Below are positions 1 to 64,000 of a DNA stretch of 64,000 nucleotides, one piece after another. Within the stretch, counting starts at the first letter, position 1; every line of letters begins with the position of its first letter. Location: NCBI RefSeq assembly GCF_001887355.1, contig NZ_MPIN01000013.1:6409-70408 (forward strand), read 5' to 3'. The DNA is from Cystobacter ferrugineus (lineage in GTDB: Bacteria; Myxococcota; Myxococcia; Myxococcales; Myxococcaceae). The notes under the pieces were generated by a model. The model made no database searches. It was not told the DNA's origin and saw only the letters and a list, made by a program, of their open reading frames with translations. Position numbers and translations under genes: made by a program.

Positions 1-1103
1 ACACCCACCCAGGGAGCCGTCCGCAGTACCGCCAGGGGAGAGCGCGCTCGCGAAGAGGCGAAGCCCAGTAGTTGCTTGAGGTCGCGGAACAGCACTTCTA
101 TCCCCCAGCGGCTGCCATAGGCTTCAATCACTTGATGGGCCGTGCGGCTCGAGTCGGTGCAGAAGAAGACGCGCAGGGACAGTTCACCGCGCGGTACTTT
201 GACGATGACGATTTTGAGCAGGGGTTTGCCGGCGGAACGATACCACCGGGCCACCAACTCCTTGTACTGCACCTGCGTGGGCGCGCCATACAAGGAGAGC
301 GTCATGGTCAGCCAGGGGTGATTGTCGTCCCGGGCAATCTTCTCGGGCTTGGGCAGGAGAATATCCTTGGTGAGCAGGCGGCCAGTGACAGGCGAGCGGC
401 ACGAGCGTGTGCGCGGACGGTGCAGCGTGGAGTCCGCTCGCATGGCTCCCACGAAGACAACGCCCGGTGGCAGGTGGCGCAGCACCTCCCGACAGGAGTA
501 GGCGGAGTCCGCCACCACCTCCACGGGCTTGTGGGGTAACCAGCGGGACACCTGCTCCAGGAGCTGGCGTGCCAACTGCGTCTTCTTCAAGTGTGTGCCC
601 CCTCGCTTCTGGCAGTCGGCCTGGGTCCGGTAGAGGCGGAAGAGAACAGGCAGGGCCCAGACTCTTTCAGAAAAAGGCACGGGGAACAGCACGGACAGCA
701 CCACCCAGACATGGCCGAAGGTGAGCAGGCGCGTGCGTCGAGTCGAGCGCACCGGGTCGATGTGCACACCCAGGCCGAACACCTTGGGACCCTTGTGGGT
801 GCACAGGGTGTCGTCGAGCGCCAGTCGCAGCGGCCCTGGAGCGAGTGCCGCCAGGTGCAGCAAGAGCAACCGGCCCACCTGGTCGATGCTCCAGCGTGCT
901 TGCGAGAAGAAGCGGTGGAAGCCCGCGTGGTGGCGCACGCCCGAGACTCCCGCGGACACCAAGGCTTCGGTGACAGCGTGCAGCCCACGCGTCCCCACCC
1001 AGCCAGCAAACAAGGTGAGGAAGCGGCAGAACGAGGGCCGAGTGAAAGCGGGACTCACGAGCAGAAGCAGCGACAGTAGCGTGTTTATAGAAGGGGCGGT
1101 CAT
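1..1103 (-). CDS. IS701/IS4-type DDE transposase, 3' end beyond the window
   Basis: Reading the minus strand from ATG at 1103 gives 367 codons still open at base 1, so the C-terminus lies outside. The acidic triad is visible: LALDDTLCTHKGPKV (first Asp), VVADSAYSCREV (second Asp), and YGSRWGIEVLFRDLK, which fits the Y(2)R(3)E(6)K signature of IS4-like DDE transposases exactly. The N-terminal block RHHAGFHRFFSQARWS is typical of IS701-like proteins. Its role is cut-and-paste transposition of the element that carries it. The reading frame is intact over the visible part. The element's terminal repeats could not be defined because one end is missing. Confidence 0.9.
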   Translation of the reverse strand, partial: MTAPSINTLLSLLLLVSPAFTRPSFCRFLTLFAGWVGTRGLHAVTEALVSAGVSGVRHHAGFHRFFSQARWSIDQVGRLLLLHLAALAPGPLRLALDDTLCTHKGPKVFGLGVHIDPVRSTRRTRLLTFGHVWVVLSVLFPVPFSERVWALPVLFRLYRTQADCQKRGGTHLKKTQLARQLLEQVSRWLPHKPVEVVADSAYSCREVLRHLPPGVVFVGAMRADSTLHRPRTRSCRSPVTGRLLTKDILLPKPEKIARDDNHPWLTMTLSLYGAPTQVQYKELVARWYRSAGKPLLKIVIVKVPRGELSLRVFFCTDSSRTAHQVIEAYGSRWGIEVLFRDLKQLLGFASSRARSPLAVLRTAPWVG

Positions 1104-1201
1104 CGTGTACTGGACGGGAGAAGTCTTGGTCGACCTCACAACCAGTCCGGTGGCCGTCCCTTCCCCACGGCTCCCGCGCTCCCTCGCTCGCCCTCCTCAA
1201 A

Positions 1202-1849
1202 ATGGCGAAAGTCGAGTTAAAGAACTCCATTTGCGCCAAACTTGGCATGCCACTGATTCGCGTCGGCCCGAAAGCCGTCGAGGTCAAACTACAAGGCTTC
1301 TCCAGCGTTCTAACGTGGCTTGCCACGCTCATTCCCTATGCAGAAGCTCTTGAAGACGCATATGCAAACGGGATCATCCCCGAGGATGAGATCGTCTTTC
1401 CCACAGATGTAATTAAATTTACAGACAAAGGACTCGCCTTTTCCCTTGATCCAACTAGGAAGATAGTAGACAGGCTTTGGCAGTATGTGCACGAAGGCCA
1501 GATCCTGCGCTTCCCGGCCATCCTTCATGTAACCCACTCACGGTATTCTGCTGGGGGCGTTGTTACTTTCGCGCTCGCGTTCGTTCGCGAAGGCACCCTC
1601 CTCGGGATCGGTGGCTGCCTAGCAGGAAATCTCCTCCCAATTCCTGAGCACGATGTGTCAGATGCCCTAGCACTCGTGGAGCTTGAACGACAAATATCAC
1701 AGTACGTAAAGGGCACACTGTCCCCTCTGCCTCCATCTGCGATCATCACAAAGATGCGCAAGTATGATTGGGAGGAAAAATGGTCTTTCGATGAAGGCGA
1801 CAGCGTGCACCCAACAATCTCGTTTAGGCACCAGCCGCGTGAGACGTGA
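1202..1849 (+). CDS. Hypothetical protein (215 aa), low-GC island gene
   Basis: I do not recognise this family. The product is predicted soluble, with no clear signal peptide or membrane segment. A long hydrophobic-aromatic N-terminal half (VLTWLATLIPYAEALEDAYANG) is followed by a region with beta-strand-like alternation. Codon use is unlike the core genes: AT-ending codons such as ATA, AGG, AAA and TTA are common, which suggests recent acquisition. It lies divergent to the transposase at the window edge and tail-to-tail with the prophage remnant. The ATG at 1202 is the first in frame and only 98 bases separate it from the transposase start. Real coding is likely because the composition is protein-like and the competing frames are not. 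Confidence 0.6.
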   Translation: MAKVELKNSICAKLGMPLIRVGPKAVEVKLQGFSSVLTWLATLIPYAEALEDAYANGIIPEDEIVFPTDVIKFTDKGLAFSLDPTRKIVDRLWQYVHEGQILRFPAILHVTHSRYSAGGVVTFALAFVREGTLLGIGGCLAGNLLPIPEHDVSDALALVELERQISQYVKGTLSPLPPSAIITKMRKYDWEEKWSFDEGDSVHPTISFRHQPRET

Positions 1850-1909
1850 GCCAGCCAGAAGCCCGAGGATGTCGCAGGGGCACATGGACCAATTCGATAG
1901 GCGCTGCTT

Positions 1910-2446
1910 TTAGCCCCTGCTTTCAAGCGCCGTCGCGAGGTCGACCGCCGCGAGCAGGAGATCACGGAACGACGGCCAGTCAGCCGCAGGGATCTTGTTC
2001 GCGGCGAGAGCAACGGTGAGCCACAGCGGCACGACCTCGACCGCGCGCTGCAAAGGTTGCGTGCGACCCCGGGCGGTCGCATGCGCGAGCATCCCTGCCG
2101 CGACTTCGGTCGTGAAGCCCGCTGCGTCGCCCGTGGGGTTCGCGACGAGCCACTCGTAGCCGTCGGTTGCCCCGGCCTGGCGCTCTCCCTTCGCGACGTT
2201 GTCGACGGGCGAAAACTCACCCCGTCCGTCGGTGAACCCCACGGCCCCGCTCGCTTCCAGCATGCGAAGTTCGGCTTCGGCTTCGTCGTGCTCGATCCGC
2301 GTGTCGTGATTCACTCGCGCGAAGAACTTCGACGCCGCAGCCGTAGCGTCGAGATGCCCACGGACGCGCCCCATCCGGTAGCGAAGCTCCCGCTTGTTCG
2401 CTTCGGCGGCATCGCGCTGCTGAACTTCCCCTGGATCAATCGGCAT
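1910..2446 (-). CDS. Hypothetical phage-associated protein (178 aa)
   Basis: I do not recognise the family. The ATG at 2446 starts MPIDPGEVQQRD, and from there the sequence is protein-like: a charged helical first half rich in Arg, Glu and Ala, then a hydrophobic helix near the end (VVPLWLTVALAANKI). No signal peptide. The same frame stays open upstream to 3049, but that part is an antisense-like shadow of the capsid region, so the downstream ATG was chosen. It lies after the capsid gene and the phosphoesterase fragment, on the same strand, so it is probably a phage accessory gene. Confidence 0.6.
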   Translation of the reverse strand: MPIDPGEVQQRDAAEANKRELRYRMGRVRGHLDATAAASKFFARVNHDTRIEHDEAEAELRMLEASGAVGFTDGRGEFSPVDNVAKGERQAGATDGYEWLVANPTGDAAGFTTEVAAGMLAHATARGRTQPLQRAVEVVPLWLTVALAANKIPAADWPSFRDLLLAAVDLATALESRG

Positions 2447-2730
2447 GTGTATCGCCTTCCAAAAAACGCGGCCTTCGCGATCTGGTGTCCGTGCATCAGC
2501 CGCAGATTCCCGCGCTTGAGCGGCTGAGCAATCTTGGGCACCCACTTGACGCCGAGCCGCTCGAAGTCCAGGTCGCGGGCGAAACTCTCCCAGAAACCCG
2601 CGACGAGCGACGGCGCACTGGCCGACAGCATGCGTAGAACCGCGTTGTCGTGGTTCCCCCCTCTCAGGACGGCCAGCTTCGAGCGCGGGCAGGTCTTCCG
2701 CATGCACTGTGCGAGCTGCCCCGGTGTCAC
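2311..2730 (-). pseudogene. Metallophosphoesterase fragment of phage type
   Basis: The frame beginning at a GTG (2730) encodes the middle of a calcineurin-like phosphoesterase: the metal-binding GGNHDN block, then an arginine/leucine-rich stretch, then LMHGHQIAK, the later His motif. The family's N-terminal DxH and GDxxD motifs are missing, and the frame has lost protein-like composition after about base 2465, where the overlapping 178-aa gene takes over. Both ends have therefore been lost, and the fragment cannot form the usual two-metal site. It starts 10 bases after the capsid stop codon, which suggests a deletion joined it there. Confidence 0.65.
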
Positions 2731-2739
2731 CCCGTCGGG

Positions 2740-3825
2740 TTAGTAGGTGATCGAGCTGAACGCCTTCGGCTGGCGCAGCTTGAAGTCGCCCTTCACGATC
2801 GCGCGGATGGTCGTCTCGTCGTGCTCGGCGCGGGTGTCGTGCTCGGAGAGGATCAGATCCTCGTCGATCCCGTAGATGAATTGCCGCCAGTCCGCCGAGA
2901 AGACGATCTTCGTCACGGGGACGCGCACCGTCATCACGAAGGGGAAGCCCCGGATCGTGCCCTTGTCGAGCATCTCCTGACGGAAGACGAAGATCCCCGA
3001 ATCCTTGAGCTGCATCAGCGCGGTCGCGCGGGTCGGGTGGATCGCCCACGCAGCCGTGCCCATCCGCACATGCGAGATCAGGGGCAGCTCGACCGCCTTG
3101 TCGATGTCGGCGAGGTAGGCAGCTGCGGTCGTGCCAGTGTTCGCGAACGTGTTCCCGCCGTCGAGCTGAGCGAAGAGCCCCTTCGGAGCGGCCCCGGTTC
3201 CGTCGCCGTTGAACCCGGCTTCGTCCAGACCATCGGCCACCGTCGCGCGGATGTCCTCACCGACGCCCGCGTCACCGACCCCCGGCGTGCGCATCAGGTC
3301 GTTGCTGACGTCGGTGAGGACCATCCCCTTGTGCGCCTTGAGCACGAGCTTCCCGTACTTCGGTGCGCTCCTCGGGACAGTCTCCCCCTCGCCAACCCAC
3401 TTGAAGACAGACGTTCCGGTCTGCCTGCCCATGTGCAACTCGCCCTTGAACGGCTGGGTTCGCACGCCGAGCTTGAGCAGGGCCGCCTCGGGCCGCAGGA
3501 ACTCGATCACTTCGCCGCTCTGCTGGACGGGCACGAGCACGCCCGCCGAGTCGAACTTGCTGAGCTGAACCGCCTTCTGCGTGTCGGCATTGCCGAAGCG
3601 CTTCGCGGCTTCGAGCAGCTCGCCCGCGCCCGTGCGGCGACCCACGGCGATGACGCTCTTCGTGAACGCGCCAAAGTTCGCGACGCTCGCGTAGACGCTG
3701 CCTTCGTGCGTCGCCCTGCCTCTACCCATGCGTCCGGGGGCGCTTCGGGAGGCGGCATCGATCAGCTCCCGCGCGACCTCGGGACCAAGCGCCTTGACCA
3801 TGTCTGCGATTTGCTGGCGAGTCAT
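2740..3825 (-). CDS. HK97-family phage major capsid protein
   Basis: The product is about 361 aa, starting MTRQQIADMVKALGPEV at 3825. A GAGGAG ribosome-binding site lies about 9 bases upstream; the long upstream open frame is an arginine/serine-rich shadow of the protease gene, so this start was preferred. Family features in order: a helical N-terminal segment, a substrate-loop-like stretch (LRPEAALLKLGVRTQPF), GTSVFKWVGEGETVP in the middle, a conserved HPTRATALMQLKDS block and a C-terminal VKGDFKLRQPKAFSSITY strand, all as in HK97-type capsid subunits. It would form the icosahedral shell. It directly follows the truncated prohead protease. Intact as far as visible, but orphaned from portal, terminase and tail genes. 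Confidence 0.88.
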   Translation of the reverse strand: MTRQQIADMVKALGPEVARELIDAASRSAPGRMGRGRATHEGSVYASVANFGAFTKSVIAVGRRTGAGELLEAAKRFGNADTQKAVQLSKFDSAGVLVPVQQSGEVIEFLRPEAALLKLGVRTQPFKGELHMGRQTGTSVFKWVGEGETVPRSAPKYGKLVLKAHKGMVLTDVSNDLMRTPGVGDAGVGEDIRATVADGLDEAGFNGDGTGAAPKGLFAQLDGGNTFANTGTTAAAYLADIDKAVELPLISHVRMGTAAWAIHPTRATALMQLKDSGIFVFRQEMLDKGTIRGFPFVMTVRVPVTKIVFSADWRQFIYGIDEDLILSEHDTRAEHDETTIRAIVKGDFKLRQPKAFSSITY

Positions 3826-3829
3826 CTTT

Positions 3830-4369
3830 TTACACTCCTCGGATGTGTTGCTTGAACGCCTCGACGAATTGCTTCGCGGCCTCGGGCGCGTCGAAGTTCT
3901 TCGGCTTGGTTTTGTCCTCGTCGTCTTCCGCTGACGCATCGTCAGACGACGGCTCGCCCGGCTCGGGCTTGCTCTCGTTAGCGGGGGGTTGTTCACCCGC
4001 GTCAGGCTTCGTGTCCCCGTCGTCCGTCGGCACGTCTTCGCCGCGCTCGGCGAGCAGCTCGACAACCCGCTGCGCGATGCGCTCGACGACCTCGTCACTC
4101 AGCTCGTCGAGCGCCTTCGTTCGCACGGCGCGAGCGTTGCCAGGAATTGTCACGATCGAGACTTCGAGCAATTCTTGAGCGTCACAGTCGAAGCCGCCCC
4201 GCTCGTTCTGCCGGTAGTGCCCAGGCAGCATGAGGTAGCGAACGCTGACAGCATTAAGAATGCCCTTCGCGACCTTGCGCTCGACCTTGCGCGCGAAGTC
4301 GTCTTCGTCGTCAAAGACGATGTCGATCATCAGCGCGTCGCCCTCGACGTAGACGCGCCCCTTAGGCAT
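3830..4369 (-). pseudogene. Prohead protease, N-terminus lost
   Basis: The frame encodes the middle and C-terminal part of an HK97-type (U35) prohead maturation protease: GDALMIDIVFD, then FARKVERKVAKGILNAVSVRY, which carries the catalytic-serine region, and EVSIVTIPGNARA. A disordered acidic tail (residues about 105-165) ends just before the capsid gene, the normal gene order. The family's first 50 or so residues, including the conserved His segment, are absent: the frame stays open upstream to about 4390 and runs straight into the end of an insertion sequence. The missing 5' part is not found on the far side of that element, so this looks like an insertion followed by a flanking deletion. 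Confidence 0.75.
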
Positions 4370-4382
4370 TGGAAAAGTATAA

Positions 4383-5648
4383 GTTGACCAACTTCACTTG
4401 GCGCGACGCGGCTCCAAGCAATAATTCCAGTCGCCATGGAACTCATCCTTGCGCAGCGCCAATCGCTTCATTTCCGCCTTCGTGATCTCGATGCCCGTCG
4501 GATACTTCTTCTTGTCCAAGCGCGCCCTGACGCGCAGACCCTTTTTAGTTTGCGTTCTGCCGATGAGGTTGACGACTGTCTCAAAACTGGTCAGTGGCTT
4601 GCCCCTCCAGTTCTGGGTGATGTGACAGAAGAGCCGATGTTCGATCTTGTTCCACTTGCTCGTTCCTGGCGGGAAGTGGCACACATGAATATTCAGTCCC
4701 GTGTCATCGGCCAGCTCTTGTAGTTCTTTCTTCCAGGCGCGTGTGCGATACCCGTTGCTACCGCCAGCATCTGCCGTGATGAGAAGTTCCGTCGCATTCG
4801 GATAGGCTGGCAAACCCATCGTTCTCCACCATTGGCGAATCGATGCGACGGCAAAAGCCGGTGTGTCATGATCGCGCCCGACACTCACCCACGCCTCGTT
4901 GCGGGTCATGTCGAAGACTCCGTAGGGGATCGCCTTGCCCACCGCATCGTCGGGAAAGTCGTGGACGTTGACCTCTTCCGGTTGCCCCTTCGGTTCCCAC
5001 TCACGGCCTGCGTTCCTGAAGTTCCCGACGAGTTCCTTCTTCTTCGTATCGACGGAGATGACGGGTTGGTTTCGCGCCTGGAAGTCCTCCACCATCGCGC
5101 TGATGTGCTCGAATTGCGCGTTGCGATCCACATGGTCCGTGCCCTCATGGCTCTTGCGCAATGCGTGGAGGCTATAGCCCAGCTCGTGCAGCTTCTTTCC
5201 GACACTCGTGTGACTGACGATGAACCCCTGGTTGCGCAACTCCACGGCCAGAATCCGCGTGCTTTTGCATGTCCATCGCAGCGGCGACATCGGATCCCCT
5301 CTCGTGGTCGGCGCAACCAGACGCTCGAGTGCCTCGACCCATCCTCCCTGCACCAAGGCCAACGCCTTGCGGCCACCGCCAGGCCGACGCTGACGTCCAA
5401 TGACTACTTCGCCTTTCTTCAACTCCTCGCGGCCTGCTCGGATCGTCGCCCGCGCCAAACCAGTCGCGCTCGCAACCACCGCGTCGCCACCGTAGCCTAT
5501 CGTGCGTGACTCCGTCGCTGCCCACAATCGACGTGCCCTCTCATTCAGGACGCCTTCAAGAGCGAGATACTTGGCACGGAGGGCCGCTTCCAGTTTCGAG
5601 TCGTGCCTCATGAAGTAGCCAGATCACAGATCGTGGAAGTTGGCAACG
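4383..5648 (-). mobile_element. ISAzo13-type insertion sequence
   Basis: One transposase gene fills the element. Imperfect inverted ends are visible: GTTGACCAACTTC at 4383-4395 on the plus strand, and GTTGCCAACTTCC when 5636-5648 is read on the minus strand; the two differ by one inserted base. The left repeat overlaps the transposase stop codon. The left flank is the beheaded prohead protease; the right flank is the 3' end of the PIN-like gene 18 bases away. I could not recognise a clean target duplication, as expected if one flank was deleted after insertion. Confidence 0.7.
4394..5611 (-). CDS. ISAzo13-family transposase
   Basis: The product is 405 aa, full length for the family. DDE residues are visible: VISVDTKKKE (first Asp, about residue 187), LLITADAGGSNGYR (second Asp, about 281) and SKWNKIEHRLFCHI (Glu, about 321). 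The N-terminal region (RPGGGRK, then SVGKKLHELGYSLHALRKSHEG) is the helix-turn-helix part that binds the ends. The reading frame is intact, so the element may still be active. Codon use is less GC-biased than in neighbouring core genes. Confidence 0.92.
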   Translation of the reverse strand: MRHDSKLEAALRAKYLALEGVLNERARRLWAATESRTIGYGGDAVVASATGLARATIRAGREELKKGEVVIGRQRRPGGGRKALALVQGGWVEALERLVAPTTRGDPMSPLRWTCKSTRILAVELRNQGFIVSHTSVGKKLHELGYSLHALRKSHEGTDHVDRNAQFEHISAMVEDFQARNQPVISVDTKKKELVGNFRNAGREWEPKGQPEEVNVHDFPDDAVGKAIPYGVFDMTRNEAWVSVGRDHDTPAFAVASIRQWWRTMGLPAYPNATELLITADAGGSNGYRTRAWKKELQELADDTGLNIHVCHFPPGTSKWNKIEHRLFCHITQNWRGKPLTSFETVVNLIGRTQTKKGLRVRARLDKKKYPTGIEITKAEMKRLALRKDEFHGDWNYCLEPRRAK

Positions 5649-5665
5649 TTATTGTTTTCCAGTGC

Positions 5666-6595
5666 CTAAGCGTTGATGCCGCTCACCCCCAGGTGTTGGA
5701 TGTGCGAGCAGCGACGAAAGAGATCGTCATCACCAGTGATGAACATGGTGCAGGCAGCAGCCGTGGCCGCAGTGTGGTAGTCATACCAATCCCCGCGCCC
5801 GCCTTTCTTAGCCGACTTCGTACGAAAGAGGCCAATCACATTATTCTGGGCCGGAGTGAGTTGCTCCGCTGGTGGCGCCGAGTTTGCCAAGTTGGCCCGC
5901 CACACAAGATGTGCGGCGCAATTGAGGACCGGGCATTGAGAAAGCCGTTCCTCTACCTGCCTTGGCGTCATTCGCCCCTCAAGCAACCGCTCCGCAGCCG
6001 TGTCGATCATAAGGTCACCGGCGCCGAGTCTTCGACGACCAATGATCTCGCTGACAACAAACTCCGCCGATATTTCCCGCTCCTCCTCCGGGAGATCCCG
6101 CCGGAGCGCTCGGACATGAGCACGTAGGTTGCGATCAGTCTCGAACAGGGTGTCCTTCAGCCGAGCTACGTAATCAGCAACGAAGGATGCTCGGGCGGAT
6201 ACCGTAGGGAACTGATGGTCATCGAAGCCCGTCATCCACTCGAATAAGCTCGGGCCTGGAGGAACCTCCACAGGGCCGGGCTGACGCTGCTGCAACTGCG
6301 CACGAACTGTGTCATTGAAAGAAGCCGCCCCACGAAGCCTCGATCCCACCTGCTTGCGTAGGGCGCGAAGTCCCTTGAGCCGTTCGGCAACGTGCTGTTC
6401 GTTCCTCCCGGCTACTTCCACCAACGTGGTCTCCGCGAGGTAGCAGGTGAGATCTTGGGCCTCAAGCCACTGAGCAAACCACTCGCGCAACTCACTTTGC
6501 ATGGACACCGTCTGCAACGTGCAGGTGTCCAGCATGACGGTCCGTGGAAGACGAGAAGGGATGACGGGCACTGTAGGAGTCAGAGATCGAGGCAT
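5666..6595 (-). CDS. PIN-like domain protein, putative ribonuclease
   Basis: The product is 309 aa. The spread of acidic residues is that of a PIN-like nuclease: VMLDTCTLQ near residue 21, TTLVEVAG near 59, DWYDYHTAA near 270 and FITGDDDLFRRC near 287, with the C-terminal hydrophobic ITGDD strand typical of the fold. A large helical insert lies between the second and third motifs. PIN nucleases cut RNA, often as toxins or phage-defence effectors; the family fit here is by motif layout only. No antitoxin-like gene is next to it. It sits in the island beside an IS and a broken prophage, and has less biased codon use than core genes. A tandem 15-bp repeat lies immediately upstream of its ATG. 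Confidence 0.75.
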   Translation of the reverse strand: MPRSLTPTVPVIPSRLPRTVMLDTCTLQTVSMQSELREWFAQWLEAQDLTCYLAETTLVEVAGRNEQHVAERLKGLRALRKQVGSRLRGAASFNDTVRAQLQQRQPGPVEVPPGPSLFEWMTGFDDHQFPTVSARASFVADYVARLKDTLFETDRNLRAHVRALRRDLPEEEREISAEFVVSEIIGRRRLGAGDLMIDTAAERLLEGRMTPRQVEERLSQCPVLNCAAHLVWRANLANSAPPAEQLTPAQNNVIGLFRTKSAKKGGRGDWYDYHTAATAAACTMFITGDDDLFRRCSHIQHLGVSGINA

Positions 6596-6596
6596 A

Positions 6597-6626
6597 GTGG
6601 CTTGGACCTACGTGGCTTGGACCTAC
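6597..6626. repeat. Two tandem 15-bp repeats just upstream of the PIN-like gene
   Basis: GTGGCTTGGACCTAC occurs twice, exactly and head to tail, at 6597-6611 and 6612-6626. The copies end one base from the ATG of the PIN-like gene (6595), so on the transcribed strand they form its ribosome-binding region. This could be an operator, an RNA-level control site or a chance duplication; the position suggests an effect on expression. Confidence 0.8.
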
Positions 6627-7117
6627 TACGAGAGCCGATAAGATCGCTCGTCCCCCACGGCATCCCGCTCCGCTTCCGCGTGTTCCACCCGCGCAGCTAG
6701 GTAGCGCATCCGGGCCCACTTCCATCAATCCCCCTCTGGGCTTCCTGAAGTGACCTTTCGGCCCTTTGAAGCATCCCCGCCAGTTCCCGCCACCTGTCAA
6801 CGCCCATGGACCCACTTTCCGACTTTTTGGATGGAGGTTACCGCGCGGACATGCGCTCCTTTTCGGAATCGGGAGTTTCCCCCCGTGCCCCTGGGGTCCT
6901 CTGAGCGCGTTCCGGGTCCCCACCCCATCCATGGGATGTGCGCTAGGCGCCTCCAGGAACGGACGCGAGCGCGGGAACCAGAAGCGAGCCTAGCGGGGCT
7001 CCTGGAGTGCCAGGAGGGCATCCAAAGGAGGGAGCGAAGAAACGGTTCCCCGGAGGGTTTGCGGGCACCGGTTTTTTTGGTATCAGGGGTCCCGAAGTTC
7101 CCCACAGCTTCGCGGGC
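6627..7117. other. 491-bp stretch without a recognisable gene
   Basis: No frame here has protein-like composition, and no tRNA, strong terminator or inverted repeat was seen. It looks like scar tissue between the PIN-like gene and the kinase remnant at the island boundary. Confidence 0.5.
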
Positions 7118-7564
7118 ATGGCCCAGACGGTGAAGGCGAAGGTGGCGGCGTCCGGGGGTGCTCTGGCCGAGGCGGAAGCCCGAGCACGCGAGGCCTGCGA
7201 GCTGCTGACGCCTTTTCTCTTCCACCAGTGCAGGGCGCGGACCCTGCAGAGCCAGATGCTGCTCGCCCAGGGGCACGTGGCCGAGGCTCGGGAAGTGGCG
7301 AGCCTCGGCGTGCGGCGGCTGGAGGGGTGTGGGAGTGAGGGGACCCAGGCCGTGGGCTTGCGTCTGTCCCTGGCCGAGGCCTGTCTGGCCGAGGGTGACA
7401 CCCAGGCGGGCGAGGCCGCCCTGCGCCGGGCCCTGCAGTGCCTCCGCGCCCGCGCCGAGGACATTCCAGACGCCGCCGCCCGCGAACGCTTCTTCCATCA
7501 GGTCCCGGAGAATGCCCGTACCCTGGAACTGGCCCGCCAGCGCTGGGGCGCGGCCGGCGCGTGA
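7118..7564 (+). pseudogene. C-terminal remnant of a myxobacterial Ser/Thr kinase or TPR regulator
   Basis: About 148 codons from ATG 7118 read as alanine-rich helical repeats (AEARAREACELL, AEAREVASLGVRRLEG, LAEGDTQAGEAALRRAL). They end in IPDAAARERFFHQVPENARTLELARQ, a tail I recognise from the C-termini of large myxobacterial serine/threonine kinases with TPR-like repeats. The kinase domain and most of the repeats are missing: upstream of 7118 the frame has no protein-like composition. It probably lost its 5' end when the neighbouring island was inserted or rearranged. It could be expressed as a small helical protein, but no ribosome-binding site is obvious. Confidence 0.6.
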
Positions 7565-7598
7565 GAGGCTTCACGCGCGGCCAGACGCTCGAGGCCGG

Positions 7599-8984
7599 CT
7601 ACTGGATCTTCTTGTGCCAGGGGCCGAGGGGGCCGGTGGTAGCCGCCTGCTCACCCACCTCGCCCCAGGCGCCCGCGTAGTCCTTCCAGGGCTGGTCCTG
7701 AAGCTCCTGCACGTACTGGGTGATGACCCACTCCACGCCGCCATCGCGCGTCTCGTCGGTGCCGCCGATGTGGAAGTTGCCCACGGTGGGGTAGAGCGCG
7801 TGGGTGCCCTTGGCGACGTACACCACCAGCACCTGGATGTTGCCATCGACATACGTCTGCAGCGAGGAGACGGGATGGAAGGTCCGCTCGCCATGCGCGC
7901 TCAGCGACGCACCGGTGATGAGCCCGTTGTCCGTGTGGACGATGATGTCTTCCCAGTCTCCCTGATGGGAGAAGCTGATGAGGTGGGTGGACTCGTTGTA
8001 GCCGTAGAAGAGCCAGTATTGCTGGCGTCCGTCCTGCGTGCGGTAGCGGAACGAGGGCACCTGTCCGGTGGGTGAGGCGTTGCCCTGGGGATGTCCCTCG
8101 GGCTGCAGGAAGACGTTCCAGTCACTGCCGGAGTTGGAGTCCCGGGGACGGCGGTTGGTTCCATCCGGGTTGATGGTGAAGCTGTTGATGTAGCTCACGG
8201 GGACGTCGAAGTAGTCCCAGGACTTGTCATCTCCGGTGACCCACGAGCCGGTGGTCTTGTTGTAGCCCTGGTCCGTGCCCCAACCCTTGTGATGGCGGAA
8301 GCGGGACGCGCGGATGAAGTCGAGCGGCGCCATGGGGAAGAACGCTTCCTGGGGGTGCAGCTTCGCGATGATGCGGAAGGCATTGGGCGCAGGCGGCAGG
8401 GCCACCCGGAGGGTGCCGCTGCGGTAGTAGGTGTTCTTGTTCTCGTCTCCCTGGTGCATGCGGCCGGTCATGACCCGCCGCGCGTCGGTGGTGAACCAGA
8501 TGGAGCCGGACTCCTTGATGCCACCGGAGGTGGTGACATCGATGACCTCGGTGGGCAGGCCGTTGAGCGTGACGCGGCCGGTGAGATAGCGCGTGTTGCC
8601 ATTCTCGTCACCGCTGTGCTGCCGGCCGATCAACACCGTGCCCTGGGGCGCATCGAACCAGATGCCGGAAGACTCCTTGATCCAATTGCTCCATTCGAGC
8701 GTCTGGACCGCGATGGTGCCCGAGACGGGCTGGTTGTATTCGTTGACCGCCTGGAGCGTGGCGTATTGATAGACGGTCTGTCCATTCTCATCCCCGCCAT
8801 GCCAACGGCCCGTCAGCACGGTGTTCGCCGGGGCGATGAACGTGCTGCTGCTCTCCTTGCTGGCGGCCGAGTTATAGCGGTACTGGGGGACGAGATAGAT
8901 GGTCTGCGCCGCGACGGCGCTGGAGACCAGGCTCACGCCCGTGAACAACAAGGCGAGGAGGCTCTTGAAAAGGGAGGGTCTCAT
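7599..8984 (-). CDS. Secreted Vps62-like protein with three GDEN repeats
   Basis: The product is 461 aa with a Sec signal peptide (basic start, hydrophobic core, likely cleavage after SSAVAA near residue 26). Three repeats of about 55-60 residues follow, at roughly 40-90, 95-150 and 155-205. Each has a KES(S/G)xxWF-like strand and then VLTGRWHGGDENGQTVYQY, VLIGRQHSGDENGNTRYL or VMTGRMHQGDENKNTYYR. The C-terminal half (about 210-461) contains WLFYGYNES, FSHQGDWEDIIVH, a THALYP strand and a GGTDETRDGG block, as in Vps62/DUF946-type proteins. The Asp/Glu/Asn-rich repeats could bind calcium or sugar, but this is inference. It is expected outside the cell or on its surface. It is a single gene divergent from the epimerase. 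Confidence 0.8.
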   Translation of the reverse strand: MRPSLFKSLLALLFTGVSLVSSAVAAQTIYLVPQYRYNSAASKESSSTFIAPANTVLTGRWHGGDENGQTVYQYATLQAVNEYNQPVSGTIAVQTLEWSNWIKESSGIWFDAPQGTVLIGRQHSGDENGNTRYLTGRVTLNGLPTEVIDVTTSGGIKESGSIWFTTDARRVMTGRMHQGDENKNTYYRSGTLRVALPPAPNAFRIIAKLHPQEAFFPMAPLDFIRASRFRHHKGWGTDQGYNKTTGSWVTGDDKSWDYFDVPVSYINSFTINPDGTNRRPRDSNSGSDWNVFLQPEGHPQGNASPTGQVPSFRYRTQDGRQQYWLFYGYNESTHLISFSHQGDWEDIIVHTDNGLITGASLSAHGERTFHPVSSLQTYVDGNIQVLVVYVAKGTHALYPTVGNFHIGGTDETRDGGVEWVITQYVQELQDQPWKDYAGAWGEVGEQAATTGPLGPWHKKIQ

Positions 8985-9113
8985 GCGATTTCCAACGGTG
9001 GGGTGGAGCGGTGTGGGGACAACGAGCCCCTTTATAGCTGGATTTCAAGTTTTCCGTGGAAATGACACGAAGTGCTTGAGTGCGCCTCCGCCTGGGCGCC
9101 TCGGGAGGTTCAT

Positions 9114-10010
9114 ATGGAGCTGAAGGAAAAGATCGTCCTCGTCACGGGGGCCAGTGGGTTCGTGGGGACGTACGTCGCTCGGGGGTTGCGCGAGCAGGGC
9201 GTTCGGGTGCGCGCGCTGGTGCGACGCCCCGAGGCCCGGGCGGAGCTGGAGCGGTTCGGTGTGGAGACGGTGCTGGGAGACCTGACGGACGCGCGCTCCG
9301 TGGAGGCCGCCGTGCGAGGCACCCAGGCCATCGTGCACTGCGCGGTGCAGCCCACGGCGGATGTCTCCGAGGCCCGGCGGGTGAACGTGGAGGGCACGCG
9401 CACGCTCGCCCAGGCCGCGCTCGCCACCGGCTGCGAGCGCTTCGTGCACATCTCCACCATCGCCGTCTACCCGCTGCGCGATCGGGAGGGCGTCGTGGAG
9501 GAGTCCCTGCCCCTGGCGGATGACAAGGATGCCTACTCCATCACCAAGATCGAGGCGGAGCGCGAGGTGGAGGCAGCGGCGGCCCGGGGCCTGCGCACGG
9601 TCATCCTCCGCCCACCGGTCATCCTCGGCGCGCACCCCAGCTCCTTCTGGGGGAACCGGTTGCCCAGAGACATCGCGGCCGGACAGTTCGCGCAGGTGGA
9701 CGAGGGACGGCGCCCCCTGAGCTACGTGCACGTGCTCAGTCTGGTGGATGCGGTGATCCGCGCCCTGCGCGTCGACGAGGCCGTGGGCCAGACGTTCAAC
9801 ATCACCGACGGGCACACGCCCTGGCATCGGTACACGGACTTCTTCAAGACCCGCCCGCTGCCCTCCGTCCCGTCGGCGCAGCTCCCCGCGTTCATGAGCT
9901 TCCAGGGGACGTTCTCGACCGAGAAGGCCCAGCGCGTGCTGGGCTGGAAACCCCGGGACACCTTCGACCCGGTCATGGCCGAGGTGGTTCGCGCCCTGCC
10001 CAAGCCGTAG
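9114..10010 (+). CDS. NAD(P)-dependent epimerase/dehydratase (extended SDR)
   Basis: The product is 298 aa. The N-terminal Rossmann motif VTGASGFVGTYVARGL (about residues 10-25) binds NAD(P). AIVHCAVQPTADVSEARRVNVEGTR and the Tyr-Lys catalytic pair in DAYSITKIEAERE (Y about 144, K about 148) place it in the extended short-chain dehydrogenases. Substrate unknown; relatives act on nucleotide sugars or 3-beta-hydroxysteroid-like compounds. Start chosen at 9114 because GGGAGG lies 7 bases upstream; an earlier in-frame ATG at 9072 has no such site. It converges with pyruvate kinase, the stops being 11 bases apart. Confidence 0.88.
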   Translation: MELKEKIVLVTGASGFVGTYVARGLREQGVRVRALVRRPEARAELERFGVETVLGDLTDARSVEAAVRGTQAIVHCAVQPTADVSEARRVNVEGTRTLAQAALATGCERFVHISTIAVYPLRDREGVVEESLPLADDKDAYSITKIEAEREVEAAAARGLRTVILRPPVILGAHPSSFWGNRLPRDIAAGQFAQVDEGRRPLSYVHVLSLVDAVIRALRVDEAVGQTFNITDGHTPWHRYTDFFKTRPLPSVPSAQLPAFMSFQGTFSTEKAQRVLGWKPRDTFDPVMAEVVRALPKP

Positions 10011-10021
10011 GCCGCGCGCCC

Positions 10022-11425
10022 TCAGACGCGGTGCACGGAGATCATGTTGGTGCTGCCCGGCTCGTTGAGGGGCACGCCGGCCACGATGACCACGGGAGTG
10101 CCACTGGGGCACAGGCCCTCCTCGCGGCACAGCCGGCGCACCTGCCGCAGCATCGCGTCCGTGGACTGCAGCCGGCCCACCCGCCGCGGCGTCACGCCCC
10201 AGTAGAGCGCCATGCGGTTGACCGTCTCCGGGTTGGGCGTCAGCGCCACCACCCGGGCGTTCGGCCGGAACTCGGAGATGAGCTGCGCGGTGCGGCCGCG
10301 CTCCGTGTACGCCACGATGGTGCCAATGCGCATCTGCTCGGCCGCGGCCACCGCCGCCGCCGCCACGCCCGTGGAGATGTCATCCCGGGCATGCTCGAAG
10401 GGCACGTCCCTCGCGATCCGCTCCGAGCCCGTTTCGATCTCCTCCACGATGCGCGCCATGGTGGCCACCGCCTCCACCGGGAACTTCCCCGCCGCCGTCT
10501 CGCCCGAGAGCATCACCGCGTCCGCCCCGTCCAGGATGGCGTTGGCCACGTCCGACACCTCGGCGCGCGTGGGCCGCGCGTTGGTGATCATGCTCTCCAG
10601 CATCTCCGTGGCCACGATGGTCAGTCCGCCCAGGCGGTTGACCAGGCGCACCATCTGCTTCTGCATGGCGGGTAGCTTCTCCAGCGGCATCTCCACGCCC
10701 AGGTCGCCGCGCGCCACCATGATGCCGTCCGCCGCGCGCGCGATGGCGTCCAGGTTCTCCACCGCCTGGGGCTTCTCGATCTTCGCGATGAGCGGCGTGT
10801 TCCGCCCGGCCACGAGCGCCCGCGCCCGCTCGATGTCCTCCGCCGTGCGCACGAAGGACAGCGCCACGTAGTCCACGCCCAGCTCCTGCCCGAAGGCCAG
10901 GTCCTCCCTGTCCTTGGCGGTGATCGTGGGCACCGACACATGCGCCCCCGGCAGGTTGAGGCCCTTGTGATCCTTGAGCACGCCTCCCTGTTCCACGGTG
11001 CACGTCACGTCCTGGCCCGACACCGAGTCCACCCGCAGGCGCACCCGCCCATCATCCAGGAGGATGGGATGGCCCGGCTCCACGTCCCGGGGCAGCGAGC
11101 GGATGGGGGTGGGAATGAGGTGGCCCTGCCCGAGCACCTTGCGTGTCGTCACCACCACCTGCTCACCCGCCTTCACCTCCAGGCGGCCTCCCTCGAAGCG
11201 TCCCAGGCGGATCTTCGGACCCTGCACGTCCTGGAGGATGGCCACGGGCATGCCCAGCCGGCTCGATGCCCGCCGGATGAGCTGGACCCGGCGCCGGTGC
11301 TCCTCGGGCGTTCCATGGGAGAAGTTGAGCCGGGCCACGTTCATGCCCGCCCGAATGAGTGCCTCGATCACGACGGCTGAATCCGAGGACGGCCCCAGGG
11401 TGCAGATGATCTTCGCCTTTCGCAT
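10022..11425 (-). CDS. pyk: Pyruvate kinase
   Basis: The product is 467 aa, normal for bacterial type II enzymes. It converts phosphoenolpyruvate and ADP to pyruvate and ATP, the last step of glycolysis. Visible motifs are KIICTLGPSSDS at the start, NFSHGTPEEH (substrate site), IAKIEKPQAVENLDAIARAADGIMVARGDLGVEMPLE (PEP/Mg site, with the catalytic Lys in IAKIEKP) and the C-terminal allosteric domain ending VPLNEPGSTNMISVHRV. It is a single gene; no promoter was assigned. Its start is separated from the upstream nuclease-domain gene by hairpins. Confidence 0.97.
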   Translation of the reverse strand: MRKAKIICTLGPSSDSAVVIEALIRAGMNVARLNFSHGTPEEHRRRVQLIRRASSRLGMPVAILQDVQGPKIRLGRFEGGRLEVKAGEQVVVTTRKVLGQGHLIPTPIRSLPRDVEPGHPILLDDGRVRLRVDSVSGQDVTCTVEQGGVLKDHKGLNLPGAHVSVPTITAKDREDLAFGQELGVDYVALSFVRTAEDIERARALVAGRNTPLIAKIEKPQAVENLDAIARAADGIMVARGDLGVEMPLEKLPAMQKQMVRLVNRLGGLTIVATEMLESMITNARPTRAEVSDVANAILDGADAVMLSGETAAGKFPVEAVATMARIVEEIETGSERIARDVPFEHARDDISTGVAAAAVAAAEQMRIGTIVAYTERGRTAQLISEFRPNARVVALTPNPETVNRMALYWGVTPRRVGRLQSTDAMLRQVRRLCREEGLCPSGTPVVIVAGVPLNEPGSTNMISVHRV

Positions 11426-11546
11426 GGGCGATCATCCTAGGGGCAGGGGGGTGTCTTGACAGTTTCGCGGCCTCGGGAATAGATGTTGCTCACGCGCGGG
11501 CGCAAGCAACGGCGTTGGCGCGGGCCGTGGTGTTCTTTTTTCGTCG

Positions 11547-11594
11547 TTCTCGTTGCGAGAAAACCTGGCGCCCCGGGAGGGGGGGCCAGGTTTT
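11547..11594. terminator. Hairpin pair between the nuclease-domain gene and pyk
   Basis: Two inverted repeats: TTCTCG/CGAGAA at 11547-11561, and AAAACCTGGC at 11560-11569 with GCCAGGTTTT at 11585-11594. The second has an A-tract before and a T-tract after the GC stem, so it can work in either direction. It most likely ends the leftward transcript of the upstream gene before pyk. Confidence 0.55.
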
Positions 11595-11638
11595 CGTCGT
11601 CTTTCCCCAGGCATCCGAACCGGGAGGGCCCTTCTGTT

Positions 11639-12394
11639 CTAGAGGCTGATCTCGTCCGTGCGGCCAGGCTCCGGCTTCATGTCCGGGAGGGGGGAGGGCG
11701 GACTCTGGTGCGGGGAGAGGCCGTGGGGCGTGAAGGGCAGGGCATCGTTCATGTCCATGTCCGGCGCACCGCTGCCACCCACGCCCGGGCCGTCGCCGCC
11801 ACGCAGGGAGTTGATCTCCTCGCGGCTGATGCCCGCCTCGTCCAGCACCTTGCGCGTCACCCGGATGCGCGCCTGGCCATCCAGCGCCATGGCGATGGAG
11901 TCCGAGGGGCGGGCATCCAGGGTCATCTTGCGAGTCCCCTGTTCGAGGAAGACCCGGCCCACGTAGATGTCGTCCTTGAGGTCATCGATGCGGACCTCGG
12001 TCACCTTGGCGCCCAGTTCCACCACCATCGAGCCGAGGAGATCCTGCGACAGCGGCTGGGGCGAGCGCAGGTGGGCGAGCCGGAAGGCGATGGCCACCGC
12101 GGCCGACTCGTCCACGAAGATGGGCAGCACCATGGCGCCATCCGGGGTGGTGAGCACCACGGCATGGGTCTTCGCCTCGACGAGCGGGATGACGTCCCGC
12201 ACCTCCAGCTCCACCAACTCCTTGCATGCGGAAGGATTGCCTCCTTCCTTGGGTTGACAGACCGGGGTGGCCGGCTCGGTGGATTTGGGTGAGGGAGCGG
12301 GACCGAAGCCCGGCAGGAGCAGAGCGCCCAGGGTGAGCAGCGCGGCGGAGAGCGGACCCAGCAGGAACGTGGCGGCAGGAATGGGCGTTTTCAC
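11639..12394 (-). CDS. Bifunctional nuclease (BFN/DUF151) domain protein, exported or membrane-anchored
   Basis: The product is 251 aa. The N-terminus (residues 5-32) is a hydrophobic segment that would act as a signal peptide or anchor, followed by a short Pro-rich linker. Residues about 60-190 form a BFN domain: ELEVRDVIPLVEAKTHAVVL, LPIFVDESAAVAIAFRLA, MVVELGAKVTEVRIDDL, FLEQGTRKMTLDARPSDSIAMAL. The remaining 60 residues are a Gly/Pro-rich tail ending with TDEISL. BFN proteins have nuclease activity in plants and some bacteria; the substrate here is unknown. An exported BFN domain is common in myxobacteria. It is in line with, but 120 bases from, the zinc-ribbon gene. Confidence 0.85.
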   Translation of the reverse strand: MKTPIPAATFLLGPLSAALLTLGALLLPGFGPAPSPKSTEPATPVCQPKEGGNPSACKELVELEVRDVIPLVEAKTHAVVLTTPDGAMVLPIFVDESAAVAIAFRLAHLRSPQPLSQDLLGSMVVELGAKVTEVRIDDLKDDIYVGRVFLEQGTRKMTLDARPSDSIAMALDGQARIRVTRKVLDEAGISREEINSLRGGDGPGVGGSGAPDMDMNDALPFTPHGLSPHQSPPSPLPDMKPEPGRTDEISL

Positions 12395-12514
12395 CCTTCA
12401 AACCTGCACATGTATGACGGGGCGGGGAGGGCCGCGGAACGTGCCTGCTCGCCCTCCAGCCAACCTCCCCGGGAGCGCCCCTTCATCCGCCGAGGGGCGC
12501 CGGACGAACGAGCT

Positions 12515-12868
12515 TCAGCGCTCGTCCTCGTCCTCGTCGTAGTCCTCGTCGTCGGACTCCTCGTCTTCGTCCTCGTCGAAGTCGAGTTCCTCGTCGTCGG
12601 ACTCCTCGTCCTCGTCGGACTCCTCGTCCTCGTCGAGTTCGTCCTCGAGGTCCTCGGTCTCCAGGGAGAGCGAGACGGCGAAGCGCTTGCTCAACGCGGC
12701 CACCTGGGTCCGCATCTCGGTGAGCGCCGCGACGAAGTCCTCCTGGATGTTCGTCGGGGACTTCTGGCCGCAATGGGGGCACACCAACTTCTCCGTCCCC
12801 TCGATGAGATCCTGAGCGGCCAGCTCGAAGGTGCCCTCGCACTTCTGGCAGGTGAGATCGATCGTCAT
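12515..12868 (-). CDS. Zinc-ribbon protein with acidic tail
   Basis: The product is 117 aa. Two Cys pairs, CQKC (residues 7-10) and CPHC (30-33), would hold one zinc, as in MJ0042-type zinc ribbons. A short helix (DFVAALTEMRTQVAALSKRFA) follows, then about 50 residues almost wholly Asp, Glu and Ser. The acidic stretch is encoded by GA-rich repeats. The layout suggests a small protein-protein or RNA polymerase-associated regulator, but no function can be assigned. The gene stands between citrate synthase and the BFN gene on the same strand. Confidence 0.8.
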   Translation of the reverse strand: MTIDLTCQKCEGTFELAAQDLIEGTEKLVCPHCGQKSPTNIQEDFVAALTEMRTQVAALSKRFAVSLSLETEDLEDELDEDEESDEDEESDDEELDFDEDEDEESDDEDYDEDEDER

Positions 12869-12962
12869 GTTCGAGGCGCGGAATATCCACGGGGATGTGA
12901 ACTGTCAACGCCCGTGGCACGCTCCGTATGGCTTTCCGTGACCCCGGAAACGTCGAGAGGGC

Positions 12963-12995
12963 CGAGGCGGAGAATCCGAAGGGATTCTCACCTCG
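12963..12995 (-). terminator. Hairpin downstream of gltA
   Basis: CGAGG and GAGAATCC on the left pair with GGATTCTC and CCTCG on the right, with a GAAG loop. The stem lies 36 bases past the gltA stop, so it fits a transcript end. There is no clear T-run. Confidence 0.5.
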
Positions 12996-13030
12996 ACCCT
13001 CAGAGGACGCGCGAGCGGCGCGGGGCGCGG

Positions 13031-14332
13031 CTACTTCTGGGCGCGCGCGTTCATGGGCACGTAGTCCCGGCGCTTGGAGCCCGTGTACACCTGACGCGGA
13101 CGGGCGATCTTCTGCTCGGGATCCTTCACCATCTCCTCCCACTGGGTCACCCAACCCACGGTGCGCGGAATGGCGAAGAGCACGGGGAACATCTCCACCG
13201 GGAAGCCCATGGCCTCGTAGATGAGGCCCGAGTAGAAGTCCACGTTCGGGTAGAGCTTGCGCTTGACGAAGTACTCGTCCTGCAGGGCGATGCGCTCGAG
13301 CTCCACGGCGATCTCCAGGAGCGGGTTCTTGCCCGTCACCTCGAAGACCTCGTCCGCCACGCGCTTGATGACCTTGGCGCGCGGATCATAGGACTTGTAG
13401 ACGCGGTGGCCGAAGCCCATGAGCTTGGAGCCGCCCTCGCCGCCCTTCACCTGCTTGATGAACTCCGGCACCTTGGAGACGTGGCCGATCTCGCGCAGCA
13501 TGCGCAGCACGGCCTCGTTGGCGCCGCCGTGCAGCGGGCCGTAGAGCGCCGCGATGCCCGAGGCCACCGCGCTGAAGGGATCCACCTCGGAGGAGCCCAC
13601 GGTGCGCACGGACGTGGTGGAGCAGTTCTGCTCGTGGTCGGCGTGGAGGATGAAGAGGACGTCGAGCGCCTTCTCCAGGGTGGGGTGCACCTTGTAGGTG
13701 GTGGTGCCGATCTTGCGGACCATCGCCAGGAAGTTGCCCACGTAGGACAGATCGTTGTCCGGGTAGACGTAGGGCAGGCCCATGCTGTGGCGGTAGGAGA
13801 AGGCGGCCAGCGTCGGCATCTTGGCGATGAGCCGGGTCATCTGGATGCGGCGGCTGCGCTCGTCCTTGGTGTGCTTGGCGTCCGGGTAGAAGCCCGAGAG
13901 CGCGGCCACCGTGGAGGACAGCATGGACATGGGGTGCGCGTCGTAGCGGAACCCGTCCATGAACGTCTTGATGTTCTCGTGCACGTAGGTGTGGTGCGTG
14001 ACGAGGTACCTGAACTCCTCGAGCTGCTTCTCGGTGGGCAGCTCGCCGTTGAGCAGCAGGTAGGAGACTTCGAGGAAGGAGGAGCGCTCAGCGAGCTGCT
14101 CGATGGGGTAGCCCCGGTACTCCAGGATGCCCTTGTCCCCGTCGATGAAGGTGATGGCGCTCTTGCAGTTCGCCGTATTCAGGAACGCTGGGTCATACCC
14201 CATCAGACCGAAGTCATCGTCTGAGACCTTGATCTGCCTGAGGCCGTTGGTCCGAATGCATCCGTTCTCGATCGGGATCTCGTACGTCTTCCCGGTCCGG
14301 TTGTCCGTGATGGTCAGCGTATCCTTTGGCAT
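13031..14332 (-). CDS. gltA: Citrate synthase, type II
   Basis: The product is 433 aa. It condenses acetyl-CoA with oxaloacetate, the entry step of the TCA cycle. The three catalytic residues are in place: His in LHGGANEAVL (about 264), His in GFGHRVYK (about 308) and Asp in NVDFYSG (about 365), matching the usual numbering. The first 60 residues have the beta-rich N-terminal domain of the hexameric type II form. The start at MPKDTLTI was chosen by family resemblance; a GTG 15 bases upstream is also in frame. It follows the terminator of the aro operon, so it should have its own promoter. Confidence 0.96.
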   Translation of the reverse strand: MPKDTLTITDNRTGKTYEIPIENGCIRTNGLRQIKVSDDDFGLMGYDPAFLNTANCKSAITFIDGDKGILEYRGYPIEQLAERSSFLEVSYLLLNGELPTEKQLEEFRYLVTHHTYVHENIKTFMDGFRYDAHPMSMLSSTVAALSGFYPDAKHTKDERSRRIQMTRLIAKMPTLAAFSYRHSMGLPYVYPDNDLSYVGNFLAMVRKIGTTTYKVHPTLEKALDVLFILHADHEQNCSTTSVRTVGSSEVDPFSAVASGIAALYGPLHGGANEAVLRMLREIGHVSKVPEFIKQVKGGEGGSKLMGFGHRVYKSYDPRAKVIKRVADEVFEVTGKNPLLEIAVELERIALQDEYFVKRKLYPNVDFYSGLIYEAMGFPVEMFPVLFAIPRTVGWVTQWEEMVKDPEQKIARPRQVYTGSKRRDYVPMNARAQK

Positions 14333-14378
14333 GGGAGGACTTTTCACAGGCGGCGGAGAGCTTTCAACAAAAAAGAGC

Positions 14379-14410
14379 GGCGCCCGGAGAGGCCGCGTTT
14401 GCCTCCGGGC
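14379..14410 (-). terminator. Rho-independent terminator of the ubiE-aro operon
   Basis: On the minus strand, GCCCGGAG and CTCCGGGC form a perfect 8-bp stem, followed within 7 bases by six T's (A-run at 14379-14384 on the plus strand). It sits 10 bases past the aroA stop and separates the aro operon from gltA. Confidence 0.8.
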
Positions 14411-14420
14411 ACCCGTGGTC

Positions 14421-15695
14421 TCAGGTGAGCCGGGCTCCCGTGAGTTCCAGTTGTTGCCAGAAGCCGGGGAAGCTCTTCTCCACGCACTCGGGGCCGGTGA
14501 GCGTCAGGGCCGCCCCCGAGAGGGCGGAGAGCGTCGCGGACACCATGGCCATGCGGTGGTCCCCTCGGCTGTCCATGGCGAAGTGGCGGGGTGGGGTGGG
14601 AGGTGGATGGATGGTAAGCGTCTCACCCTCCAGGACCGTCTTCCCGCCAACAGCATCCACCAGCGTGCGGATGCCCTCCAGCCGGTCGCTCTCCTTGACC
14701 CGCAGGATGCCCACGTCGGTGAGCGTGGAGGAACGTGGCAGCACGCATGCGAGCGCGGCCAGGGTGGGCAGGAGGTCCGGGCACTCCTTGCCCGATGCAA
14801 CGAGACCGTCACGGGCCTCGCCCACCAGACGCAGGGTGGAATTGAGCCCGGCCTCGGCGCGCAGTCCCGCGCGTTCCACCAGCCGCACCAGCGCCTGATC
14901 CGGGTGGGCGCTGCCGAGGTCCGCGCGCTCCACGCTCCCGCCCGTGCGCCAGGCCAATAGCAGCAGGTAGCCGAGCGAGGACCAGTCTCCCGGCATGGCC
15001 GGGGTGCGCTCCGGGGCGCGGTAGTCCGCCACCTCGAAGCGACCGTCCCGCTCCTCCACCGTGAAGCCGAAGCGGCGCAGCCAGGACACGGTCAGCTCCA
15101 GGTAGCCCGCGCTGGTGAGCGTGCCGGTGATCTCCACGCGCCACGGACGGCGCTCGCGCAGGTACAGCGCCGCGCAGCCGAGCAGCAGACTGGAGGCGTA
15201 CTGGCTGCTCTGATCGCCGGGGACGCGGAAGACGGGCTCGCCGGTGCGCTCCGGGGCGCGGATCTCCACGGGCCAGGGCTTGCCCTCGGTGAGCACGAGC
15301 CCCGAGGGCCCGAGCGCCTCGCGCAGGGACTCGAAGAGCGGGCCGTGGGGCCGCTCGCCCAGGCGGGGCGTGCCGGTGAGGCGCACGTGGGCACCGGGCG
15401 TCACCGCGGCCTGGGTGACGAGGATGCGGAAGGGGGCGCCGCCATCCGCGCAGTCCACGTCCCGCACGGTGCCGGGCGGCAGGCGCAGGGCCTCGACGCC
15501 CCGGCGCAGCACGCGCACGTCCGCGGGGAGGAAGTGCTCGGGCTCGCGCTGGATCTCCGGCAGGGGCCAGGCTCCGGTGAGGTGCGCGAGCACCAGCGCC
15601 CGTTGGGCGTCCGATTTGGAGATGGGTGGCGTGAGGACGGCGGGGGTGAGCCGGCTCGGGTCGACGTGCAGCCGGGTCTGGGATGAACTCGTCAT
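14421..15695 (-). CDS. aroA: 3-phosphoshikimate 1-carboxyvinyltransferase (EPSP synthase)
   Basis: The product is 424 aa. It joins shikimate 3-phosphate and phosphoenolpyruvate to give EPSP, the sixth shikimate step. Motifs: PISKSDAQRALVLAHL near the N-terminus (substrate Lys and Arg), PGDQSSQYASSLLL (about residue 165), DWSSLGYLLLLA, and RVKESDRLEGIRTL with GDHRMAM near the end. The N-terminal motif departs from the canonical GSKSxSNR form. The start ATG at 15695 overlaps the aroB stop as ATGA; an upstream in-frame GTG would lie well inside aroB. Last gene of the operon. Confidence 0.95.
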   Translation of the reverse strand: MTSSSQTRLHVDPSRLTPAVLTPPISKSDAQRALVLAHLTGAWPLPEIQREPEHFLPADVRVLRRGVEALRLPPGTVRDVDCADGGAPFRILVTQAAVTPGAHVRLTGTPRLGERPHGPLFESLREALGPSGLVLTEGKPWPVEIRAPERTGEPVFRVPGDQSSQYASSLLLGCAALYLRERRPWRVEITGTLTSAGYLELTVSWLRRFGFTVEERDGRFEVADYRAPERTPAMPGDWSSLGYLLLLAWRTGGSVERADLGSAHPDQALVRLVERAGLRAEAGLNSTLRLVGEARDGLVASGKECPDLLPTLAALACVLPRSSTLTDVGILRVKESDRLEGIRTLVDAVGGKTVLEGETLTIHPPPTPPRHFAMDSRGDHRMAMVSATLSALSGAALTLTGPECVEKSFPGFWQQLELTGARLT

Positions 15696-16786
15696 GGGCG
15701 GACTCCCTTCGTCCAGGCGGGCCAGAGTGCGCGCCACTCGGGCGCGGAGACGTCACGCACCTCGGCGACGCCAATGTCGGTGAGCAACACCATGCGCAGC
15801 TCTCCCGCCGCGCCCGTCTTCTTGTCCGCGGCCAGGAGCGCCTCGATGTCCTCGAGCGCCGCGCGCTTGAGCAGCGCCGCCGTGCGCTTGCGGTTGAGCA
15901 CCCCCGGCCCCTTCTCCAGCGCCGTCTCCACGCGGGCGGCCACCTTGTCGGGCGTCACGCCCAGGGAGCGCCCCACGTCGAGCGCGCACAACATGCCCAG
16001 GCCCACCGCGTCCCCGTGCGACAGCTTGAAGCGTGACACGCTCTCGAGCACATGGCCGAAGGTGTGGCCGAAGTTGAGCACCCGTCGCAGGCCCTGCTGC
16101 TCGTAGGGATCCTGCGCGCACACGGTTTCCTTGAGGCGCCGCGCGTCCTTCACCAGGCGCTCCAACGAGGGCGGCCGGCGCGTGTAGTTCTGGAAGAGCT
16201 GGGCGTCGAGGCTCGCCACCATCTTCCACGCCTCGAGCGCGCCCTCGCGCCGCTGCGTGTCCGAGAGGCTCTCGAAGAGCTCCGGACACAGCCACGTCTC
16301 CTCGGCGTAGTGGAAGACGCCCACGGGGTTCTTCACCACCTGCCCGTTCACGGTGACGTCCACCGCCCCCTTGCCGCCGAGGCTGCTGTCCACCGCCGCG
16401 AGCAGCGTGGTGGGCACCTGCACCAGCCGCACGCCCCGCTTGAGCAGGTGCGCGGCCATGGTGCACACGTCGCCGATGGTGCCCCCGCCAATGGCCACGA
16501 GCGTGCCCGAGCGCGGCAGCATGATGCCCGCGGAGAGCACCTGCTCCAGGGACTCGAAGGACTTGGCCCGCTCGCCTCCCATGATCTGGAGGATGGCGTG
16601 GGGACGGCGCGCCTGGAGCGCGGGCAGGAGGGAGGGGTGCAGCTTGGCCACGCGCTTGTCCACCACGACGAGGCTGCCCTCGGGCAGGGTGGCGCTCACG
16701 CGCGAGAAGGCCCCCCAGCGGTCATTGGCGGGACGGTAGGCGCCGGGGGGAAGAGAAGTGTAGGCGCCAGGAGGAAGAGAGGTCAT
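15692..16786 (-). CDS. aroB: 3-dehydroquinate synthase
   Basis: The product is 364 aa. It cyclises DAHP to 3-dehydroquinate using NAD and a divalent metal. NAD-binding GGGTIGDVCTMAAHLLKRGV is followed by QVPTTLLAAVDSSLGGKGAVD; metal ligands are seen in LNFGHTFGHVLE and SHGDAVGLGM. GGKGAVD replaces the usual GGKTGVN. The first 17 residues hold an exact tandem octapeptide repeat, TSLPPGAYTSLPPGAY, encoded by a near-perfect 24-bp duplication at the gene start. ATGA overlaps join it to aroC before and aroA after. Confidence 0.95.
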   Translation of the reverse strand: MTSLPPGAYTSLPPGAYRPANDRWGAFSRVSATLPEGSLVVVDKRVAKLHPSLLPALQARRPHAILQIMGGERAKSFESLEQVLSAGIMLPRSGTLVAIGGGTIGDVCTMAAHLLKRGVRLVQVPTTLLAAVDSSLGGKGAVDVTVNGQVVKNPVGVFHYAEETWLCPELFESLSDTQRREGALEAWKMVASLDAQLFQNYTRRPPSLERLVKDARRLKETVCAQDPYEQQGLRRVLNFGHTFGHVLESVSRFKLSHGDAVGLGMLCALDVGRSLGVTPDKVAARVETALEKGPGVLNRKRTAALLKRAALEDIEALLAADKKTGAAGELRMVLLTDIGVAEVRDVSAPEWRALWPAWTKGVRP

Positions 16787-17802
16787 GTGGAGTGGGGCCA
16801 GGCGTTGAACTGCAGGGCGAGGTCGGCCAGGACGAGCGACACCATGGCCTCCAGGACGGGGACGGCGCGGGGCATGATGCAGGGATCATGGCGGCCGCCC
16901 TTGGCGTGATCCGCGAGCGTGGCGGGGGGCTTGAAGTAGACGCGCAGGAACATGGGCTCGCCATTGGTGAGGCCTCCCTGGATGCCGCCGTAGGTGTCCT
17001 TGCGCGCGTGGAACTGGAGGCCGGGCTGCGCGATGCGCTCGAGCAGATCCGGCGGCCCCCAGACGACGCCGGTGACGGCGCCCACGCTGCCCAGCGCCTG
17101 CGCGATCAGCGCCTTGATCTTTCCGAAGATGGGCTCGCCCAGGCCCACGGGCAGGCCCTCGACGCGCACGTCGATGCTGCCGCCCAGGCTGTCTCCCGCC
17201 TCCTTGGCGACGAGGATGCGCCGCGACATCTCCTCGCGCACCACCGGATCCGGGCAGCGCGTGGGGTGCTCGTCCACCTGGGCGCGCGTGAGGCCCAGCT
17301 CCGGCACCGCGCTCACCAGATCGCCCACCTGCGACACCCACGCCACCGTGGACACCTTCGGGAACTGCCGCTCGAGATACGCCTCGGCGATGGTGCCGCC
17401 GATGACCCGGCAGAGCGTCTCGCGGCCGCTGGTGCGTCCGCCACCGCGGTGATCCCGGTGCTTGAAGCGCTCGCGCCACACGGCGTCCGCGTGGCCGGGG
17501 CGATCCTCCGCCTTGAGCTTGTCGTAGTCCCCCGAGCGCTGGTTGGTGTTGCGCACGATGGCCGCGATGGGCGTGCCGAGCGTCTTGCCCTCGAAGACGC
17601 CGGAGAGGATCTCCACCTGATCCGGCTCGGAGCGGGCGGTGGTGATGGTGGACTGGCCGGGCCGGCGGCGATCCAGCGCGGCCTGGATGCGCGCCGTCTC
17701 CAGGGGCACACCCGCGGGGCAGCCGTCGATGACGGAGCCCAGGGCCGGGCCGTGGCTCTCACCGAAGGTGGTGAGGCGGAACAGGGTACCAAAGGTGTTC
17801 AT
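16783..17802 (-). CDS. aroC: Chorismate synthase
   Basis: The product is 339 aa. It removes phosphate from EPSP to give chorismate and needs reduced FMN. Signature blocks: FGTLFRLTTFGESHGPALG (N-terminal His), RPGQSTITTARSEPDQVEILSG, RPGHADAVWRERFKHRDHRGGGRTSGRET and HDPCIMPRAVPVLEAM. The start at MNTFGT overlaps the aroDE stop as ATGA. The length is slightly below the common 350-400 aa but all motifs are present. Confidence 0.96.
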   Translation of the reverse strand: MNTFGTLFRLTTFGESHGPALGSVIDGCPAGVPLETARIQAALDRRRPGQSTITTARSEPDQVEILSGVFEGKTLGTPIAAIVRNTNQRSGDYDKLKAEDRPGHADAVWRERFKHRDHRGGGRTSGRETLCRVIGGTIAEAYLERQFPKVSTVAWVSQVGDLVSAVPELGLTRAQVDEHPTRCPDPVVREEMSRRILVAKEAGDSLGGSIDVRVEGLPVGLGEPIFGKIKALIAQALGSVGAVTGVVWGPPDLLERIAQPGLQFHARKDTYGGIQGGLTNGEPMFLRVYFKPPATLADHAKGGRHDPCIMPRAVPVLEAMVSLVLADLALQFNAWPHST

Positions 17803-19046
17803 GTGGCGGTCTCCCAGAGGGCTCGCTGCCGGCGGGCCTGGGCAATGAACCACGCCGCGCCGAGGAGCAGGGGCACTCCCCCGCGGCGGGTGATCTCGGT
17901 GGCGATGCGACGTGCCGGGGCGCCGTAGGCGATGACGGCGACGCGGGCTCCCTCTAAGCGCAGGGTCTCCGGGGGCGCGATGCGATCCGGCCACGTCCAG
18001 AGGCCCGTGCCCTTCAGGGGCTCGGAGATGGAGGCGCGGCGCAGGAAGCGCAGGTGGTCGCGCTCGGAGGCGGCGGCGCGCAACGCGGCGCCCACCCCTC
18101 CATCTCCGAGCACGAAGAGGTCCCCTCCACCGAGCCGCTCGAGCACCGCGCGGGCGCCCTCGGTGTCGGTGTTGAAGGACTCCCAATGGTCCCCGCGGCG
18201 CACGAGCGTGTTGATGGCGTCGATCGACGCGCCGGTGTGCCGGGCGAGGCGCGGCTTGAAGGGACTGGTGATGGCGAAGCCGCGGTAGTGGGGCAGCAGC
18301 GCGTCCACGAGCGCCTCGACGGGGGCGTCCTCGGCCAGGTCGATGCGATCGAAGGGCTGGGGGTGGATGCGCGGCGAGCGCGAGTGGGCGATGGAGGTGC
18401 CGAGGATGCCCAGCCGTCCCTCGCGCGCGGGGGCACGGGCCTCGCGCGCCGCGTCCAGCAGCAGCCGCTGTCCCGGCGCCGCCTTCCAGTCGCCTCCGAT
18501 GGCCACGTACTCGAGCAGGTTGCGCCGGGAGAGCACCGCGCGCACGGGGAGCGCGATCGGTCCCATCGTGAGCACCGTCACCCGCTCCGCGCCGAAGCGC
18601 TCGCCCAGTCTCCTCTGGGTCTCGAGCAGCTCGGCGATCCGCGCCGCGGAGGGCTCGCCGAGCGGCTCGACATGCTTCACCAGGGCTCCCTCCGGCAGGG
18701 GTCCCTCCCACAGGCGCAGCGCCTCGTCGGTCTTCAGCGGGCGATCGGCGTGGTGCGAGGCGAGCAGCTTGCCCGCCGGAGCGTCCAGTGCGCTCGCGTG
18801 GACCACGTCCCGATCCACCCAGCGCGCGGCGGCCACCCATGCGGGAGGCAGGGGCACGCCCCGCTCGGACACGAGCAGTTCCAGGATGCGCGCGAGCGCC
18901 GCGGCATCCACCGCGTCGGCCGGGTGCAGGTCCGTGCGCACCTCCAGCATGTCCGCGCCCAGACTCCGGGCGTCGGTGGCGAAGCGCAGGGCTTCGGCGC
19001 CTCGCAGGACCGGGGGAAGGGTGACGACGAGGCGCGCGGACTTCAT
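17799..19046 (-). CDS. aroDE: Fused 3-dehydroquinate dehydratase (type I) - shikimate dehydrogenase
   Basis: The product is 415 aa with two enzymes in one chain. Residues about 1-200 are a type I dehydroquinase: GADMLEVRTDL near the start, catalytic His in KLLASHHAD (about 97), Schiff-base Lys in ALVKHVEPL (about 124) and a C-terminal GG...APGQ. Residues about 207-415 are shikimate dehydrogenase: GILGTSIAHSRSP, catalytic Lys in ITSPFKP (about 263), Asp in SFNTDTEGA (about 294) and the NADP site FVLGDGGVGAA. The fusion would convert dehydroquinate to shikimate with no released intermediate; plants have the same domain order. The start ATG overlaps the aroK stop by one base (TGATG). Confidence 0.92.
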   Translation of the reverse strand: MKSARLVVTLPPVLRGAEALRFATDARSLGADMLEVRTDLHPADAVDAAALARILELLVSERGVPLPPAWVAAARWVDRDVVHASALDAPAGKLLASHHADRPLKTDEALRLWEGPLPEGALVKHVEPLGEPSAARIAELLETQRRLGERFGAERVTVLTMGPIALPVRAVLSRRNLLEYVAIGGDWKAAPGQRLLLDAAREARAPAREGRLGILGTSIAHSRSPRIHPQPFDRIDLAEDAPVEALVDALLPHYRGFAITSPFKPRLARHTGASIDAINTLVRRGDHWESFNTDTEGARAVLERLGGGDLFVLGDGGVGAALRAAASERDHLRFLRRASISEPLKGTGLWTWPDRIAPPETLRLEGARVAVIAYGAPARRIATEITRRGGVPLLLGAAWFIAQARRQRALWETAT

Positions 19047-19645
19047 CAGGGATTCTCCGGGTCGGCGAAGGCTCGCAGGAACGCGGCGATGCCCACCGTG
19101 GGGACGCGGGCGTGCAGCACCTCGCGTTGCTCGTAGATGGCGCTCAGCTCCTCCTCGAGGCTCACGTCTGGGCGCAGCCGCGGCCGGCGCGTGTCCTTGA
19201 GCAGGCGCTCGCGGTAGGTCTCGAAGGTGATGGGCACCAGCAGGGTGTGGCAGTCCCGCAGGGCCTCCGGATGGTGGGACAGGAAGCCGCCTCCCACCGC
19301 CACGAGCCCCCCGGCGGGCAGGGTGAGGAACAGGTCGCGCTCGGCCCGGCGGAAGCCGTCGGTGTCCGTGGCCACCCAGTCGCGCAGCGAGCGGCCCGAG
19401 TGCTTCTCCAGCTCGACGTCCAGATCCACCCCGGGCCTGCCGGTCAGCGCGCTGACGAGCGGCAGCAGCCGCGTCTTGCCCGCGGAGCGGTGTCCGCCGA
19501 TCACGATGGTCCTCCACGCGGGGGGCGGGGTGCCGGGCGGAAGCCGGGCGAACTCCTCGCGGATCGAGTCGGTGAGCCGCGGGTCCACGGCCCCGAGGAT
19601 TTTTTCGATGAGGTGTTTCCGCTGCTCAGCGGACGGTACCGACAT
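19046..19645 (-). CDS. aroK: Shikimate kinase
   Basis: The product is 199 aa, longer than the usual 170-180 because of an N-terminal helical extension of about 45 residues. The P-loop GGHRSAGKTRL (about 49-59) is followed by DLDVELEKHSG (shikimate Asp), an Arg-rich FRRAERD segment, VAVGGGFLS and a lid segment with Arg pairs. It phosphorylates shikimate with ATP. The start ATG lies inside the last 20 bases of ubiE in another frame, so the two are translationally coupled. Confidence 0.93.
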   Translation of the reverse strand: MSVPSAEQRKHLIEKILGAVDPRLTDSIREEFARLPPGTPPPAWRTIVIGGHRSAGKTRLLPLVSALTGRPGVDLDVELEKHSGRSLRDWVATDTDGFRRAERDLFLTLPAGGLVAVGGGFLSHHPEALRDCHTLLVPITFETYRERLLKDTRRPRLRPDVSLEEELSAIYEQREVLHARVPTVGIAAFLRAFADPENP

Positions 19646-20315
19646 AGACGTAAGATGTCCCGAACGTCAGGGGATGGGCCACTTTTTCCTTATAGCCGCC
19701 TGACTGCTCCATAAGGGCGAGGAATCTGTCCCCCGCGGGGAACGCGGCGGAGGTGCGCGGCAGGTACTCGTAGGCGGCCCGGTTGCCGGTGAGCAGCCCG
19801 CCCACGCGCGGCATGACGACCTTGCTGTAGAAGCGGAACAGGGCGCCGAAGAAGCCCGAGGGCTGGCCGAACTCCAGCACCACCACCCGGCCTCCGGGGC
19901 GCACCACCCGGGCCATCTCGCTCAGGCACTTCACCGGATCATCCACGTTGCGGATGCCAAAGGCGATGGAGGCCACGTCGAAGCTGTTGTCCGCGAAGGG
20001 CAGGGCCATGGCGTCGGCGACCTGGAACTCCACGCGCAGCCCCTCGCGCTCGGCCTTGGCCGGAGCGCTGTCCAGCATCTCCTTGCAGAAGTCCGTGCCC
20101 ACCACGCGCCCCGTCTCGCCCACCTGGCGCTTGAAGGCCAGCGCCAGGTCTCCGGTGCCGGTGGCGCAGTCGAGCACGGCATCCCCGGACTTCGCGCCGC
20201 TCAGGCGCACCGCCTTGCGCCGCCACAGGCGGTGGATGCCGAGGGACAAGACCTCGTTCGTCACGTCATAACGCGTGGCGATGGAGGAGAACATCTGACG
20301 TACTTCGGTGCTCAT
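19626..20315 (-). CDS. ubiE: Demethylmenaquinone methyltransferase
   Basis: The product is 229 aa. It adds the last methyl group in menaquinone synthesis using S-adenosylmethionine. Motif I is LDCATGTGDLALAFKRQ (about 51-67). Family blocks are MFSSIATRYDVTNEVLSLGIHRLWRR at the start, FADNSFDVASIAFGIRNVDD and a C-terminal strand pair. With the men operon running the other way and no ubiquinone genes here, the substrate is most likely demethylmenaquinone (also called MenG). It is the first gene of the leftward operon, with its promoter in the 172-bp gap shared with menF. Confidence 0.94.
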   Translation of the reverse strand: MSTEVRQMFSSIATRYDVTNEVLSLGIHRLWRRKAVRLSGAKSGDAVLDCATGTGDLALAFKRQVGETGRVVGTDFCKEMLDSAPAKAEREGLRVEFQVADAMALPFADNSFDVASIAFGIRNVDDPVKCLSEMARVVRPGGRVVVLEFGQPSGFFGALFRFYSKVVMPRVGGLLTGNRAAYEYLPRTSAAFPAGDRFLALMEQSGGYKEKVAHPLTFGTSYVYVGTVR

Positions 20316-20376
20316 TCGAGCCCTCGCCTGGGGAGAGTCGACCGCGCGCGCCGCTGGGTCGCCGGTGGAGTTCACG

Positions 20377-20426
20377 TTGTTTTGAACCCCGTATTGCTTG
20401 TATAGCCCAACGCGCGGACAGGACAA
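20377..20426. promoter_or_regulatory. Divergent promoters sharing one -10 region (ubiE-aro and menF-men)
   Basis: Rightward: TTGTTT (20377-20382), an 18-bp spacer and TATAGC (20401-20406). Leftward, on the minus strand: TTGTCC (20421-20426), a 16-bp spacer and TATACA (20399-20404). The two -10 hexamers overlap by four bases, so only one polymerase should be able to open the site at a time. The call rests on hexamer similarity to sigma-70 sites. Confidence 0.5.
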
Positions 20427-20487
20427 CAAGAGGTTGTGGCGAGCGCGCGTTGGCGCGGGACGGTGGCGGGACGCATGAGGACGGCTG

Positions 20488-21789
20488 ATGACGACACTCG
20501 GATCCACTGACGCGAGCCGTTGGGTGGCGGGGTGGATCCCCCTGCCCGCGGTGGATCCGCTCGCTGGAGCGGACGCGTTCGGAGAGCCGTCCGTGTATTG
20601 GGAGCGGCCGCTCGCGCGCGAGGCGGCGGCGGGATGGGGCGAGGCGGGCACGAGGGAGGCCACGAGCCCGGCACGGGCCCAGGCGGTGTTGAAGGAGTTG
20701 TCGGCGCCGGACACCGTGCGCTGGCTGGAGGCGCCGCCCGCCGGGCTCCCCGGGCCCTGGTTCGGGGGCATGCGCTTCTCGGCGAGCGGGCAGGACGCGG
20801 GCTGGAGTCCGTTCGGCTTCGGCCGGTGGACGCTGCCCGAGACTCTGGTGTGGCGCACGGAGCGGGGGCTCGCGTTGGCGGTCTTCGCGCCCGAGGGGCC
20901 CGGTGCCGAGGATCGGGTGCGCTCGCGGCTGTCGCGCATGGGCTCGGCCTTTCCCTCCGGCCACCGGCATCCACGGGGCACGCCCCAGACGCTGCGCGTG
21001 TCCTCGCCCCGGCCGGACTTCGAGGAGCGGGTGGAGCGCGCGGTGGAGGCCATCCGCGCGGGCAACCTGCTCAAGGTGGTGCTGGCGCGGGCGGTGGAGG
21101 TGGAGGCCGAGCACGACTTCGATCGGGTGGACACGCTGGCGCGGCTGCGCGAGCAGAACCCGCGCTGTGCCACCTTCCTCTTCCAGGCGCCGGACGGCAC
21201 GGCCTTCCTGGGCGCCACGCCGGAGACGCTCTGCCGGCTGGAGGGTCGCCTGCTGGAGACGGAGGCGCTCGCTGGCTCCGCCTCTCCGGCGCGCTCCGGG
21301 GAGTTGGGTTCGAGCGACAAGGATCGCCGGGAGCATGAGGCGGTGGTGAGCTACATCCTCGAGACGCTCCAGCCCCTGGCCGAGCGGCTCGATGCGGACC
21401 GGGAGCCGTCGTTGCTGCCCTTGAAGAACGTGGTGCACCTGCGCACGGGCATCCGCGCCGGGCTGCGCGAGGGGGTGGGAGTGGCCGAGCTGGTGGCTGC
21501 CCTGCAACCCACACCCGCGGTGGGTGGCACGCCCCGGGCGCTCGCCCTGGAGTTCATCGCCACGCACGAGTCGCTGGATCGCGGCTGGTACGCGGGGCCG
21601 GTGGGTTGGGTGGGTCCCGGGCGGGCCCACCAGGTGGTCGCGCTGCGCTCGGCTCGGGTGAAGGCCCGCCAGGCACGGCTTTTCGTGGGGGCTGGTATCG
21701 TGGCGGGCTCGCGCGCCGAGGCGGAGTGGCACGAGACGGAGATGAAGGGACTGGCGATGTTGCGGGCGCTCGGAGGGGGACATGTTTGA
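20488..21789 (+). CDS. menF: Isochorismate synthase
   Basis: The product is 433 aa. It converts chorismate to isochorismate, opening the menaquinone branch. The C-terminal chorismate-binding fold is clear: RPDFEERVERAVEAIRAGNLLKVVLARAV (general base Lys), GATPETLCRLEGR, DRREHEAVVSYILETL, LHPTPAVGGTP-like QPTPAVGGTPRALALEF and RGWYAGPVGWV. It catalyses the first committed step; the matching chorismate pathway lies divergent on the other side of the promoter. The stop overlaps the menD start by 8 bases. Confidence 0.94.
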   Translation: MTTLGSTDASRWVAGWIPLPAVDPLAGADAFGEPSVYWERPLAREAAAGWGEAGTREATSPARAQAVLKELSAPDTVRWLEAPPAGLPGPWFGGMRFSASGQDAGWSPFGFGRWTLPETLVWRTERGLALAVFAPEGPGAEDRVRSRLSRMGSAFPSGHRHPRGTPQTLRVSSPRPDFEERVERAVEAIRAGNLLKVVLARAVEVEAEHDFDRVDTLARLREQNPRCATFLFQAPDGTAFLGATPETLCRLEGRLLETEALAGSASPARSGELGSSDKDRREHEAVVSYILETLQPLAERLDADREPSLLPLKNVVHLRTGIRAGLREGVGVAELVAALQPTPAVGGTPRALALEFIATHESLDRGWYAGPVGWVGPGRAHQVVALRSARVKARQARLFVGAGIVAGSRAEAEWHETEMKGLAMLRALGGGHV

Positions 21790-23551
21790 CGCCCACGTGA
21801 ATCAACTCTGGGCCCGGGCCCTCGTGGAGGAGCTGGTGCGCAGCGGGGTGAGGCACGCCGTGGTGTGTCCGGGCTCGCGCTCCTCTCCCGTGGCTCACGC
21901 GTGCGCCACGGTCGAGGGCCTGCGCACCTGGTCCGTCATCGACGAGCGCAGCGCGGGCTTCTTCGCGTTGGGCATGGCCAAGCAGTCGCGCGTGCCGGTG
22001 GTGCTGGTGGCCACGAGCGGCACGGCGGGCGCGCACTTCTACCCGGCGGTCATCGAGGCCGCCATGTCGCAGGTGCCGCTGGTGGTGCTCACCGCGGACC
22101 GGCCCCTGGAACTGCAGGGCTGGGGAGCGCCCCAGACGGTGCCCCAGGCGCGCATGTTCGGGGAGTTCTCCCGGCTGTTCGCGGACGTGGGCCTGCCGGA
22201 GTCGGAGGACGTGGCGCTCGTGCACCTGCGCGCCACGGTGGCCCGGGCGGTGAGCGTGGCCCAGCGCGCGCCACGGGGCACGGTGCACCTCAACGTGCCG
22301 TTTCGCGAGCCCCTGGCGCCCGTGCCCGGCGAATCCCGCGCGGAGCACCTGTCCGCGCTCGCCCGGGAGGGGCGGCCGGGAGCCCCGCTCACGCGCATCA
22401 GTCCGCCGGTGCGCCAGCCGGATCCGCTGACGCTGGCGGCGGTGCGCGCGCGCGTGGCCGCCACCGAGCGGGGCGTCATCGTCTGCGGCCCCCGGGACGA
22501 GAACGACGGCTTCGCGGAGGCCATCGCCTCGCTGGCCGAGGCCACGGGTTATCCGGTGCTGGCGGAGGCCACGTCGCAGGCCCGCTATGGTGGTGGGCCC
22601 CTCACGCTGTCGCTCTACGACGCGATGTTGCGGCACGAGCCCTTCGCCCGCGACCACCGGCCGGAGCTGGTGCTGCGCTTCGGCGGCGGGCTCACGCCCA
22701 AGGCACCTCAGTCATGGATCGAGAGCTCGGGCGCGGAGGTGGTGCTCTTCAGTGACGAGGGCGCGCTGTTCGATCCCTCGCACCGCGCCTCGCGCGTGGT
22801 GGAGGGCTCGGCGGTGGCGGCGTGCGAAGCGCTCGGCAAGGGGCAGTCGCGAGGGCTGGGTCCCTGGGCGCGCGGCTTCCTGTGGGCCGAGCAGTGGTGC
22901 CGGGCGGCGCTGGAGTCGGCCTTCTCGGAGGACGCGACACTCACGGAGATGCGGCTCGCCCATGACGTGGTGGCGGTGCTGCCGGATGGGGCGAACCTCT
23001 TCGTGTCCAGCAGCATGCCCATCCGGGACGTGGACGCGTTCGCGCCCGCGTCGGGGCGGAGTCTGCGTGTGCTGGCCAACCGGGGCGCCAATGGCATCGA
23101 CGGCATCATCTCGAGCGCGCTCGGGATGGCGGCGGCCTCGGGGCGGCCCACGGTGTTGCTCACCGGGGACCTGGCCCTGCTGCATGACATGGGCGGCCTG
23201 CTGCTGGCGCGCCGCAATGGTGTCCCCCTGACGGTGGTGGTGGTGAACAACGACGGGGGAGGCATCTTCTCCTTCCTGCCCATCGCCCAGGCCGAGGGGG
23301 CGCGCGCGCACTACGAGTCCCTGTGGGGCACGCCCCACGGCATGGACTTCGCCCACGCCGCCGCGCTCTACCAGGCGCGCTACCGGCGGGTGGAGTCGCC
23401 CGCGGCGCTGCGCTCGGCGGTGGCCGAGGGGCTCAAGGGTGGGTTGAACCTCATCGAGGTCCAGGTGAGGGATCGCGCGAGGAACGTGGAGTCGCACCGG
23501 CAGCTATTCGCGAGGATGGCCGCCGCACTGGGAGAGGGCCCATGGCTCTGA
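21782..23551 (+). CDS. menD: SEPHCHC synthase
   Basis: The product is 589 aa. This thiamine-diphosphate enzyme joins isochorismate with 2-oxoglutarate-derived succinic semialdehyde. The N-terminal Pyr domain has PGSRSSPVAHA and the ThDP-activating Glu in DERSAGFFALGMA (about 55). A central domain follows, then the C-terminal PP domain with VLLTGDLALLHDMGGLL and NNDGGGIFSFLP, which bind Mg and diphosphate. Translationally coupled to menF before and menH after (10-base overlap). Confidence 0.96.
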   Translation: MFDAHVNQLWARALVEELVRSGVRHAVVCPGSRSSPVAHACATVEGLRTWSVIDERSAGFFALGMAKQSRVPVVLVATSGTAGAHFYPAVIEAAMSQVPLVVLTADRPLELQGWGAPQTVPQARMFGEFSRLFADVGLPESEDVALVHLRATVARAVSVAQRAPRGTVHLNVPFREPLAPVPGESRAEHLSALAREGRPGAPLTRISPPVRQPDPLTLAAVRARVAATERGVIVCGPRDENDGFAEAIASLAEATGYPVLAEATSQARYGGGPLTLSLYDAMLRHEPFARDHRPELVLRFGGGLTPKAPQSWIESSGAEVVLFSDEGALFDPSHRASRVVEGSAVAACEALGKGQSRGLGPWARGFLWAEQWCRAALESAFSEDATLTEMRLAHDVVAVLPDGANLFVSSSMPIRDVDAFAPASGRSLRVLANRGANGIDGIISSALGMAAASGRPTVLLTGDLALLHDMGGLLLARRNGVPLTVVVVNNDGGGIFSFLPIAQAEGARAHYESLWGTPHGMDFAHAAALYQARYRRVESPAALRSAVAEGLKGGLNLIEVQVRDRARNVESHRQLFARMAAALGEGPWL

Positions 23552-24441
23552 AGCTGGCGTATGAGACGTGGGGAGAGGGGGAGCACCCCCTTCTCCTCGT
23601 GCACGGGTTCACGGGGAACCGCACGTCGTTCGATCACCTGCGTTCTTTGTGGAGCCCGCACGTCAAGGCCATCGTGGTGGAGCTGCCGGGGCACGGGCAG
23701 ACGCCGCTGCCCACGCGCCCCGGACGCGAGGGTTTCCTGGAGACGCTCGACGCGCTCTACGCGGTGCTCGACGAGCTGAACGTGGCGCGCACGAACCTCC
23801 TGGGCTACTCGCAGGGGGCGCGCTTCGCGCTGGCGGCGGTGATGCGCCGGCCCGAGCGCTTCACGCGGCTCATCATGGAGAGCGGCTCGCCGGGGCTGCA
23901 TCGTCGTCAGCACCGCACGGAGCGGCGGGTGAAGGACAGCGAGCTGGCGCTCTTCCTGCGGCAGAAGGGGCTCACGGCGTTCATGGACTACTGGGAATCG
24001 CTGCCGCTGTTCGCGGGATTGCAGCGCCTGCCCGAGGACCGGCGCGCGGCCCTGCGAGCCCGGCGGTTGGCGAACACGGCCGAGGGCCTGGCCGGAGCGC
24101 TGGAGTGCCTGGGCCTGGGCGTGCAGCCGGACTACTGGCCGGAGCTGCAGCGCCAGCGGCTGCCCACGCTGTTGCTCACGGGCGCGCTGGACGAGAAGTT
24201 CACCCTGACGGCGCGGCGGATGGCGGAGGAGCTGCCGGTGGTCTACCGCCGCGCGTTCGAGGGTTGCACCCACGCGCCGCATCTGGAAGTGCCCGAGGAG
24301 TTCGCCCAGGAGGTGCTCTCCTTCATCCGCACGCCCTGGTACGAGTCCCCCGAGTTCGAGAGCACCGGAGCCGATGCGAGCCCGGCGCCGGTCGCCTCCG
24401 TGGATCCCTCCCTGCCCTCGAAGTCCCAGCCCACCCCATGA
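23542..24441 (+). CDS. menH: SHCHC synthase (alpha/beta hydrolase)
   Basis: The product is 299 aa. The alpha/beta-hydrolase fold has an oxyanion HGFTGN near residue 22, the nucleophile Ser in LLGYSQGARFALA (about 94), an Asp in GALDEKF and the His in CTHAPHLEVPEEFA. MESGSPGL after the nucleophile matches MenH. It eliminates pyruvate from SEPHCHC. The start at MALKLAYETWG lies inside the menD tail. A C-terminal extension of about 30 residues rich in Pro and Ser is unusual. Confidence 0.9.
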   Translation: MALKLAYETWGEGEHPLLLVHGFTGNRTSFDHLRSLWSPHVKAIVVELPGHGQTPLPTRPGREGFLETLDALYAVLDELNVARTNLLGYSQGARFALAAVMRRPERFTRLIMESGSPGLHRRQHRTERRVKDSELALFLRQKGLTAFMDYWESLPLFAGLQRLPEDRRAALRARRLANTAEGLAGALECLGLGVQPDYWPELQRQRLPTLLLTGALDEKFTLTARRMAEELPVVYRRAFEGCTHAPHLEVPEEFAQEVLSFIRTPWYESPEFESTGADASPAPVASVDPSLPSKSQPTP

Positions 24442-25349
24442 ACGCGATTGCTCCCGCGATGCAGGCGCCTCGTCCCACCTTGAAGACGTGGTTGATGGCC
24501 GCCCGGCCCAAGACGCTCACGGCGGCGCTGGTGCCGGTGATGGTGGGCACGGCGCTCGCGTATGGACTGGGCGTGGGCCGGTGGTTGCCCGCGCTGGCGG
24601 CGCTCGTGGGCTCGATGTTCATCCAGGTGGGCACCAACCTGACGAACGACTACTTCGACTTCAAGAAGGGCGCGGACACGGCGGAGCGGGTGGGGCCCCA
24701 GCGGGTGACGCAGAGTGGGCTCATCGCTCCGAGCACGGTGCTGGCGAGCGCGCTCGTGTGCTTCGGACTGGCGGTGCTCACGGGCATCTACCTGGTGGTG
24801 GTGGGCGGCTGGCCCATCGTGGCCATCGGGGTGGCGTCGGTGCTGGCGGGCTACTCGTACACGGGCGGCCCCTTTCCCCTGGCCTACCACGGGCTCGGTG
24901 ACGTGTTCGTCTTCGTGTTCTTCGGGTTGGTGGCGGTGCCGGGCACCTTCTACGTGCAGGCGCTGACGGTGACGTCGGCGGCGTGGTGGGCGGCCATTCC
25001 GGTGGGGGCGATCGGCACGGCCCTGCTGGTGGTCAACAACCTGCGCGATGCGGCCACGGACGTGAAGGCGGGCAAGCGCACCCTGGTGGTGCGCCTGGGA
25101 TTGCGCGCGGGACGGGCCGAGTACGTGGCGCTCCTGGCGCTCGCCTTCGCCACGCCCCTGGCGATGTGGAGCCTGGGCCTGTCGAGCGCGTGGGTGATGC
25201 TCGCGTGGCTGAGCGCTCCCCTGGCGGTGCCGCTGCTCAAGCTCGTGCTTGGGCAGGAGGGCGCGCCGCTCAACCCGGCCCTGGGTGGGACGGCGAGACT
25301 CCAGCTCGTGTTTGGCCTGTTGTTCTCGGTGGGGCTGTTCCTGAGGTAG
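24438..25349 (+). CDS. menA: 1,4-dihydroxy-2-naphthoate polyprenyltransferase
   Basis: The product is 303 aa, an integral membrane protein with about eight or nine hydrophobic segments. The polyprenyl-diphosphate sites are NLTNDYFDFKKGADT (about 67) and NNLRDAATDVKAGKRTL (about 199), both typical of UbiA-type prenyltransferases. It attaches the isoprenoid chain to 1,4-dihydroxy-2-naphthoate. Its ATG overlaps the menH stop as ATGA. Confidence 0.95.
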   Translation: MNAIAPAMQAPRPTLKTWLMAARPKTLTAALVPVMVGTALAYGLGVGRWLPALAALVGSMFIQVGTNLTNDYFDFKKGADTAERVGPQRVTQSGLIAPSTVLASALVCFGLAVLTGIYLVVVGGWPIVAIGVASVLAGYSYTGGPFPLAYHGLGDVFVFVFFGLVAVPGTFYVQALTVTSAAWWAAIPVGAIGTALLVVNNLRDAATDVKAGKRTLVVRLGLRAGRAEYVALLALAFATPLAMWSLGLSSAWVMLAWLSAPLAVPLLKLVLGQEGAPLNPALGGTARLQLVFGLLFSVGLFLR

Positions 25350-25354
25350 GCGCG

Positions 25355-26428
25355 ATGCGCATCGTGGACGCGAGCCTCGAGCGGTTGCGCCTGGAGATGG
25401 TGCGGCCGCTGAGGACGGCGGCGGGCGTCTACGCGGCCCGCGAGGGCTTCGTGGTGCGGCTGGTGGACGACGCGGGACGGGTGGGGTGGGGTGAGGCGAT
25501 GCCCCTCGCGGAGTTCGGCACGGAGACGCCGGAGGCGTGCGAGCGGGTGTTGACCGCGCTGCTCCCGGCGCTGCGAGACGCGGCGGGCCCGCCTCTCCCC
25601 GGACCCTGGGCGGAAGGCGGCGAGGAGCGCTTCCCCGCGAATCATCCCGCGGCCCGGCACGCACTGGAGCAGGCGTGTCTGGATCTCCTGGCGCAACGGC
25701 GGGGGCTTCCCCTGTGCCAACTCTTGTCGTCGGGAGCTCGCGCGGAGGTGCTCGTCAACGCGCTGCTGGGCGCCGCGTCCCCCGAGGACCTGGCGCAGGA
25801 GGCACGGCGGGCGGTGGCCGAGGGGTATGAAACGCTGAAGCTCAAGGTGGCGGGCCGCCCGGTGGAGGAGGATGCCGCCCGCCTGGCGGCGGTGCGTGGG
25901 GCGGCGGGGGCGGCGCGGGTGCGGATCGACGCGAATGGCGGGTGGACGGAGCCGGAGGCGGAGCGCGCGCTGGAGGTGTTGGGCGGGGAGGGCGTCGAGC
26001 TGTGCGAGCAGCCCGTGGCGGCCGAGGCGCTCGAGGCCCTGTGCCGGCTGGCCGCGCGAGCGCCGTGTCCCCTGGCGGCGGATGAGTCCCTGGCGTTGCC
26101 CGAGGCCGCCCGGAAGCTCCTGACCTCCGCGCCCACGGTGCGTGTGCTCGTGCTCAAGCCCATGGTGCTGGGCGGCCTGTTGCCCACGCTCGCCCTGGCG
26201 CGAGAGGCGGCCCGCCAGGGCATGGCCGCCTACGTGACGAGCTCGCTCGATGGGGTGATCGCCCGGGCGGGCGCCGCGCATCTGGCGGCGGCGTTGCCCT
26301 CGGGGCGATATGCCTCGGGGCTCGGCGTGGGGCACCTGTTCCGGAACGAGCCGGACCTCCACCCATTCCGCCCGCTCCGGGGCCGCATCCTGCTGCCGCG
26401 GACGCCGGGCCAGGGAGTGCATTCATGA
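25355..26428 (+). CDS. menC: o-Succinylbenzoate synthase
   Basis: The product is 357 aa, an enolase-superfamily dehydratase that turns SHCHC into o-succinylbenzoate. The barrel carries the KxK motif in ETLKLKVAG (about 160), metal ligands in VRIDANGGW (Asp, about 191), ELCEQPV (Glu) and AADESLAL (Asp), and the second catalytic Lys in VRVLVLKPMVLGG. The N-terminal capping domain is typical. Start chosen at MRIVDASL, 5 bases past the menA stop. Confidence 0.93.
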   Translation: MRIVDASLERLRLEMVRPLRTAAGVYAAREGFVVRLVDDAGRVGWGEAMPLAEFGTETPEACERVLTALLPALRDAAGPPLPGPWAEGGEERFPANHPAARHALEQACLDLLAQRRGLPLCQLLSSGARAEVLVNALLGAASPEDLAQEARRAVAEGYETLKLKVAGRPVEEDAARLAAVRGAAGAARVRIDANGGWTEPEAERALEVLGGEGVELCEQPVAAEALEALCRLAARAPCPLAADESLALPEAARKLLTSAPTVRVLVLKPMVLGGLLPTLALAREAARQGMAAYVTSSLDGVIARAGAAHLAAALPSGRYASGLGVGHLFRNEPDLHPFRPLRGRILLPRTPGQGVHS

Positions 26429-27867
26429 AGGGCTCATGTCCCATTCGGGCCGGAGCGGAAACGCGTCCGGACGCGCTGGCACTCACGTTCGCGGGCCGGC
26501 ACTGGACGTACGCGGAGATGGACACCGAGGTGGGCCGGTGGGTGGCCGCGCTCCGGGCTCGTGGCGTGGGGCCGGGAGATCGGGTGGGGGTGTTGTCGGC
26601 GAACCACGCGGTGCTGGCGCACCTCTTCTTCGCGCTCGGCCGGGTGGGGGCGGTGCTGGCCCCCTTCAACGCGCGGCTCACCCCGGTGGAACTGCGGCCC
26701 CTCGTCGAGGACGTGGCTCCCCGGCTCCTCCTGGCGCTCGAGCCGCTCCAGGCCCGCCTCCCGGACGCCGAGCCCCTGGAGTCCTTCGCGGACGCGGTGG
26801 GTGGCCCGTCGTCCGAGTGCGCCGCCCTGGACGACACGTCGCCCCGGGTCATCCTCTTCACCTCGGGCACCACGGGCCGGCCCAAGGGCGCGGTGATCAC
26901 GGAGGGCAACTTCCGGGCATCCGCGCGCTGCTCCGCGGCGAACCTGGGCGAGCACCCGGCGCCGCGCTGGCTGGGCACGCTGCCGCTCTTCCACGTGGGG
27001 GGCCTCGCGATGCTCACGCGCACCGCCTACGACGGGGGCTGTCTGGTGCTGCGCGAGCGCTTCGCGGTGGACGACACCAACCGGGCGCTCGACGCGGAGG
27101 GCATTACCCACGCGAGCTTCGTGGCCACGACGTTGGAGCAGGTGCTGGAGGCGCGCGGGGACAGGCCGGTGCCCGCCTCGTTCCGGTATTCGTTGATTGG
27201 CGGAGGGCCGGTGCCGGCGCCCCTGCTCGCGCGGGCGCGGGCGGCCGGACTCGGGCCCCTGCAGACGTATGGGCTGACGGAGGCCTGCTCCCAGGTGGCG
27301 ACCGAGCGTCCGGACGAGGCGGATGGGCTCACGGCGGGCCGGGCGCTGCCGGGGCTGGAGGTGCGCGTCGTGGGGCCCTCGGGCGAGCCCCTGGAGGTGG
27401 GAGCGGAGGGGGACATCGAGGTGCGCGGCCCCACGGTGATGGCCGGCTACCTGAACCGGCCCGAGGCCACGCGCGAGGCACTACGGGACGGCTGGTTGCG
27501 CACGAAGGACGTGGGACGGTTGGACGCGCGGGGGCGGCTCACGGTGCTGTCGCGGCGCACGGATCTGATCCTCCGGGGCGGAGAGAACATCTACCCGGCC
27601 GAGGTGGAGAAGGTCCTGGCCGATCATCCGGCGGTGCGCGAGGTGGCGGTGGTGGGCGTGCCGGACGCGCGCTGGGGCGAGGTGCCGGTGGCCTTCGTGG
27701 TGGTGCGCGCGGGCTCCGGGCTGCCGGAGGAGCTCGGCACGTGGTGCCGCGGCTCGCTGGCGGGCTTCAAGGTCCCCGCTCGCTTCCTCGCCATCGACGC
27801 CCTGCCGCGCAACGCTCTGGGCAAGGTGGAGCGCACGGTGCTGCGCGAGCGGGCGCGGGGGGCGTGA
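26425..27867 (+). CDS. menE: o-Succinylbenzoate-CoA ligase
   Basis: The product is 480 aa, an adenylate-forming CoA ligase. Core motifs: FTSGTTGRPKGAVITEGNF (P-loop-like, about 148), QTYGLTEACSQ, DGWLRTKDVGRLDARGRLTV (hinge) and the C-terminal catalytic Lys in NALGKVERTVL. It activates o-succinylbenzoate before ring closure by MenB, which is not encoded in this window. Overlaps the menC stop as ATGA and ends one base before the stop of a convergent gene. Confidence 0.94.
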   Translation: MKGSCPIRAGAETRPDALALTFAGRHWTYAEMDTEVGRWVAALRARGVGPGDRVGVLSANHAVLAHLFFALGRVGAVLAPFNARLTPVELRPLVEDVAPRLLLALEPLQARLPDAEPLESFADAVGGPSSECAALDDTSPRVILFTSGTTGRPKGAVITEGNFRASARCSAANLGEHPAPRWLGTLPLFHVGGLAMLTRTAYDGGCLVLRERFAVDDTNRALDAEGITHASFVATTLEQVLEARGDRPVPASFRYSLIGGGPVPAPLLARARAAGLGPLQTYGLTEACSQVATERPDEADGLTAGRALPGLEVRVVGPSGEPLEVGAEGDIEVRGPTVMAGYLNRPEATREALRDGWLRTKDVGRLDARGRLTVLSRRTDLILRGGENIYPAEVEKVLADHPAVREVAVVGVPDARWGEVPVAFVVVRAGSGLPEELGTWCRGSLAGFKVPARFLAIDALPRNALGKVERTVLRERARGA

Positions 27868-27868
27868 G

Positions 27869-28264
27869 TCACGCCGTGTCGTGCTGATCCTCGTCCGACA
27901 TGAGCCAGCGCCGCGCCTCCTGCTCGTCGTGGAAGCGGCGCATCATGCGGTACAGGCCGCTGGCGCGCGCGATGCGGTTGAGCTGGAGCGCGGTGAGCTC
28001 GCTGTCGACGAGCTGGGCGAGCTTGCGCATGCCCGATTCAATGGCGGTCTGCTGCCCCTCGCGGAGAATCTCGGCCGCCTCGGGGGAGGCGGCCTTGAGC
28101 AGGCGCATGTCGGACAGTACCCGGATGTAGCGGCCCTGGGCGGTCAGACTCCGGGTCGCCACCAGCGATTCGGCGATGAACTGCCGCATCTCGTCCTCGC
28201 GGATGACGCCCTCCAGGTGCAACTCCACGAGTGCTTGGGCTTCATCAATGCGAATCCGGAACAA
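27869..28264 (-). CDS. SpoIIAA-like (STAS-fold) small protein
   Basis: The product is 131 aa. Alternating strands and helices (LVELHLEGVIREDEMRQFI, IRVLSDMRLL, LTALQLNRIARASGL, RRFHDEQEARRWL) give the layout of the SpoIIAA-like/STAS fold; the closing FHDEQEARRWL is common in that group. No catalytic residue can be named. Members often act in signalling or as anti-sigma antagonist-like modules, but no partner gene is adjacent. It converges on menE and is divergent from the PilT-like gene. Confidence 0.75.
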   Translation of the reverse strand: MFRIRIDEAQALVELHLEGVIREDEMRQFIAESLVATRSLTAQGRYIRVLSDMRLLKAASPEAAEILREGQQTAIESGMRKLAQLVDSELTALQLNRIARASGLYRMMRRFHDEQEARRWLMSDEDQHDTA

Positions 28265-28451
28265 GGATTCATCTCCTCTTGGGTAGGACGACGGAAGTGG
28301 ATTTCTACCTGGACTCGTGGTTGCGGGCCAGGAAGAGCAAGGGGGCCAGCGGGCGCGAGGGTGGGGGGACCCAGGGCCCGGTTGGCGGGATTTTGGCTGG
28401 TCCCCGGGGGTTGTGGCTAGACTTCGCGACCAACGGGAGAGCTCAACTCGC

Positions 28452-29525
28452 TTGGATCAGTCAACCCTCAACAAGCTGCTCACGGTGGGCGTGCAGAATG
28501 GCGCCTCGGATATCCATTTCCGGCCGGGCGACCCTCCCATCTACCGGGTCAACGGGATCCTGCGGCCCTTGAAGATGGAGAAGCTCCACCCGGATCATAC
28601 CCGTCAGGTAGCGCTCCACGTCATCTCCGATCCGCTCACCAAGACGCAGCTCGACAGCTTGCAGGAGTACGACACCTCCTACGGCCTGCCGGGCGTGGCG
28701 CGCTTCCGCGTGAACATCTACCGCCAGCGCGGCACCATCGCCTGCATCCTGCGCATCATCCCGGACGAGATCCCCACCATCGACGGACTGGGGCTGCCCC
28801 AGGTGCTCAAGACGATCGCCGGCAATGATCAGGGGCTGGTGCTCGTCACCGGGGCCGCCGGCTCGGGCAAGAGCTCGACGCTCGCGGCGATGCTGGATCA
28901 CATCAACCGCACGGAGAACCTGCACATCCTCACCATCGAGGATCCGATCGAGTTCATCCACAAGAACGTCAAGTCCTCCATCTCCCAGCGGGAGATCGGC
29001 CCGGACACGGCGAACTTCGCCATCGGGCTGCGCGCCGCGCTGCGGCAGGATCCGGACGTCATCCTCGTGGGCGACATGCGCGACATGGAGACGGTGGACA
29101 TCGCGCTCAAGGCCTCGGAGACGGGCCGGTTGGTGTTCTCCTCCATGCACACGATGGACGCGCCGCGCACCATCAACCGCCTGGTGTCGGTGTTTCCCGC
29201 CGAGGAGCAGGCAATGGTGCGCATGCGCCTGGCGGACAGCCTCAAGGCCATCGTGTCGCAGCGGCTGTTGCCCCGCGCGGATGGCAAGGGGCGCACCGTG
29301 GCGCAGGAGATCCTCGTGCAGACGCCGCAGGTGGAGCAGTTCATCCGCGAGGATCGCGCCCACGAGCTCAAGGACGTCATCGAGCATGGCGGCGAGCCGT
29401 TCGGGATGCAGACCTTCGAGCAGCACCTCAGCCAGCTCTACCAGCAGACCGCCATCACCCTGGACACGGCCATGAGCGCGGCGCCCCGGCCGGACGAGCT
29501 GCAGCGCGTGCTCGACTCCGCATGA
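28452..29525 (+). CDS. PilT/PilU-like type IV pilus retraction ATPase paralogue
   Basis: The product is 357 aa. The N-terminal PAS-like region NGASDIHFRPGDPPIYRVNG (about 14-33) is followed by the Walker A VTGAAGSGKSSTLAAM (about 134-149), the Asp box ILTIEDPIEFIHKN, Walker B RQDPDVILVGDMRDMET and the His box SSMHTMDAP. It would power pilus retraction or a related secretion machine at the inner membrane. The TTG at 28452 (LDQSTLNKLL) was chosen: it puts the N-terminus where PilT proteins start and has GGGAG about 13 bases upstream. The longer upstream frame looks non-coding. No pilin or other pil gene is nearby, so it is probably an orphan paralogue. Confidence 0.88.
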   Translation: MDQSTLNKLLTVGVQNGASDIHFRPGDPPIYRVNGILRPLKMEKLHPDHTRQVALHVISDPLTKTQLDSLQEYDTSYGLPGVARFRVNIYRQRGTIACILRIIPDEIPTIDGLGLPQVLKTIAGNDQGLVLVTGAAGSGKSSTLAAMLDHINRTENLHILTIEDPIEFIHKNVKSSISQREIGPDTANFAIGLRAALRQDPDVILVGDMRDMETVDIALKASETGRLVFSSMHTMDAPRTINRLVSVFPAEEQAMVRMRLADSLKAIVSQRLLPRADGKGRTVAQEILVQTPQVEQFIREDRAHELKDVIEHGGEPFGMQTFEQHLSQLYQQTAITLDTAMSAAPRPDELQRVLDSA

Positions 29526-29535
29526 GCCCGGGGCC

Positions 29536-30192
29536 CTACTTCCAGGCCACGGAGTAGGTGCAGTGGGTGCCGCCCTGGTTGCGGCACTTGCCGGGATGGT
29601 GCGTCAACGTGGCCGAGGGCTCGTGGAACCGCGCGAACGCCAGCAGCAACCCTTCGTCGAAGGCACACGGATAGGGGCCGGTGCACTCACAGAGGATCTG
29701 ATTGTGGCGGGGGAAGGGGTGCGCGAGGTAGTGGCCGATGCCGTCCTGGAGCTGGCCCGTGTGCTCGGAGAACATCGGCTGCCCGTTGACGGCATGGTTG
29801 ATGTGGTACGTCACGTCCAGGTGCTGGAACGCGGAGCGCACGTCGATGCCCGCGGGGATGGCCCGGGCGAACCTCGGGATCGAGGCGCCCACCTGCCGCA
29901 AGGCCACCTCTCCGAAGTCCTTGCGGATCCGCTCGAGCACCCGGAGATGGCCCGCGAGCGGGTACCACTCGTCCGGCTCGAACTGCGCCAGCCCGTCGGG
30001 CCCCGCCATTCCCAGGTTCTCCTCCAGCATGAACCGGCTGGTGAGCCGCCAGAATGAGCCGAGCCCCGAGCTGACGATCTGCATGTTCTGCCCCAGGCAC
30101 TGGATGCTCTCGTACGTGGCGTATCGGCGCATGGGCATCGAAGGATTTTCCGACCTGAGGGGTTTTCTCGTTTCGGCGAAAGCGCTCTCCAT
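29536..30192 (-). CDS. Hypothetical sensor-like protein with Cys-rich C-terminus
   Basis: The product is 218 aa. It shows no membrane segment. The C-terminal third has a Cys pattern ILCECTGPYPCAFDEGLLLAFARF and closes with HHPGKCRNQGGTHCTYSVAW. This resembles the V4R/4-vinyl-reductase small-molecule-binding domain, where a final Gly...Cys...strand motif is conserved; this is a similarity by eye, not a firm assignment. Four or more Cys and several His could bind a metal or haem. The gene is divergent from the methyltransferase and convergent with the PilT-like gene. Confidence 0.65.
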   Translation of the reverse strand: MESAFAETRKPLRSENPSMPMRRYATYESIQCLGQNMQIVSSGLGSFWRLTSRFMLEENLGMAGPDGLAQFEPDEWYPLAGHLRVLERIRKDFGEVALRQVGASIPRFARAIPAGIDVRSAFQHLDVTYHINHAVNGQPMFSEHTGQLQDGIGHYLAHPFPRHNQILCECTGPYPCAFDEGLLLAFARFHEPSATLTHHPGKCRNQGGTHCTYSVAWK

Positions 30193-30345
30193 CGGAGTTG
30201 GAGGTTATTCTAGGTGTAGATTTTCATCGAGGGAGGGTTTCCCTTCGCGGCGTGTCGGACTGAATTCACTCCTGGACGGTGGACAGAAGCCCAGGGCCCC
30301 CCGGGCGATGGAAGGGGGCGGGACGCATGCACTACAACTCGGGGA

Positions 30346-31107
30346 ATGAGCGTCAGCCGGAGGGGCAGTCCATCCATGCAAGGGTCCACGGGCCACGAGC
30401 CGGGGCCCGAGGGCCTCGTACCCGATGCCCAGGAGCGGGGCGTGCGGCGGGCGTATGGGGAGATCGCCGAGGCCTATGAGGCCTTCTTTCCCTCGCTCCA
30501 GCGCTACGAGGGGCGGGTGGAGCGCTTCCTCGCGGAGACAGTGACTCCGGGTGCGAGGGTGCTCGACATGGGGTGTGGACCGGGGCTGCTCACGCGGGCG
30601 CTGCCGCCGGACGTGGAGGTGGTGGGCCTGGATCTGTCGCCGGAGATGCTCGAGGTGGCGAGGCGGGGCCGGCCTGGCGGGACGTACCGGCCGCACAGCT
30701 ACCGGGAGCCGATTCCCGGGGAGGAGGGCCGCTTCGGGGTGGCCCTGGCGGTGGGGTGCCTGGACTTCTGCGAGGACCTGCCCCGGGCCCTGGGACACCT
30801 GGCGCGAGCGCTGGCTCCGGGGGGGCGGCTGCTCTTCACGGTGCTGGAGCGCCGGCCGGGGCTCGAGGCCCACGAGGAGGCGAGCTGGCGGCTTCCGGAG
30901 GCGGATCCCCCGGTGACCCTGTATTTCTGGTCCTTCGCGTTCGTGGCCCAGGCCCTGGAGGGGGTGGGGCTGGTGCCGGTGCGCTACCAGCACGCGCCGG
31001 GTTGGCTGCGACTCATGGACGAACGGGTGATGCACTTTGGGTGGTGGGACGTGATGCGGACTGGCTCCGATAAGTCAGGACGCTTAGCCGGCAGCCAAAC
31101 TCCTTGA
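30346..31107 (+). CDS. Class I SAM-dependent methyltransferase
   Basis: The product is 253 aa. Motif I is VLDMGCGPGLLTRAL (about 69-83); the acidic end of strand two is VVGLDLSPEMLEVARRG; post-I motifs are FGVALAVGCLDFCEDLPRAL and LAPGGRLLFTVLE. The substrate is unknown; the closest look is to small-molecule or trans-aconitate-type methyltransferases. The start is uncertain: the in-frame ATG at 30376 has GGAGG about 12 bases upstream and is a good alternative. The first 30 residues are disordered. Confidence 0.82.
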   Translation: MSVSRRGSPSMQGSTGHEPGPEGLVPDAQERGVRRAYGEIAEAYEAFFPSLQRYEGRVERFLAETVTPGARVLDMGCGPGLLTRALPPDVEVVGLDLSPEMLEVARRGRPGGTYRPHSYREPIPGEEGRFGVALAVGCLDFCEDLPRALGHLARALAPGGRLLFTVLERRPGLEAHEEASWRLPEADPPVTLYFWSFAFVAQALEGVGLVPVRYQHAPGWLRLMDERVMHFGWWDVMRTGSDKSGRLAGSQTP

Positions 31108-31182
31108 CGCCAGGGGCCAGAGGCGCAAAGCATCCGCCGCCCTTAAGTCCCCCACATTCCCTCATCATCAGGAGCTTCGTCC

Positions 31183-33442
<2,260 letters not shown>

Positions 33443-33450
33443 TCGCCGCG

Positions 33451-33517
33451 AGCCGTCGCTCCGCCTGGCTACCCCGTGGGACGAAGGTCCCACGCGGGAA
33501 GTGGGCGGAGCGTGGCT
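33451..33517 (+). terminator. Nested hairpin after mdh
   Basis: Outer arms CGCTCCGCC (33457-33465) and GGCGGAGCG (33504-33512), extended by AGCC/GGCT, enclose an inner perfect stem CGTGGGAC (33475-33482) and GTCCCACG (33487-33494) with a GAAG loop. It starts 9 bases after the mdh stop. No T-run follows, so it may stabilise the icd-mdh mRNA or work with Rho instead of acting as a classic terminator. Confidence 0.6.
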
Positions 33518-33700
33518 GATGCCGGAGATGGAGCGCGCTTATTCTCCGTGATCCGGTAATCTTTGCGGCTTGCTGAATCCACCAGTTAACTTGCCGTAGC
33601 ACTGCACTGAGAGGTCCGGTTTCCCGCGCCCGCGAAGACGGGCGGCGGCGCCGGCGCGTTACCCGGCGACGGGCTCTCAAGGTCACCAAGGAGACGCAGC

Positions 33701-35581
33701 ATGGCAGCAGCAGCGCGATTCACGGTGGTGGGCGGCGGACTCGCCGGGTTGATGACCACCATCAAGCTGGCCGAAGCGGGGCACCAGGTGGACATCCTGT
33801 CGCTCGTGCCGGTCAAGCGATCCCACTCGGTCTGCGCCCAGGGAGGCATCAACGGCGCGGTGAACACGAAGGGGGAGGGTGACAGCCCGGACATCCACGT
33901 GAAGGACACGCTGCGCGGCGGAGACTTCCTCGCCGAGCAGGTCTCCGTGAAGGGCATGTGCTACGCGGCCCCCGGCATCATCTATCTGCTGGATCGCATG
34001 GGGGTGACGTTCAACCGCACGCCCGAGGGTCTGCTCGACTTCCGCCGCTTCGGCGGCACGCTCCACCACCGCACCGCCTTCGCGGGCGCCACCACCGGCC
34101 AGCAGCTGCTCTACGCGCTGGACGAGCAGGTGCGCCGCTGGGAGTCCGAGGGCCGCGTCACCAAGTACGAGTACTGGGAGTGGCTCGGCACGGTGAAGGA
34201 CGGCACGGGCCGGTGCATCGGCAGCGTGGCCATGGACCTGCGTACCAACGAGATCCGCACCTTCCCCGCCGAGGCCGTGTGTCTGGCCACCGGCGGTCCG
34301 GGCATCGTGTTCGGGCGCTCCACCAACTCCATCATCAACACGGGCACCGCCGCGGGCCGTGCGTACATGGAGGGGGCCATCTATGCCAACGGCGAGTTCA
34401 TCCAGGTGCACCCCACCTCCATCCCGGGTGAGGACAAGCTGCGCCTGATGAGCGAGTCGGTGCGTGGCGAGGGCGGCCGCGTGTGGGTGCCGCGCAAGAA
34501 GGGCGACGTGCGCGACCCCCGGCAGATCCCCGAGAGCGAGCGCTTCTACTTCCTCGAGGAGAAGTACCCCAAGTACAAGAACCTCGTGCCGCGCGACGTG
34601 GCCACGCGCGAGATCTTCACCGTGTGCCGCGAGCTGGGCCTGGGCATCGGCGGCCGCGACGCCGTGTTCCTGGACGTCACGCACATCCCCGCCCAGAAGC
34701 TCACCGAGAAGCTCGGCGGCGTGATGGAGATCTACGAGAAGTTCGTGGGCGATGATCCGCGCCACGTGCCCATGCAGATCTTCCCGGGCATGCACTACTC
34801 GATGGGTGGCCTGCACGTGTCCTTCGAGGCGGACACCAAGACGCAGACGCCGCTGGTGGGCAGCCCCGTCAACCACTCCACGCGCATCCCCGGCCTGTAC
34901 GCCGCGGGCGAGGCCGAGTACGCCTACCACGGCGCCAACCGCCTGGGCGCCAACTCGCTCCTGTCCTGCATCTACGCCGGCATGCTCAGCGGCCCGGCCA
35001 TGGCGTCGTTCGCCAAGAGCAACGCCAAGAGCGCCACCGACGCGGATCTGCAGAAGCACTTCGCCGAGGCGAAGAAGTTCTGGGAGGAGCGCTTCGCCTC
35101 CATCAAGAAGATGGACGGCAAGGAGAACGCGTACGGGCTCACCAAGGAGCTCGGCGACATCATGACGGAGAACGTCACCGTCGTGCGCTACAACGACCGG
35201 CTGCAGAAGACGCTGGATCGGATCCGCGAGTTCAAGGATCGCTGGAAGAACATCAACGCGCTGGACACGGGCAACGTGGCCAACCGCAGCATCTCCTACG
35301 CCAACCAGCTCTGGAACATGTTCGAGCTGGCCGAGGTCATCACCAAGAGCGCGCTGATGCGCGACGAGAGCCGCGGCGCCCACTACAAGCCGGACTTCTC
35401 GCTGCCCGAGCCCGCCTCGAAGGACCCGACGCAGGACGCCAACTGGATGGGGCTGTGGAAGAAGCGCCACGAGAAGTGGGCCAAGACGACGCTCGCGTCC
35501 TATTCGCCCGAGACGCCGCAGATCAGCTACGAGGACATCCCCACGCCCGTGCTCGACCCCGAGCCGCGCTGGTACGCCTGA
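33701..35581 (+). CDS. sdhA: Succinate dehydrogenase/fumarate reductase flavoprotein subunit
   Basis: The product is 626 aa. It oxidises succinate to fumarate on covalent FAD at the inner membrane. FAD site FTVVGGGLAGLMTTIKLAE (about 6-24); the flavinylation His is in KRSHSVCAQGGINGA (about 46); active-site blocks are LDFRRFGGTLHHRTAFAGATTG, HPTSIPGEDKLRLMSESVRGEGG, YSMGGLHV and GANRLGANSLLSCIYAG. The long form with this end structure is the group that pairs with a single cytochrome b subunit. GAGACG precedes the ATG. The expected sdhC is not present upstream. Confidence 0.96.
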   Translation: MAAAARFTVVGGGLAGLMTTIKLAEAGHQVDILSLVPVKRSHSVCAQGGINGAVNTKGEGDSPDIHVKDTLRGGDFLAEQVSVKGMCYAAPGIIYLLDRMGVTFNRTPEGLLDFRRFGGTLHHRTAFAGATTGQQLLYALDEQVRRWESEGRVTKYEYWEWLGTVKDGTGRCIGSVAMDLRTNEIRTFPAEAVCLATGGPGIVFGRSTNSIINTGTAAGRAYMEGAIYANGEFIQVHPTSIPGEDKLRLMSESVRGEGGRVWVPRKKGDVRDPRQIPESERFYFLEEKYPKYKNLVPRDVATREIFTVCRELGLGIGGRDAVFLDVTHIPAQKLTEKLGGVMEIYEKFVGDDPRHVPMQIFPGMHYSMGGLHVSFEADTKTQTPLVGSPVNHSTRIPGLYAAGEAEYAYHGANRLGANSLLSCIYAGMLSGPAMASFAKSNAKSATDADLQKHFAEAKKFWEERFASIKKMDGKENAYGLTKELGDIMTENVTVVRYNDRLQKTLDRIREFKDRWKNINALDTGNVANRSISYANQLWNMFELAEVITKSALMRDESRGAHYKPDFSLPEPASKDPTQDANWMGLWKKRHEKWAKTTLASYSPETPQISYEDIPTPVLDPEPRWYA

Positions 35582-35597
35582 GCAGAGAGGGAACGAC

Positions 35598-36431
35598 ATG
35601 GACCACGCGACCACGACGCAAGCGCCTGTCAGCAACACGACCAAGCACGTCACCTTCCGCATCTGGCGCCAGGACGGTCCGGATCAGCAGGGGCACTACG
35701 ACGAGTTCCGTATCGCCTACCGCCCGGGAGCCAACGTCGTCTCCTGTCTCATGGAGATCCAGCGCAACCCCGTCACCACGGACGGGCGCAAGGTGGCCCC
35801 GGTCATCTGGGACGCCGCGTGCCTGGAAGAGGTGTGCGGTAGCTGCGCCATGAACATCAACGGCCGGGTGCGCATGGCGTGCTCCGCGCTCATCGATCGC
35901 CTCATCGGCGGCGGCGAGTCCATCATCACGCTCGAGCCGATGAAGAAGTTCCCCGTCACGCGCGACCTGGCGGTGAACCGTGATCGCATGTTCGATGCGC
36001 TCAAGCGCGTCAAGGCGTGGATCCCCATCGACGGCACCCACAACCTGGGCCCCGGTCCTCGCCAGTCCCCGGCGGATCACTCGGTGATGTACAAGCTGTC
36101 CACGTGCATCACGTGTGGAAGCTGCCTCGAGGCGTGCCCGCAGGTGACGGTCGACAACGACTTCATGGGCGCCGCCGCCATCAGCCAGGCGCGGCTCTTC
36201 AACATGAACCCCACGGGCAAGATGAACTCCGAGGAGCGCGTGCGCGGGCTCATGGGCCCGGGTGGCATCCAGGACTGCGGCAAGGCGCAGAATTGCGTGA
36301 AGGTGTGCCCCAAGGAGATCCCGCTCACCACCTCCATCGCGGTGATGAACCGCGAGGTGAGCAAGCAGATCATCAAGGACATCTTCTTCAATCAGGAAGG
36401 TGACAAGAAGGCGACGGGCGGTCCGGGCTAG
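35598..36431 (+). CDS. sdhB: Succinate dehydrogenase/fumarate reductase iron-sulfur subunit
   Basis: The product is 277 aa. It relays electrons from SdhA to quinone. The N-terminal [2Fe-2S] ligands are in AACLEEVCGSCAMNINGRVRMAC; the C-terminal 4Fe-4S/3Fe-4S ligands are in STCITCGSCLEACPQV and CGKAQNCVKVCPKEIP. It follows sdhA by 16 bases, with AGAGAGGGAA as ribosome-binding site, and ends at a strong terminator. Confidence 0.96.
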   Translation: MDHATTTQAPVSNTTKHVTFRIWRQDGPDQQGHYDEFRIAYRPGANVVSCLMEIQRNPVTTDGRKVAPVIWDAACLEEVCGSCAMNINGRVRMACSALIDRLIGGGESIITLEPMKKFPVTRDLAVNRDRMFDALKRVKAWIPIDGTHNLGPGPRQSPADHSVMYKLSTCITCGSCLEACPQVTVDNDFMGAAAISQARLFNMNPTGKMNSEERVRGLMGPGGIQDCGKAQNCVKVCPKEIPLTTSIAVMNREVSKQIIKDIFFNQEGDKKATGGPG

Positions 36432-36460
36432 CTCTCACGTGTCACCCCGCAGTAGTTTCT

Positions 36461-36511
36461 CCGAGGCTCCGTGTCTGGCGTGAATTCGCCGGGCCGGAGC
36501 CTCGGTCTTTT
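36461..36511 (+). terminator. Terminator after sdhB
   Basis: CCGAGGCTCCG (36461-36471) pairs perfectly with CGGAGCCTCGG (36495-36505), with an inner GGCG/CGCC stem, followed by TCTTTT. It isolates sdhAB from sucCD. A TTGACA -35-like box at 36534 probably belongs to the sucC promoter. Confidence 0.8.
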
Positions 36512-36644
36512 CCCGTCCGCGAGAGCAGGGCACTTGACACTCGGGCCTTGCCAAGCGGGCCATTCTGCGCGAGAGAGGCAGCCGTCCCGGGGGGCTGGCT
36601 CCCGGCGGCCAGTCTCGCGTTATTCCGCGTCACCCGGAGCTTCG

Positions 36645-37805
<1,161 letters not shown>

Positions 37806-37829
37806 TTCCAGGCAGAGAAAGGTCAAGCC

Positions 37830-38732
<903 letters not shown>

Positions 38733-38782
38733 TCCCCCGTTTTTCGCCTCACTTCCCAACGACACAACGAGGAGCCAGGACC

Positions 38783-39226
38783 ATGGCCATCGAGCGTACG
38801 CTGTCCATCATCAAGCCCGACGGGCTTCAGAAGGGCGTCATCGGCAAGATCATCTCCCGCTTCGAGGAGAAGGGTCTCAAGCCGGTCGCCATCCGCCTGC
38901 AGCACCTGTCGCAGGCGCAGGCCGAGGGGTTCTACGCCGTCCACAAGGCGCGCCCCTTCTTCAAGGATCTGGTGAGCTTCATGATCTCCGGCCCCGTCGT
39001 CCTGATGGTGCTCGAGGGCGAGAACGCCGTCACGGCCAACCGTGATCTCATGGGCGCCACCAACCCGGCCAACGCGGCCCCCGGCACCATCCGCCGCGAC
39101 TTCGCCACCAGCATCGACCAGAACACGGTGCACGGCTCGGACAGCCTGGAGAACGCGAAGAACGAGATCGCGTACTTCTTCCGCGAGACCGAGATCCACG
39201 GCTACGAGTACTCCGGCAAGAAGTAG
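38783..39226 (+). CDS. ndk: Nucleoside diphosphate kinase
   Basis: The product is 147 aa. It balances nucleoside triphosphates by a ping-pong reaction through His in [12 protein letters not shown] (about 117). [21 protein letters not shown] and [17 protein letters not shown] are canonical. Placed after sucCD, which fits use of the GTP or ATP made there; a physical complex of Ndk with succinyl-CoA ligase has been reported in other bacteria. GAGGAGC lies about 8 bases before the ATG. Two terminator-like hairpins follow. Confidence 0.97.
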
Positions 39227-39233
39227 TCCCGAC

Positions 39234-39310
39234 GGGCCTCGGTGAGAGGCCCCGTGGACTCGAGGCCCGGCTCCCGCGCGCGGTTCGCGGGGACCGGGCC
39301 TTCGTCTTTC
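39234..39310. terminator. Two hairpins between ndk and the convergent hydrolase gene
   Basis: First stem GGGCCTC/GAGGCCC (39234-39240 with 39246-39252). Second stem AGGCCCGG (39263-39270) with CCGGGCCT (39294-39301), enclosing CCCGCG/CGCGGG and followed by TTCGTCTTTC. They lie between two convergent stops and probably end both transcripts. Confidence 0.7.
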
Positions 39311-40031
39311 AGGAGAAGAAGACCTCGGCGAGGAAGGGCGCGAGCGACGTCCACGCGCGGCGCGAGGCCTTCTCGCTGTACAGGATGCCCGAGGCGGGAT
39401 CATTGGCGAACGGCGCCATGAAGGCGTGCATGGTCCCGCCGTACGCGTGCACCTGCCAGTCCGCCTTGCACCGGGTGAGCTCGCGGCCCAGGGCCACCAC
39501 GTCCTCCGGCAGCGCCATGGGATCGTCCCACCCGTGGAAGACCATGACCTTGGCCTTGATCTCCGTCTCCGCGAGGCCCTCGGGGCGGCCGAGCAGGCCA
39601 TGGAAGCTCGCCACGCCCCGTACGTCCGCGCCCGTGCGCGCCAGGTCCAGCACGCACAGCCCCCCGAAGCAGAACCCGATCGCGGCCACCCGGGTGGCAT
39701 CGACCTCGGGCTGGTTCCGGACGGTCTCGACGGTCTTCAGGATGCGGTCGCGCAGCGTCGCCCGGTCCGACACCAGGGGGGTCATGAGCGCCCGACACTC
39801 GTCGGGTGTCGTGCCTCTCAAGCCCTTGCCGTAGAGATCGCAGGCGAAGCCCGCATATCCCCAATCGGTGAGCTTCTTGGCGAAGTCGAGCTGCGCCTCG
39901 CTGCGGCCCTCCCACCCATGGAAGACCAGGACCGCGGGACGCTTGCCCTCGCGGCTGTTGTCGAAGGCCAGTACGCCCTCGAAGGCCTTGTCGCCGTGGG
40001 TGTATTCGACTGCTCGGGTGCCGATGCTCAT
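39309..40031 (-). CDS. Dienelactone hydrolase family protein
   Basis: The product is 240 aa. Alpha/beta hydrolase with a Cys nucleophile in AIGFCFGGLCVLDLA (GxCxGG), typical of dienelactone hydrolases; the Asp and His of the triad are in VFHGWDDPMAL and GTMHAFMAPFA. Substrate unknown. The start at MSIGTRAVEY has AAAGGA 7 bases upstream and overlaps the stop of the DUF4265 gene as ATGA, so it is co-translated with the preceding toxin-immunity-like pair. Confidence 0.9.
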   Translation of the reverse strand: MSIGTRAVEYTHGDKAFEGVLAFDNSREGKRPAVLVFHGWEGRSEAQLDFAKKLTDWGYAGFACDLYGKGLRGTTPDECRALMTPLVSDRATLRDRILKTVETVRNQPEVDATRVAAIGFCFGGLCVLDLARTGADVRGVASFHGLLGRPEGLAETEIKAKVMVFHGWDDPMALPEDVVALGRELTRCKADWQVHAYGGTMHAFMAPFANDPASGILYSEKASRRAWTSLAPFLAEVFFS

Positions 40032-40501
40032 GGTGTGTCCTTTCTGTGTTCCTGGTCTTCTTGCCTCGGTTCGATGAATCCCAGACACGCTTCCTGGTAC
40101 TCGAATTGCCCGGCACGTTCACCCTGTTCCAGGAACGCCTTGATGTCTTCGTAGGGCACGTCGGGAGGAACATCCACTGCCACCAATCGCGGCAGGTCGC
40201 TCACTTCCGAGGCACAGCCCCGTTGACGGAGGGCCGCTCGGACTGGTTCGACATCTTCCTGCCTCGAAAACCAGAGCTGAATGGTGCTGTGGCCGCCAGG
40301 CCGCACCAGCTCGGAGTACCAGAGAACTCCACCCGTATCTGGCTGGGCTGAGACGATGTCTCCCGCGGCGAGCCCCGTGACATAGAATGGGATGTTGTCG
40401 ATTTCGTACCCATCCTCCCGTTTGATGACCCACATGGTCTCGGTCTCGCCTACGCCATCTGAGTTCTCGAAGGGGAAGCGGAGTTTCAGTCTCTCGGTCA
40501 T
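40028..40501 (-). CDS. DUF4265-type protein, possible immunity protein
   Basis: The product is 157 aa, soluble, acidic. Blocks such as ETETMWVIKREDGYEIDNIPFYV, GLAAGDIVSAQPD and the ferredoxin-like second half with HSTIQLWF match what I recall of DUF4265. The ATG at 40501 overlaps the stop of the HNH nuclease frame (ATGA), and its own stop overlaps the dienelactone hydrolase start. An overlap directly behind a secreted nuclease gene is the usual layout of an immunity gene; that role is inference. Confidence 0.75.
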   Translation of the reverse strand: MTERLKLRFPFENSDGVGETETMWVIKREDGYEIDNIPFYVTGLAAGDIVSAQPDTGGVLWYSELVRPGGHSTIQLWFSRQEDVEPVRAALRQRGCASEVSDLPRLVAVDVPPDVPYEDIKAFLEQGERAGQFEYQEACLGFIEPRQEDQEHRKDTP

Positions 40502-41008
40502 GGCGCCTTGTTCGATTTTTCGAGATTGCACTCCCGACACAACACCTGCCCATTTTCAGGTGTCCCTTCGCCTCGGGATGACATGATCTCGCTCGCGCTG
40601 ATTGGTGGGGGGCGACACACCGCTCTGGCTCTTTTGTCCAGGCACGACCTCGACCCCACAGTTCTCGCACTTGTCGATGCCATCGTTCTTCGCGGCGTTC
40701 GCCGCGTCGATCTTCTTCTTCCCGGCGGGGGTGAAGGCTTTTCCCGTGCGGGAGCCACCTGCTCCTTTCGCGGTCTTCCCTGCCAAGGCGGAGGGGGCGC
40801 TGGCCGCTGAACCCGACTGGGTCAGCTGTCCCCTGTTGGCTGATGGCTCCGGGTTCACCGCGGATGTGAGTGAGGCCTCCAGCGGTGAACGTGGGGCCGC
40901 CTGGATGCAGTTGCTTCCGGCCTGGGCGGATGGGGGGGCAACCAGGGACAGGAGCGTGACCGCGAGCAAGAGGCAAGCGGTGCTGAAACGGCCTCGATGA
41001 AGGGACAT
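40498..41008 (-). pseudogene. Secreted HNH nuclease, broken by a frameshift
   Basis: The first frame starts at ATG 41008 (GGAG about 10 bases upstream) with a clear signal peptide (hydrophobic core ACLLLAVTLLSLVAPPSAQA). A disordered Ser/Ala linker follows, then GKAFTPAGKKKIDAANAAKN, CENCG and RERDHVIP, the first half of a HNH domain; it ends in a TGA at about 40557. The next frame supplies the other half, SRGEGTPENGQVLCRECN, and ends LEKSNKAP at 40498. The join near 40580-40590 needs loss of one base or gain of two. All zinc and catalytic residues are present if the frames are joined. Either a real mutation or a sequencing error. Confidence 0.75.
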
Positions 41009-41151
41009 GGGGCTGCTCCAGGAACCGGGGGACACGGGGTTGCCTGGAGTACTTTCTTCCAAATCGTCTAGAGCGGGGAAGGGGACGAGCCCTCCTTTGA
41101 CTCCACCGGCCCGGTTGTGGGAAGTGGCTCCTACACCTCTCCGTTGGAACC

Positions 41152-42318
41152 ATGATGACGCCGACAGAGCCCGCCAGCGCCACCGTCGACACCGCCGCTC
41201 CGCCCGTGACCGTGCCCACCCCGGCCGCCACGCCGCGCACGGAGGTCTCCAGCTTGACTCTGGAGGGGCTGACCCGTTTCCTCACCGAGCAGCTCGGCGA
41301 GCGCGCCTTCCGCGCCGGCCAGCTCTACCGGTGGATCCACCAGCGCGGCGCCACCTCGTTCGACGAGATGACGGACCTGTCCAAGGCCCTGCGCGAGAAG
41401 CTCAAGGTCCGCGCGGAGATCGTCCCCCTCGTCAAGGACGCCGAGCAGCGCTCGGTGGACGGCACCATCAAGTACCGCTGGAAGACCCGGGACGGCCGCT
41501 ACATCGAGTCCGTCTACATGCCCTCGGAGGACCGCAAGACGCTGTGCGTGTCCACCCAGGTGGGCTGCGCCATGGCGTGCACCTTCTGCATGACGGGCAC
41601 GCTCGGCCTCAAGCGCAACCTCACCCCGGGGGAGATCGTCGCCCAGGTGCACGCGGTCAACCGCGAGGTGCGCAGGAACGAGGGCCTGGAGACCCTGCGC
41701 CCGCTCTCCAACCTGGTCTTCATGGGCATGGGCGAGCCCCTGCACAACTTCGAGAACCTGAAGACGGCGCTCTCCATCCTCCAGTCCGAGGACGGGCCCA
41801 ACTTCAGCCACCGCCACATCACCGTGTCCACCGTGGGGCTCGTGCCGATGATCGAGCGCTTCGGGCAGGAGACGGACGTGAAGCTCGCCATCTCCCTCAA
41901 CGCGAGCACCGACGAGCAGCGCTCCAAGACGATGCCCGTCAACCGCAAGTGGAACATCGCCGCGCTGCTCGACGCCTGCCGCAAGTTCCCCCTGCGCCAG
42001 GGCCGCCGCATCACCTTCGAGTACGTGCTCCTGCGCGACTTCAACGACTCGGACGAGGACGCCGCGCGCCTCATCAAGCTGCTCGAGGGCATCCCCGCCA
42101 AGGTCAACCTCATCCCCTACAACGAGAACCCCGGTCTGGGCTTCCAGACGACCATGGACGAGCGCGCCGAGCGCTTCCGGGAACTGTTGTGCGCCGGGCA
42201 CGTGGCGGCCTTCATCCGGCAGAACCGGGGCCGGGACATCGCCGGCGCCTGTGGCCAACTGGCCAACCGGGGAGGGGAGAGCCCCTCGGAAACGCCGCAA
42301 AGCCCCGAGCTTCCTTGA
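41152..42318 (+). CDS. rlmN: 23S rRNA/tRNA adenine-C2 methyltransferase
   Basis: The product is 388 aa, a radical-SAM enzyme that methylates A2503 of 23S rRNA and A37 of some tRNAs. The Fe-S site is CAMACTFC (about 142-149) within STQVGCAMACTFCMTGTLG; the GEPL block is FMGMGEPLHNFENL; a resolving Cys is in the C-terminal AGACGQLAN-like block. The N-terminal 30 residues are disordered. A promoter for rpsP overlaps its last codons. Confidence 0.95.
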   Translation: MMTPTEPASATVDTAAPPVTVPTPAATPRTEVSSLTLEGLTRFLTEQLGERAFRAGQLYRWIHQRGATSFDEMTDLSKALREKLKVRAEIVPLVKDAEQRSVDGTIKYRWKTRDGRYIESVYMPSEDRKTLCVSTQVGCAMACTFCMTGTLGLKRNLTPGEIVAQVHAVNREVRRNEGLETLRPLSNLVFMGMGEPLHNFENLKTALSILQSEDGPNFSHRHITVSTVGLVPMIERFGQETDVKLAISLNASTDEQRSKTMPVNRKWNIAALLDACRKFPLRQGRRITFEYVLLRDFNDSDEDAARLIKLLEGIPAKVNLIPYNENPGLGFQTTMDERAERFRELLCAGHVAAFIRQNRGRDIAGACGQLANRGGESPSETPQSPELP

Positions 42319-42343
42319 CAATCCGCTCGTGGGGGCGTTAAGA
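42315..42343 (+). promoter_or_regulatory. Promoter of the rpsP-khpA-rimM-trmD operon
   Basis: TTGACA (42315-42320), a 17-bp spacer and TTAAGA (42338-42343). The -35 box overlaps the rlmN stop codon. A GGGGGCG/CGCCCCC inverted repeat (42331-42351) spans the -10. Confidence 0.6.
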
Positions 42344-42406
42344 GCGCCCCCCTCCAAGCTGATCACCTTCTTGTCTCACCTTCAGTTTTCACCTGGAGCA
42401 TCAGAA

Positions 42407-42670
42407 ATGGCCGTTGTCCTCCGTCTCGCCCGCGCGGGCGCCAAGAAGAAGCCGTACTACCACGTGGTGGCCACCGACTCCCGCAACCCCCGGGACGGCA
42501 AGTTCATCGAGGCCGTGGGCGCCTACGATCCGAACCACAACCCGGCCAAGGTGGAGTTCGACGCGGAGCGTCTGGAGTACTGGCTGAAGAGCGGCGCGCT
42601 GCCCTCCGAGACGGTCGGCGAGCTCATCAAGCGCCACAAGCGCACCGCCGCCGCCACCCCCGCTTCCTAG
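42407..42670 (+). CDS. rpsP: 30S ribosomal protein S16
   Basis: The product is 87 aa. MAVVLRLARAGAKKKPYYHVVATDSRNPRDG is the conserved S16 start; VGAYDPNHNP and RLEYWLKSGALPSETV follow. CTGGAG lies about 9 bases before the ATG. First gene of the classic rpsP-KH-rimM-trmD-rplS order. Confidence 0.97.
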   Translation: MAVVLRLARAGAKKKPYYHVVATDSRNPRDGKFIEAVGAYDPNHNPAKVEFDAERLEYWLKSGALPSETVGELIKRHKRTAAATPAS

Positions 42671-42695
42671 TCCCTGCCGGGGCTGAGTCGACAGC

Positions 42696-42983
42696 GTGGA
42701 GCAACTCATCCTCTATCTGGTGCGGGCCCTGGTCGATCACCCCGATCAGGTTGGCCTGCGTGCGTCCGAGGTGGACGGGGTCCGGCTCTATGAGCTGAAG
42801 GTCTCCCCCGAGGACGTGGGCAAGGTCATCGGCCGTGACGGGCGCACCGTGGGCGCCCTCCGGACGCTGCTCGGCGCCGCGGGTCAGAAGCAGGGCCAGA
42901 AGGTCCGCCTGGAAATCCAGGACGATCGGCGCCTTCCCCAGGCCACCGCTTCCGCCCCCGCTGCCCCTCCCGAGGGCCAGTGA
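42696..42983 (+). CDS. khpA: KH-domain RNA-binding protein KhpA
   Basis: The product is 95 aa. A single KH fold with GKVIGRDGRTVGALRTLL (the GxxG loop is GRDG). GTG start. In other bacteria KhpA pairs with KhpB as a small RNA chaperone. Its stop overlaps the rimM GTG start. Confidence 0.92.
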   Translation: MEQLILYLVRALVDHPDQVGLRASEVDGVRLYELKVSPEDVGKVIGRDGRTVGALRTLLGAAGQKQGQKVRLEIQDDRRLPQATASAPAAPPEGQ

Positions 42984-43525
42984 CCCTCAAGCCTCATCTC
43001 GAGATGGGCTATGTGGCCCGGGCCCATGGACTCAAGGGCGAAGTGGCCGTACGCCCCTTCGATCCCGCCTCCGAGTCGCTCGATTACGTCGAGCGCGTGC
43101 TCGTGCGCACCCGCGCGGGCCAGGAGCGGCTCCTGCGCATCGAGTCCGTGCGGCCCACCCCCAAGGAGACCCTCGTGGTCTTCGAGGAGGTGGAGCGCCG
43201 CGAGGAGGCCGAGGCCCTGGTGGGCGCCACCGTGCTCGTCTTCCGTGAGGATCTCGAGCCTCCCGAGGAGGACGAGTACTTCCAGGGCGACCTGGTGGGC
43301 CTCACCGCGGTGGACGAGGCCGGCAACGTGCTCGGCCGCGTGGAAGAACTCTGGGACACCGGCGAGGTGCCCAACCTGGTGATCCGCGCCGAGGGCCGTG
43401 AGGAGCTCGTCGTGCCCTTCGCCGACGACTTCGTCTCCACCGTGGACATCCCGGGTGGGCGGCTCGTGGTGAAGCCTCCGGAGTACCTGGAGGCGGGCGG
43501 GGGCGGGCCGGACGAGGAGGCGTGA
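42980..43525 (+). CDS. rimM: 16S rRNA processing protein RimM
   Basis: The product is 181 aa. The N-terminal RimM domain ([18 protein letters not shown]) and C-terminal PRC barrel ([40 protein letters not shown]) are both seen. It helps 30S maturation with S19. GTG start overlapping the khpA stop (GTGA). Confidence 0.95.
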
Positions 43526-44259
43526 TGTACCCCGTGGAGGTGCTCACCCTCTTTCCCGACAGCGTCCAGGGCTACCTGGGCGCGAGCATCCTCGGCAAGG
43601 CGCGCGAGAAGGGCCTGCTGGGCGTCACCGTCACGCACATCCGCGACTACGCCGAGGGCAAGCACCGCGTCACCGACGACGCGCCCTACGGCGGCGGCGC
43701 GGGCATGGTGATGAAGCCCGAGCCCCTGGTGGCCGCGATCGAGGCCGCCCGGAGCCGCGCTCCCGCGGGCGCCAAGGTCCTGCTGATGAGTCCTCGGGGC
43801 CCGACCTTCACCCAGGCCCGGGCGCGCGAGCTTGTTCGGGAGCCGGGGTTGATCCTCGTGTGCGGCCGCTACGAGGGCGTGGACGAGCGCGTGATGCCCT
43901 TCCTGGATGGAGAGGTGTCGCTGGGCGACTTCATCCTCACGGGCGGCGAGGTGGCCGCCCTGGCCGTGGTGGACGCCGTGGCGCGGCTTTTGCCCGGGGT
44001 GCTCGGCAACGAGTCCTCCAGTGTCTCCGAGAGTTTCGAGGAGAACCTCCTGGAGCATCCGCACTACACCCGGCCGCCCTCCTTCCGGGGAGCCGAGGTG
44101 CCCGCTGTTCTCCAGTGTGGAGATCACGCGCGGATCGCCCGCTGGAGGCGCTGGCACGCGCTGCGGCTCACCCAGCAGCGGCGGCCGGATCTGTTCGCTC
44201 GCCTGGAGCTGGGCAAGGCGGACATGAAGCTGTTGCAGAAGAAAGAGGAGGAGTTGTAG
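43525..44259 (+). CDS. trmD: tRNA (guanine-37-N1)-methyltransferase
   Basis: The product is 244 aa, a trefoil-knot SPOUT enzyme. [54 protein letters not shown] and the knot [30 protein letters not shown] are canonical. The ATG overlaps the rimM stop as TGATG. The chain ends near where family members end, with a Lys/Glu-rich tail. Confidence 0.96.
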
Positions 44260-44300
44260 TCCTTCCGCTGGTTTCCAGGTCCGGGTGGTGCTTTGCGGGC

Positions 44301-44329
44301 TTGTCCGCCCCCCGGCTCTCTGGTAGGAC
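44301..44329 (+). promoter_or_regulatory. Possible rplS promoter
   Basis: TTGTCC (44301-44306), a 17-bp spacer and TAGGAC (44324-44329), in the 122-bp gap between trmD and rplS. The match is moderate, so it is weak evidence. Confidence 0.35.
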
Positions 44330-44381
44330 GGCCCGCTCTCAAGTTTTCGTACCGCCAGTCCAAGCTTTTCTGGAGTGAGTC

Positions 44382-44774
44382 ATGCGTCGCAGCGCTATCG
44401 AGTACGTGGAGGCCAAGAACCTCCGTCAGGACGTCACCGCTTTCCAAACGGGTGACTCGGTTCGAGTTCACTGGAAGATCAAGGAAGGCGACAAGGAGCG
44501 CGTGCAGGCCTTCGAGGGTCTCGTGATCCGCAAGACGCGGGGCTACAACCGCGCCACCTTCACCGTGCGCAAGGTGTCCTTCGGCGTCGGCGTGGAGCGC
44601 ATCTTCCCGGTGCACAGCCCCCGCTACGAGAAGATCGAGGTCCTCACCCGCGGTCACGTCAACCGCAACCGCCTCTTCTACATCCGCAACCTCAAGGGCA
44701 AGGCCTCCCGCGTGGAGAGCCAGGAGGACGCGGAGATGCGCCGCGCCGCCAAGGCCCACCAGGCCAAGGCCTGA
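44382..44774 (+). CDS. rplS: 50S ribosomal protein L19
   Basis: The product is 130 aa. [44 protein letters not shown] and [16 protein letters not shown] are L19 signatures. A C-terminal helical tail of about 15 residues ([19 protein letters not shown]) is longer than in E. coli. A strong terminator follows. Confidence 0.97.
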
Positions 44775-44809
44775 GCCGAGCCCCGGCCCGCTCGGCCGGT
44801 CTCTTTTTG

Positions 44810-44841
44810 GGGAGCGCCCGTTCAGGGACGCTCCCTTTTTT
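44810..44841 (+). terminator. Rho-independent terminator after rplS
   Basis: GGGAGCG (44810-44816) and CGCTCCC (44829-44835) form a perfect stem followed by six T's (44836-44841). Confidence 0.9.
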
Positions 44842-44871
44842 CATATCCGCACGCGCTAGAATGGGGGGCGC

Positions 44872-46818
44872 ATGCACTTCGTTGAGCTCGCCGTCCAGAA
44901 TGTCCGGGGATTCTCCCCCGCCGGTCGTTTCGCCCTGAAGACCGGGTACTTGGTGCTCAAGCCTCCCACGGTGGAGCCGAGCCCGCTGGCTGGATTGACA
45001 CTCGCACTGCTCTACGCGGATGGCCGCGGCGGGGACTCCGCCTTGTCCGCCTCCGCGCAGAAGCCGGGCAAGGGCGCCTTGACGTTCGTGGGGCAGGACA
45101 CGCTCACCTACCGCGTGCTGCGGGAGATGGGAGGAGGGGGCACGCTGCACCGGCTCAACCCCACCACGAAGCAGCCCGAGCTCGTGACGCAGGACACCGG
45201 CGAGGCCAACCAGTTCCTCCGGGGCCAGGCGGGACTGCCGCCGCGCACCACCTTCGAGCAGCTCTTCACCCTCCAGGCCGCGCAACTCCCCTCGCGCCGG
45301 CCCCGCTCCGGTGGACGCGCCATGTCCACCCCGGGCATGCCCGCCGCGCGGACGCTGTCCTCTCCCGGCATGCCCGCCGTGCGATCGCATTCCTCGCCGG
45401 GCTTCGCCGCCGCGCAGTCGGTGTTGCCCGCCTCGGACATCCCCGCCGCCGAGGCGAAGCAGCGCGAGTTGGAGAAGGAGCTCGTGCTCTGCAGGGAGGT
45501 GGACAACCTCCAGTTCGAGGTGGACGGACTCAACTCCCAGGTTTTCAGCCTGGAGTCGAAGCTGCGCAGCACCGAGCCGCTCAAGGAGAAGCTGCAGGAG
45601 GCGGAGGCGCTGTGGAACGCCGAGCCCACCCCCGAGTCCATGGGCCTGCCCGCGGACATCGTCGCGCGCGCCGAGCGCTATGGCCGGGTCCTCGCCCGGC
45701 GGGACGAGGCGCTCGCGCGGTTGATCTCCGAGAAGGAGGTGGCGGACGAGGAGGCCGCGCGTCTGCCCGACGTGCAGCCCCTGGTGCGCAACCGCAACTT
45801 CTGGATCGCCGTGGCCGCGGGCGTGGCGTGCCTCATCGCCAGCTTCTTCGTGCCCAAGTCGATCCGCTACGTGGCGCTGCTGGACGTGCCCGCCTTCGGC
45901 TTCGCCGCCATGCTCGCCCTGCGCTTCGTGGAGGAGCTGCAGGACAAGGATCGGGTGGCGCGCCGGGGCGAGATGTTCGTCGCGCGCGAGAAGAAGATCC
46001 ACGAGGAGTTCGAGGCCGAGGCGGGCCCCGTGCGCAAGGCCATGGAGGTGTTCGACGTGGACACCCCCCAGGACATCCCCCCGCGCCTGCAGCGCCGCGA
46101 GCAGCTCGGCGCCTCCGTGGCCGAGCTGCGCACGCAACTCATCGCCCAGGAGAAGCACCCCGACTTCATCGACGCGGGAAACCAGCTGCCCATCCTCCGC
46201 CAGCAGATCGAGCTGCTCAACGCGCAGATCGAACAGAAGGGCTCCTTCGTGCGCGACCTGCGCGAGGTGGAGCGCGAGCTGAGCCGGGTCAAGGACTCCA
46301 TCGCGCTCGCGCGCAATCCGCACCTGGCCGCGGGTGGCGTGCCGGGCATGGAGACGGCCGCCCACGGTCCGCAATCCCTGGAGGATCCCTCGCCCCAATT
46401 GCTGGGGCTCACCGGGGATCTGCTCGCCACGGACATCCAGGCCGTCATGGGGCTCGCCCGGGAGCGGTGCGTGCAGTACTTCGGCGCGCTCACCGATCGC
46501 CGCTACACCGGGGTGGAGTGGGACCGTGAGGGACGCACCTCCGTGGTCGGGGCCTCGGGCCGGCGCCTGCCGCTGAGCGAGCTGCCTCCGCGCGAGGTGG
46601 ATCTCTTCTTCCTGAGCCTCCGGCTGACGTTGGTGGAGAAGGTGTCCGCTCGCGTGAAGCTGCCGCTCATCGTCGAGGACGCCTTCATCGGCGTGGACGA
46701 GTCCCGGCTGCCGTTGCTCGGCCGGATGCTCAAGCACCTGGGCACCCTCACGCAGGTGCTCCACGTCACTCCGCTCGCGGGCTTCCCGCAGGTGTCGGAC
46801 GGGACTGTCAATCTGTAG
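44872..46818 (+). CDS. Rad50/YhaN-like coiled-coil membrane protein without Walker A
   Basis: The product is 648 aa. The N-terminus MHFVELAVQNVRGFSPAGRF has the look of a Rad50/SMC head strand, but no GxxGxGK(S/T) motif follows. A Ser/Pro/Gly-rich linker (about 140-195) leads to a coiled coil (about 195-300), two transmembrane helices (about 308-350, NFWIAVAAGVACLIASFF and the next), a second coiled coil (355-480) and a C-terminal head. That head has LPLIVEDAFIGVDESRLPLLGRML, like Walker B plus D-loop of ABC ATPases. The layout matches YhaN-type proteins; loss of Walker A suggests a structural or nucleotide-independent role. It occupies the place of rnhB between rplS and yraN. Confidence 0.8.
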   Translation: MHFVELAVQNVRGFSPAGRFALKTGYLVLKPPTVEPSPLAGLTLALLYADGRGGDSALSASAQKPGKGALTFVGQDTLTYRVLREMGGGGTLHRLNPTTKQPELVTQDTGEANQFLRGQAGLPPRTTFEQLFTLQAAQLPSRRPRSGGRAMSTPGMPAARTLSSPGMPAVRSHSSPGFAAAQSVLPASDIPAAEAKQRELEKELVLCREVDNLQFEVDGLNSQVFSLESKLRSTEPLKEKLQEAEALWNAEPTPESMGLPADIVARAERYGRVLARRDEALARLISEKEVADEEAARLPDVQPLVRNRNFWIAVAAGVACLIASFFVPKSIRYVALLDVPAFGFAAMLALRFVEELQDKDRVARRGEMFVAREKKIHEEFEAEAGPVRKAMEVFDVDTPQDIPPRLQRREQLGASVAELRTQLIAQEKHPDFIDAGNQLPILRQQIELLNAQIEQKGSFVRDLREVERELSRVKDSIALARNPHLAAGGVPGMETAAHGPQSLEDPSPQLLGLTGDLLATDIQAVMGLARERCVQYFGALTDRRYTGVEWDREGRTSVVGASGRRLPLSELPPREVDLFFLSLRLTLVEKVSARVKLPLIVEDAFIGVDESRLPLLGRMLKHLGTLTQVLHVTPLAGFPQVSDGTVNL

Positions 46819-46857
46819 TGCACGAGGCCCCAGGACGGGGCCGCCGGGGAGGGTGGG

Positions 46858-47241
46858 ATGGAGCGGGACGGGACGAGGGGGGAGCGCAAGCAGTATGGGG
46901 ACGAGGGCGAGGAGACGGCGGTGCGCTTCCTGGAGACCCAGGGCTACCGGGTGCGGGCGCGCAACTACGCGTGCCGCCACGGAGAGCTGGACGTGGTGGC
47001 CGAACGCGGGGATACCGTGTGCTTCGTGGAGGTGCGGATGCGCTCCACGGCGGTGTGGGGAGACCCTTCCCACACGGTGTCCTTCGCCAAGCAACGCAGG
47101 GTGGTGAAGGCGGCGATGCACTACCTGATGGCGCACGGCGTGCGCGATCGGGAGCTGCGCTTCGATGTCATCTCGGTGGTGGGCCGCGGCGAGCGCGCGA
47201 CGGTGGAGCACCTGCCGGGCGCCTTCGACGCCGGCATGTGA
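46858..47241 (+). CDS. yraN: UPF0102 (YraN) nuclease-fold protein
   Basis: The product is 127 aa. The PD-(D/E)xK-like core GDEGEETAVRFLETQGYRVRARNYACRHGELDVVAERGDTVCFVEVRMR holds the expected E...D...ExK positions (GELD, FVEVRMR). YraN proteins are linked to DNA processing or replication housekeeping, with unknown exact role. Start ATG at 46858, preceded by GGGAGGGTGG. Confidence 0.9.
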   Translation: MERDGTRGERKQYGDEGEETAVRFLETQGYRVRARNYACRHGELDVVAERGDTVCFVEVRMRSTAVWGDPSHTVSFAKQRRVVKAAMHYLMAHGVRDRELRFDVISVVGRGERATVEHLPGAFDAGM

Positions 47242-47249
47242 GGCTGTCG

Positions 47250-48080
47250 ATGTCGGGAACGCTCTATCTGGTGGCCACGCCCATCGGGAACCTGGGGGAT
47301 GTGTCCTCGCGGGCGCTCGAGACGCTGCGGCAGGTGGCCTTCGTGGCCTGCGAGGACACGCGGCACTCGCGCGTGTTGTTGGAGCACTTCGGCATCGCCG
47401 CGGACACGGTGAGTCTGCCCGCCTTCGCCGAGGGCCAGCGCGCCGGCCGCATCCTGGATCGGCTGGTGGCCGGCGAGGACTGCGCGCTGGTGACGGACGC
47501 GGGCAGCCCCGGCATCAGCGATCCGGGCGAGAAGCTGGTGGCCGAGGCGCTCGAGCGCGGCGTGAAGGTGGTGCCCGTGCCCGGCCCCACGGCGTTGGTG
47601 GCGGCCTTGAGCGCCTCGGGCCTGCCCACCGGGCGCTTCCACTTCCTGGGCTTCCTGCCGCGCAAGGGCCCCGAGCGCCAGGCCATGCTGGAAGAGGTGG
47701 CCCCCCTGTCGGCCACGCTCGCCCTCTACGAATCACCGCGCCGGCTGGCCGAGACGCTCTCCGACTTGCGCGACGCCCTGGGCGAGCGGCGCGCGGTGGT
47801 GGCGCGTGAGCTGACGAAGGTGCACGAGGAGTTCGTTCGCGGCACGCTCGGCGCGTTGAACGAGCGCTACGCGGCCGAGGAGCCCCGGGGAGAAGTGGTG
47901 GTGTTGGTGGAGGGGCGTACCGGCGAGCACCGCTGGAGCGAGGAGGAGCTGCTGCGCGCTCTGGAGGCGGGGCTCGGCCGGGGCGACAAGCTCAAGCCCC
48001 TGAGCACCGAGCTGGCCCGCCGCGCCGGTTGGTCCGGTCAGGACGTGTACCGGCTCGGACTCGGGCTCAAGAAGCGCTGA
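47250..48080 (+). CDS. rsmI: 16S rRNA ribose-2'-O-methyltransferase RsmI
   Basis: The product is 276 aa, a tetrapyrrole-methylase-fold enzyme that methylates C1402 of 16S rRNA. TLYLVATPIGNLGDVSSRALETL, ACEDTRHSRVLLEHFGI, CALVTDAGSPGISDPGEKLV and LYESPRRLAETL are signatures. ATG 47250 has GAGG 8 bases before it; a GTG at 47238 overlapping the yraN stop is an alternative. Confidence 0.95.
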   Translation: MSGTLYLVATPIGNLGDVSSRALETLRQVAFVACEDTRHSRVLLEHFGIAADTVSLPAFAEGQRAGRILDRLVAGEDCALVTDAGSPGISDPGEKLVAEALERGVKVVPVPGPTALVAALSASGLPTGRFHFLGFLPRKGPERQAMLEEVAPLSATLALYESPRRLAETLSDLRDALGERRAVVARELTKVHEEFVRGTLGALNERYAAEEPRGEVVVLVEGRTGEHRWSEEELLRALEAGLGRGDKLKPLSTELARRAGWSGQDVYRLGLGLKKR

Positions 48081-48091
48081 GGCGCCTCTCT

Positions 48092-49312
48092 TCAGAAGCT
48101 GAAGTTGGCCGTCGCGGTGAAGCGCAGATCCCTGCTCCCGACGGCGTAGAAGCGCCCCCCGGGTTGATCCCAGGCGGGGTTGAAGTTGGGATTCCGGTCC
48201 CCCGGCTTGTCGGCGACGTCCTGGAAGTCCGCCTTGCCATCTTCGTTGGTGTCCCGTCCCGTGGACTCGGCCGTGAGGGCGTGATCAGTGTTGTAGAGGA
48301 ACGCGGCCGTACCGCGGAACGAGATGTACTCGTTGAGCTGGAACGTCGCGCCGAGCTGCCCTCCCAACTGGAGGTACTCCGAGGAGTAGAGCAGCTTGCC
48401 CAACGCACCGCTCAGCTCGTTGTAGTAGCGGCCCGCGGACACGAAGTTGCTCACGACGCGCGCGTCCAGCTTGAGCATGCGCGCGGACCGGTCTCCGACC
48501 TGGAACTCCGAGCCCATCAGCACGCTCACCACGTGGGGTGCCTGGATGCCCGTCTCTCCACGGGTCCACCCGTTGACGCCACAGTTCGCCGGGGTGCCCA
48601 TGCCCACGTCGCTGTTGTCGCAGTTGGAGTAGGCAAACGGGCCGCGGACCGGAATGGTGTAGGCCACCTTGAAGTAGGGCTCGGCCAGGCCGATCTTCCG
48701 CGAGAGCGCCGTGGACAGCGTGTACTTGTGGACCCGGTCCCCGATCGTCGTGCGGTCGGTCGCTTCGGTGATGAAGCTCGGATCGAACGCCGGAGCCGTG
48801 GGGGCCTCGTAGTTGAGGCGCGCCACCCACGTGGGCTTCGTGTCGTCCTTGCGCTGGTTGAAGATGGCCCACCCGAGCCCGAAACGCGCGTTGCCCAGGC
48901 CCCAGCGGTACGCCCGCGTACGCCCGGAGACCTCGGGAACGCTCGCCCGCGGGCCTTGTTCGGGGGCCGGGCTGTTCCAGTAGTCATTCTGCAGGAGCAC
49001 CAGCGGCAGACCGAAGGAGAACTCCACGTCCCGGGAGATGCCCACTGCCAGGTCGAGGTTCAGCCGGGTCTCGTATTGCCCGTACGTCAACGCATCGCGG
49101 AGCTGGGGCGTGGTACTGCCGTCGGAACTGGCGGCGGACACCTCGCGCACGATCCTCGAGTTGCGCTGTGCGTACTCGACGCCCGCGTCGATGAAGAGCC
49201 CGAAGGGATCATCATCCTCGAAGGAAGAAGCGACGCGGGTGATGTCCGCCGCGGTGGCGGCGAAGGGCACCCCCAGCGTCAGGACGGCGGCAACGGCGCG
49301 AAGCCTGGACAT
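48092..49312 (-). CDS. Outer-membrane beta-barrel protein
   Basis: The product is 406 aa. Signal peptide (SRLRAVAAVLTLGVPFAATA, cleavage near residue 21). The mature part alternates amphipathic strands with Gly/Asn/Asp-rich turns and ends in Phe (TATANFSF), as outer-membrane barrels do. A short EF-hand-like stretch, DTNEDGKADFQDV, near residue 365 may bind calcium. The substrate or partner is unknown. Convergent with rsmI, the stops 12 bases apart. The start was set at MSRLRA. Confidence 0.82.
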   Translation of the reverse strand: MSRLRAVAAVLTLGVPFAATAADITRVASSFEDDDPFGLFIDAGVEYAQRNSRIVREVSAASSDGSTTPQLRDALTYGQYETRLNLDLAVGISRDVEFSFGLPLVLLQNDYWNSPAPEQGPRASVPEVSGRTRAYRWGLGNARFGLGWAIFNQRKDDTKPTWVARLNYEAPTAPAFDPSFITEATDRTTIGDRVHKYTLSTALSRKIGLAEPYFKVAYTIPVRGPFAYSNCDNSDVGMGTPANCGVNGWTRGETGIQAPHVVSVLMGSEFQVGDRSARMLKLDARVVSNFVSAGRYYNELSGALGKLLYSSEYLQLGGQLGATFQLNEYISFRGTAAFLYNTDHALTAESTGRDTNEDGKADFQDVADKPGDRNPNFNPAWDQPGGRFYAVGSRDLRFTATANFSF

Positions 49313-49431
49313 CCGACCTCCGATAATCACACCCCCCGGCAAGCACACCCAACCGCCTAACCCCCGGGAAATGTTGAGAAATTTCGGGGACGCTAGCCGC
49401 CGGGCACGGGGGTGTCAAGAAACGGATGCGG

Positions 49432-50556
49432 TCAATTGCCCGCGCCGCCCGAGCCGGCCATCGCCGTGGCCCCGAGCAGCCCCTCCTGCCGGCGCATCTC
49501 GGTCTCGAAGGCGGCGCGCTGGGACGCCGGGAGCGAGCGCCGGTAGGTGCGGTGGTTCTCGTAGGGGTCCAGGATGCGCTCGTTGGCGGCCTCGAGCTGG
49601 TAGTGCAGGTGGGGCGCGAAGGAGCGGCCGCTGTTGCCGGTGCGGCCCAGCACGCTGCCCACCGCGATGCGGTCTCCCACCTTGAGCGAGCGCGGCAGCT
49701 CGTCCAGGTGCAGGAAGAGGGCGTGGCGGCGCTTTCCACCCACCTCCTCGAGGTCGATGCAGTTGCCGTTGAAGCGGAAGCCCCAGTTCTTGCGCCGGAC
49801 GATACCGGTGAAGGGCGCCTTGACGGGCGTGCCCACGGGCGTCTTGAAATCCACGCCCTTGTGCTTGCGGCCATCGCGCAGGAGCGACGTCACCTGCTCG
49901 TAGTCGTCCAGGGGCGAATTCACCAGGCGCAGCTCCAGCTCCTCGCCACTCGGCAGGTAGTAGCGGGCGTTCTTGTCGCTCGCGGCCTGGAAGCGGTAGG
50001 CGCGGTGCGTCTGGCCCGTCTTGCCGCTGCTGAAGCGCACCGCGTGCACGAGGGGTTCCTCGTTGGAGCGCACCTCATAGAGCACGTCCAGGGTGTCCCC
50101 GCGGCGGATGTCTCCCGGCACGTCCACCCACCACACCAGCGTGCGCGTCACCACCTGGGCGAGTGCTGGTCCCACGGCCGCTCCGGCGGCCGCGACGACG
50201 GCGGTCTCCAACGGGCCCTCCACGCGGATGGTGGCTCGCGACAGCTCGCCGGGGACGGCGGGCACCGCGCCCGGGGGCGGGGTGGCGGGCACCGGATCCA
50301 CCGTCGTGGGGGCCAGGGGAGGCACGTCGGGGTTGGTCGAAGACGGGGTGGCGGCGAGCGCCCCGGCCTTCGCGGGATCCTCGGCCCCGGCCTTCTCGGG
50401 GGCGTCCCCGGCATCGGCCGAGGGCGACGAGGCGGGCCGGTGCTTCCACCACCACACGCCTCCGGTGCACAGACCCAGAAGCAATGAGAGACCTATCACC
50501 GGCCCCAGAGGGCTTTTCTTCGGCTGAGGTCCAAGGGTGGGAAGAGGCGGCCGCAT
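49432..50556 (-). CDS. M23-family metallopeptidase, membrane-anchored
   Basis: The product is 374 aa. One transmembrane helix near residues 18-36 (GPVIGLSLLLGLCTGGVWWW) is followed by a Pro/Ala-rich linker (40-105). The C-terminal LytM domain has HKGVDFKTPVGTPVKAPFTGIV (His and Asp, about 265-269) and HLHY (about 340), the zinc and catalytic residues of M23. It would cut peptidoglycan cross-links in the periplasm. The fold seems complete, unlike divisome activators that lack the catalytic His. Confidence 0.92.
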   Translation of the reverse strand: MRPPLPTLGPQPKKSPLGPVIGLSLLLGLCTGGVWWWKHRPASSPSADAGDAPEKAGAEDPAKAGALAATPSSTNPDVPPLAPTTVDPVPATPPPGAVPAVPGELSRATIRVEGPLETAVVAAAGAAVGPALAQVVTRTLVWWVDVPGDIRRGDTLDVLYEVRSNEEPLVHAVRFSSGKTGQTHRAYRFQAASDKNARYYLPSGEELELRLVNSPLDDYEQVTSLLRDGRKHKGVDFKTPVGTPVKAPFTGIVRRKNWGFRFNGNCIDLEEVGGKRRHALFLHLDELPRSLKVGDRIAVGSVLGRTGNSGRSFAPHLHYQLEAANERILDPYENHRTYRRSLPASQRAAFETEMRRQEGLLGATAMAGSGGAGN

Positions 50557-50635
50557 TCAGGCTCCCAGAGGGTGAAGAGGGGGGTGGCGCGGGGACCGGA
50601 ACCGTTGGTGTCGCGGCGATATTTCGCCGTCGACC

Positions 50636-52051
50636 TCAGTCGTCGGTGCCGTCATCCCGCCCATCTTGGGCGGTCGTGTCGCGCAGGCCAAATTCCTTCA
50701 TCTTCGTTTGAAGGGACTTGCGGCTGATTTGCAGCAATCGGGCCGCCCGGGTGACGTTGCCGCCTGTCTCCTCCAGGGCCTTGGTGATGAGATCCTTCTC
50801 CAGCTCGGCCGCCTTCATGCGGACGATGTCCTTGAGACCTCCCTCGCCCGGAGGTGTGTCCGCGAGAGCGGCCGGGGAGGCGGGCACTGGAGTGGAGGCC
50901 TGACGCACCGGCTCGGGCAGATCCTTCGCGGTGATGAGGGGCCCGTCGGCGAAGAGCAGCACGCGCTCGATGAGGTTCTCCAACTCGCGGATGTTGCCGG
51001 GCCAGTTGTAGGCCTGCAGCAACGTGAGCGCGTCGTCGGCGATGCCCTCGATCTTCTTGTTGAGCTTGCGGTTGTACTTCTCCACGAAGTGCGTCGCGAG
51101 CATGTGGATGTCGCCCCGGCGCTCACGCAGGGCGGGCAGGGTGATGGGCACCACCGCGAGCCGGTAGTAGAGATCCTTGCGGAAGCGTCCGGCCTCGATC
51201 TCCGCCTGCAGGTCGCGGTTGGTGGCGGCGATGAGGCGCACGTCCACGCGCGTCGTCTTGATGCCGCCCACGCGCTCGAACTCGCCCTCCTGGAGCGCGC
51301 GCAACAGCTTCACCTGCATCTCCACGGGGATCTCGCCGATCTCGTCGAGGAAGAGCGTGCCCCCGTCGGCCAGCTCGAAGCGGCCGGGCTTGGAGGTGAC
51401 GGCGCCGGTGAAGGCCCCGCGCTCGTAGCCGAAGAGCTCGGACTCCAGGAGGTTGTGGGGGATGGCGGCGCAGTTGATCTTGATGAAGGGCTTGTCCCGG
51501 CGGCTGGAGGCACCATGCAGCGCGGAGGCGATGAGCTCCTTGCCCGTGCCGCTCTCGCCGGTGATGAGGACGGTGGAGGGCGTGTCCGCCACCTTGTCGA
51601 TGATCTTGAAGACGTCCTGGAGCTGGGGCGACTGGCCGATGATGGCGGCGCGGGCCTTGGCGTCGGCGCGCACCGAGCGCTGGGCCACGACGTGGGCCTT
51701 GGCGGCCTTGGCGATGGCGGCCGAGAGCTCGGATTGATCGAAGGGCTTGGTGACGTAGTCGAAGGCGCCCGCCTTGATGGCCTCGACGGCGGAGTCCACG
51801 GTGCCGTGCGCGGTGATGATGATGACGGGCACGTCGGGGTTGGCGGCGTTGACGGCGCGCAAGACCTCCATGCCGCCGGCCTTGGGCATGACGAGGTCGG
51901 TCACCACGATGTCGGCGCCGTTCTTGTGGAACTCGGCCAGGCCCTGCTCGCCATCGGCCGCGACGGTGACGTCGAAGCCGTCCCGGCGCAGCATGGCGGC
52001 GAGCACCTTGCGGAGGTTCGTCTCGTCGTCGATGACCAGTACTTTCGGCAT
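50636..52051 (-). CDS. NtrC-family sigma-54 response regulator
   Basis: The product is 471 aa. Receiver domain (1-120) with phospho-acceptor Asp in [10 protein letters not shown] (about 53), an AAA+ domain (about 140-375) with Walker A GESGTGKE, the sigma-54 loop [25 protein letters not shown], and a C-terminal Fis-like HTH ([25 protein letters not shown]). It would activate sigma-54 promoters after phosphorylation. No histidine kinase is next to it. Start set at [10 protein letters not shown]; upstream frame is non-coding. Confidence 0.95.
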
Positions 52052-52196
52052 GGGAGGTCGCGGCGCCGGGCCCGGGGGGCCGACGCGAAGCGGTTGACCA
52101 TTGCGGTCCGTTGGGGTGAGCGTCAAGGGAAACCCGGGGGGGCGAGGGAGTTCAGGCTTCAAGCCCGTGAAGGCGTCGACATAGAGTGCGGCCGTC

Positions 52197-53900
52197 TTGA
52201 CCGTTCCCACTCCTGGCTCCGAAGCCCCCGTCTCCTCTCCCCCTCCTCGTTCCGCGGTACAGGGGCGCGCCGCCAAGGGCAGCGGCGCGCTGTTCGTCGC
52301 CGCGGGCATCCTGGCCTCGAAGCTGGTGGGCCTGGTGCGCGAGGTCTTCATCGCCTACTTCCTGGGCAATGGGGTGGCGGCGGGCGTGTTCAAGGCGGCG
52401 CTGCGCATCCCCAACTTCCTGCAGAACCTCTTTGGCGAGGGGGTGCTGTCCGGCTCCTTCATTCCCGTGTACGCCGGGCTGCTGGGCAAGGGGGAGGAGA
52501 AGGAGGCGGACCGGGTGGCGGGCGCGGTGTTCGGCCTGCTCGCGCTGACCACGGCGGTGATGGTGGCGCTGGGCATGCTGGCCACGCCGCTGTTCGTGGA
52601 CACGATCGCCGCGGGCTTCGAGGGAGAGGAGCGGCGGATGACCATCCGGCTGGTGCGCATCCTCTTTCCCGGCACGGGCCTGCTGGTGATGTCCGCGTGG
52701 TGCCTGGGCGTGCTCAACAGCCACCGCAAGTTCTTCCTGTCCTACGTGGCCCCCGTGGTGTGGAACCTGGCCATCATCACCTCGCTGGTGGGCGCGGGGC
52801 TGAGCGGGCTCGCCGAGGAGCCCCTGGTGGTGGTGCTCTCCTACGGCGTGGTGGTGGGCTGTGCCCTGCAGTTCCTCGTACAGGTGCCCTCGGTGCTCCG
52901 GGTGCTCGGACACTTCCGGCCCCACCTGTCCACGGCGAGCGAGTCCGTGCGCCAGGTGCTGCGCAGCTTCGCCACGGTGGTGCTCGGCCGCGGCGTGGTG
53001 CAGATCAGCGCCTATGTGGACACGTCCTACGCCTCGCTCATCGCCGTCCGGGCGCTGTCCACGCTCACCTACGCGCAGACCCTCTACCTCATCCCGGTGA
53101 GCCTCTTCGGCATGGCGATCTCCGCGGCGGAGCTGCCGGAGATGTCCCGCGCGGCCGGGGCGGGCGAGGCCGTGGCGGGCAAGCTACGCACGCGGCTGGA
53201 GGCGGGCTCGCGCCGCATCGCCTTCTTCGTGGTGCCCTCGGCGGCGGCGCTGCTCTTCATCGGGGACGTGGTGGCGGCGGCGCTCTTCCAGTGGGGCCGG
53301 TTCACCGCCGCGGACACGCGCTACCTCTGGTACGTGCTGATGGGATCCTCCCTGGGACTGGCCGCCTCGGCGCTCGGGCGCCTGTATGCCTCGACCTTCT
53401 ACGCCCTCAAGGACACGCGCACCCCCTTGCGCTTCGCCACGCTGCGTGTGGTGCTGGGCGCCGCCCTGGCCTGGTTCCTGGCGCTGCGGCTGCCGGGGCT
53501 GCTCGGCCTGCCCTCCCAGTTGGGCGCGGCCTTCCTGCCCCTGGCCGGGGGGGTGATGGCCTGGTTCGAGGCGCTGATGCTGCGGCGCACGCTCGCCTCC
53601 CAGATTGGCCCCGTGCCTCCCCCCGTGGGCATGGCGAAGCTGTGGGGGTCGGCGATCGCGGCGGGCCTGACGGGCCTGGGCATCAAGGTGGCGCTGACCC
53701 ACCTGCTGGGTCCCGCTCCCGGGGTCCTGGTGGAGTGGGGAGGGAGCGTCCTGCCTCCGCCGCAACTACACCCGGTGCTCGTCTTCCCCCTGGTCGTGCT
53801 GCCCTTCGGCCTCGTCTATTTCGCCCTTACCAGCGCCCTGGGCGTCCCCGAGGCCAAGGCGGTGCTCCAAAGGGTGTTGCGGCGCAAACGGTCCGCCTAG
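52197..53900 (+). CDS. murJ: Lipid II flippase MurJ
   Basis: The product is 567 aa with about 14 hydrophobic helices. GLVREVFIAYFLGNGVAAGVFKAALRIPNFLQNLFGEGVLSGSFIPVY is the MurJ/MviN signature. It flips lipid II across the inner membrane for cell wall synthesis. A TTG start (MTVPTPGSE) with a disordered 30-residue N-terminus is assumed; no good ribosome-binding site was seen. Divergent from the response regulator. Confidence 0.93.
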   Translation: MTVPTPGSEAPVSSPPPRSAVQGRAAKGSGALFVAAGILASKLVGLVREVFIAYFLGNGVAAGVFKAALRIPNFLQNLFGEGVLSGSFIPVYAGLLGKGEEKEADRVAGAVFGLLALTTAVMVALGMLATPLFVDTIAAGFEGEERRMTIRLVRILFPGTGLLVMSAWCLGVLNSHRKFFLSYVAPVVWNLAIITSLVGAGLSGLAEEPLVVVLSYGVVVGCALQFLVQVPSVLRVLGHFRPHLSTASESVRQVLRSFATVVLGRGVVQISAYVDTSYASLIAVRALSTLTYAQTLYLIPVSLFGMAISAAELPEMSRAAGAGEAVAGKLRTRLEAGSRRIAFFVVPSAAALLFIGDVVAAALFQWGRFTAADTRYLWYVLMGSSLGLAASALGRLYASTFYALKDTRTPLRFATLRVVLGAALAWFLALRLPGLLGLPSQLGAAFLPLAGGVMAWFEALMLRRTLASQIGPVPPPVGMAKLWGSAIAAGLTGLGIKVALTHLLGPAPGVLVEWGGSVLPPPQLHPVLVFPLVVLPFGLVYFALTSALGVPEAKAVLQRVLRRKRSA

Positions 53901-54149
53901 GCCTCCCCCCGATCGCCTGGAGCCGGGGACGGGTACGGGGCAGGCGGGCATGCCCCTCGGGATCGGAGGGGGGATGGACCTCTTGTCGGCTCGCGTTATG
54001 GAGGGATTCGAGCCCGGAGTGCGGAAGATGACCAGATGCGTCTTCCGTCCAGACACGGCGCGTGTGTAGAGTGCGCCGCCTTTTTCCCCCAGCGGGGGGG
54101 CATGGTCCCCCATCGCTGGATTTCGATTTCGTACAGGAAGGTCCCCGCA

Positions 54150-56168
54150 GTGAGCGACGAGAAGAACGGTTCCGTGGGTTCTGGTGGCGGCGATGGGGCT
54201 GGGGGCTTTGGCCCCAAGAAGCCCAAGGCCACCTTTGGTGACGTGATGCTCGGCATTCCCGCGGGTCGTGGCGGCGAGCGCGAGGAGCGCGGTGGTCGCG
54301 GCGACAAGGACCGCCGTTCGGATCGCCCGCGTGGCGAGCGCGAGGCCGCTGCCCCCAAGCCCACGGGCGAGGCGGGAAGCAAGCCCCAGGGGGCGCCCCG
54401 CGAGGAGCGCCGTCCGCGCGGTGAGCGGGGTGGCCGCGGCGGTGGCGGCGGTGGTGAGCGCCAGCAGGGCCCCATGGTGGTGGTCAAGCGCGCCTCGGGC
54501 GCGGTGGAGACGCGCGGACCGGTGACCCCGGCCCCGGCGGCTTCGTCCGAGCCCGCCGCCGAGACGGCCCCCGAGGCCTCGGCCGCTCCGGCGCCGGCCC
54601 CCGTGACGCCCAAGGCGCCCGTGGTGCCCGCGCCCACCAGCGCGCTCTACGAGGAGGTCCCCGAGGACAAGTCCTTCGCGGAGATGTTCGAGGCGCAGCA
54701 GAAGGATGGCGGCGTGCCGGGCCGGCGCTCGGTGCGCGTGGGCGAGAAGGTCACCGGCACCATCTTCCAGCTCGGCGCGGACACGGCCTTCGTGACGCTG
54801 TCCAACGCCAAGAGCGAGGCGATGATCGAGCTGCGCGAGCTCAAGGACGACGAGGGCGTCCTGCGCTACGGCGTGGGCGACACCATCGAGGCGCACGTCA
54901 TCGAGGCGGGCGCCCGGGGCATCCTGCTCAGCCGCGCGCTGGCCAAGGGCAGCGCCAACATGGCCATGCTCGCCGAGGCCCGCTCCTCCGGCATGCCGGT
55001 GGAGGGCCTGGTGCTCAGCGTGAACAAGGGCGGCGTGGAGGTGGCGATCGGCGACGTGCGCGCCTTCTGCCCCATCAGCCAGCTCGACATCCGCTTCGTG
55101 GAGAAGCCGGACGCCTTCATCGGCGAGAAGCTCACCTTCCGCGTCACCGAGGTGCGTGACCGCAACGTGGTGCTCTCGCGCCGCTCGCTGCTCGAGGACG
55201 AGCAGAAGCAGCTCGCCGCCAAGACGCGCCAGACGCTGGAAGTGGGCAAGGTCGTCAAGGGCAAGGTCACCGGCGTGCGTGACTTCGGCGCCTTCGTGGA
55301 CCTGGGCGGCGTGGAGGGGATGATTCCCGTCTCCGAGATGTCCTACATGCGCGTGGCCCACCCGAGCGACGTGGTGAAGCAGGGCGACGAGGTGGAGGTG
55401 GAGATCCTCCGCATGGAGCCCGGCCAGCCCAACTCGCCGGACAAGTCCAAGCAGAAGGAGCGCATCACGCTCTCCATGCGCGCCCGTCAGGAGGATCCCT
55501 TCAAGACGGCGCTCGCGGAGATCAAGGAAGGCGACCGGCTGCAGGGCAAGGTGGTGCGGTTGCAGCCCTTCGGCGCCTTCGTGGAGCTGCGCCCGGGCGT
55601 GGATGGCCTCGTGCACATCTCCGCGCTGTCCGAGCGCCGCATCGCGCACCCGCGCGACGCCGTGAAGGAGGGCGAGGTCATCTGGGTGCAGGTGGAGAAG
55701 ATCGACGCGAACGACAAGCGCATCGGTCTGCGCCGCATCTCCGAGGAGGAGGCCCAGCGCCCCGCCGAGGAGCGCCCGGCGGCCGCCGCCCCCGAGGAGA
55801 AGAAGCCGGCCGAGCCCGCGGCGCCGCGCCCCAAGGTGGGCCAGGTGGTGGTGGGCAAGGTGGATCGCATCGAGCCCTACGGCGTGTTCCTCGCGTTCCC
55901 GGGCGGCAAGGGGCTCATCCCCGCCTCCGAGACGGGCACCGAGCGCGGCACGGACCTGCGCAAGAAGTTCTCGCTCGGCCAGGAGCTGAAGGTGGCCCTG
56001 GTGGACATCGACGCCTCCGGGAAGATCCGCCTGTCCATCACCGCCGCCGAGCGCGCCGAGGAGCGCGCCGAGGTCGAGGCCTGGACCAAGACCCAGCAGC
56101 CCGTGGGTGGTGGCAAGAAGGGGCTCGGTACGTTCGCCGACCTCTTCAAGCAGAAGCTGGGCAAGTAG
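54150..56168 (+). CDS. S1-domain RNA-binding protein (ribosomal protein S1-like), R/G-rich N-terminus
   Basis: The product is 672 aa. Residues about 1-190 are disordered: two Arg/Gly-rich patches, then an Ala/Pro/Glu stretch. Five S1 repeats follow at about 193, 280, 363, 457 and 561; the third and fourth (GVRDFGAFVDLGGVEGMIPVSEMS; QPFGAFVELRPGVDGLVHISAL) are canonical, the first is degenerate. A short tail closes TFADLFKQKLGK. It could act in translation initiation or as a cold-stress-type RNA-binding protein. GTG start at 54150 with AGGAAGG 9 bases before it; upstream codons look non-coding. Confidence 0.85.
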   Translation: MSDEKNGSVGSGGGDGAGGFGPKKPKATFGDVMLGIPAGRGGEREERGGRGDKDRRSDRPRGEREAAAPKPTGEAGSKPQGAPREERRPRGERGGRGGGGGGERQQGPMVVVKRASGAVETRGPVTPAPAASSEPAAETAPEASAAPAPAPVTPKAPVVPAPTSALYEEVPEDKSFAEMFEAQQKDGGVPGRRSVRVGEKVTGTIFQLGADTAFVTLSNAKSEAMIELRELKDDEGVLRYGVGDTIEAHVIEAGARGILLSRALAKGSANMAMLAEARSSGMPVEGLVLSVNKGGVEVAIGDVRAFCPISQLDIRFVEKPDAFIGEKLTFRVTEVRDRNVVLSRRSLLEDEQKQLAAKTRQTLEVGKVVKGKVTGVRDFGAFVDLGGVEGMIPVSEMSYMRVAHPSDVVKQGDEVEVEILRMEPGQPNSPDKSKQKERITLSMRARQEDPFKTALAEIKEGDRLQGKVVRLQPFGAFVELRPGVDGLVHISALSERRIAHPRDAVKEGEVIWVQVEKIDANDKRIGLRRISEEEAQRPAEERPAAAAPEEKKPAEPAAPRPKVGQVVVGKVDRIEPYGVFLAFPGGKGLIPASETGTERGTDLRKKFSLGQELKVALVDIDASGKIRLSITAAERAEERAEVEAWTKTQQPVGGGKKGLGTFADLFKQKLGK

Positions 56169-56185
56169 TTCGTGCCCCGAGTGCT

Positions 56186-56219
56186 CGGGAGACACGCGGA
56201 ATCCCAGACGTGTCTCCCG
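56186..56219 (+). terminator. Hairpin after the S1-domain gene
   Basis: CGGGAGACACG (56186-56196) pairs perfectly with CGTGTCTCCCG (56209-56219). No T-run. It lies 17 bases past the stop codon and just before the tRNA promoter. Confidence 0.6.
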
Positions 56220-56236
56220 GCGTTCGATCAAAAGAG

Positions 56237-56265
56237 TTGACGGTCCAGGGGGAGGGCGGTACTAA
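56237..56265 (+). promoter_or_regulatory. Promoter of the tandem tRNA-fMet genes
   Basis: TTGACG (56237-56242), a 17-bp spacer and TACTAA (56260-56265). The predicted start is about 8 bases before the mature tRNA end, as usual for a tRNA promoter. Confidence 0.7.
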
Positions 56266-56279
56266 GCCTCTCACTTCGC

Positions 56280-56354
<75 letters not shown>

Positions 56355-56362
56355 TTGACAGG

Positions 56363-56400
56363 CCAGAGACCCTGTCGAAAAAAGGTGACAGGGTCTCTGG
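56363..56400. repeat. 14-bp inverted repeat between the two tRNA genes
   Basis: CCAGAGACCCTGTC (56363-56376) and GACAGGGTCTCTGG (56387-56400) are perfect complements with a 10-nt loop (GAAAAAAGGT). No T-run follows, so it is more likely a processing or stability hairpin than a terminator. Confidence 0.8.
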
Positions 56401-56441
56401 TGTCTGACAAAGAGAAGCGCAACAAAGGCAGCAAACGGTAT

Positions 56442-56516
<75 letters not shown>

Positions 56517-56528
56517 TCGAAGACGAAG

Positions 56529-56559
56529 CCCCGTGGACGATGAGTCCACGGGGTTTTTT
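56529..56559 (+). terminator. Rho-independent terminator of the tRNA operon
   Basis: CCCCGTGGAC (56529-56538) pairs perfectly with GTCCACGGGG (56544-56553), followed by six T's. Confidence 0.92.
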
Positions 56560-56571
56560 CTTTTCCAGGCC

Positions 56572-57273
56572 TCAGCTCCCGCGGGCGCGGTGCTCCTCCA
56601 GGTACGCGGAGAAGCCCGCCTTGGATTGGATGCGGAAGGCGGGCAGCCGCGCCAGCGCTTCGGGGGCGAACGCGTATTGCTCGCACACGAGGCTCGCTCG
56701 CAGCGCGCTCTCGGGGCCGCCGGTGAAGGGCCTCACTTCGTGCGTCAGGTCGCCCCGGAAGTGCACCAGCATGCCCGGCCGCGGACGCACCTCGCCCAGC
56801 GCGAGCTGTCCCCGGGAGAGCACCAGCGCGCCTCCCTTCGCGCCCTCGGGCACGTTCAGGTAGAGCACGCTCACGTGCTCGGGCGTCGCGCCCGGTACAC
56901 CGGCGGGCTCCTGCAGGGTCGCGTCGATGTGCCGGCCCACGCCCCGGCCCGCCTCGAGCAGTAGCAGGTTCAGGTAGAAGGCATTGGGGCGGCGCCGCTC
57001 GGGCCTGGGGCCGAGCAGCCGCTCGCGCCACGGCAGGAGCCCCCTCCAACTCCGGGGCTCCAGCACCTGGGCCAGGTAGTCGCGCAGGAAGGGGAAGCGC
57101 TCCTCGAGCGTGGCCCGTCCCGCCTCCGTGAAGATGAGGGCGAAGCCGCGGCTGCCCTGGAAGGTGCCCATCAGGGGGCTCCTCGCCACGAAGCGCGAGG
57201 AGAGGAGGGCACCGCGCAGGGACTCCAGCGCCTCCCTTGGCAGGGCGCCTCGATGGGTGACGTACTCGCTCAC
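56572..57273 (-). CDS. 2-oxoglutarate/Fe(II)-dependent oxygenase family protein
   Basis: The product is 233 aa. The metal triad is visible: HxD in VGRHIDATLQEP (about 134-136) and the distal His in DLTHEVRPF (about 195), with the 2-oxoglutarate Arg in ALRASLVCEQ. The DSBH strands include HVSVLYLNVP and GMLVHF. Substrate unknown; prolyl-hydroxylase-like. A GTG at 57273 (VSEYVTHRG) was chosen; an ATG at 57333 would add 20 residues of doubtful sequence. Confidence 0.82.
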   Translation of the reverse strand: MSEYVTHRGALPREALESLRGALLSSRFVARSPLMGTFQGSRGFALIFTEAGRATLEERFPFLRDYLAQVLEPRSWRGLLPWRERLLGPRPERRRPNAFYLNLLLLEAGRGVGRHIDATLQEPAGVPGATPEHVSVLYLNVPEGAKGGALVLSRGQLALGEVRPRPGMLVHFRGDLTHEVRPFTGGPESALRASLVCEQYAFAPEALARLPAFRIQSKAGFSAYLEEHRARGS

Positions 57274-57367
57274 CCTCGCGAGTCTACGCGGGTTTGGCTC
57301 TCGCCGTTGCAGGCCGCGCCCCCCTGCATCCAAGGGGGCGCGGGCGTGAGACTCGTTTGGGCCCAGC

Positions 57368-58036
57368 TCAGCGGGCCAGGAGTGCCCGAAGCTCGGCGGT
57401 CGCGTGGGCGGCCTGCAAATGACGATCGATCAACTCCAGGGCTTCCTCGAGGTCGAGCTTCTCGCCGTTGGCCTTGATTCCGGCCATGCTCACCGCGATG
57501 CGGCGATTCTTGCCCTTGGGGATCACCACCGCCTGCGACGCCAGCAGGCCGCGCACCTTCGTCGCAGTGGGCAGCGGCGTGTGCTCTCCGACATGGAAGT
57601 TGATCCAGGTCTGCGACGGCTCGACGATCTCCAGGCCGGTGACCTCGACCAGCGGCAGCGGCGCGGACAGATTGGTCGCCTGCAGCTCGGTGCGGGTCAG
57701 CACCATGTGGGGCGTGGCGCCCGCATTGCGGTGCTGGTAGGCGAGCGCCGCACCGAACAACGCCAGCGCCAGCAGGAGGGCGATCATGGCCCAACTCGGC
57801 GACGCCTGCGTCTTCATCATGTAGAGCGCCAGCACCAGGGGCACCCCGCAGAACGCCGGACCGAGGTAGAAGAACTTCTTGGTATCGCGGAACTCACTGC
57901 GCTCGGGTGCGTTGGTGATGATCTGCTTGAGTTGGCGGATCGCCTCGGCCTGATCGGCCTTGCTGCGATGGGCGAAGTCCTCGCTGAGCGACTGCGCCAG
58001 GTTCTGCGTGGCATGGAGGGATTGGGATTCGGACAC
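57368..58036 (-). CDS. Two-helix membrane protein paired with the M48 peptidase
   Basis: The product is 222 aa. Residues 55-75 and 81-100 are transmembrane helices (YLGPAFCGVPLVLALYMM, MIALLLALALFGAALAY). The rest is soluble, with a beta-rich segment MVLTRTELQATNLSAPLPLVEVTGLEIVEPSQTWINF resembling a PH-like/bPH fold. It lies 32 bases after the peptidase gene on the same strand, so the two are probably one operon and may act together in the membrane. Codon use is less biased than in nearby genes. Family not recognised with certainty. Confidence 0.75.
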   Translation of the reverse strand: MSESQSLHATQNLAQSLSEDFAHRSKADQAEAIRQLKQIITNAPERSEFRDTKKFFYLGPAFCGVPLVLALYMMKTQASPSWAMIALLLALALFGAALAYQHRNAGATPHMVLTRTELQATNLSAPLPLVEVTGLEIVEPSQTWINFHVGEHTPLPTATKVRGLLASQAVVIPKGKNRRIAVSMAGIKANGEKLDLEEALELIDRHLQAAHATAELRALLAR

Positions 58037-58068
58037 GAGCGGCTTCCTTGGAGAAAAAGGGAAGGGGT

Positions 58069-59526
58069 TCAGGCGGCCTGGGAGCGGCTGGCCAGCATTC
58101 GCGAGAACCAGGTGGTCTCCGCCTCGCCGAGTCTGCGAGTGGCTCGCCGCAGCAGCTCCTCATCGAGCGAGGTGACGAGAGCCTCGAGCCGCGTACGGGT
58201 CGGGGGATGGGTATCGACCGGGTGGGCGATGGTGTGTTCGAGCGTCTCTTTCGTGAGTGTCAGCTCGGTCCGCTGGAGCCGTTCCTTCAGGGCCTGAATC
58301 AGGTTGCCACCCCGCAGTCGCGGATCGGCCAACAGCTGCTCGATCACCTCGGACACCGCGGTGACCCGGATGAGCGCCGAGGCACACACGACAGGGCCCC
58401 CGACGCGCGCGCCGATCTGATCGGCGGCCAGCTCCTGCTGGCGGCTCCAGTGGAGGTAGGCGCGGTCGAACTGGTCGAGGTAATACACCGAGGCCCAGAT
58501 GGCGGGACGGTTGAACCAGCTCGGTTTGTCCTCGTCCTGTTGCACCAGCACGGCGATCTTCTGCCGCATGCGCTGGTACAGCGGCGACAGCCGTGCGCCA
58601 TGGTCGGTGTCCTGGTGCGAGAAATGCCCGAGCTCGTGGCCGATGATCGCGGCCGTCTCGGCCTGGCTCAGCACACTGGCGAAGGTCATGGGGATATACA
58701 GCGTGCGGCCACTCAGCAGGAGCTGCTGCGGCTCGACCCGTACCGGCGTGCTGGTGACGAAGAAGCCCTGGACCAGGCCGACCACGATATGGTCCGGCCG
58801 CGGCACATCGAGCTTTCTGGCGATCCCGTCGATCCACCGCCACAGCCCCGGCGCATCGTCGCGCGTCTGCACCCGGCCGAGCACGTCCACGCTCGAGTCT
58901 TCCAACGGCGCCAGCTCGCGGCGGGCGCGGAAGAACAGCCAGGCGGTGCACCAGCTCGCGCCCCACCACGGCAAGGTGAACACCAGCGCCACGAAACCGT
59001 GGGTGGCCCAGTGGGTATACGTCCAGGCCACCTCGTACAGCGCGGTGGCGGTGAGCGCCGCCAGCATCAGACCGATGTGCCCCAACAGCATCCGCGACAC
59101 CGCATCGAAGCTCGCTCCCAGATGCTCCAGCAGATAATCGAACGAGAGGTGCGCGCGGCGGCTGTCGGCGCGGATCTTCAGCACGATCCCCAGGCCCATC
59201 ACGAAAGCGCCGAACGCGCCGAGCAGCGCGGTGATCGACAGCGCGCGGCGCAGCATCAGGCTACCTGACTGAGCCTCGAGAAAGCGCAGCTCCTGCTCGA
59301 GCTTGTTGGCGCGCGACTCCGTCACCTTCCGCTTCATCTCCGCCGCACGGCCGCTCTCGCCAGTGGCGGGCAGGTGACGCAGTTGCTCCAGCCGCTGTGG
59401 CAGCCGCACCAGATCCCGCTCGCTCTCCGTCACCCGGAAGAACTGCAACGCGGGGTAGAGCATCACGCCGAGCGGGAGCAGCAGCAGGAAGGCGAGGACT
59501 TTGCGTTGTATGGCGTGGTCGTTCAT
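58069..59526 (-). CDS. M48-family membrane metallopeptidase
   Basis: The product is 485 aa. The zinc motif HELGH lies in IGHELGHFSHQDTDHG (about 290), with the third ligand expected in the EL(A)AD segment RQQELAADQIGARVGG (about 365). There are about four hydrophobic segments: residues 8-27, 95-115, 150-170 and 185-210. M48 proteases such as HtpX degrade membrane proteins. The start is uncertain: ATG 59526 gives the usual N-terminus, but ATG 59571 has AAGAGACGG as a better ribosome-binding site and would add 15 residues. A promoter and a palindromic operator lie just upstream. Confidence 0.88.
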   Translation of the reverse strand: MNDHAIQRKVLAFLLLLPLGVMLYPALQFFRVTESERDLVRLPQRLEQLRHLPATGESGRAAEMKRKVTESRANKLEQELRFLEAQSGSLMLRRALSITALLGAFGAFVMGLGIVLKIRADSRRAHLSFDYLLEHLGASFDAVSRMLLGHIGLMLAALTATALYEVAWTYTHWATHGFVALVFTLPWWGASWCTAWLFFRARRELAPLEDSSVDVLGRVQTRDDAPGLWRWIDGIARKLDVPRPDHIVVGLVQGFFVTSTPVRVEPQQLLLSGRTLYIPMTFASVLSQAETAAIIGHELGHFSHQDTDHGARLSPLYQRMRQKIAVLVQQDEDKPSWFNRPAIWASVYYLDQFDRAYLHWSRQQELAADQIGARVGGPVVCASALIRVTAVSEVIEQLLADPRLRGGNLIQALKERLQRTELTLTKETLEHTIAHPVDTHPPTRTRLEALVTSLDEELLRRATRRLGEAETTWFSRMLASRSQAA

Positions 59527-59583
59527 GGACAGAGGAGGGGGCCGCCTCGTGGACCTGGAGACGGAGCGCATATCCGTCTCTTC

Positions 59584-59640
59584 TGAACGATCGTTCGTTC
59601 AGGTGACGGGGAGGTAACACACCCTCTAGTCGCTGTTCAA
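59584..59640 (-). promoter_or_regulatory. Promoter and TetR-type operator of the M48 peptidase operon
   Basis: On the minus strand, TTGAAC (59635-59640), a 17-bp spacer and TTACCT (59612-59617) form a sigma-70-like promoter. About 10 bases further, TGAACGA-TCGT-TCGTTCA (59584-59601) is a perfect palindrome over 18 bp, as bound by TetR-family dimers. A second half-site CGATCGTTCA lies at 59658-59667 upstream of the -35 box. No tetR-like gene is in the window. A repressor bound there would block transcription. Confidence 0.6.
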
Positions 59641-59794
59641 TCGCTCAAATGGGAGATCGATCGTTCAGGAGCCCACCGGGAACTCGACCGCGGTGAATCC
59701 GGGCGGCGTCCGGCGCGCCCTGGGCGAAGTCGTTCGTGCCCAGGTTGATCATCCGGAAGTCTCGGGAAAGGTGTCTCGGGAAAGGTGTCAAAGG

Positions 59795-60367
59795 CTACGG
59801 AGCGGGTCGCGGGAGTCCGTTCCGTACCTGCTCCAGACGGTCGAGGATGAAGTCGACCGTCTCGTCGAGCGTCAGCCCTGAGTTGTCCACCCAGAGGCCG
59901 AGCCGAGGCGTCTCGGCTCGAAAGAGACGGTCGAAGGCTTCAGCGCTCCAGGCTCCGTAGCCTGTCTTGGCGCGGGCTTCGTCGCGTGCGGCGGCGACCG
60001 CGGGGGCTGGGCAGAGGACGACCACGCCGGGCCGCCAGGAGCGAAGCCGGTTCACCGCCTTCTCGAGATAGGTGCCGAGGAGCAGATCCTGGTAGACGAC
60101 CTTGAATCCCGCGCGCGCATACCCATCCGCGACCGTGGCCGCGAGTTCATAACGGAGGGTGAGTTGCCTCTCCGCCTCGGGGGCAGCCTCTGGCGTCATC
60201 TCCTCACGCCCTCCGACGATCATGCGCCGGAAGATGTCGCCGCGCACATGGACGCTCCTCGGCAACCGCTCGGCCAGTGCCTGGGCCACAGTGGATTTTC
60301 CCGCCGCCATGATGCCCGTGATGATCAGCACGTCCGGCATCGCATCGAGGGGTGTTGTTCCGCTCAT
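59795..60367 (-). CDS. P-loop kinase (AAA_33/zeta-like)
   Basis: The product is 190 aa. Walker A is LIITGIMAAGKSTVAQAL (about 12-29). HVRGDIFRRMIVGG follows, then a helical lid, VVVLCPAPAVAAARDEARAKTG and a C-terminal WVDNSGLTLDETVDFI, the layout of small phosphotransferases (chloramphenicol phosphotransferase, zeta-toxin relatives). The substrate is unknown. The start at MSGTTPLDAMPDV was chosen. Single gene, convergent with nothing close. Confidence 0.82.
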   Translation of the reverse strand: MSGTTPLDAMPDVLIITGIMAAGKSTVAQALAERLPRSVHVRGDIFRRMIVGGREEMTPEAAPEAERQLTLRYELAATVADGYARAGFKVVYQDLLLGTYLEKAVNRLRSWRPGVVVLCPAPAVAAARDEARAKTGYGAWSAEAFDRLFRAETPRLGLWVDNSGLTLDETVDFILDRLEQVRNGLPRPAP

Positions 60368-60495
60368 CCCCAGGAGGATACCTGCCCGGGCGCGGGGTGC
60401 AGGACGCATGGAAGCGGGGATCAGGAACAGAGAGGGAGAACTGCTGACGGGTGTGGCGCACCAGACCGGAGCAGAGGCCGCCTGTCGATAAGGGA

Positions 60496-60524
60496 TTGAC
60501 AGACGCCCGCTGTGCGTTTATCTG
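60496..60524 (+). promoter_or_regulatory. Sigma-70 promoter of the metL leader
   Basis: TTGACA (60496-60501), a 17-bp spacer and TATCTG (60519-60524). The predicted start, near 60531, is exactly where the riboswitch-like fold begins. Confidence 0.7.
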
Positions 60525-60530
60525 CTGTCT

Positions 60531-60630
60531 CAGCATCAAGAGCGGCCTCCGCTTCACGCGGTGGCTCGACAACCTGGAGTCGGACCTCCAAGGTGTCCAA
60601 ACGATGCGGCTCGAGGAGAAATACCTCCCG
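60531..60630 (+). promoter_or_regulatory. Candidate SAM-I/SAM-IV clan riboswitch upstream of metL
   Basis: The RNA would fold into P1 GCAUC/GAUGC (60533-60537 with 60603-60607), P2 GAGC/GCUC (60540-60543 with 60564-60567) topped by CCGC/GCGG, P3 ACCUGGAG with CUCCAAGGU (60572-60579 with 60586-60594), and an outer hairpin GAGG/CCUC (60613-60616 with 60624-60627). AUCAAGAG at the 5' side and the GACAACC...AAGGUGUCC core are those of SAM-I-type aptamers; the absence of P4 inside the junction with a helix after P1 is the SAM-IV arrangement. The genes downstream, aspartokinase-homoserine dehydrogenase and cystathionine gamma-synthase, feed methionine synthesis, as expected for a SAM sensor. Confidence 0.65.
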
Positions 60631-60644
60631 GGCAATCCAAGCGT

Positions 60645-60673
60645 CCGAAGCAGGGGCCACCCCTCCGCTTCGG
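60645..60673 (+). promoter_or_regulatory. Stable hairpin after the aptamer, possible expression platform
   Basis: CCGAAGC-AGGGG pairs with CCCCT-CC-GCTTCGG (12 bp with a 2-nt bulge, CCA loop). No T-run. The remaining leader to the metL ATG (about 300 bases) has no further recognisable gene or strong terminator, so the switch mechanism is unclear. Confidence 0.5.
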
Positions 60674-60972
60674 TGAGAGAGGACCCCCGTGGTTCCATCC
60701 ACCCGTGCCGCATCCCTGAACGCCGCCGCTGACCGCTTCATGCCGTGCCGTCTCCCGGCCATGTGCATGCACCAGCTCCGCGTGGGCCGCGCTCGAATGC
60801 GCCGGCCCGGCGGCGAACGCTAGTCCGCGTCCGCCAGGGCTTCTCCTCCTCCCAACTCCTCTCATGCCGTGGGCGCGCGTGCGCCGCGACGGGCCTTCGT
60901 GTGCTCGGAGCGCGGGACGTGTCTGCCTTTGACCGTCTTCCCGGGCCCGAGCGGCCCTCCAGAGGTTCGCAG

Positions 60973-63474
60973 ATGAGCAGCGCTTCCTTCCAGGTGATGA
61001 AGTTCGGAGGTTCCTCCGTGGGCTCGCCCCGGCGGCTCCGCCAGGTCATCGAGCTGATTGGCAGACACGCGAAACAGGGGCCCCTCGCCGTCGTCGTCTC
61101 GGCCATGGGCGACACCACGGACTGGCTCATCGAAGCGGCGGGGCTCGCCACCCGGGGAGAGCTCGAAGGCGCGCTGACCGTGGTGGCGCGCATCGCCCAC
61201 CTCGCCAAGACGAACGCCGCCGCGCTGGACCCGGAGCGCTCCACGGCGCTCGCTGCGCGGGTGGATACCCTGCTCGCTCCCCTGCGGCAGCTCCTCCAGG
61301 GCATCTCCCTCACCCGCGAGTGCTCGGCGCCCTCGCGCGACAGGGTGCTCTCCTTCGGGGAGCTGGTCTCCGCCACGCTCCTCGCGGAGCTGCTCACGGC
61401 CTCGGGCACCGAGGCCACCTTCCGCGACGCGCGGGAGTTGCTGGTGACGGATGATCGCTTCGGCGCGGCCCGGGTGGATGTGGCGCGCTCGCGCGAGCGG
61501 CTCCAGGCGGCCGTGGCGGGCTGGGGGTCCTCCGTGCCCGTCCTCCCCGGCTTCATCGCCGCGACGCCGGACGGGCGCACCACCACGCTGGGGCGCAATG
61601 GCTCCGACTACACCGCGGCGCTGGTGGCCCAGGGCATCGACGCGACGGAAGTCACGGTGTGGACGGACGTGCTGGGCCTGCACACCGCCGATCCGGACCT
61701 CGTGAGCGACGCCTACCCCGTGGCGCACCTCACCCACGGCGAGGGACTGGAGCTGGCCGCCGTCGGCGTCCGCATGCTGCACCCGCGCACGATGATTCCG
61801 CTCATCGAGTCGGGCATCTCCCTGCGCATCCGCAACACGATGCACCCGGACCACCCGGGCACGCTCATCGACGCCATCGGCTCGCGCGACGGCCAGCGGC
61901 CCACGTGTATCGCCACCCGGGAGGAGCTCGCGTTGCTCGGCATCGAGGTGCGCAAGCTGTCGGACCAGTTCCAGCTCGGCGAGCGCGTGCTGGCCGCGCT
62001 GCGCGAGGCGAGCGTCACGGTGTGGCTGTCCACGCAGTCGGCGAATGGCCAGTCGATCGCCGTCGTCGTCCCCCGGCCGGACCTGCTCCGTGCCCGGGGC
62101 GCCCTGGAGAACGAGCTGGCGCAGGAACTGGCCCGGCATGAGGTGGAGCCCCTCGCCCTCCGCGAGCCGGTGACGCTGCTGACGCTGGTGGCCGAGGCCA
62201 TGGGGCAGGGCGCCAACGTGGCCGGGCGCTTCTTCGGCGCGCTGGGCGCGGTGGGCGTCAACGTGCGCGCGAGCGCCCAGGGAGCCAGCTCGCGCTCCAT
62301 CTCCTGCGTCGTGGACGCGGCGGACACCGCCATCGCCGTGCGCACCACGCACGCGGCCTTCAACCTGGCGCACCAGCAGGTGAGTCTCTTCCTCCTCGGC
62401 CGGGGCACCGTGGGCGGCCAGCTCCTGGCGCAGGTGCGCGCGCAGCAGGCGCTGCTCAGGGACAAGCACGGCATCTCCCTGCGGGTCGTGGGCCTCGCCG
62501 ACAGCCGGCGCGCCCTGTTCGACGCGGCGGGCCTGCCACTGGAGGGACTGGAGGAGCGGCTGGCGCGCGTGGAGCCGGTGTCCCCGGAGACGCGCACGCT
62601 GGTGCCGCTGCTGGACGAACTGCGCCGGCTGCCCGTGCCCATCCTCGTGGACTGCACCGCCGCGAGCGGCATCGAAGCGCTCTACACGGAGGCCTTCCGC
62701 CGGGGCATCCACGTGGTGGGGGCCAACAAGAAGCCGCTGGCGCTGCCGTGGGATGACCGGGAGGCGTTGCTCGCCGAGGCCCGGCGCCACCATGTCGCCT
62801 ACCACTACGAGACGACGGTGGCGTCCAGCCTGCCCGTCATCGACACGCTGGCCAACCTCGTGCGCACGGGCGACACCGTGCGCCTCATCACCGCGTCGCT
62901 GTCCGGCAGCGTGGGCTTCATCTGCAACGAGCTGATGGCCGGCGTCCCGCTGTCCGTGGCCGTGCGCACCGCGAAGGAGCGCGGCTTCACCGAGCCGGAT
63001 CCGCGCGAGGACCTGAGCGGCACGGACGTGGCGCGCAAGGCGCTCATCCTCGCCCGCGAGCTGGGGCTGCCCCTGTCCCTCTCCGACGTGGCGCTGGAGC
63101 CCTTCGTCCCCGAGGACCCGCGGCCCGGCGCTTCCGTGGACGCGTTCCTCCACGGGCTGAAGGCCCTGGACGCGGCCTTCGCGGACCGTGTCACGCGCTG
63201 CCGGAGTGCCGGCACGGTGCTGCGCTACCTGGCGCGCATCGATCCGTCGAAGGTGGGCACCGGCTCGCCCGTCATCCGCGTGGGCCCCGCCCCCGTGGAG
63301 GCCGGCCAGCCCGGGTCGGACCTGCGCGGCTCCGAATCCTTCGTGTCCTTCACCACCACGCGCCACAGCGACTTCCCGCTCGTCGTGCGTGGCGCGGGCG
63401 CGGGCGGCGCGGTGACGGCCTCGGGCGTGCTGGCCGACATCCTCCGCATCTCCCAGGCGCTGCGCGGCCGCTGA
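60973..63474 (+). CDS. metL: Bifunctional aspartokinase / homoserine dehydrogenase
   Basis: The product is 833 aa. The aspartokinase part (about 1-310) opens with VMKFGGSSVGSPRRL and has GFIAATPDGRTTTLGRNGSDYTAALVA; regulatory ACT-like domains (about 320-460) follow. The homoserine dehydrogenase part has the NADP site SLFLLGRGTVGGQLLAQV (about 470-487), then VGANKKPLA, ETTVASSLPVI and LSGSVGFICNEL. One chain therefore performs the first and third steps to threonine and methionine. Whether it answers to Thr (ThrA) or SAM/Met (MetL) cannot be read directly; the leader favours Met. Start at MSSASFQVMKFGG, AGAGG 10 bases upstream. Confidence 0.93.
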   Translation: MSSASFQVMKFGGSSVGSPRRLRQVIELIGRHAKQGPLAVVVSAMGDTTDWLIEAAGLATRGELEGALTVVARIAHLAKTNAAALDPERSTALAARVDTLLAPLRQLLQGISLTRECSAPSRDRVLSFGELVSATLLAELLTASGTEATFRDARELLVTDDRFGAARVDVARSRERLQAAVAGWGSSVPVLPGFIAATPDGRTTTLGRNGSDYTAALVAQGIDATEVTVWTDVLGLHTADPDLVSDAYPVAHLTHGEGLELAAVGVRMLHPRTMIPLIESGISLRIRNTMHPDHPGTLIDAIGSRDGQRPTCIATREELALLGIEVRKLSDQFQLGERVLAALREASVTVWLSTQSANGQSIAVVVPRPDLLRARGALENELAQELARHEVEPLALREPVTLLTLVAEAMGQGANVAGRFFGALGAVGVNVRASAQGASSRSISCVVDAADTAIAVRTTHAAFNLAHQQVSLFLLGRGTVGGQLLAQVRAQQALLRDKHGISLRVVGLADSRRALFDAAGLPLEGLEERLARVEPVSPETRTLVPLLDELRRLPVPILVDCTAASGIEALYTEAFRRGIHVVGANKKPLALPWDDREALLAEARRHHVAYHYETTVASSLPVIDTLANLVRTGDTVRLITASLSGSVGFICNELMAGVPLSVAVRTAKERGFTEPDPREDLSGTDVARKALILARELGLPLSLSDVALEPFVPEDPRPGASVDAFLHGLKALDAAFADRVTRCRSAGTVLRYLARIDPSKVGTGSPVIRVGPAPVEAGQPGSDLRGSESFVSFTTTRHSDFPLVVRGAGAGGAVTASGVLADILRISQALRGR

Positions 63475-63513
63475 CCTCTTCCCTTGCCCTCGCCGAATGA
63501 AAGAGCCCCTTCC

Positions 63514-64000
63514 ATGAAACTCGCCACCGCGCTCGTCCACGCGGGCGTGCGCCGGGACCCCACCACCGGCGCCGTCGCCGTCCCCATCTACCAGTCCGCC
63601 ACCTACCAACACCCCGCGCTCGGCCAGTCCACCGGCTACGACTACTCGCGCACCAAGAACCCCACCCGCAGCGCGCTCGAGGACGCGCTGGCCCGGCTGG
63701 AGGGCGGCAGCCAGGGCCTCGCCTTCAGCTCCGGCATGGCCGCGCTGCACTGCGCGCTCCAGCTCTTCGGGCCGGAGGACCACGTCCTCCTCACCGAGGA
63801 CCTCTACGGCGGGACGTACCGGCTGGTGGATCGCATCCTCCACGTGCCCTTCACCTTCGTGGACACCACGCGTCCGGAGGCGGTGCGCGCCGCGCTGCGT
63901 CCCAACACGCGGGCCATCCTCGTGGAGTCCCCTACCAACCCGCTGATGAAGACGGCGGACATTCCGGCCATCGCCGACATCGCGCACGAGGCCGGGGCGC
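63514..64000 (+). CDS. metB: Cystathionine gamma-synthase (PLP trans-sulfuration family), 3' end cut
   Basis: 162 codons visible. MKLATALVHAGVRRDPTTGAVAVPIYQSATYQH, YDYSRTKNPTRSALEDALARLEGG, AFSSGMAALHCAL and LVESPTNPLMK are signatures of the Cys/Met metabolism PLP enzymes; the PLP Lys lies beyond the window. It would join homoserine esters and cysteine, following the metL product; an O-acylhomoserine sulfhydrylase or cystathionine lyase role cannot be excluded. Starts 40 bases after metL, so co-transcribed and under the same leader. Confidence 0.88.
   Translation, partial: MKLATALVHAGVRRDPTTGAVAVPIYQSATYQHPALGQSTGYDYSRTKNPTRSALEDALARLEGGSQGLAFSSGMAALHCALQLFGPEDHVLLTEDLYGGTYRLVDRILHVPFTFVDTTRPEAVRAALRPNTRAILVESPTNPLMKTADIPAIADIAHEAGA

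Follow-up and report, generated by a model that had tools for sequence, protein, structure and literature searches.

A SAM-I/IV riboswitch before a myxobacterial aspartate kinase/homoserine dehydrogenase operon and its possible relay to a short upstream reading frame

To our knowledge, few riboswitches act through an upstream open reading frame (uORF). No SAM-I/IV riboswitch acting in this way was found in the open-licence literature, a scope outside which most subscription papers fall, and the same literature yielded no myxobacterial SAM riboswitch. The SAM-I/IV family (RF01725) was described in 2010, in the accessible part of the report from "several phyla, marine", with a core of P1, a loop-free P2 and P3, a hairpin after P1, a pseudoknot between the P3 loop and the 3' flank, and a position before methionine-pathway genes (PMC2864571). 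In the Mycobacterium tuberculosis ppe2 B12 riboswitch the first target is translation of a uORF that overlaps the gene, whose expression is tied to reinitiation, and without ligand a stem that masks the uORF is displaced (PMC11260477, accessible text). The Xanthomonas SAM-I riboswitch also reads methionine supply, through uncharged initiator tRNA that binds the anti-Shine-Dalgarno strand, and the available account describes no uORF (PMC7270179). The SAM-II riboswitch of Sinorhizobium metA has an upstream Shine-Dalgarno (SD) sequence and AUG1 ahead of the start that is used, an in-frame AUG2 74 nt after the SD and a validated terminator, with no separate conserved uORF in the available sections (PMC9373788).

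The leader compared with these systems lies in a stretch of 64,000 nucleotides from Cystobacter ferrugineus (the window), ahead of a gene for a bifunctional aspartate kinase/homoserine dehydrogenase (AK-HSD). It shares with published SAM-I/IV members the helical core, the hairpin after P1, the pseudoknot and the gene context, but its 3' pseudoknot strand is the 5' arm of a further hairpin (HP) and neither an SD nor a terminator arm. As in ppe2, the first target would be translation of a uORF; the ligand is another one, and 149 nt separate the uORF stop from the gene, with 123-167 nt across the 30 leaders measured, a spacing without the overlap and reinitiation of ppe2. As in Xanthomonas, a second input may report methionine, here through ribosome pausing at codons instead of tRNA binding, and as in Sinorhizobium an SD and start codon precede the start that is used. 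The novelty lies 3' of the aptamer, which itself belongs to the family published in 2010.

An earlier note, made from the letters alone, had proposed a SAM-I/IV-type aptamer with P1, P2, P3 and a hairpin after P1, to be checked against the Rfam models and by covariation. Both checks bore it out, all four helices are present, and the pseudoknot is present as well. At 60528..60649 (+ strand), cmscan reported RF01725 with 50.8 bits against a cut-off of 41.1 (E = 2.3e-5 for 64 kb and 4227 families), the assignment being to the best family of the clan only. The match places P1 at 60533-60537/60603-60607, the P3 tip CGGAC at 60581-60585 and the hairpin after P1 (P5) at 60609 to 60633, all on the + strand. 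The aptamer alignment held 27 distinct relatives from 36 class loci; eight of the nine omitted loci resemble an included row at 97.5-100%, and the ninth is L026. In it, 98.5% of 887 cells were paired, and seven pairs carried changes on both sides, a number reached by 0 of 500 shuffles: four in P2, two in P3, one in P5 and none in P1. P1 showed one-sided changes only, with three unpaired cells, and P5 was 98.1% paired; further pair types did not exceed the shuffles (152 of 500). P2 lacks an internal loop, being interrupted only by one mismatch and by the position that the Rfam model skips. The marks of SAM-IV are given as a P2 in two parts together with a second pseudoknot, PK-1 (PMC6890682). 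The same source credits the SAM-I/IV class with a P4 helix. Here the gap between P3 and P1 is only about 5 nt, and the discrepancy may be mere naming, as the Rfam consensus likewise shows no helix there. The leader region is thus a genuine member of the SAM-I/IV family and not a new class, and judged by its sequence the aptamer presumably binds SAM. The suggestion of a remarkable outlier from actinobacterial SAM-IV did not survive, the family being SAM-I/IV, known from several phyla; the uORF, the relay and the relatives' Met-rich leader peptides, all described below, had been overlooked.

In the class survey the riboswitch was present in 34 of 147 genomes, and in the phylum survey 35 of 36 matching genomes exceeded the RF01725 cut-off. 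The Cyclobacteriaceae-MAG phylum sample gave SAM-I/IV in 26 of 296 genomes, 22 of them above the cut-off. Among 15 loci from another phylum, pseudoknot complementarity with differing sequences was found at about the same place in eight; three were off-place and four were not parsed. By eye, direct pairing is possible in genome G132 between the P3 loop CUCCUCC and an SD-like AGGAGG ahead of an ORF, and hairpins with a U run follow the aptamer at loci L102 and L106.

The promoter TTGACA-N17-TATCTG (60496..60524, + strand) was read directly as described earlier, with TTGACA at 60496-60501, a 17-nt spacer and TATCTG at 60519-60524. A strict promoter scan of 60400-61000 reported none, because TATCTG breaks its rule for the second hexamer. 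TTGAC was present within 60 nt 5' of the aptamer in 35 of the 36 class loci checked, and the sole locus without it, L026 of G132, has a different gene context. From the transcription start, whose position is an expected one, to the AUG at 60973, the leader measures about 440 nt, the length given before. AK-HSD (60973..63474, + strand; thrA/metL type by NCBIfam NF006959 and Pfam) is preceded by an SD-like AGAGG at 60961-60965. The gene formerly labelled metL is by NCBIfam the bifunctional enzyme of type I (NF006959, 771 bits, cut-off 726), and the score with model II is under its cut-off (481 vs 582). The next gene, formerly labelled metB (63514..64000, + strand, continuing beyond the window), stayed under the cut-off of each of the 25 NCBIfam models listed, but its first 162 residues match Pfam PF01053 (Cys_Met_Meta_PP). 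This metB-like Cys/Met metabolism PLP enzyme has 375 aa, its full length being seen in L100.

Between aptamer and AK-HSD lies a uORF of 44 codons with a GTG start (60689..60823, + strand), encoding VVPSTRAASLNAAADRFMPCRLPAMCMHQLRVGRARMRRPGGER before its stop and present in every one of the 31 AK-HSD leaders with the riboswitch that were read. Its SD-like sequence GAGAGAGGA (60675..60683, + strand) contains a GAGAGAG kept in 24 of 24 aligned AK-HSD leaders. Near its end, the Arg(CGA)-Met-Arg codons form the invariant CGAAUGCG (60794..60801, + strand; 31/31 leaders). Between GUG and CGAAUGCG the number of nucleotides is divisible by three in all 31 leaders, at nine different lengths, and the stop codon ends 30 nt from CGA in 30 of 31; as a control, the distances from stop to AK-HSD start fall into the three phases as 7/8/15 (30 leaders). 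An apparent out-of-frame distance of 242 in G114 was traced to a chance copy of CGAAUGCG downstream, the true distance being 90, and in G074 a premature stop directly follows the motif. Start codons excluded, Met makes up 61 of 1224 uORF codons (5.0%) vs 1.0% in 12 AK-HSD genes, with one to four internal Met per uORF, four in the window and just one in 9 of 31. The middle of the frame shows no amino-acid conservation (differences by codon position 36/55/39 in 24 non-independent pairs) and no strong third-position G+C bias (0.72/0.70/0.81). A functional small protein was rejected, since the middle is unconserved and the uORF has no Pfam match.

In the downstream half of the leader, hairpin A (60784-60808, + strand, by eye) overlaps hairpin B (60805..60840, + strand), GCCCGGCGG/CCGCCaGGGC, which holds the uORF stop codon in its loop and is followed by a C/U tract. 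Hairpin B appeared in the fold of the window leader and in two subgroup consensus folds, which cover 16 and 9 of the 31 leaders and leave six in neither. The consensus fold of the downstream leader from all 31 sequences gave no hairpin B and nothing convincing, and single folds without it occurred, for instance in L002, L016 and L029. In the 60 nt after the uORF stop the window has 45% C and 27% G, and C exceeds G in 31 of 31 leaders; this composition makes the pyrimidine-rich tract at 60840..60865 (+ strand) a possible Rho-loading site and the leader a candidate for Rho dependence.

Among the loci read, relatives without the riboswitch have a clearly Met-rich leader peptide before AK-HSD or metY, with the core EAMLMRGPGMRA or near it. 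The corresponding DNA core was found in 10 of 195 genomes, the reversed-pattern control giving 0, and five such peptides that were counted have four to six internal Met each. The question arises whether hairpins A and B with the invariant CGAAUGCG instead form a structured RNA to which a protein or a second RNA binds, with an incidental frame. Such an element is consistent with CGAAUGCG being kept as nucleotides (its Arg codon is CGA in 41 of 41 uORF RMR motifs and makes up 4.7% of Arg codons in downstream genes), with the unconserved middle, and with the riboswitch-free core GGCCAUGCUCAUGCGUGGCC, which by eye could fold into a hairpin of 8 bp and hardly differs between genera. A structured element alone, however, predicts neither the phase-perfect lengths nor the near-constant 30-nt stop distance nor the Met enrichment, and some riboswitch-free versions have Cys-rich ends such as GECCPSCCR. 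This explanation is considered rather improbable, and we return to translation of the uORF.

The 3' pseudoknot strand GUCCG (60643..60647, + strand) is complementary to the P3-loop CGGAC and invariant in 27 of 27 rows, so that covariation within the group cannot test these pairs. Because its CCG belongs to the 5' arm of hairpin HP (CCGAAGC/GCUUCGG, 60645..60673, + strand), HP and the pseudoknot are mutually exclusive. HP is conserved and covarying: across all 24 distinct HP sequences from 35 loci (L026 excluded) 93.3% of cells were paired, eight cells had both sides changed (0 of 500 shuffles), as did three pairs (20 of 500), further pair types not exceeding the shuffles (170 of 500). The 12-bp hairpin mentioned by the earlier note is this one (60645-60673, 12 pairs in the computed fold), and its statement that a classic terminator is lacking also held, no U-tailed hairpin or terminator-like site being found on the + strand of 60400-61000. 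HP might nevertheless be taken for an intrinsic terminator under pseudoknot control, as a stable G+C-rich hairpin right after the aptamer that excludes the pseudoknot. It is followed, however, by GGUGAGAGAGG or GGCGGAG without U residues, and it would form without SAM, the wrong direction for a biosynthetic operon; such a transcriptional switch is very improbable, and an intrinsic terminator at HP was rejected for its missing U tract.

The last GG of HP is the first GG (60672-60673) of hairpin S, GGUG...CACC (60672..60703, + strand), which encloses the SD and GUG start of the uORF and was obtained by folding with the GG blocked or free. For the 29 distinct platforms from the 35 loci without L026, with a 20-nt tail, freeing the GG raised the opening cost of the ribosome site by a mean of 5.2 kcal/mol (range 1.7 to 6.1), while shuffled sequences also rose, by a mean of 2.0 kcal/mol. 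At most 5 of 100 shuffles were as high in 20 of the 29 leaders, which are related to one another; the window gave 4 of 100, and energetic support was weak in G082 (61 of 100) and G099 (30 of 100). The best fold of S used the shared GG in 29 of 29, the segments being cut at that GG, and S is built variously, in a long form, in the G055 and G056 forms, and as GGCGG/CCGCC in G082, G121 and G092. The HP-closed state was better than the pseudoknot-committed state by a mean of 3.7 kcal/mol (range -2.1 to 7.0), a gap that the bare pseudoknot duplex, computed at -7.0 kcal/mol with the loop cost uncounted, could bridge. Masking of the SD by the freed 3' arm of HP (CCUC vs GAGG) was rejected as not general, since G104 and G097 lack the CCUC stretch.

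When the platform was folded without constraints, blocking the pseudoknot strand did not consistently alter how accessible the SD is; in the window the value was 0.33 either way. The competition between HP and S amounts to just two G-C pairs, and the relay emerges only when HP is assumed closed; masking of the uORF site as in ppe2 is then favoured by the energetics and not by free folding. Comparison and constrained energetics thus support the relay in these models, whereas unconstrained folding does not.

The reading that we favour, as somewhat more probable than not, is that the riboswitch shuts the AK-HSD/metB operon off at high SAM through such a relay platform acting on the leader peptide. 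At low SAM, HP would be closed and hold the GG that S needs, leaving the SD and GUG openable by a ribosome. At high SAM, the P3 loop would take GUCCG into the pseudoknot, HP would lose its base and release the GG, and S would shut over the SD and start codon, so that the uORF stays untranslated. A translating ribosome would finish on hairpin B, just 5' of the C-rich tract, and with it in place RNA polymerase would probably pass, with no Rho loading and no hairpin B. With no ribosome on the uORF, early termination would be probable, probably through Rho, and operon expression would be lowered. Alternatively, this could be an ordinary SAM-I/IV riboswitch whose direct target, by way of other structures, is transcription or AK-HSD translation, the uORF being unimportant. 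Membership in the aptamer family is the firmest result, simple platforms are apparent by eye elsewhere (the SD pairing in G132, the U-run hairpins in L102 and L106), and the relay is unseen in unconstrained folding. That reading is nonetheless unlikely: it does not account for the conservation of SD and GUG, for a frame that persists at nine lengths or for a stop that hardly moves, the AK-HSD start lies about 320 nt beyond the aptamer, and no terminator was found on the + strand of the region scanned.

Amino-acid attenuators such as those of the trp and his operons have a short translated leader, control codons near its stop and overlapping alternative hairpins. The present leader resembles them in its short frame, in putative control codons a few codons before the stop and in its overlapping hairpins, but control codons are few (four internal Met in the window), no U-tailed terminator exclusive with an antiterminator was found on the + strand of 60400-61000, and ribosome entry is apparently gated by the riboswitch. 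Under the preferred relay, the CGA-AUG ahead of the stop is probably a remnant at which ribosome pausing senses methionine, kin to the Met-rich leader peptides of the relatives. A wider reading, which we offer as tentative and somewhat doubtful, is a two-input leader in which the SAM riboswitch admits ribosomes and the Met-codon peptide sets their reach, the SAM-I/IV aptamer having been built onto a Met (and Cys) attenuator that was ancestral in the methionine operons of myxobacteria and coupled to it by the pseudoknot-hairpin-hairpin relay. The riboswitch-free relatives with Met- and Cys-rich peptides could reveal whether attenuator or riboswitch came first. Since Myxococcus, Pyxidicoccus and Citreicoccus have this conserved leader, a laboratory myxobacterium could serve to test both the relay and what the uORF does; among open-licence ribosome-profiling papers on Myxococcus xanthus, none concerned this leader by title.

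In other groups of the family, reached by a search with AK-HSD protein, no aptamer was seen in the leaders read, and nine loci scanned with Rfam gave no match at E up to 0.1. The distant AK-HSD loci L047, L049, L050, L051 and L055 had no SAM-I/IV by Rfam and no such leader. In these five, AK-HSD stands closely behind another ORF, metX-like by eye.

A promoter followed by a SAM-type leader had been claimed upstream of the methionine operon in the earlier note. A promoter-like site is located at 60496-60524 with the aptamer directly after it, and the leader proved to be real, matching the Rfam model SAM-I/IV (RF01725) at 50.8 bits against a cut-off of 41.1 (E 2.3e-5). This match is the sole one in the source genome (E up to 0.001). 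The first gene of the operon encodes a bifunctional aspartate kinase/homoserine dehydrogenase (AK-HSD), type I by NCBIfam, and the second a metB-like PLP enzyme. In searches with stricter filters, in which weak matches are lost, RF01725 matched 34 of the 147 class genomes searched and 36 of the 195 phylum genomes, 35 of the 36 over the cut-off. One additional relative, from Myxococcus dinghuensis (43.4 bits), was found via its AK-HSD gene; other carriers by name include Myxococcus, Pyxidicoccus and Citreicoccus. In the phylum of a Cyclobacteriaceae MAG, 26 of the 296 genomes searched also match the model, 22 of them above the cut-off. The SAM-I/IV family was published in 2010 from several phyla (PMC2864571), and the aptamer is a new member of this already known riboswitch family. 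The Myxococcus operon and leader also occur, at 83% protein identity, in a genome under the name Comamonas sp. KCTC 72670, a label that is probably wrong. Three matches lie away from recognised methionine genes: L058, before a 142-residue ORF without a Pfam match and with a P3 loop complementary to the Shine-Dalgarno-like AGGAGG; L059, before a 275-residue ORF without a Pfam match; and L057, under the cut-off, followed by an ORF with weak helix-turn-helix similarity below Pfam's cut-off.

Covariation was assessed for 33 named pairs in 27 distinct aptamers selected from 36 class loci. In this set 98.5% of the cells are paired, and sliding of the pair partners reduces pairing to 30-49%. Compensatory changes in P1-P3 had been named in the earlier note as support for the reading; seven aptamer pairs (12 cells) changed on both sides, a level reached by 0 of 500 shuffles, but none of the changes was in P1. 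The count of further pair types in the 27 distinct aptamers was not above that of the shuffles (152 of 500). The pseudoknot CGGAC/GUCCG is invariant among the same aptamers. In another phylum, 8 of 15 loci have different complementary pseudoknot strands at about the same place, with three of the remainder off-place and four not parsed.

The new part, beyond the known riboswitch family, is the expression platform with its short upstream reading frame (uORF). The pseudoknot strand GUCCG (60643-60647) continues into the 5' arm of a hairpin, HP (60645-60673), so that pseudoknot and HP are mutually exclusive. The terminal GG of HP is in turn the initial GG of a second hairpin, S (60672-60703), which encloses the Shine-Dalgarno-like site and GUG of the uORF. 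The outer seven pairs of HP are 93.3% paired in 24 distinct sequences, with both-side changes in eight cells (0 of 500 shuffles) and three pairs (20 of 500 shuffles). When the GG is held in HP, the mean cost of opening the uORF ribosome site is 9.4 kcal/mol, compared with 14.5 when it is free (29 distinct leaders with a 20-nt tail). This mean effect of 5.2 kcal/mol compares with 2.0 in shuffles, and for 20 of the 29 leaders at most 5 of 100 shuffles are as high as the leader itself. The effect is weak in G082 and G099, where 61 and 30 of 100 shuffles, respectively, were as high, and free folding of the platform, with HP not assumed closed, gave no consistent change in Shine-Dalgarno accessibility. 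The architecture of S is very different in several lineages, yet the shared GG is used in the best fold. Comparative data and constrained energetics support a predicted relay from pseudoknot to HP to S.

In all 31 riboswitch-bearing AK-HSD leaders, a GUG after GGUGAGAGAG opens an ORF of 35-46 codons. The distance from the GUG to the last CGAAUGCG takes nine values between 78 and 111 nt, every one a multiple of three, and from the last CGAAUGCG to the end of the uORF stop it is 30 nt in 30 of the 31 leaders, the exception being G074 with an early stop. As a control, the distance from uORF stop to gene is unphased (7/8/15 in 30 leaders). The middle of the peptide varies freely, which suggests that what counts would be the act of translation, or its termination, and not the peptide. 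A CGA codon is used in every one of the 41 uORF RMR motifs, although CGA makes up 4.7% of the arginine codons in 12 AK-HSD genes; methionine accounts for 5.0% of uORF codons versus 1.0% in these genes. In the window, the uORF stop codon is positioned within the loop of a hairpin, B. A consensus hairpin at the stop is found in subgroups of 16 and 9 leaders, with other sequences, and is absent from the consensus fold of the whole leader set. The 60 nt after the stop have more C than G in 31 of 31 leaders.

As to mechanism, SAM would act via the pseudoknot, HP and S to stop ribosome entry into the uORF, and the leader RNA left untranslated would be subject to early termination, with Rho acting at the C-rich tract as the likeliest cause. 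When methionine is scarce, a ribosome could stall at CGA-AUG while covering the 5' arm of B, and expression would be favoured. The direction of the switch, its outcome and the sensing of methionine are what we infer, and the evidence allows a bolder reading in which the riboswitch would gate the entry of ribosomes and a methionine-codon leader peptide their progress. Among the systems compared, the nearest kind is the M. tuberculosis ppe2 B12 riboswitch, which has a uORF as its first target; there the uORF overlaps the gene, whereas in the window leader it does not (PMC11260477). In Xanthomonas, uncharged initiator tRNA is sensed by a SAM-I riboswitch (PMC7270179). The open-licence literature searched gave no description of a SAM-I/IV riboswitch that has a uORF.

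A group of six relatives (g3) has no RF01725 match in any of the six genomes, nor in a more permissive scan of two of their AK-HSD loci. Their leaders do have a uORF, for example VFRPVTRMPMSMEAMLMRGPGMRAFA. The end of the window uORF, ARMRRPGGER, resembles MLMRGPGMR and MHMRGPGGR of riboswitch-free leaders, and because of this likeness and their place the window uORF and the riboswitch-free leader peptides appear to be homologous. With g3 leader DNA as query, matches were obtained in 11 of 147 genomes; the one in G085 sits inside another ORF. A core of 27 bases, with at most 3 mismatches allowed, occurs in 10 of 195 genomes, one copy each (reversed control 0), namely the six g3 genomes and G042, G086, G122 and G123. 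The gene after it is AK-HSD in g3, where read, and metY in G042 and G122 (TIGR01326 over cut-off) and, by eye, in G086 and G123. The riboswitch-free leaders upstream of metY-like genes (L084-L087), with this nearly invariant core, encode Met- and Cys-rich peptides with GECC... at the end, and are a candidate for an unnamed sulfur-amino-acid attenuator element.

Four riboswitch leaders, in G082, G121 and G092, have very short uORFs in place of the long one (MCRCYLP, MMCHPLN, MCCCRPPQR and MSRPALR). The aptamer lies upstream of a metY gene in G082 (TIGR01326 over cut-off), of a gene in the same Pfam family in G121 and, for one copy in G092, of an apparent member of that family by eye. Downstream of the remaining G092 copy is an alpha/beta hydrolase gene (Pfam), metX-like by eye, and after it an AK-HSD-like frame. 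These metY/metX-type leaders (L003, L006, L060 and L061) have in common, by eye, an A/C-rich stretch just upstream of the gene, for example AAACACAAACA. In the window, two identical tRNA-Met (CAU) genes at 56280-56354 and 56442-56516, with starts 162 bases apart, are situated about 4 kb upstream of the methionine operon.
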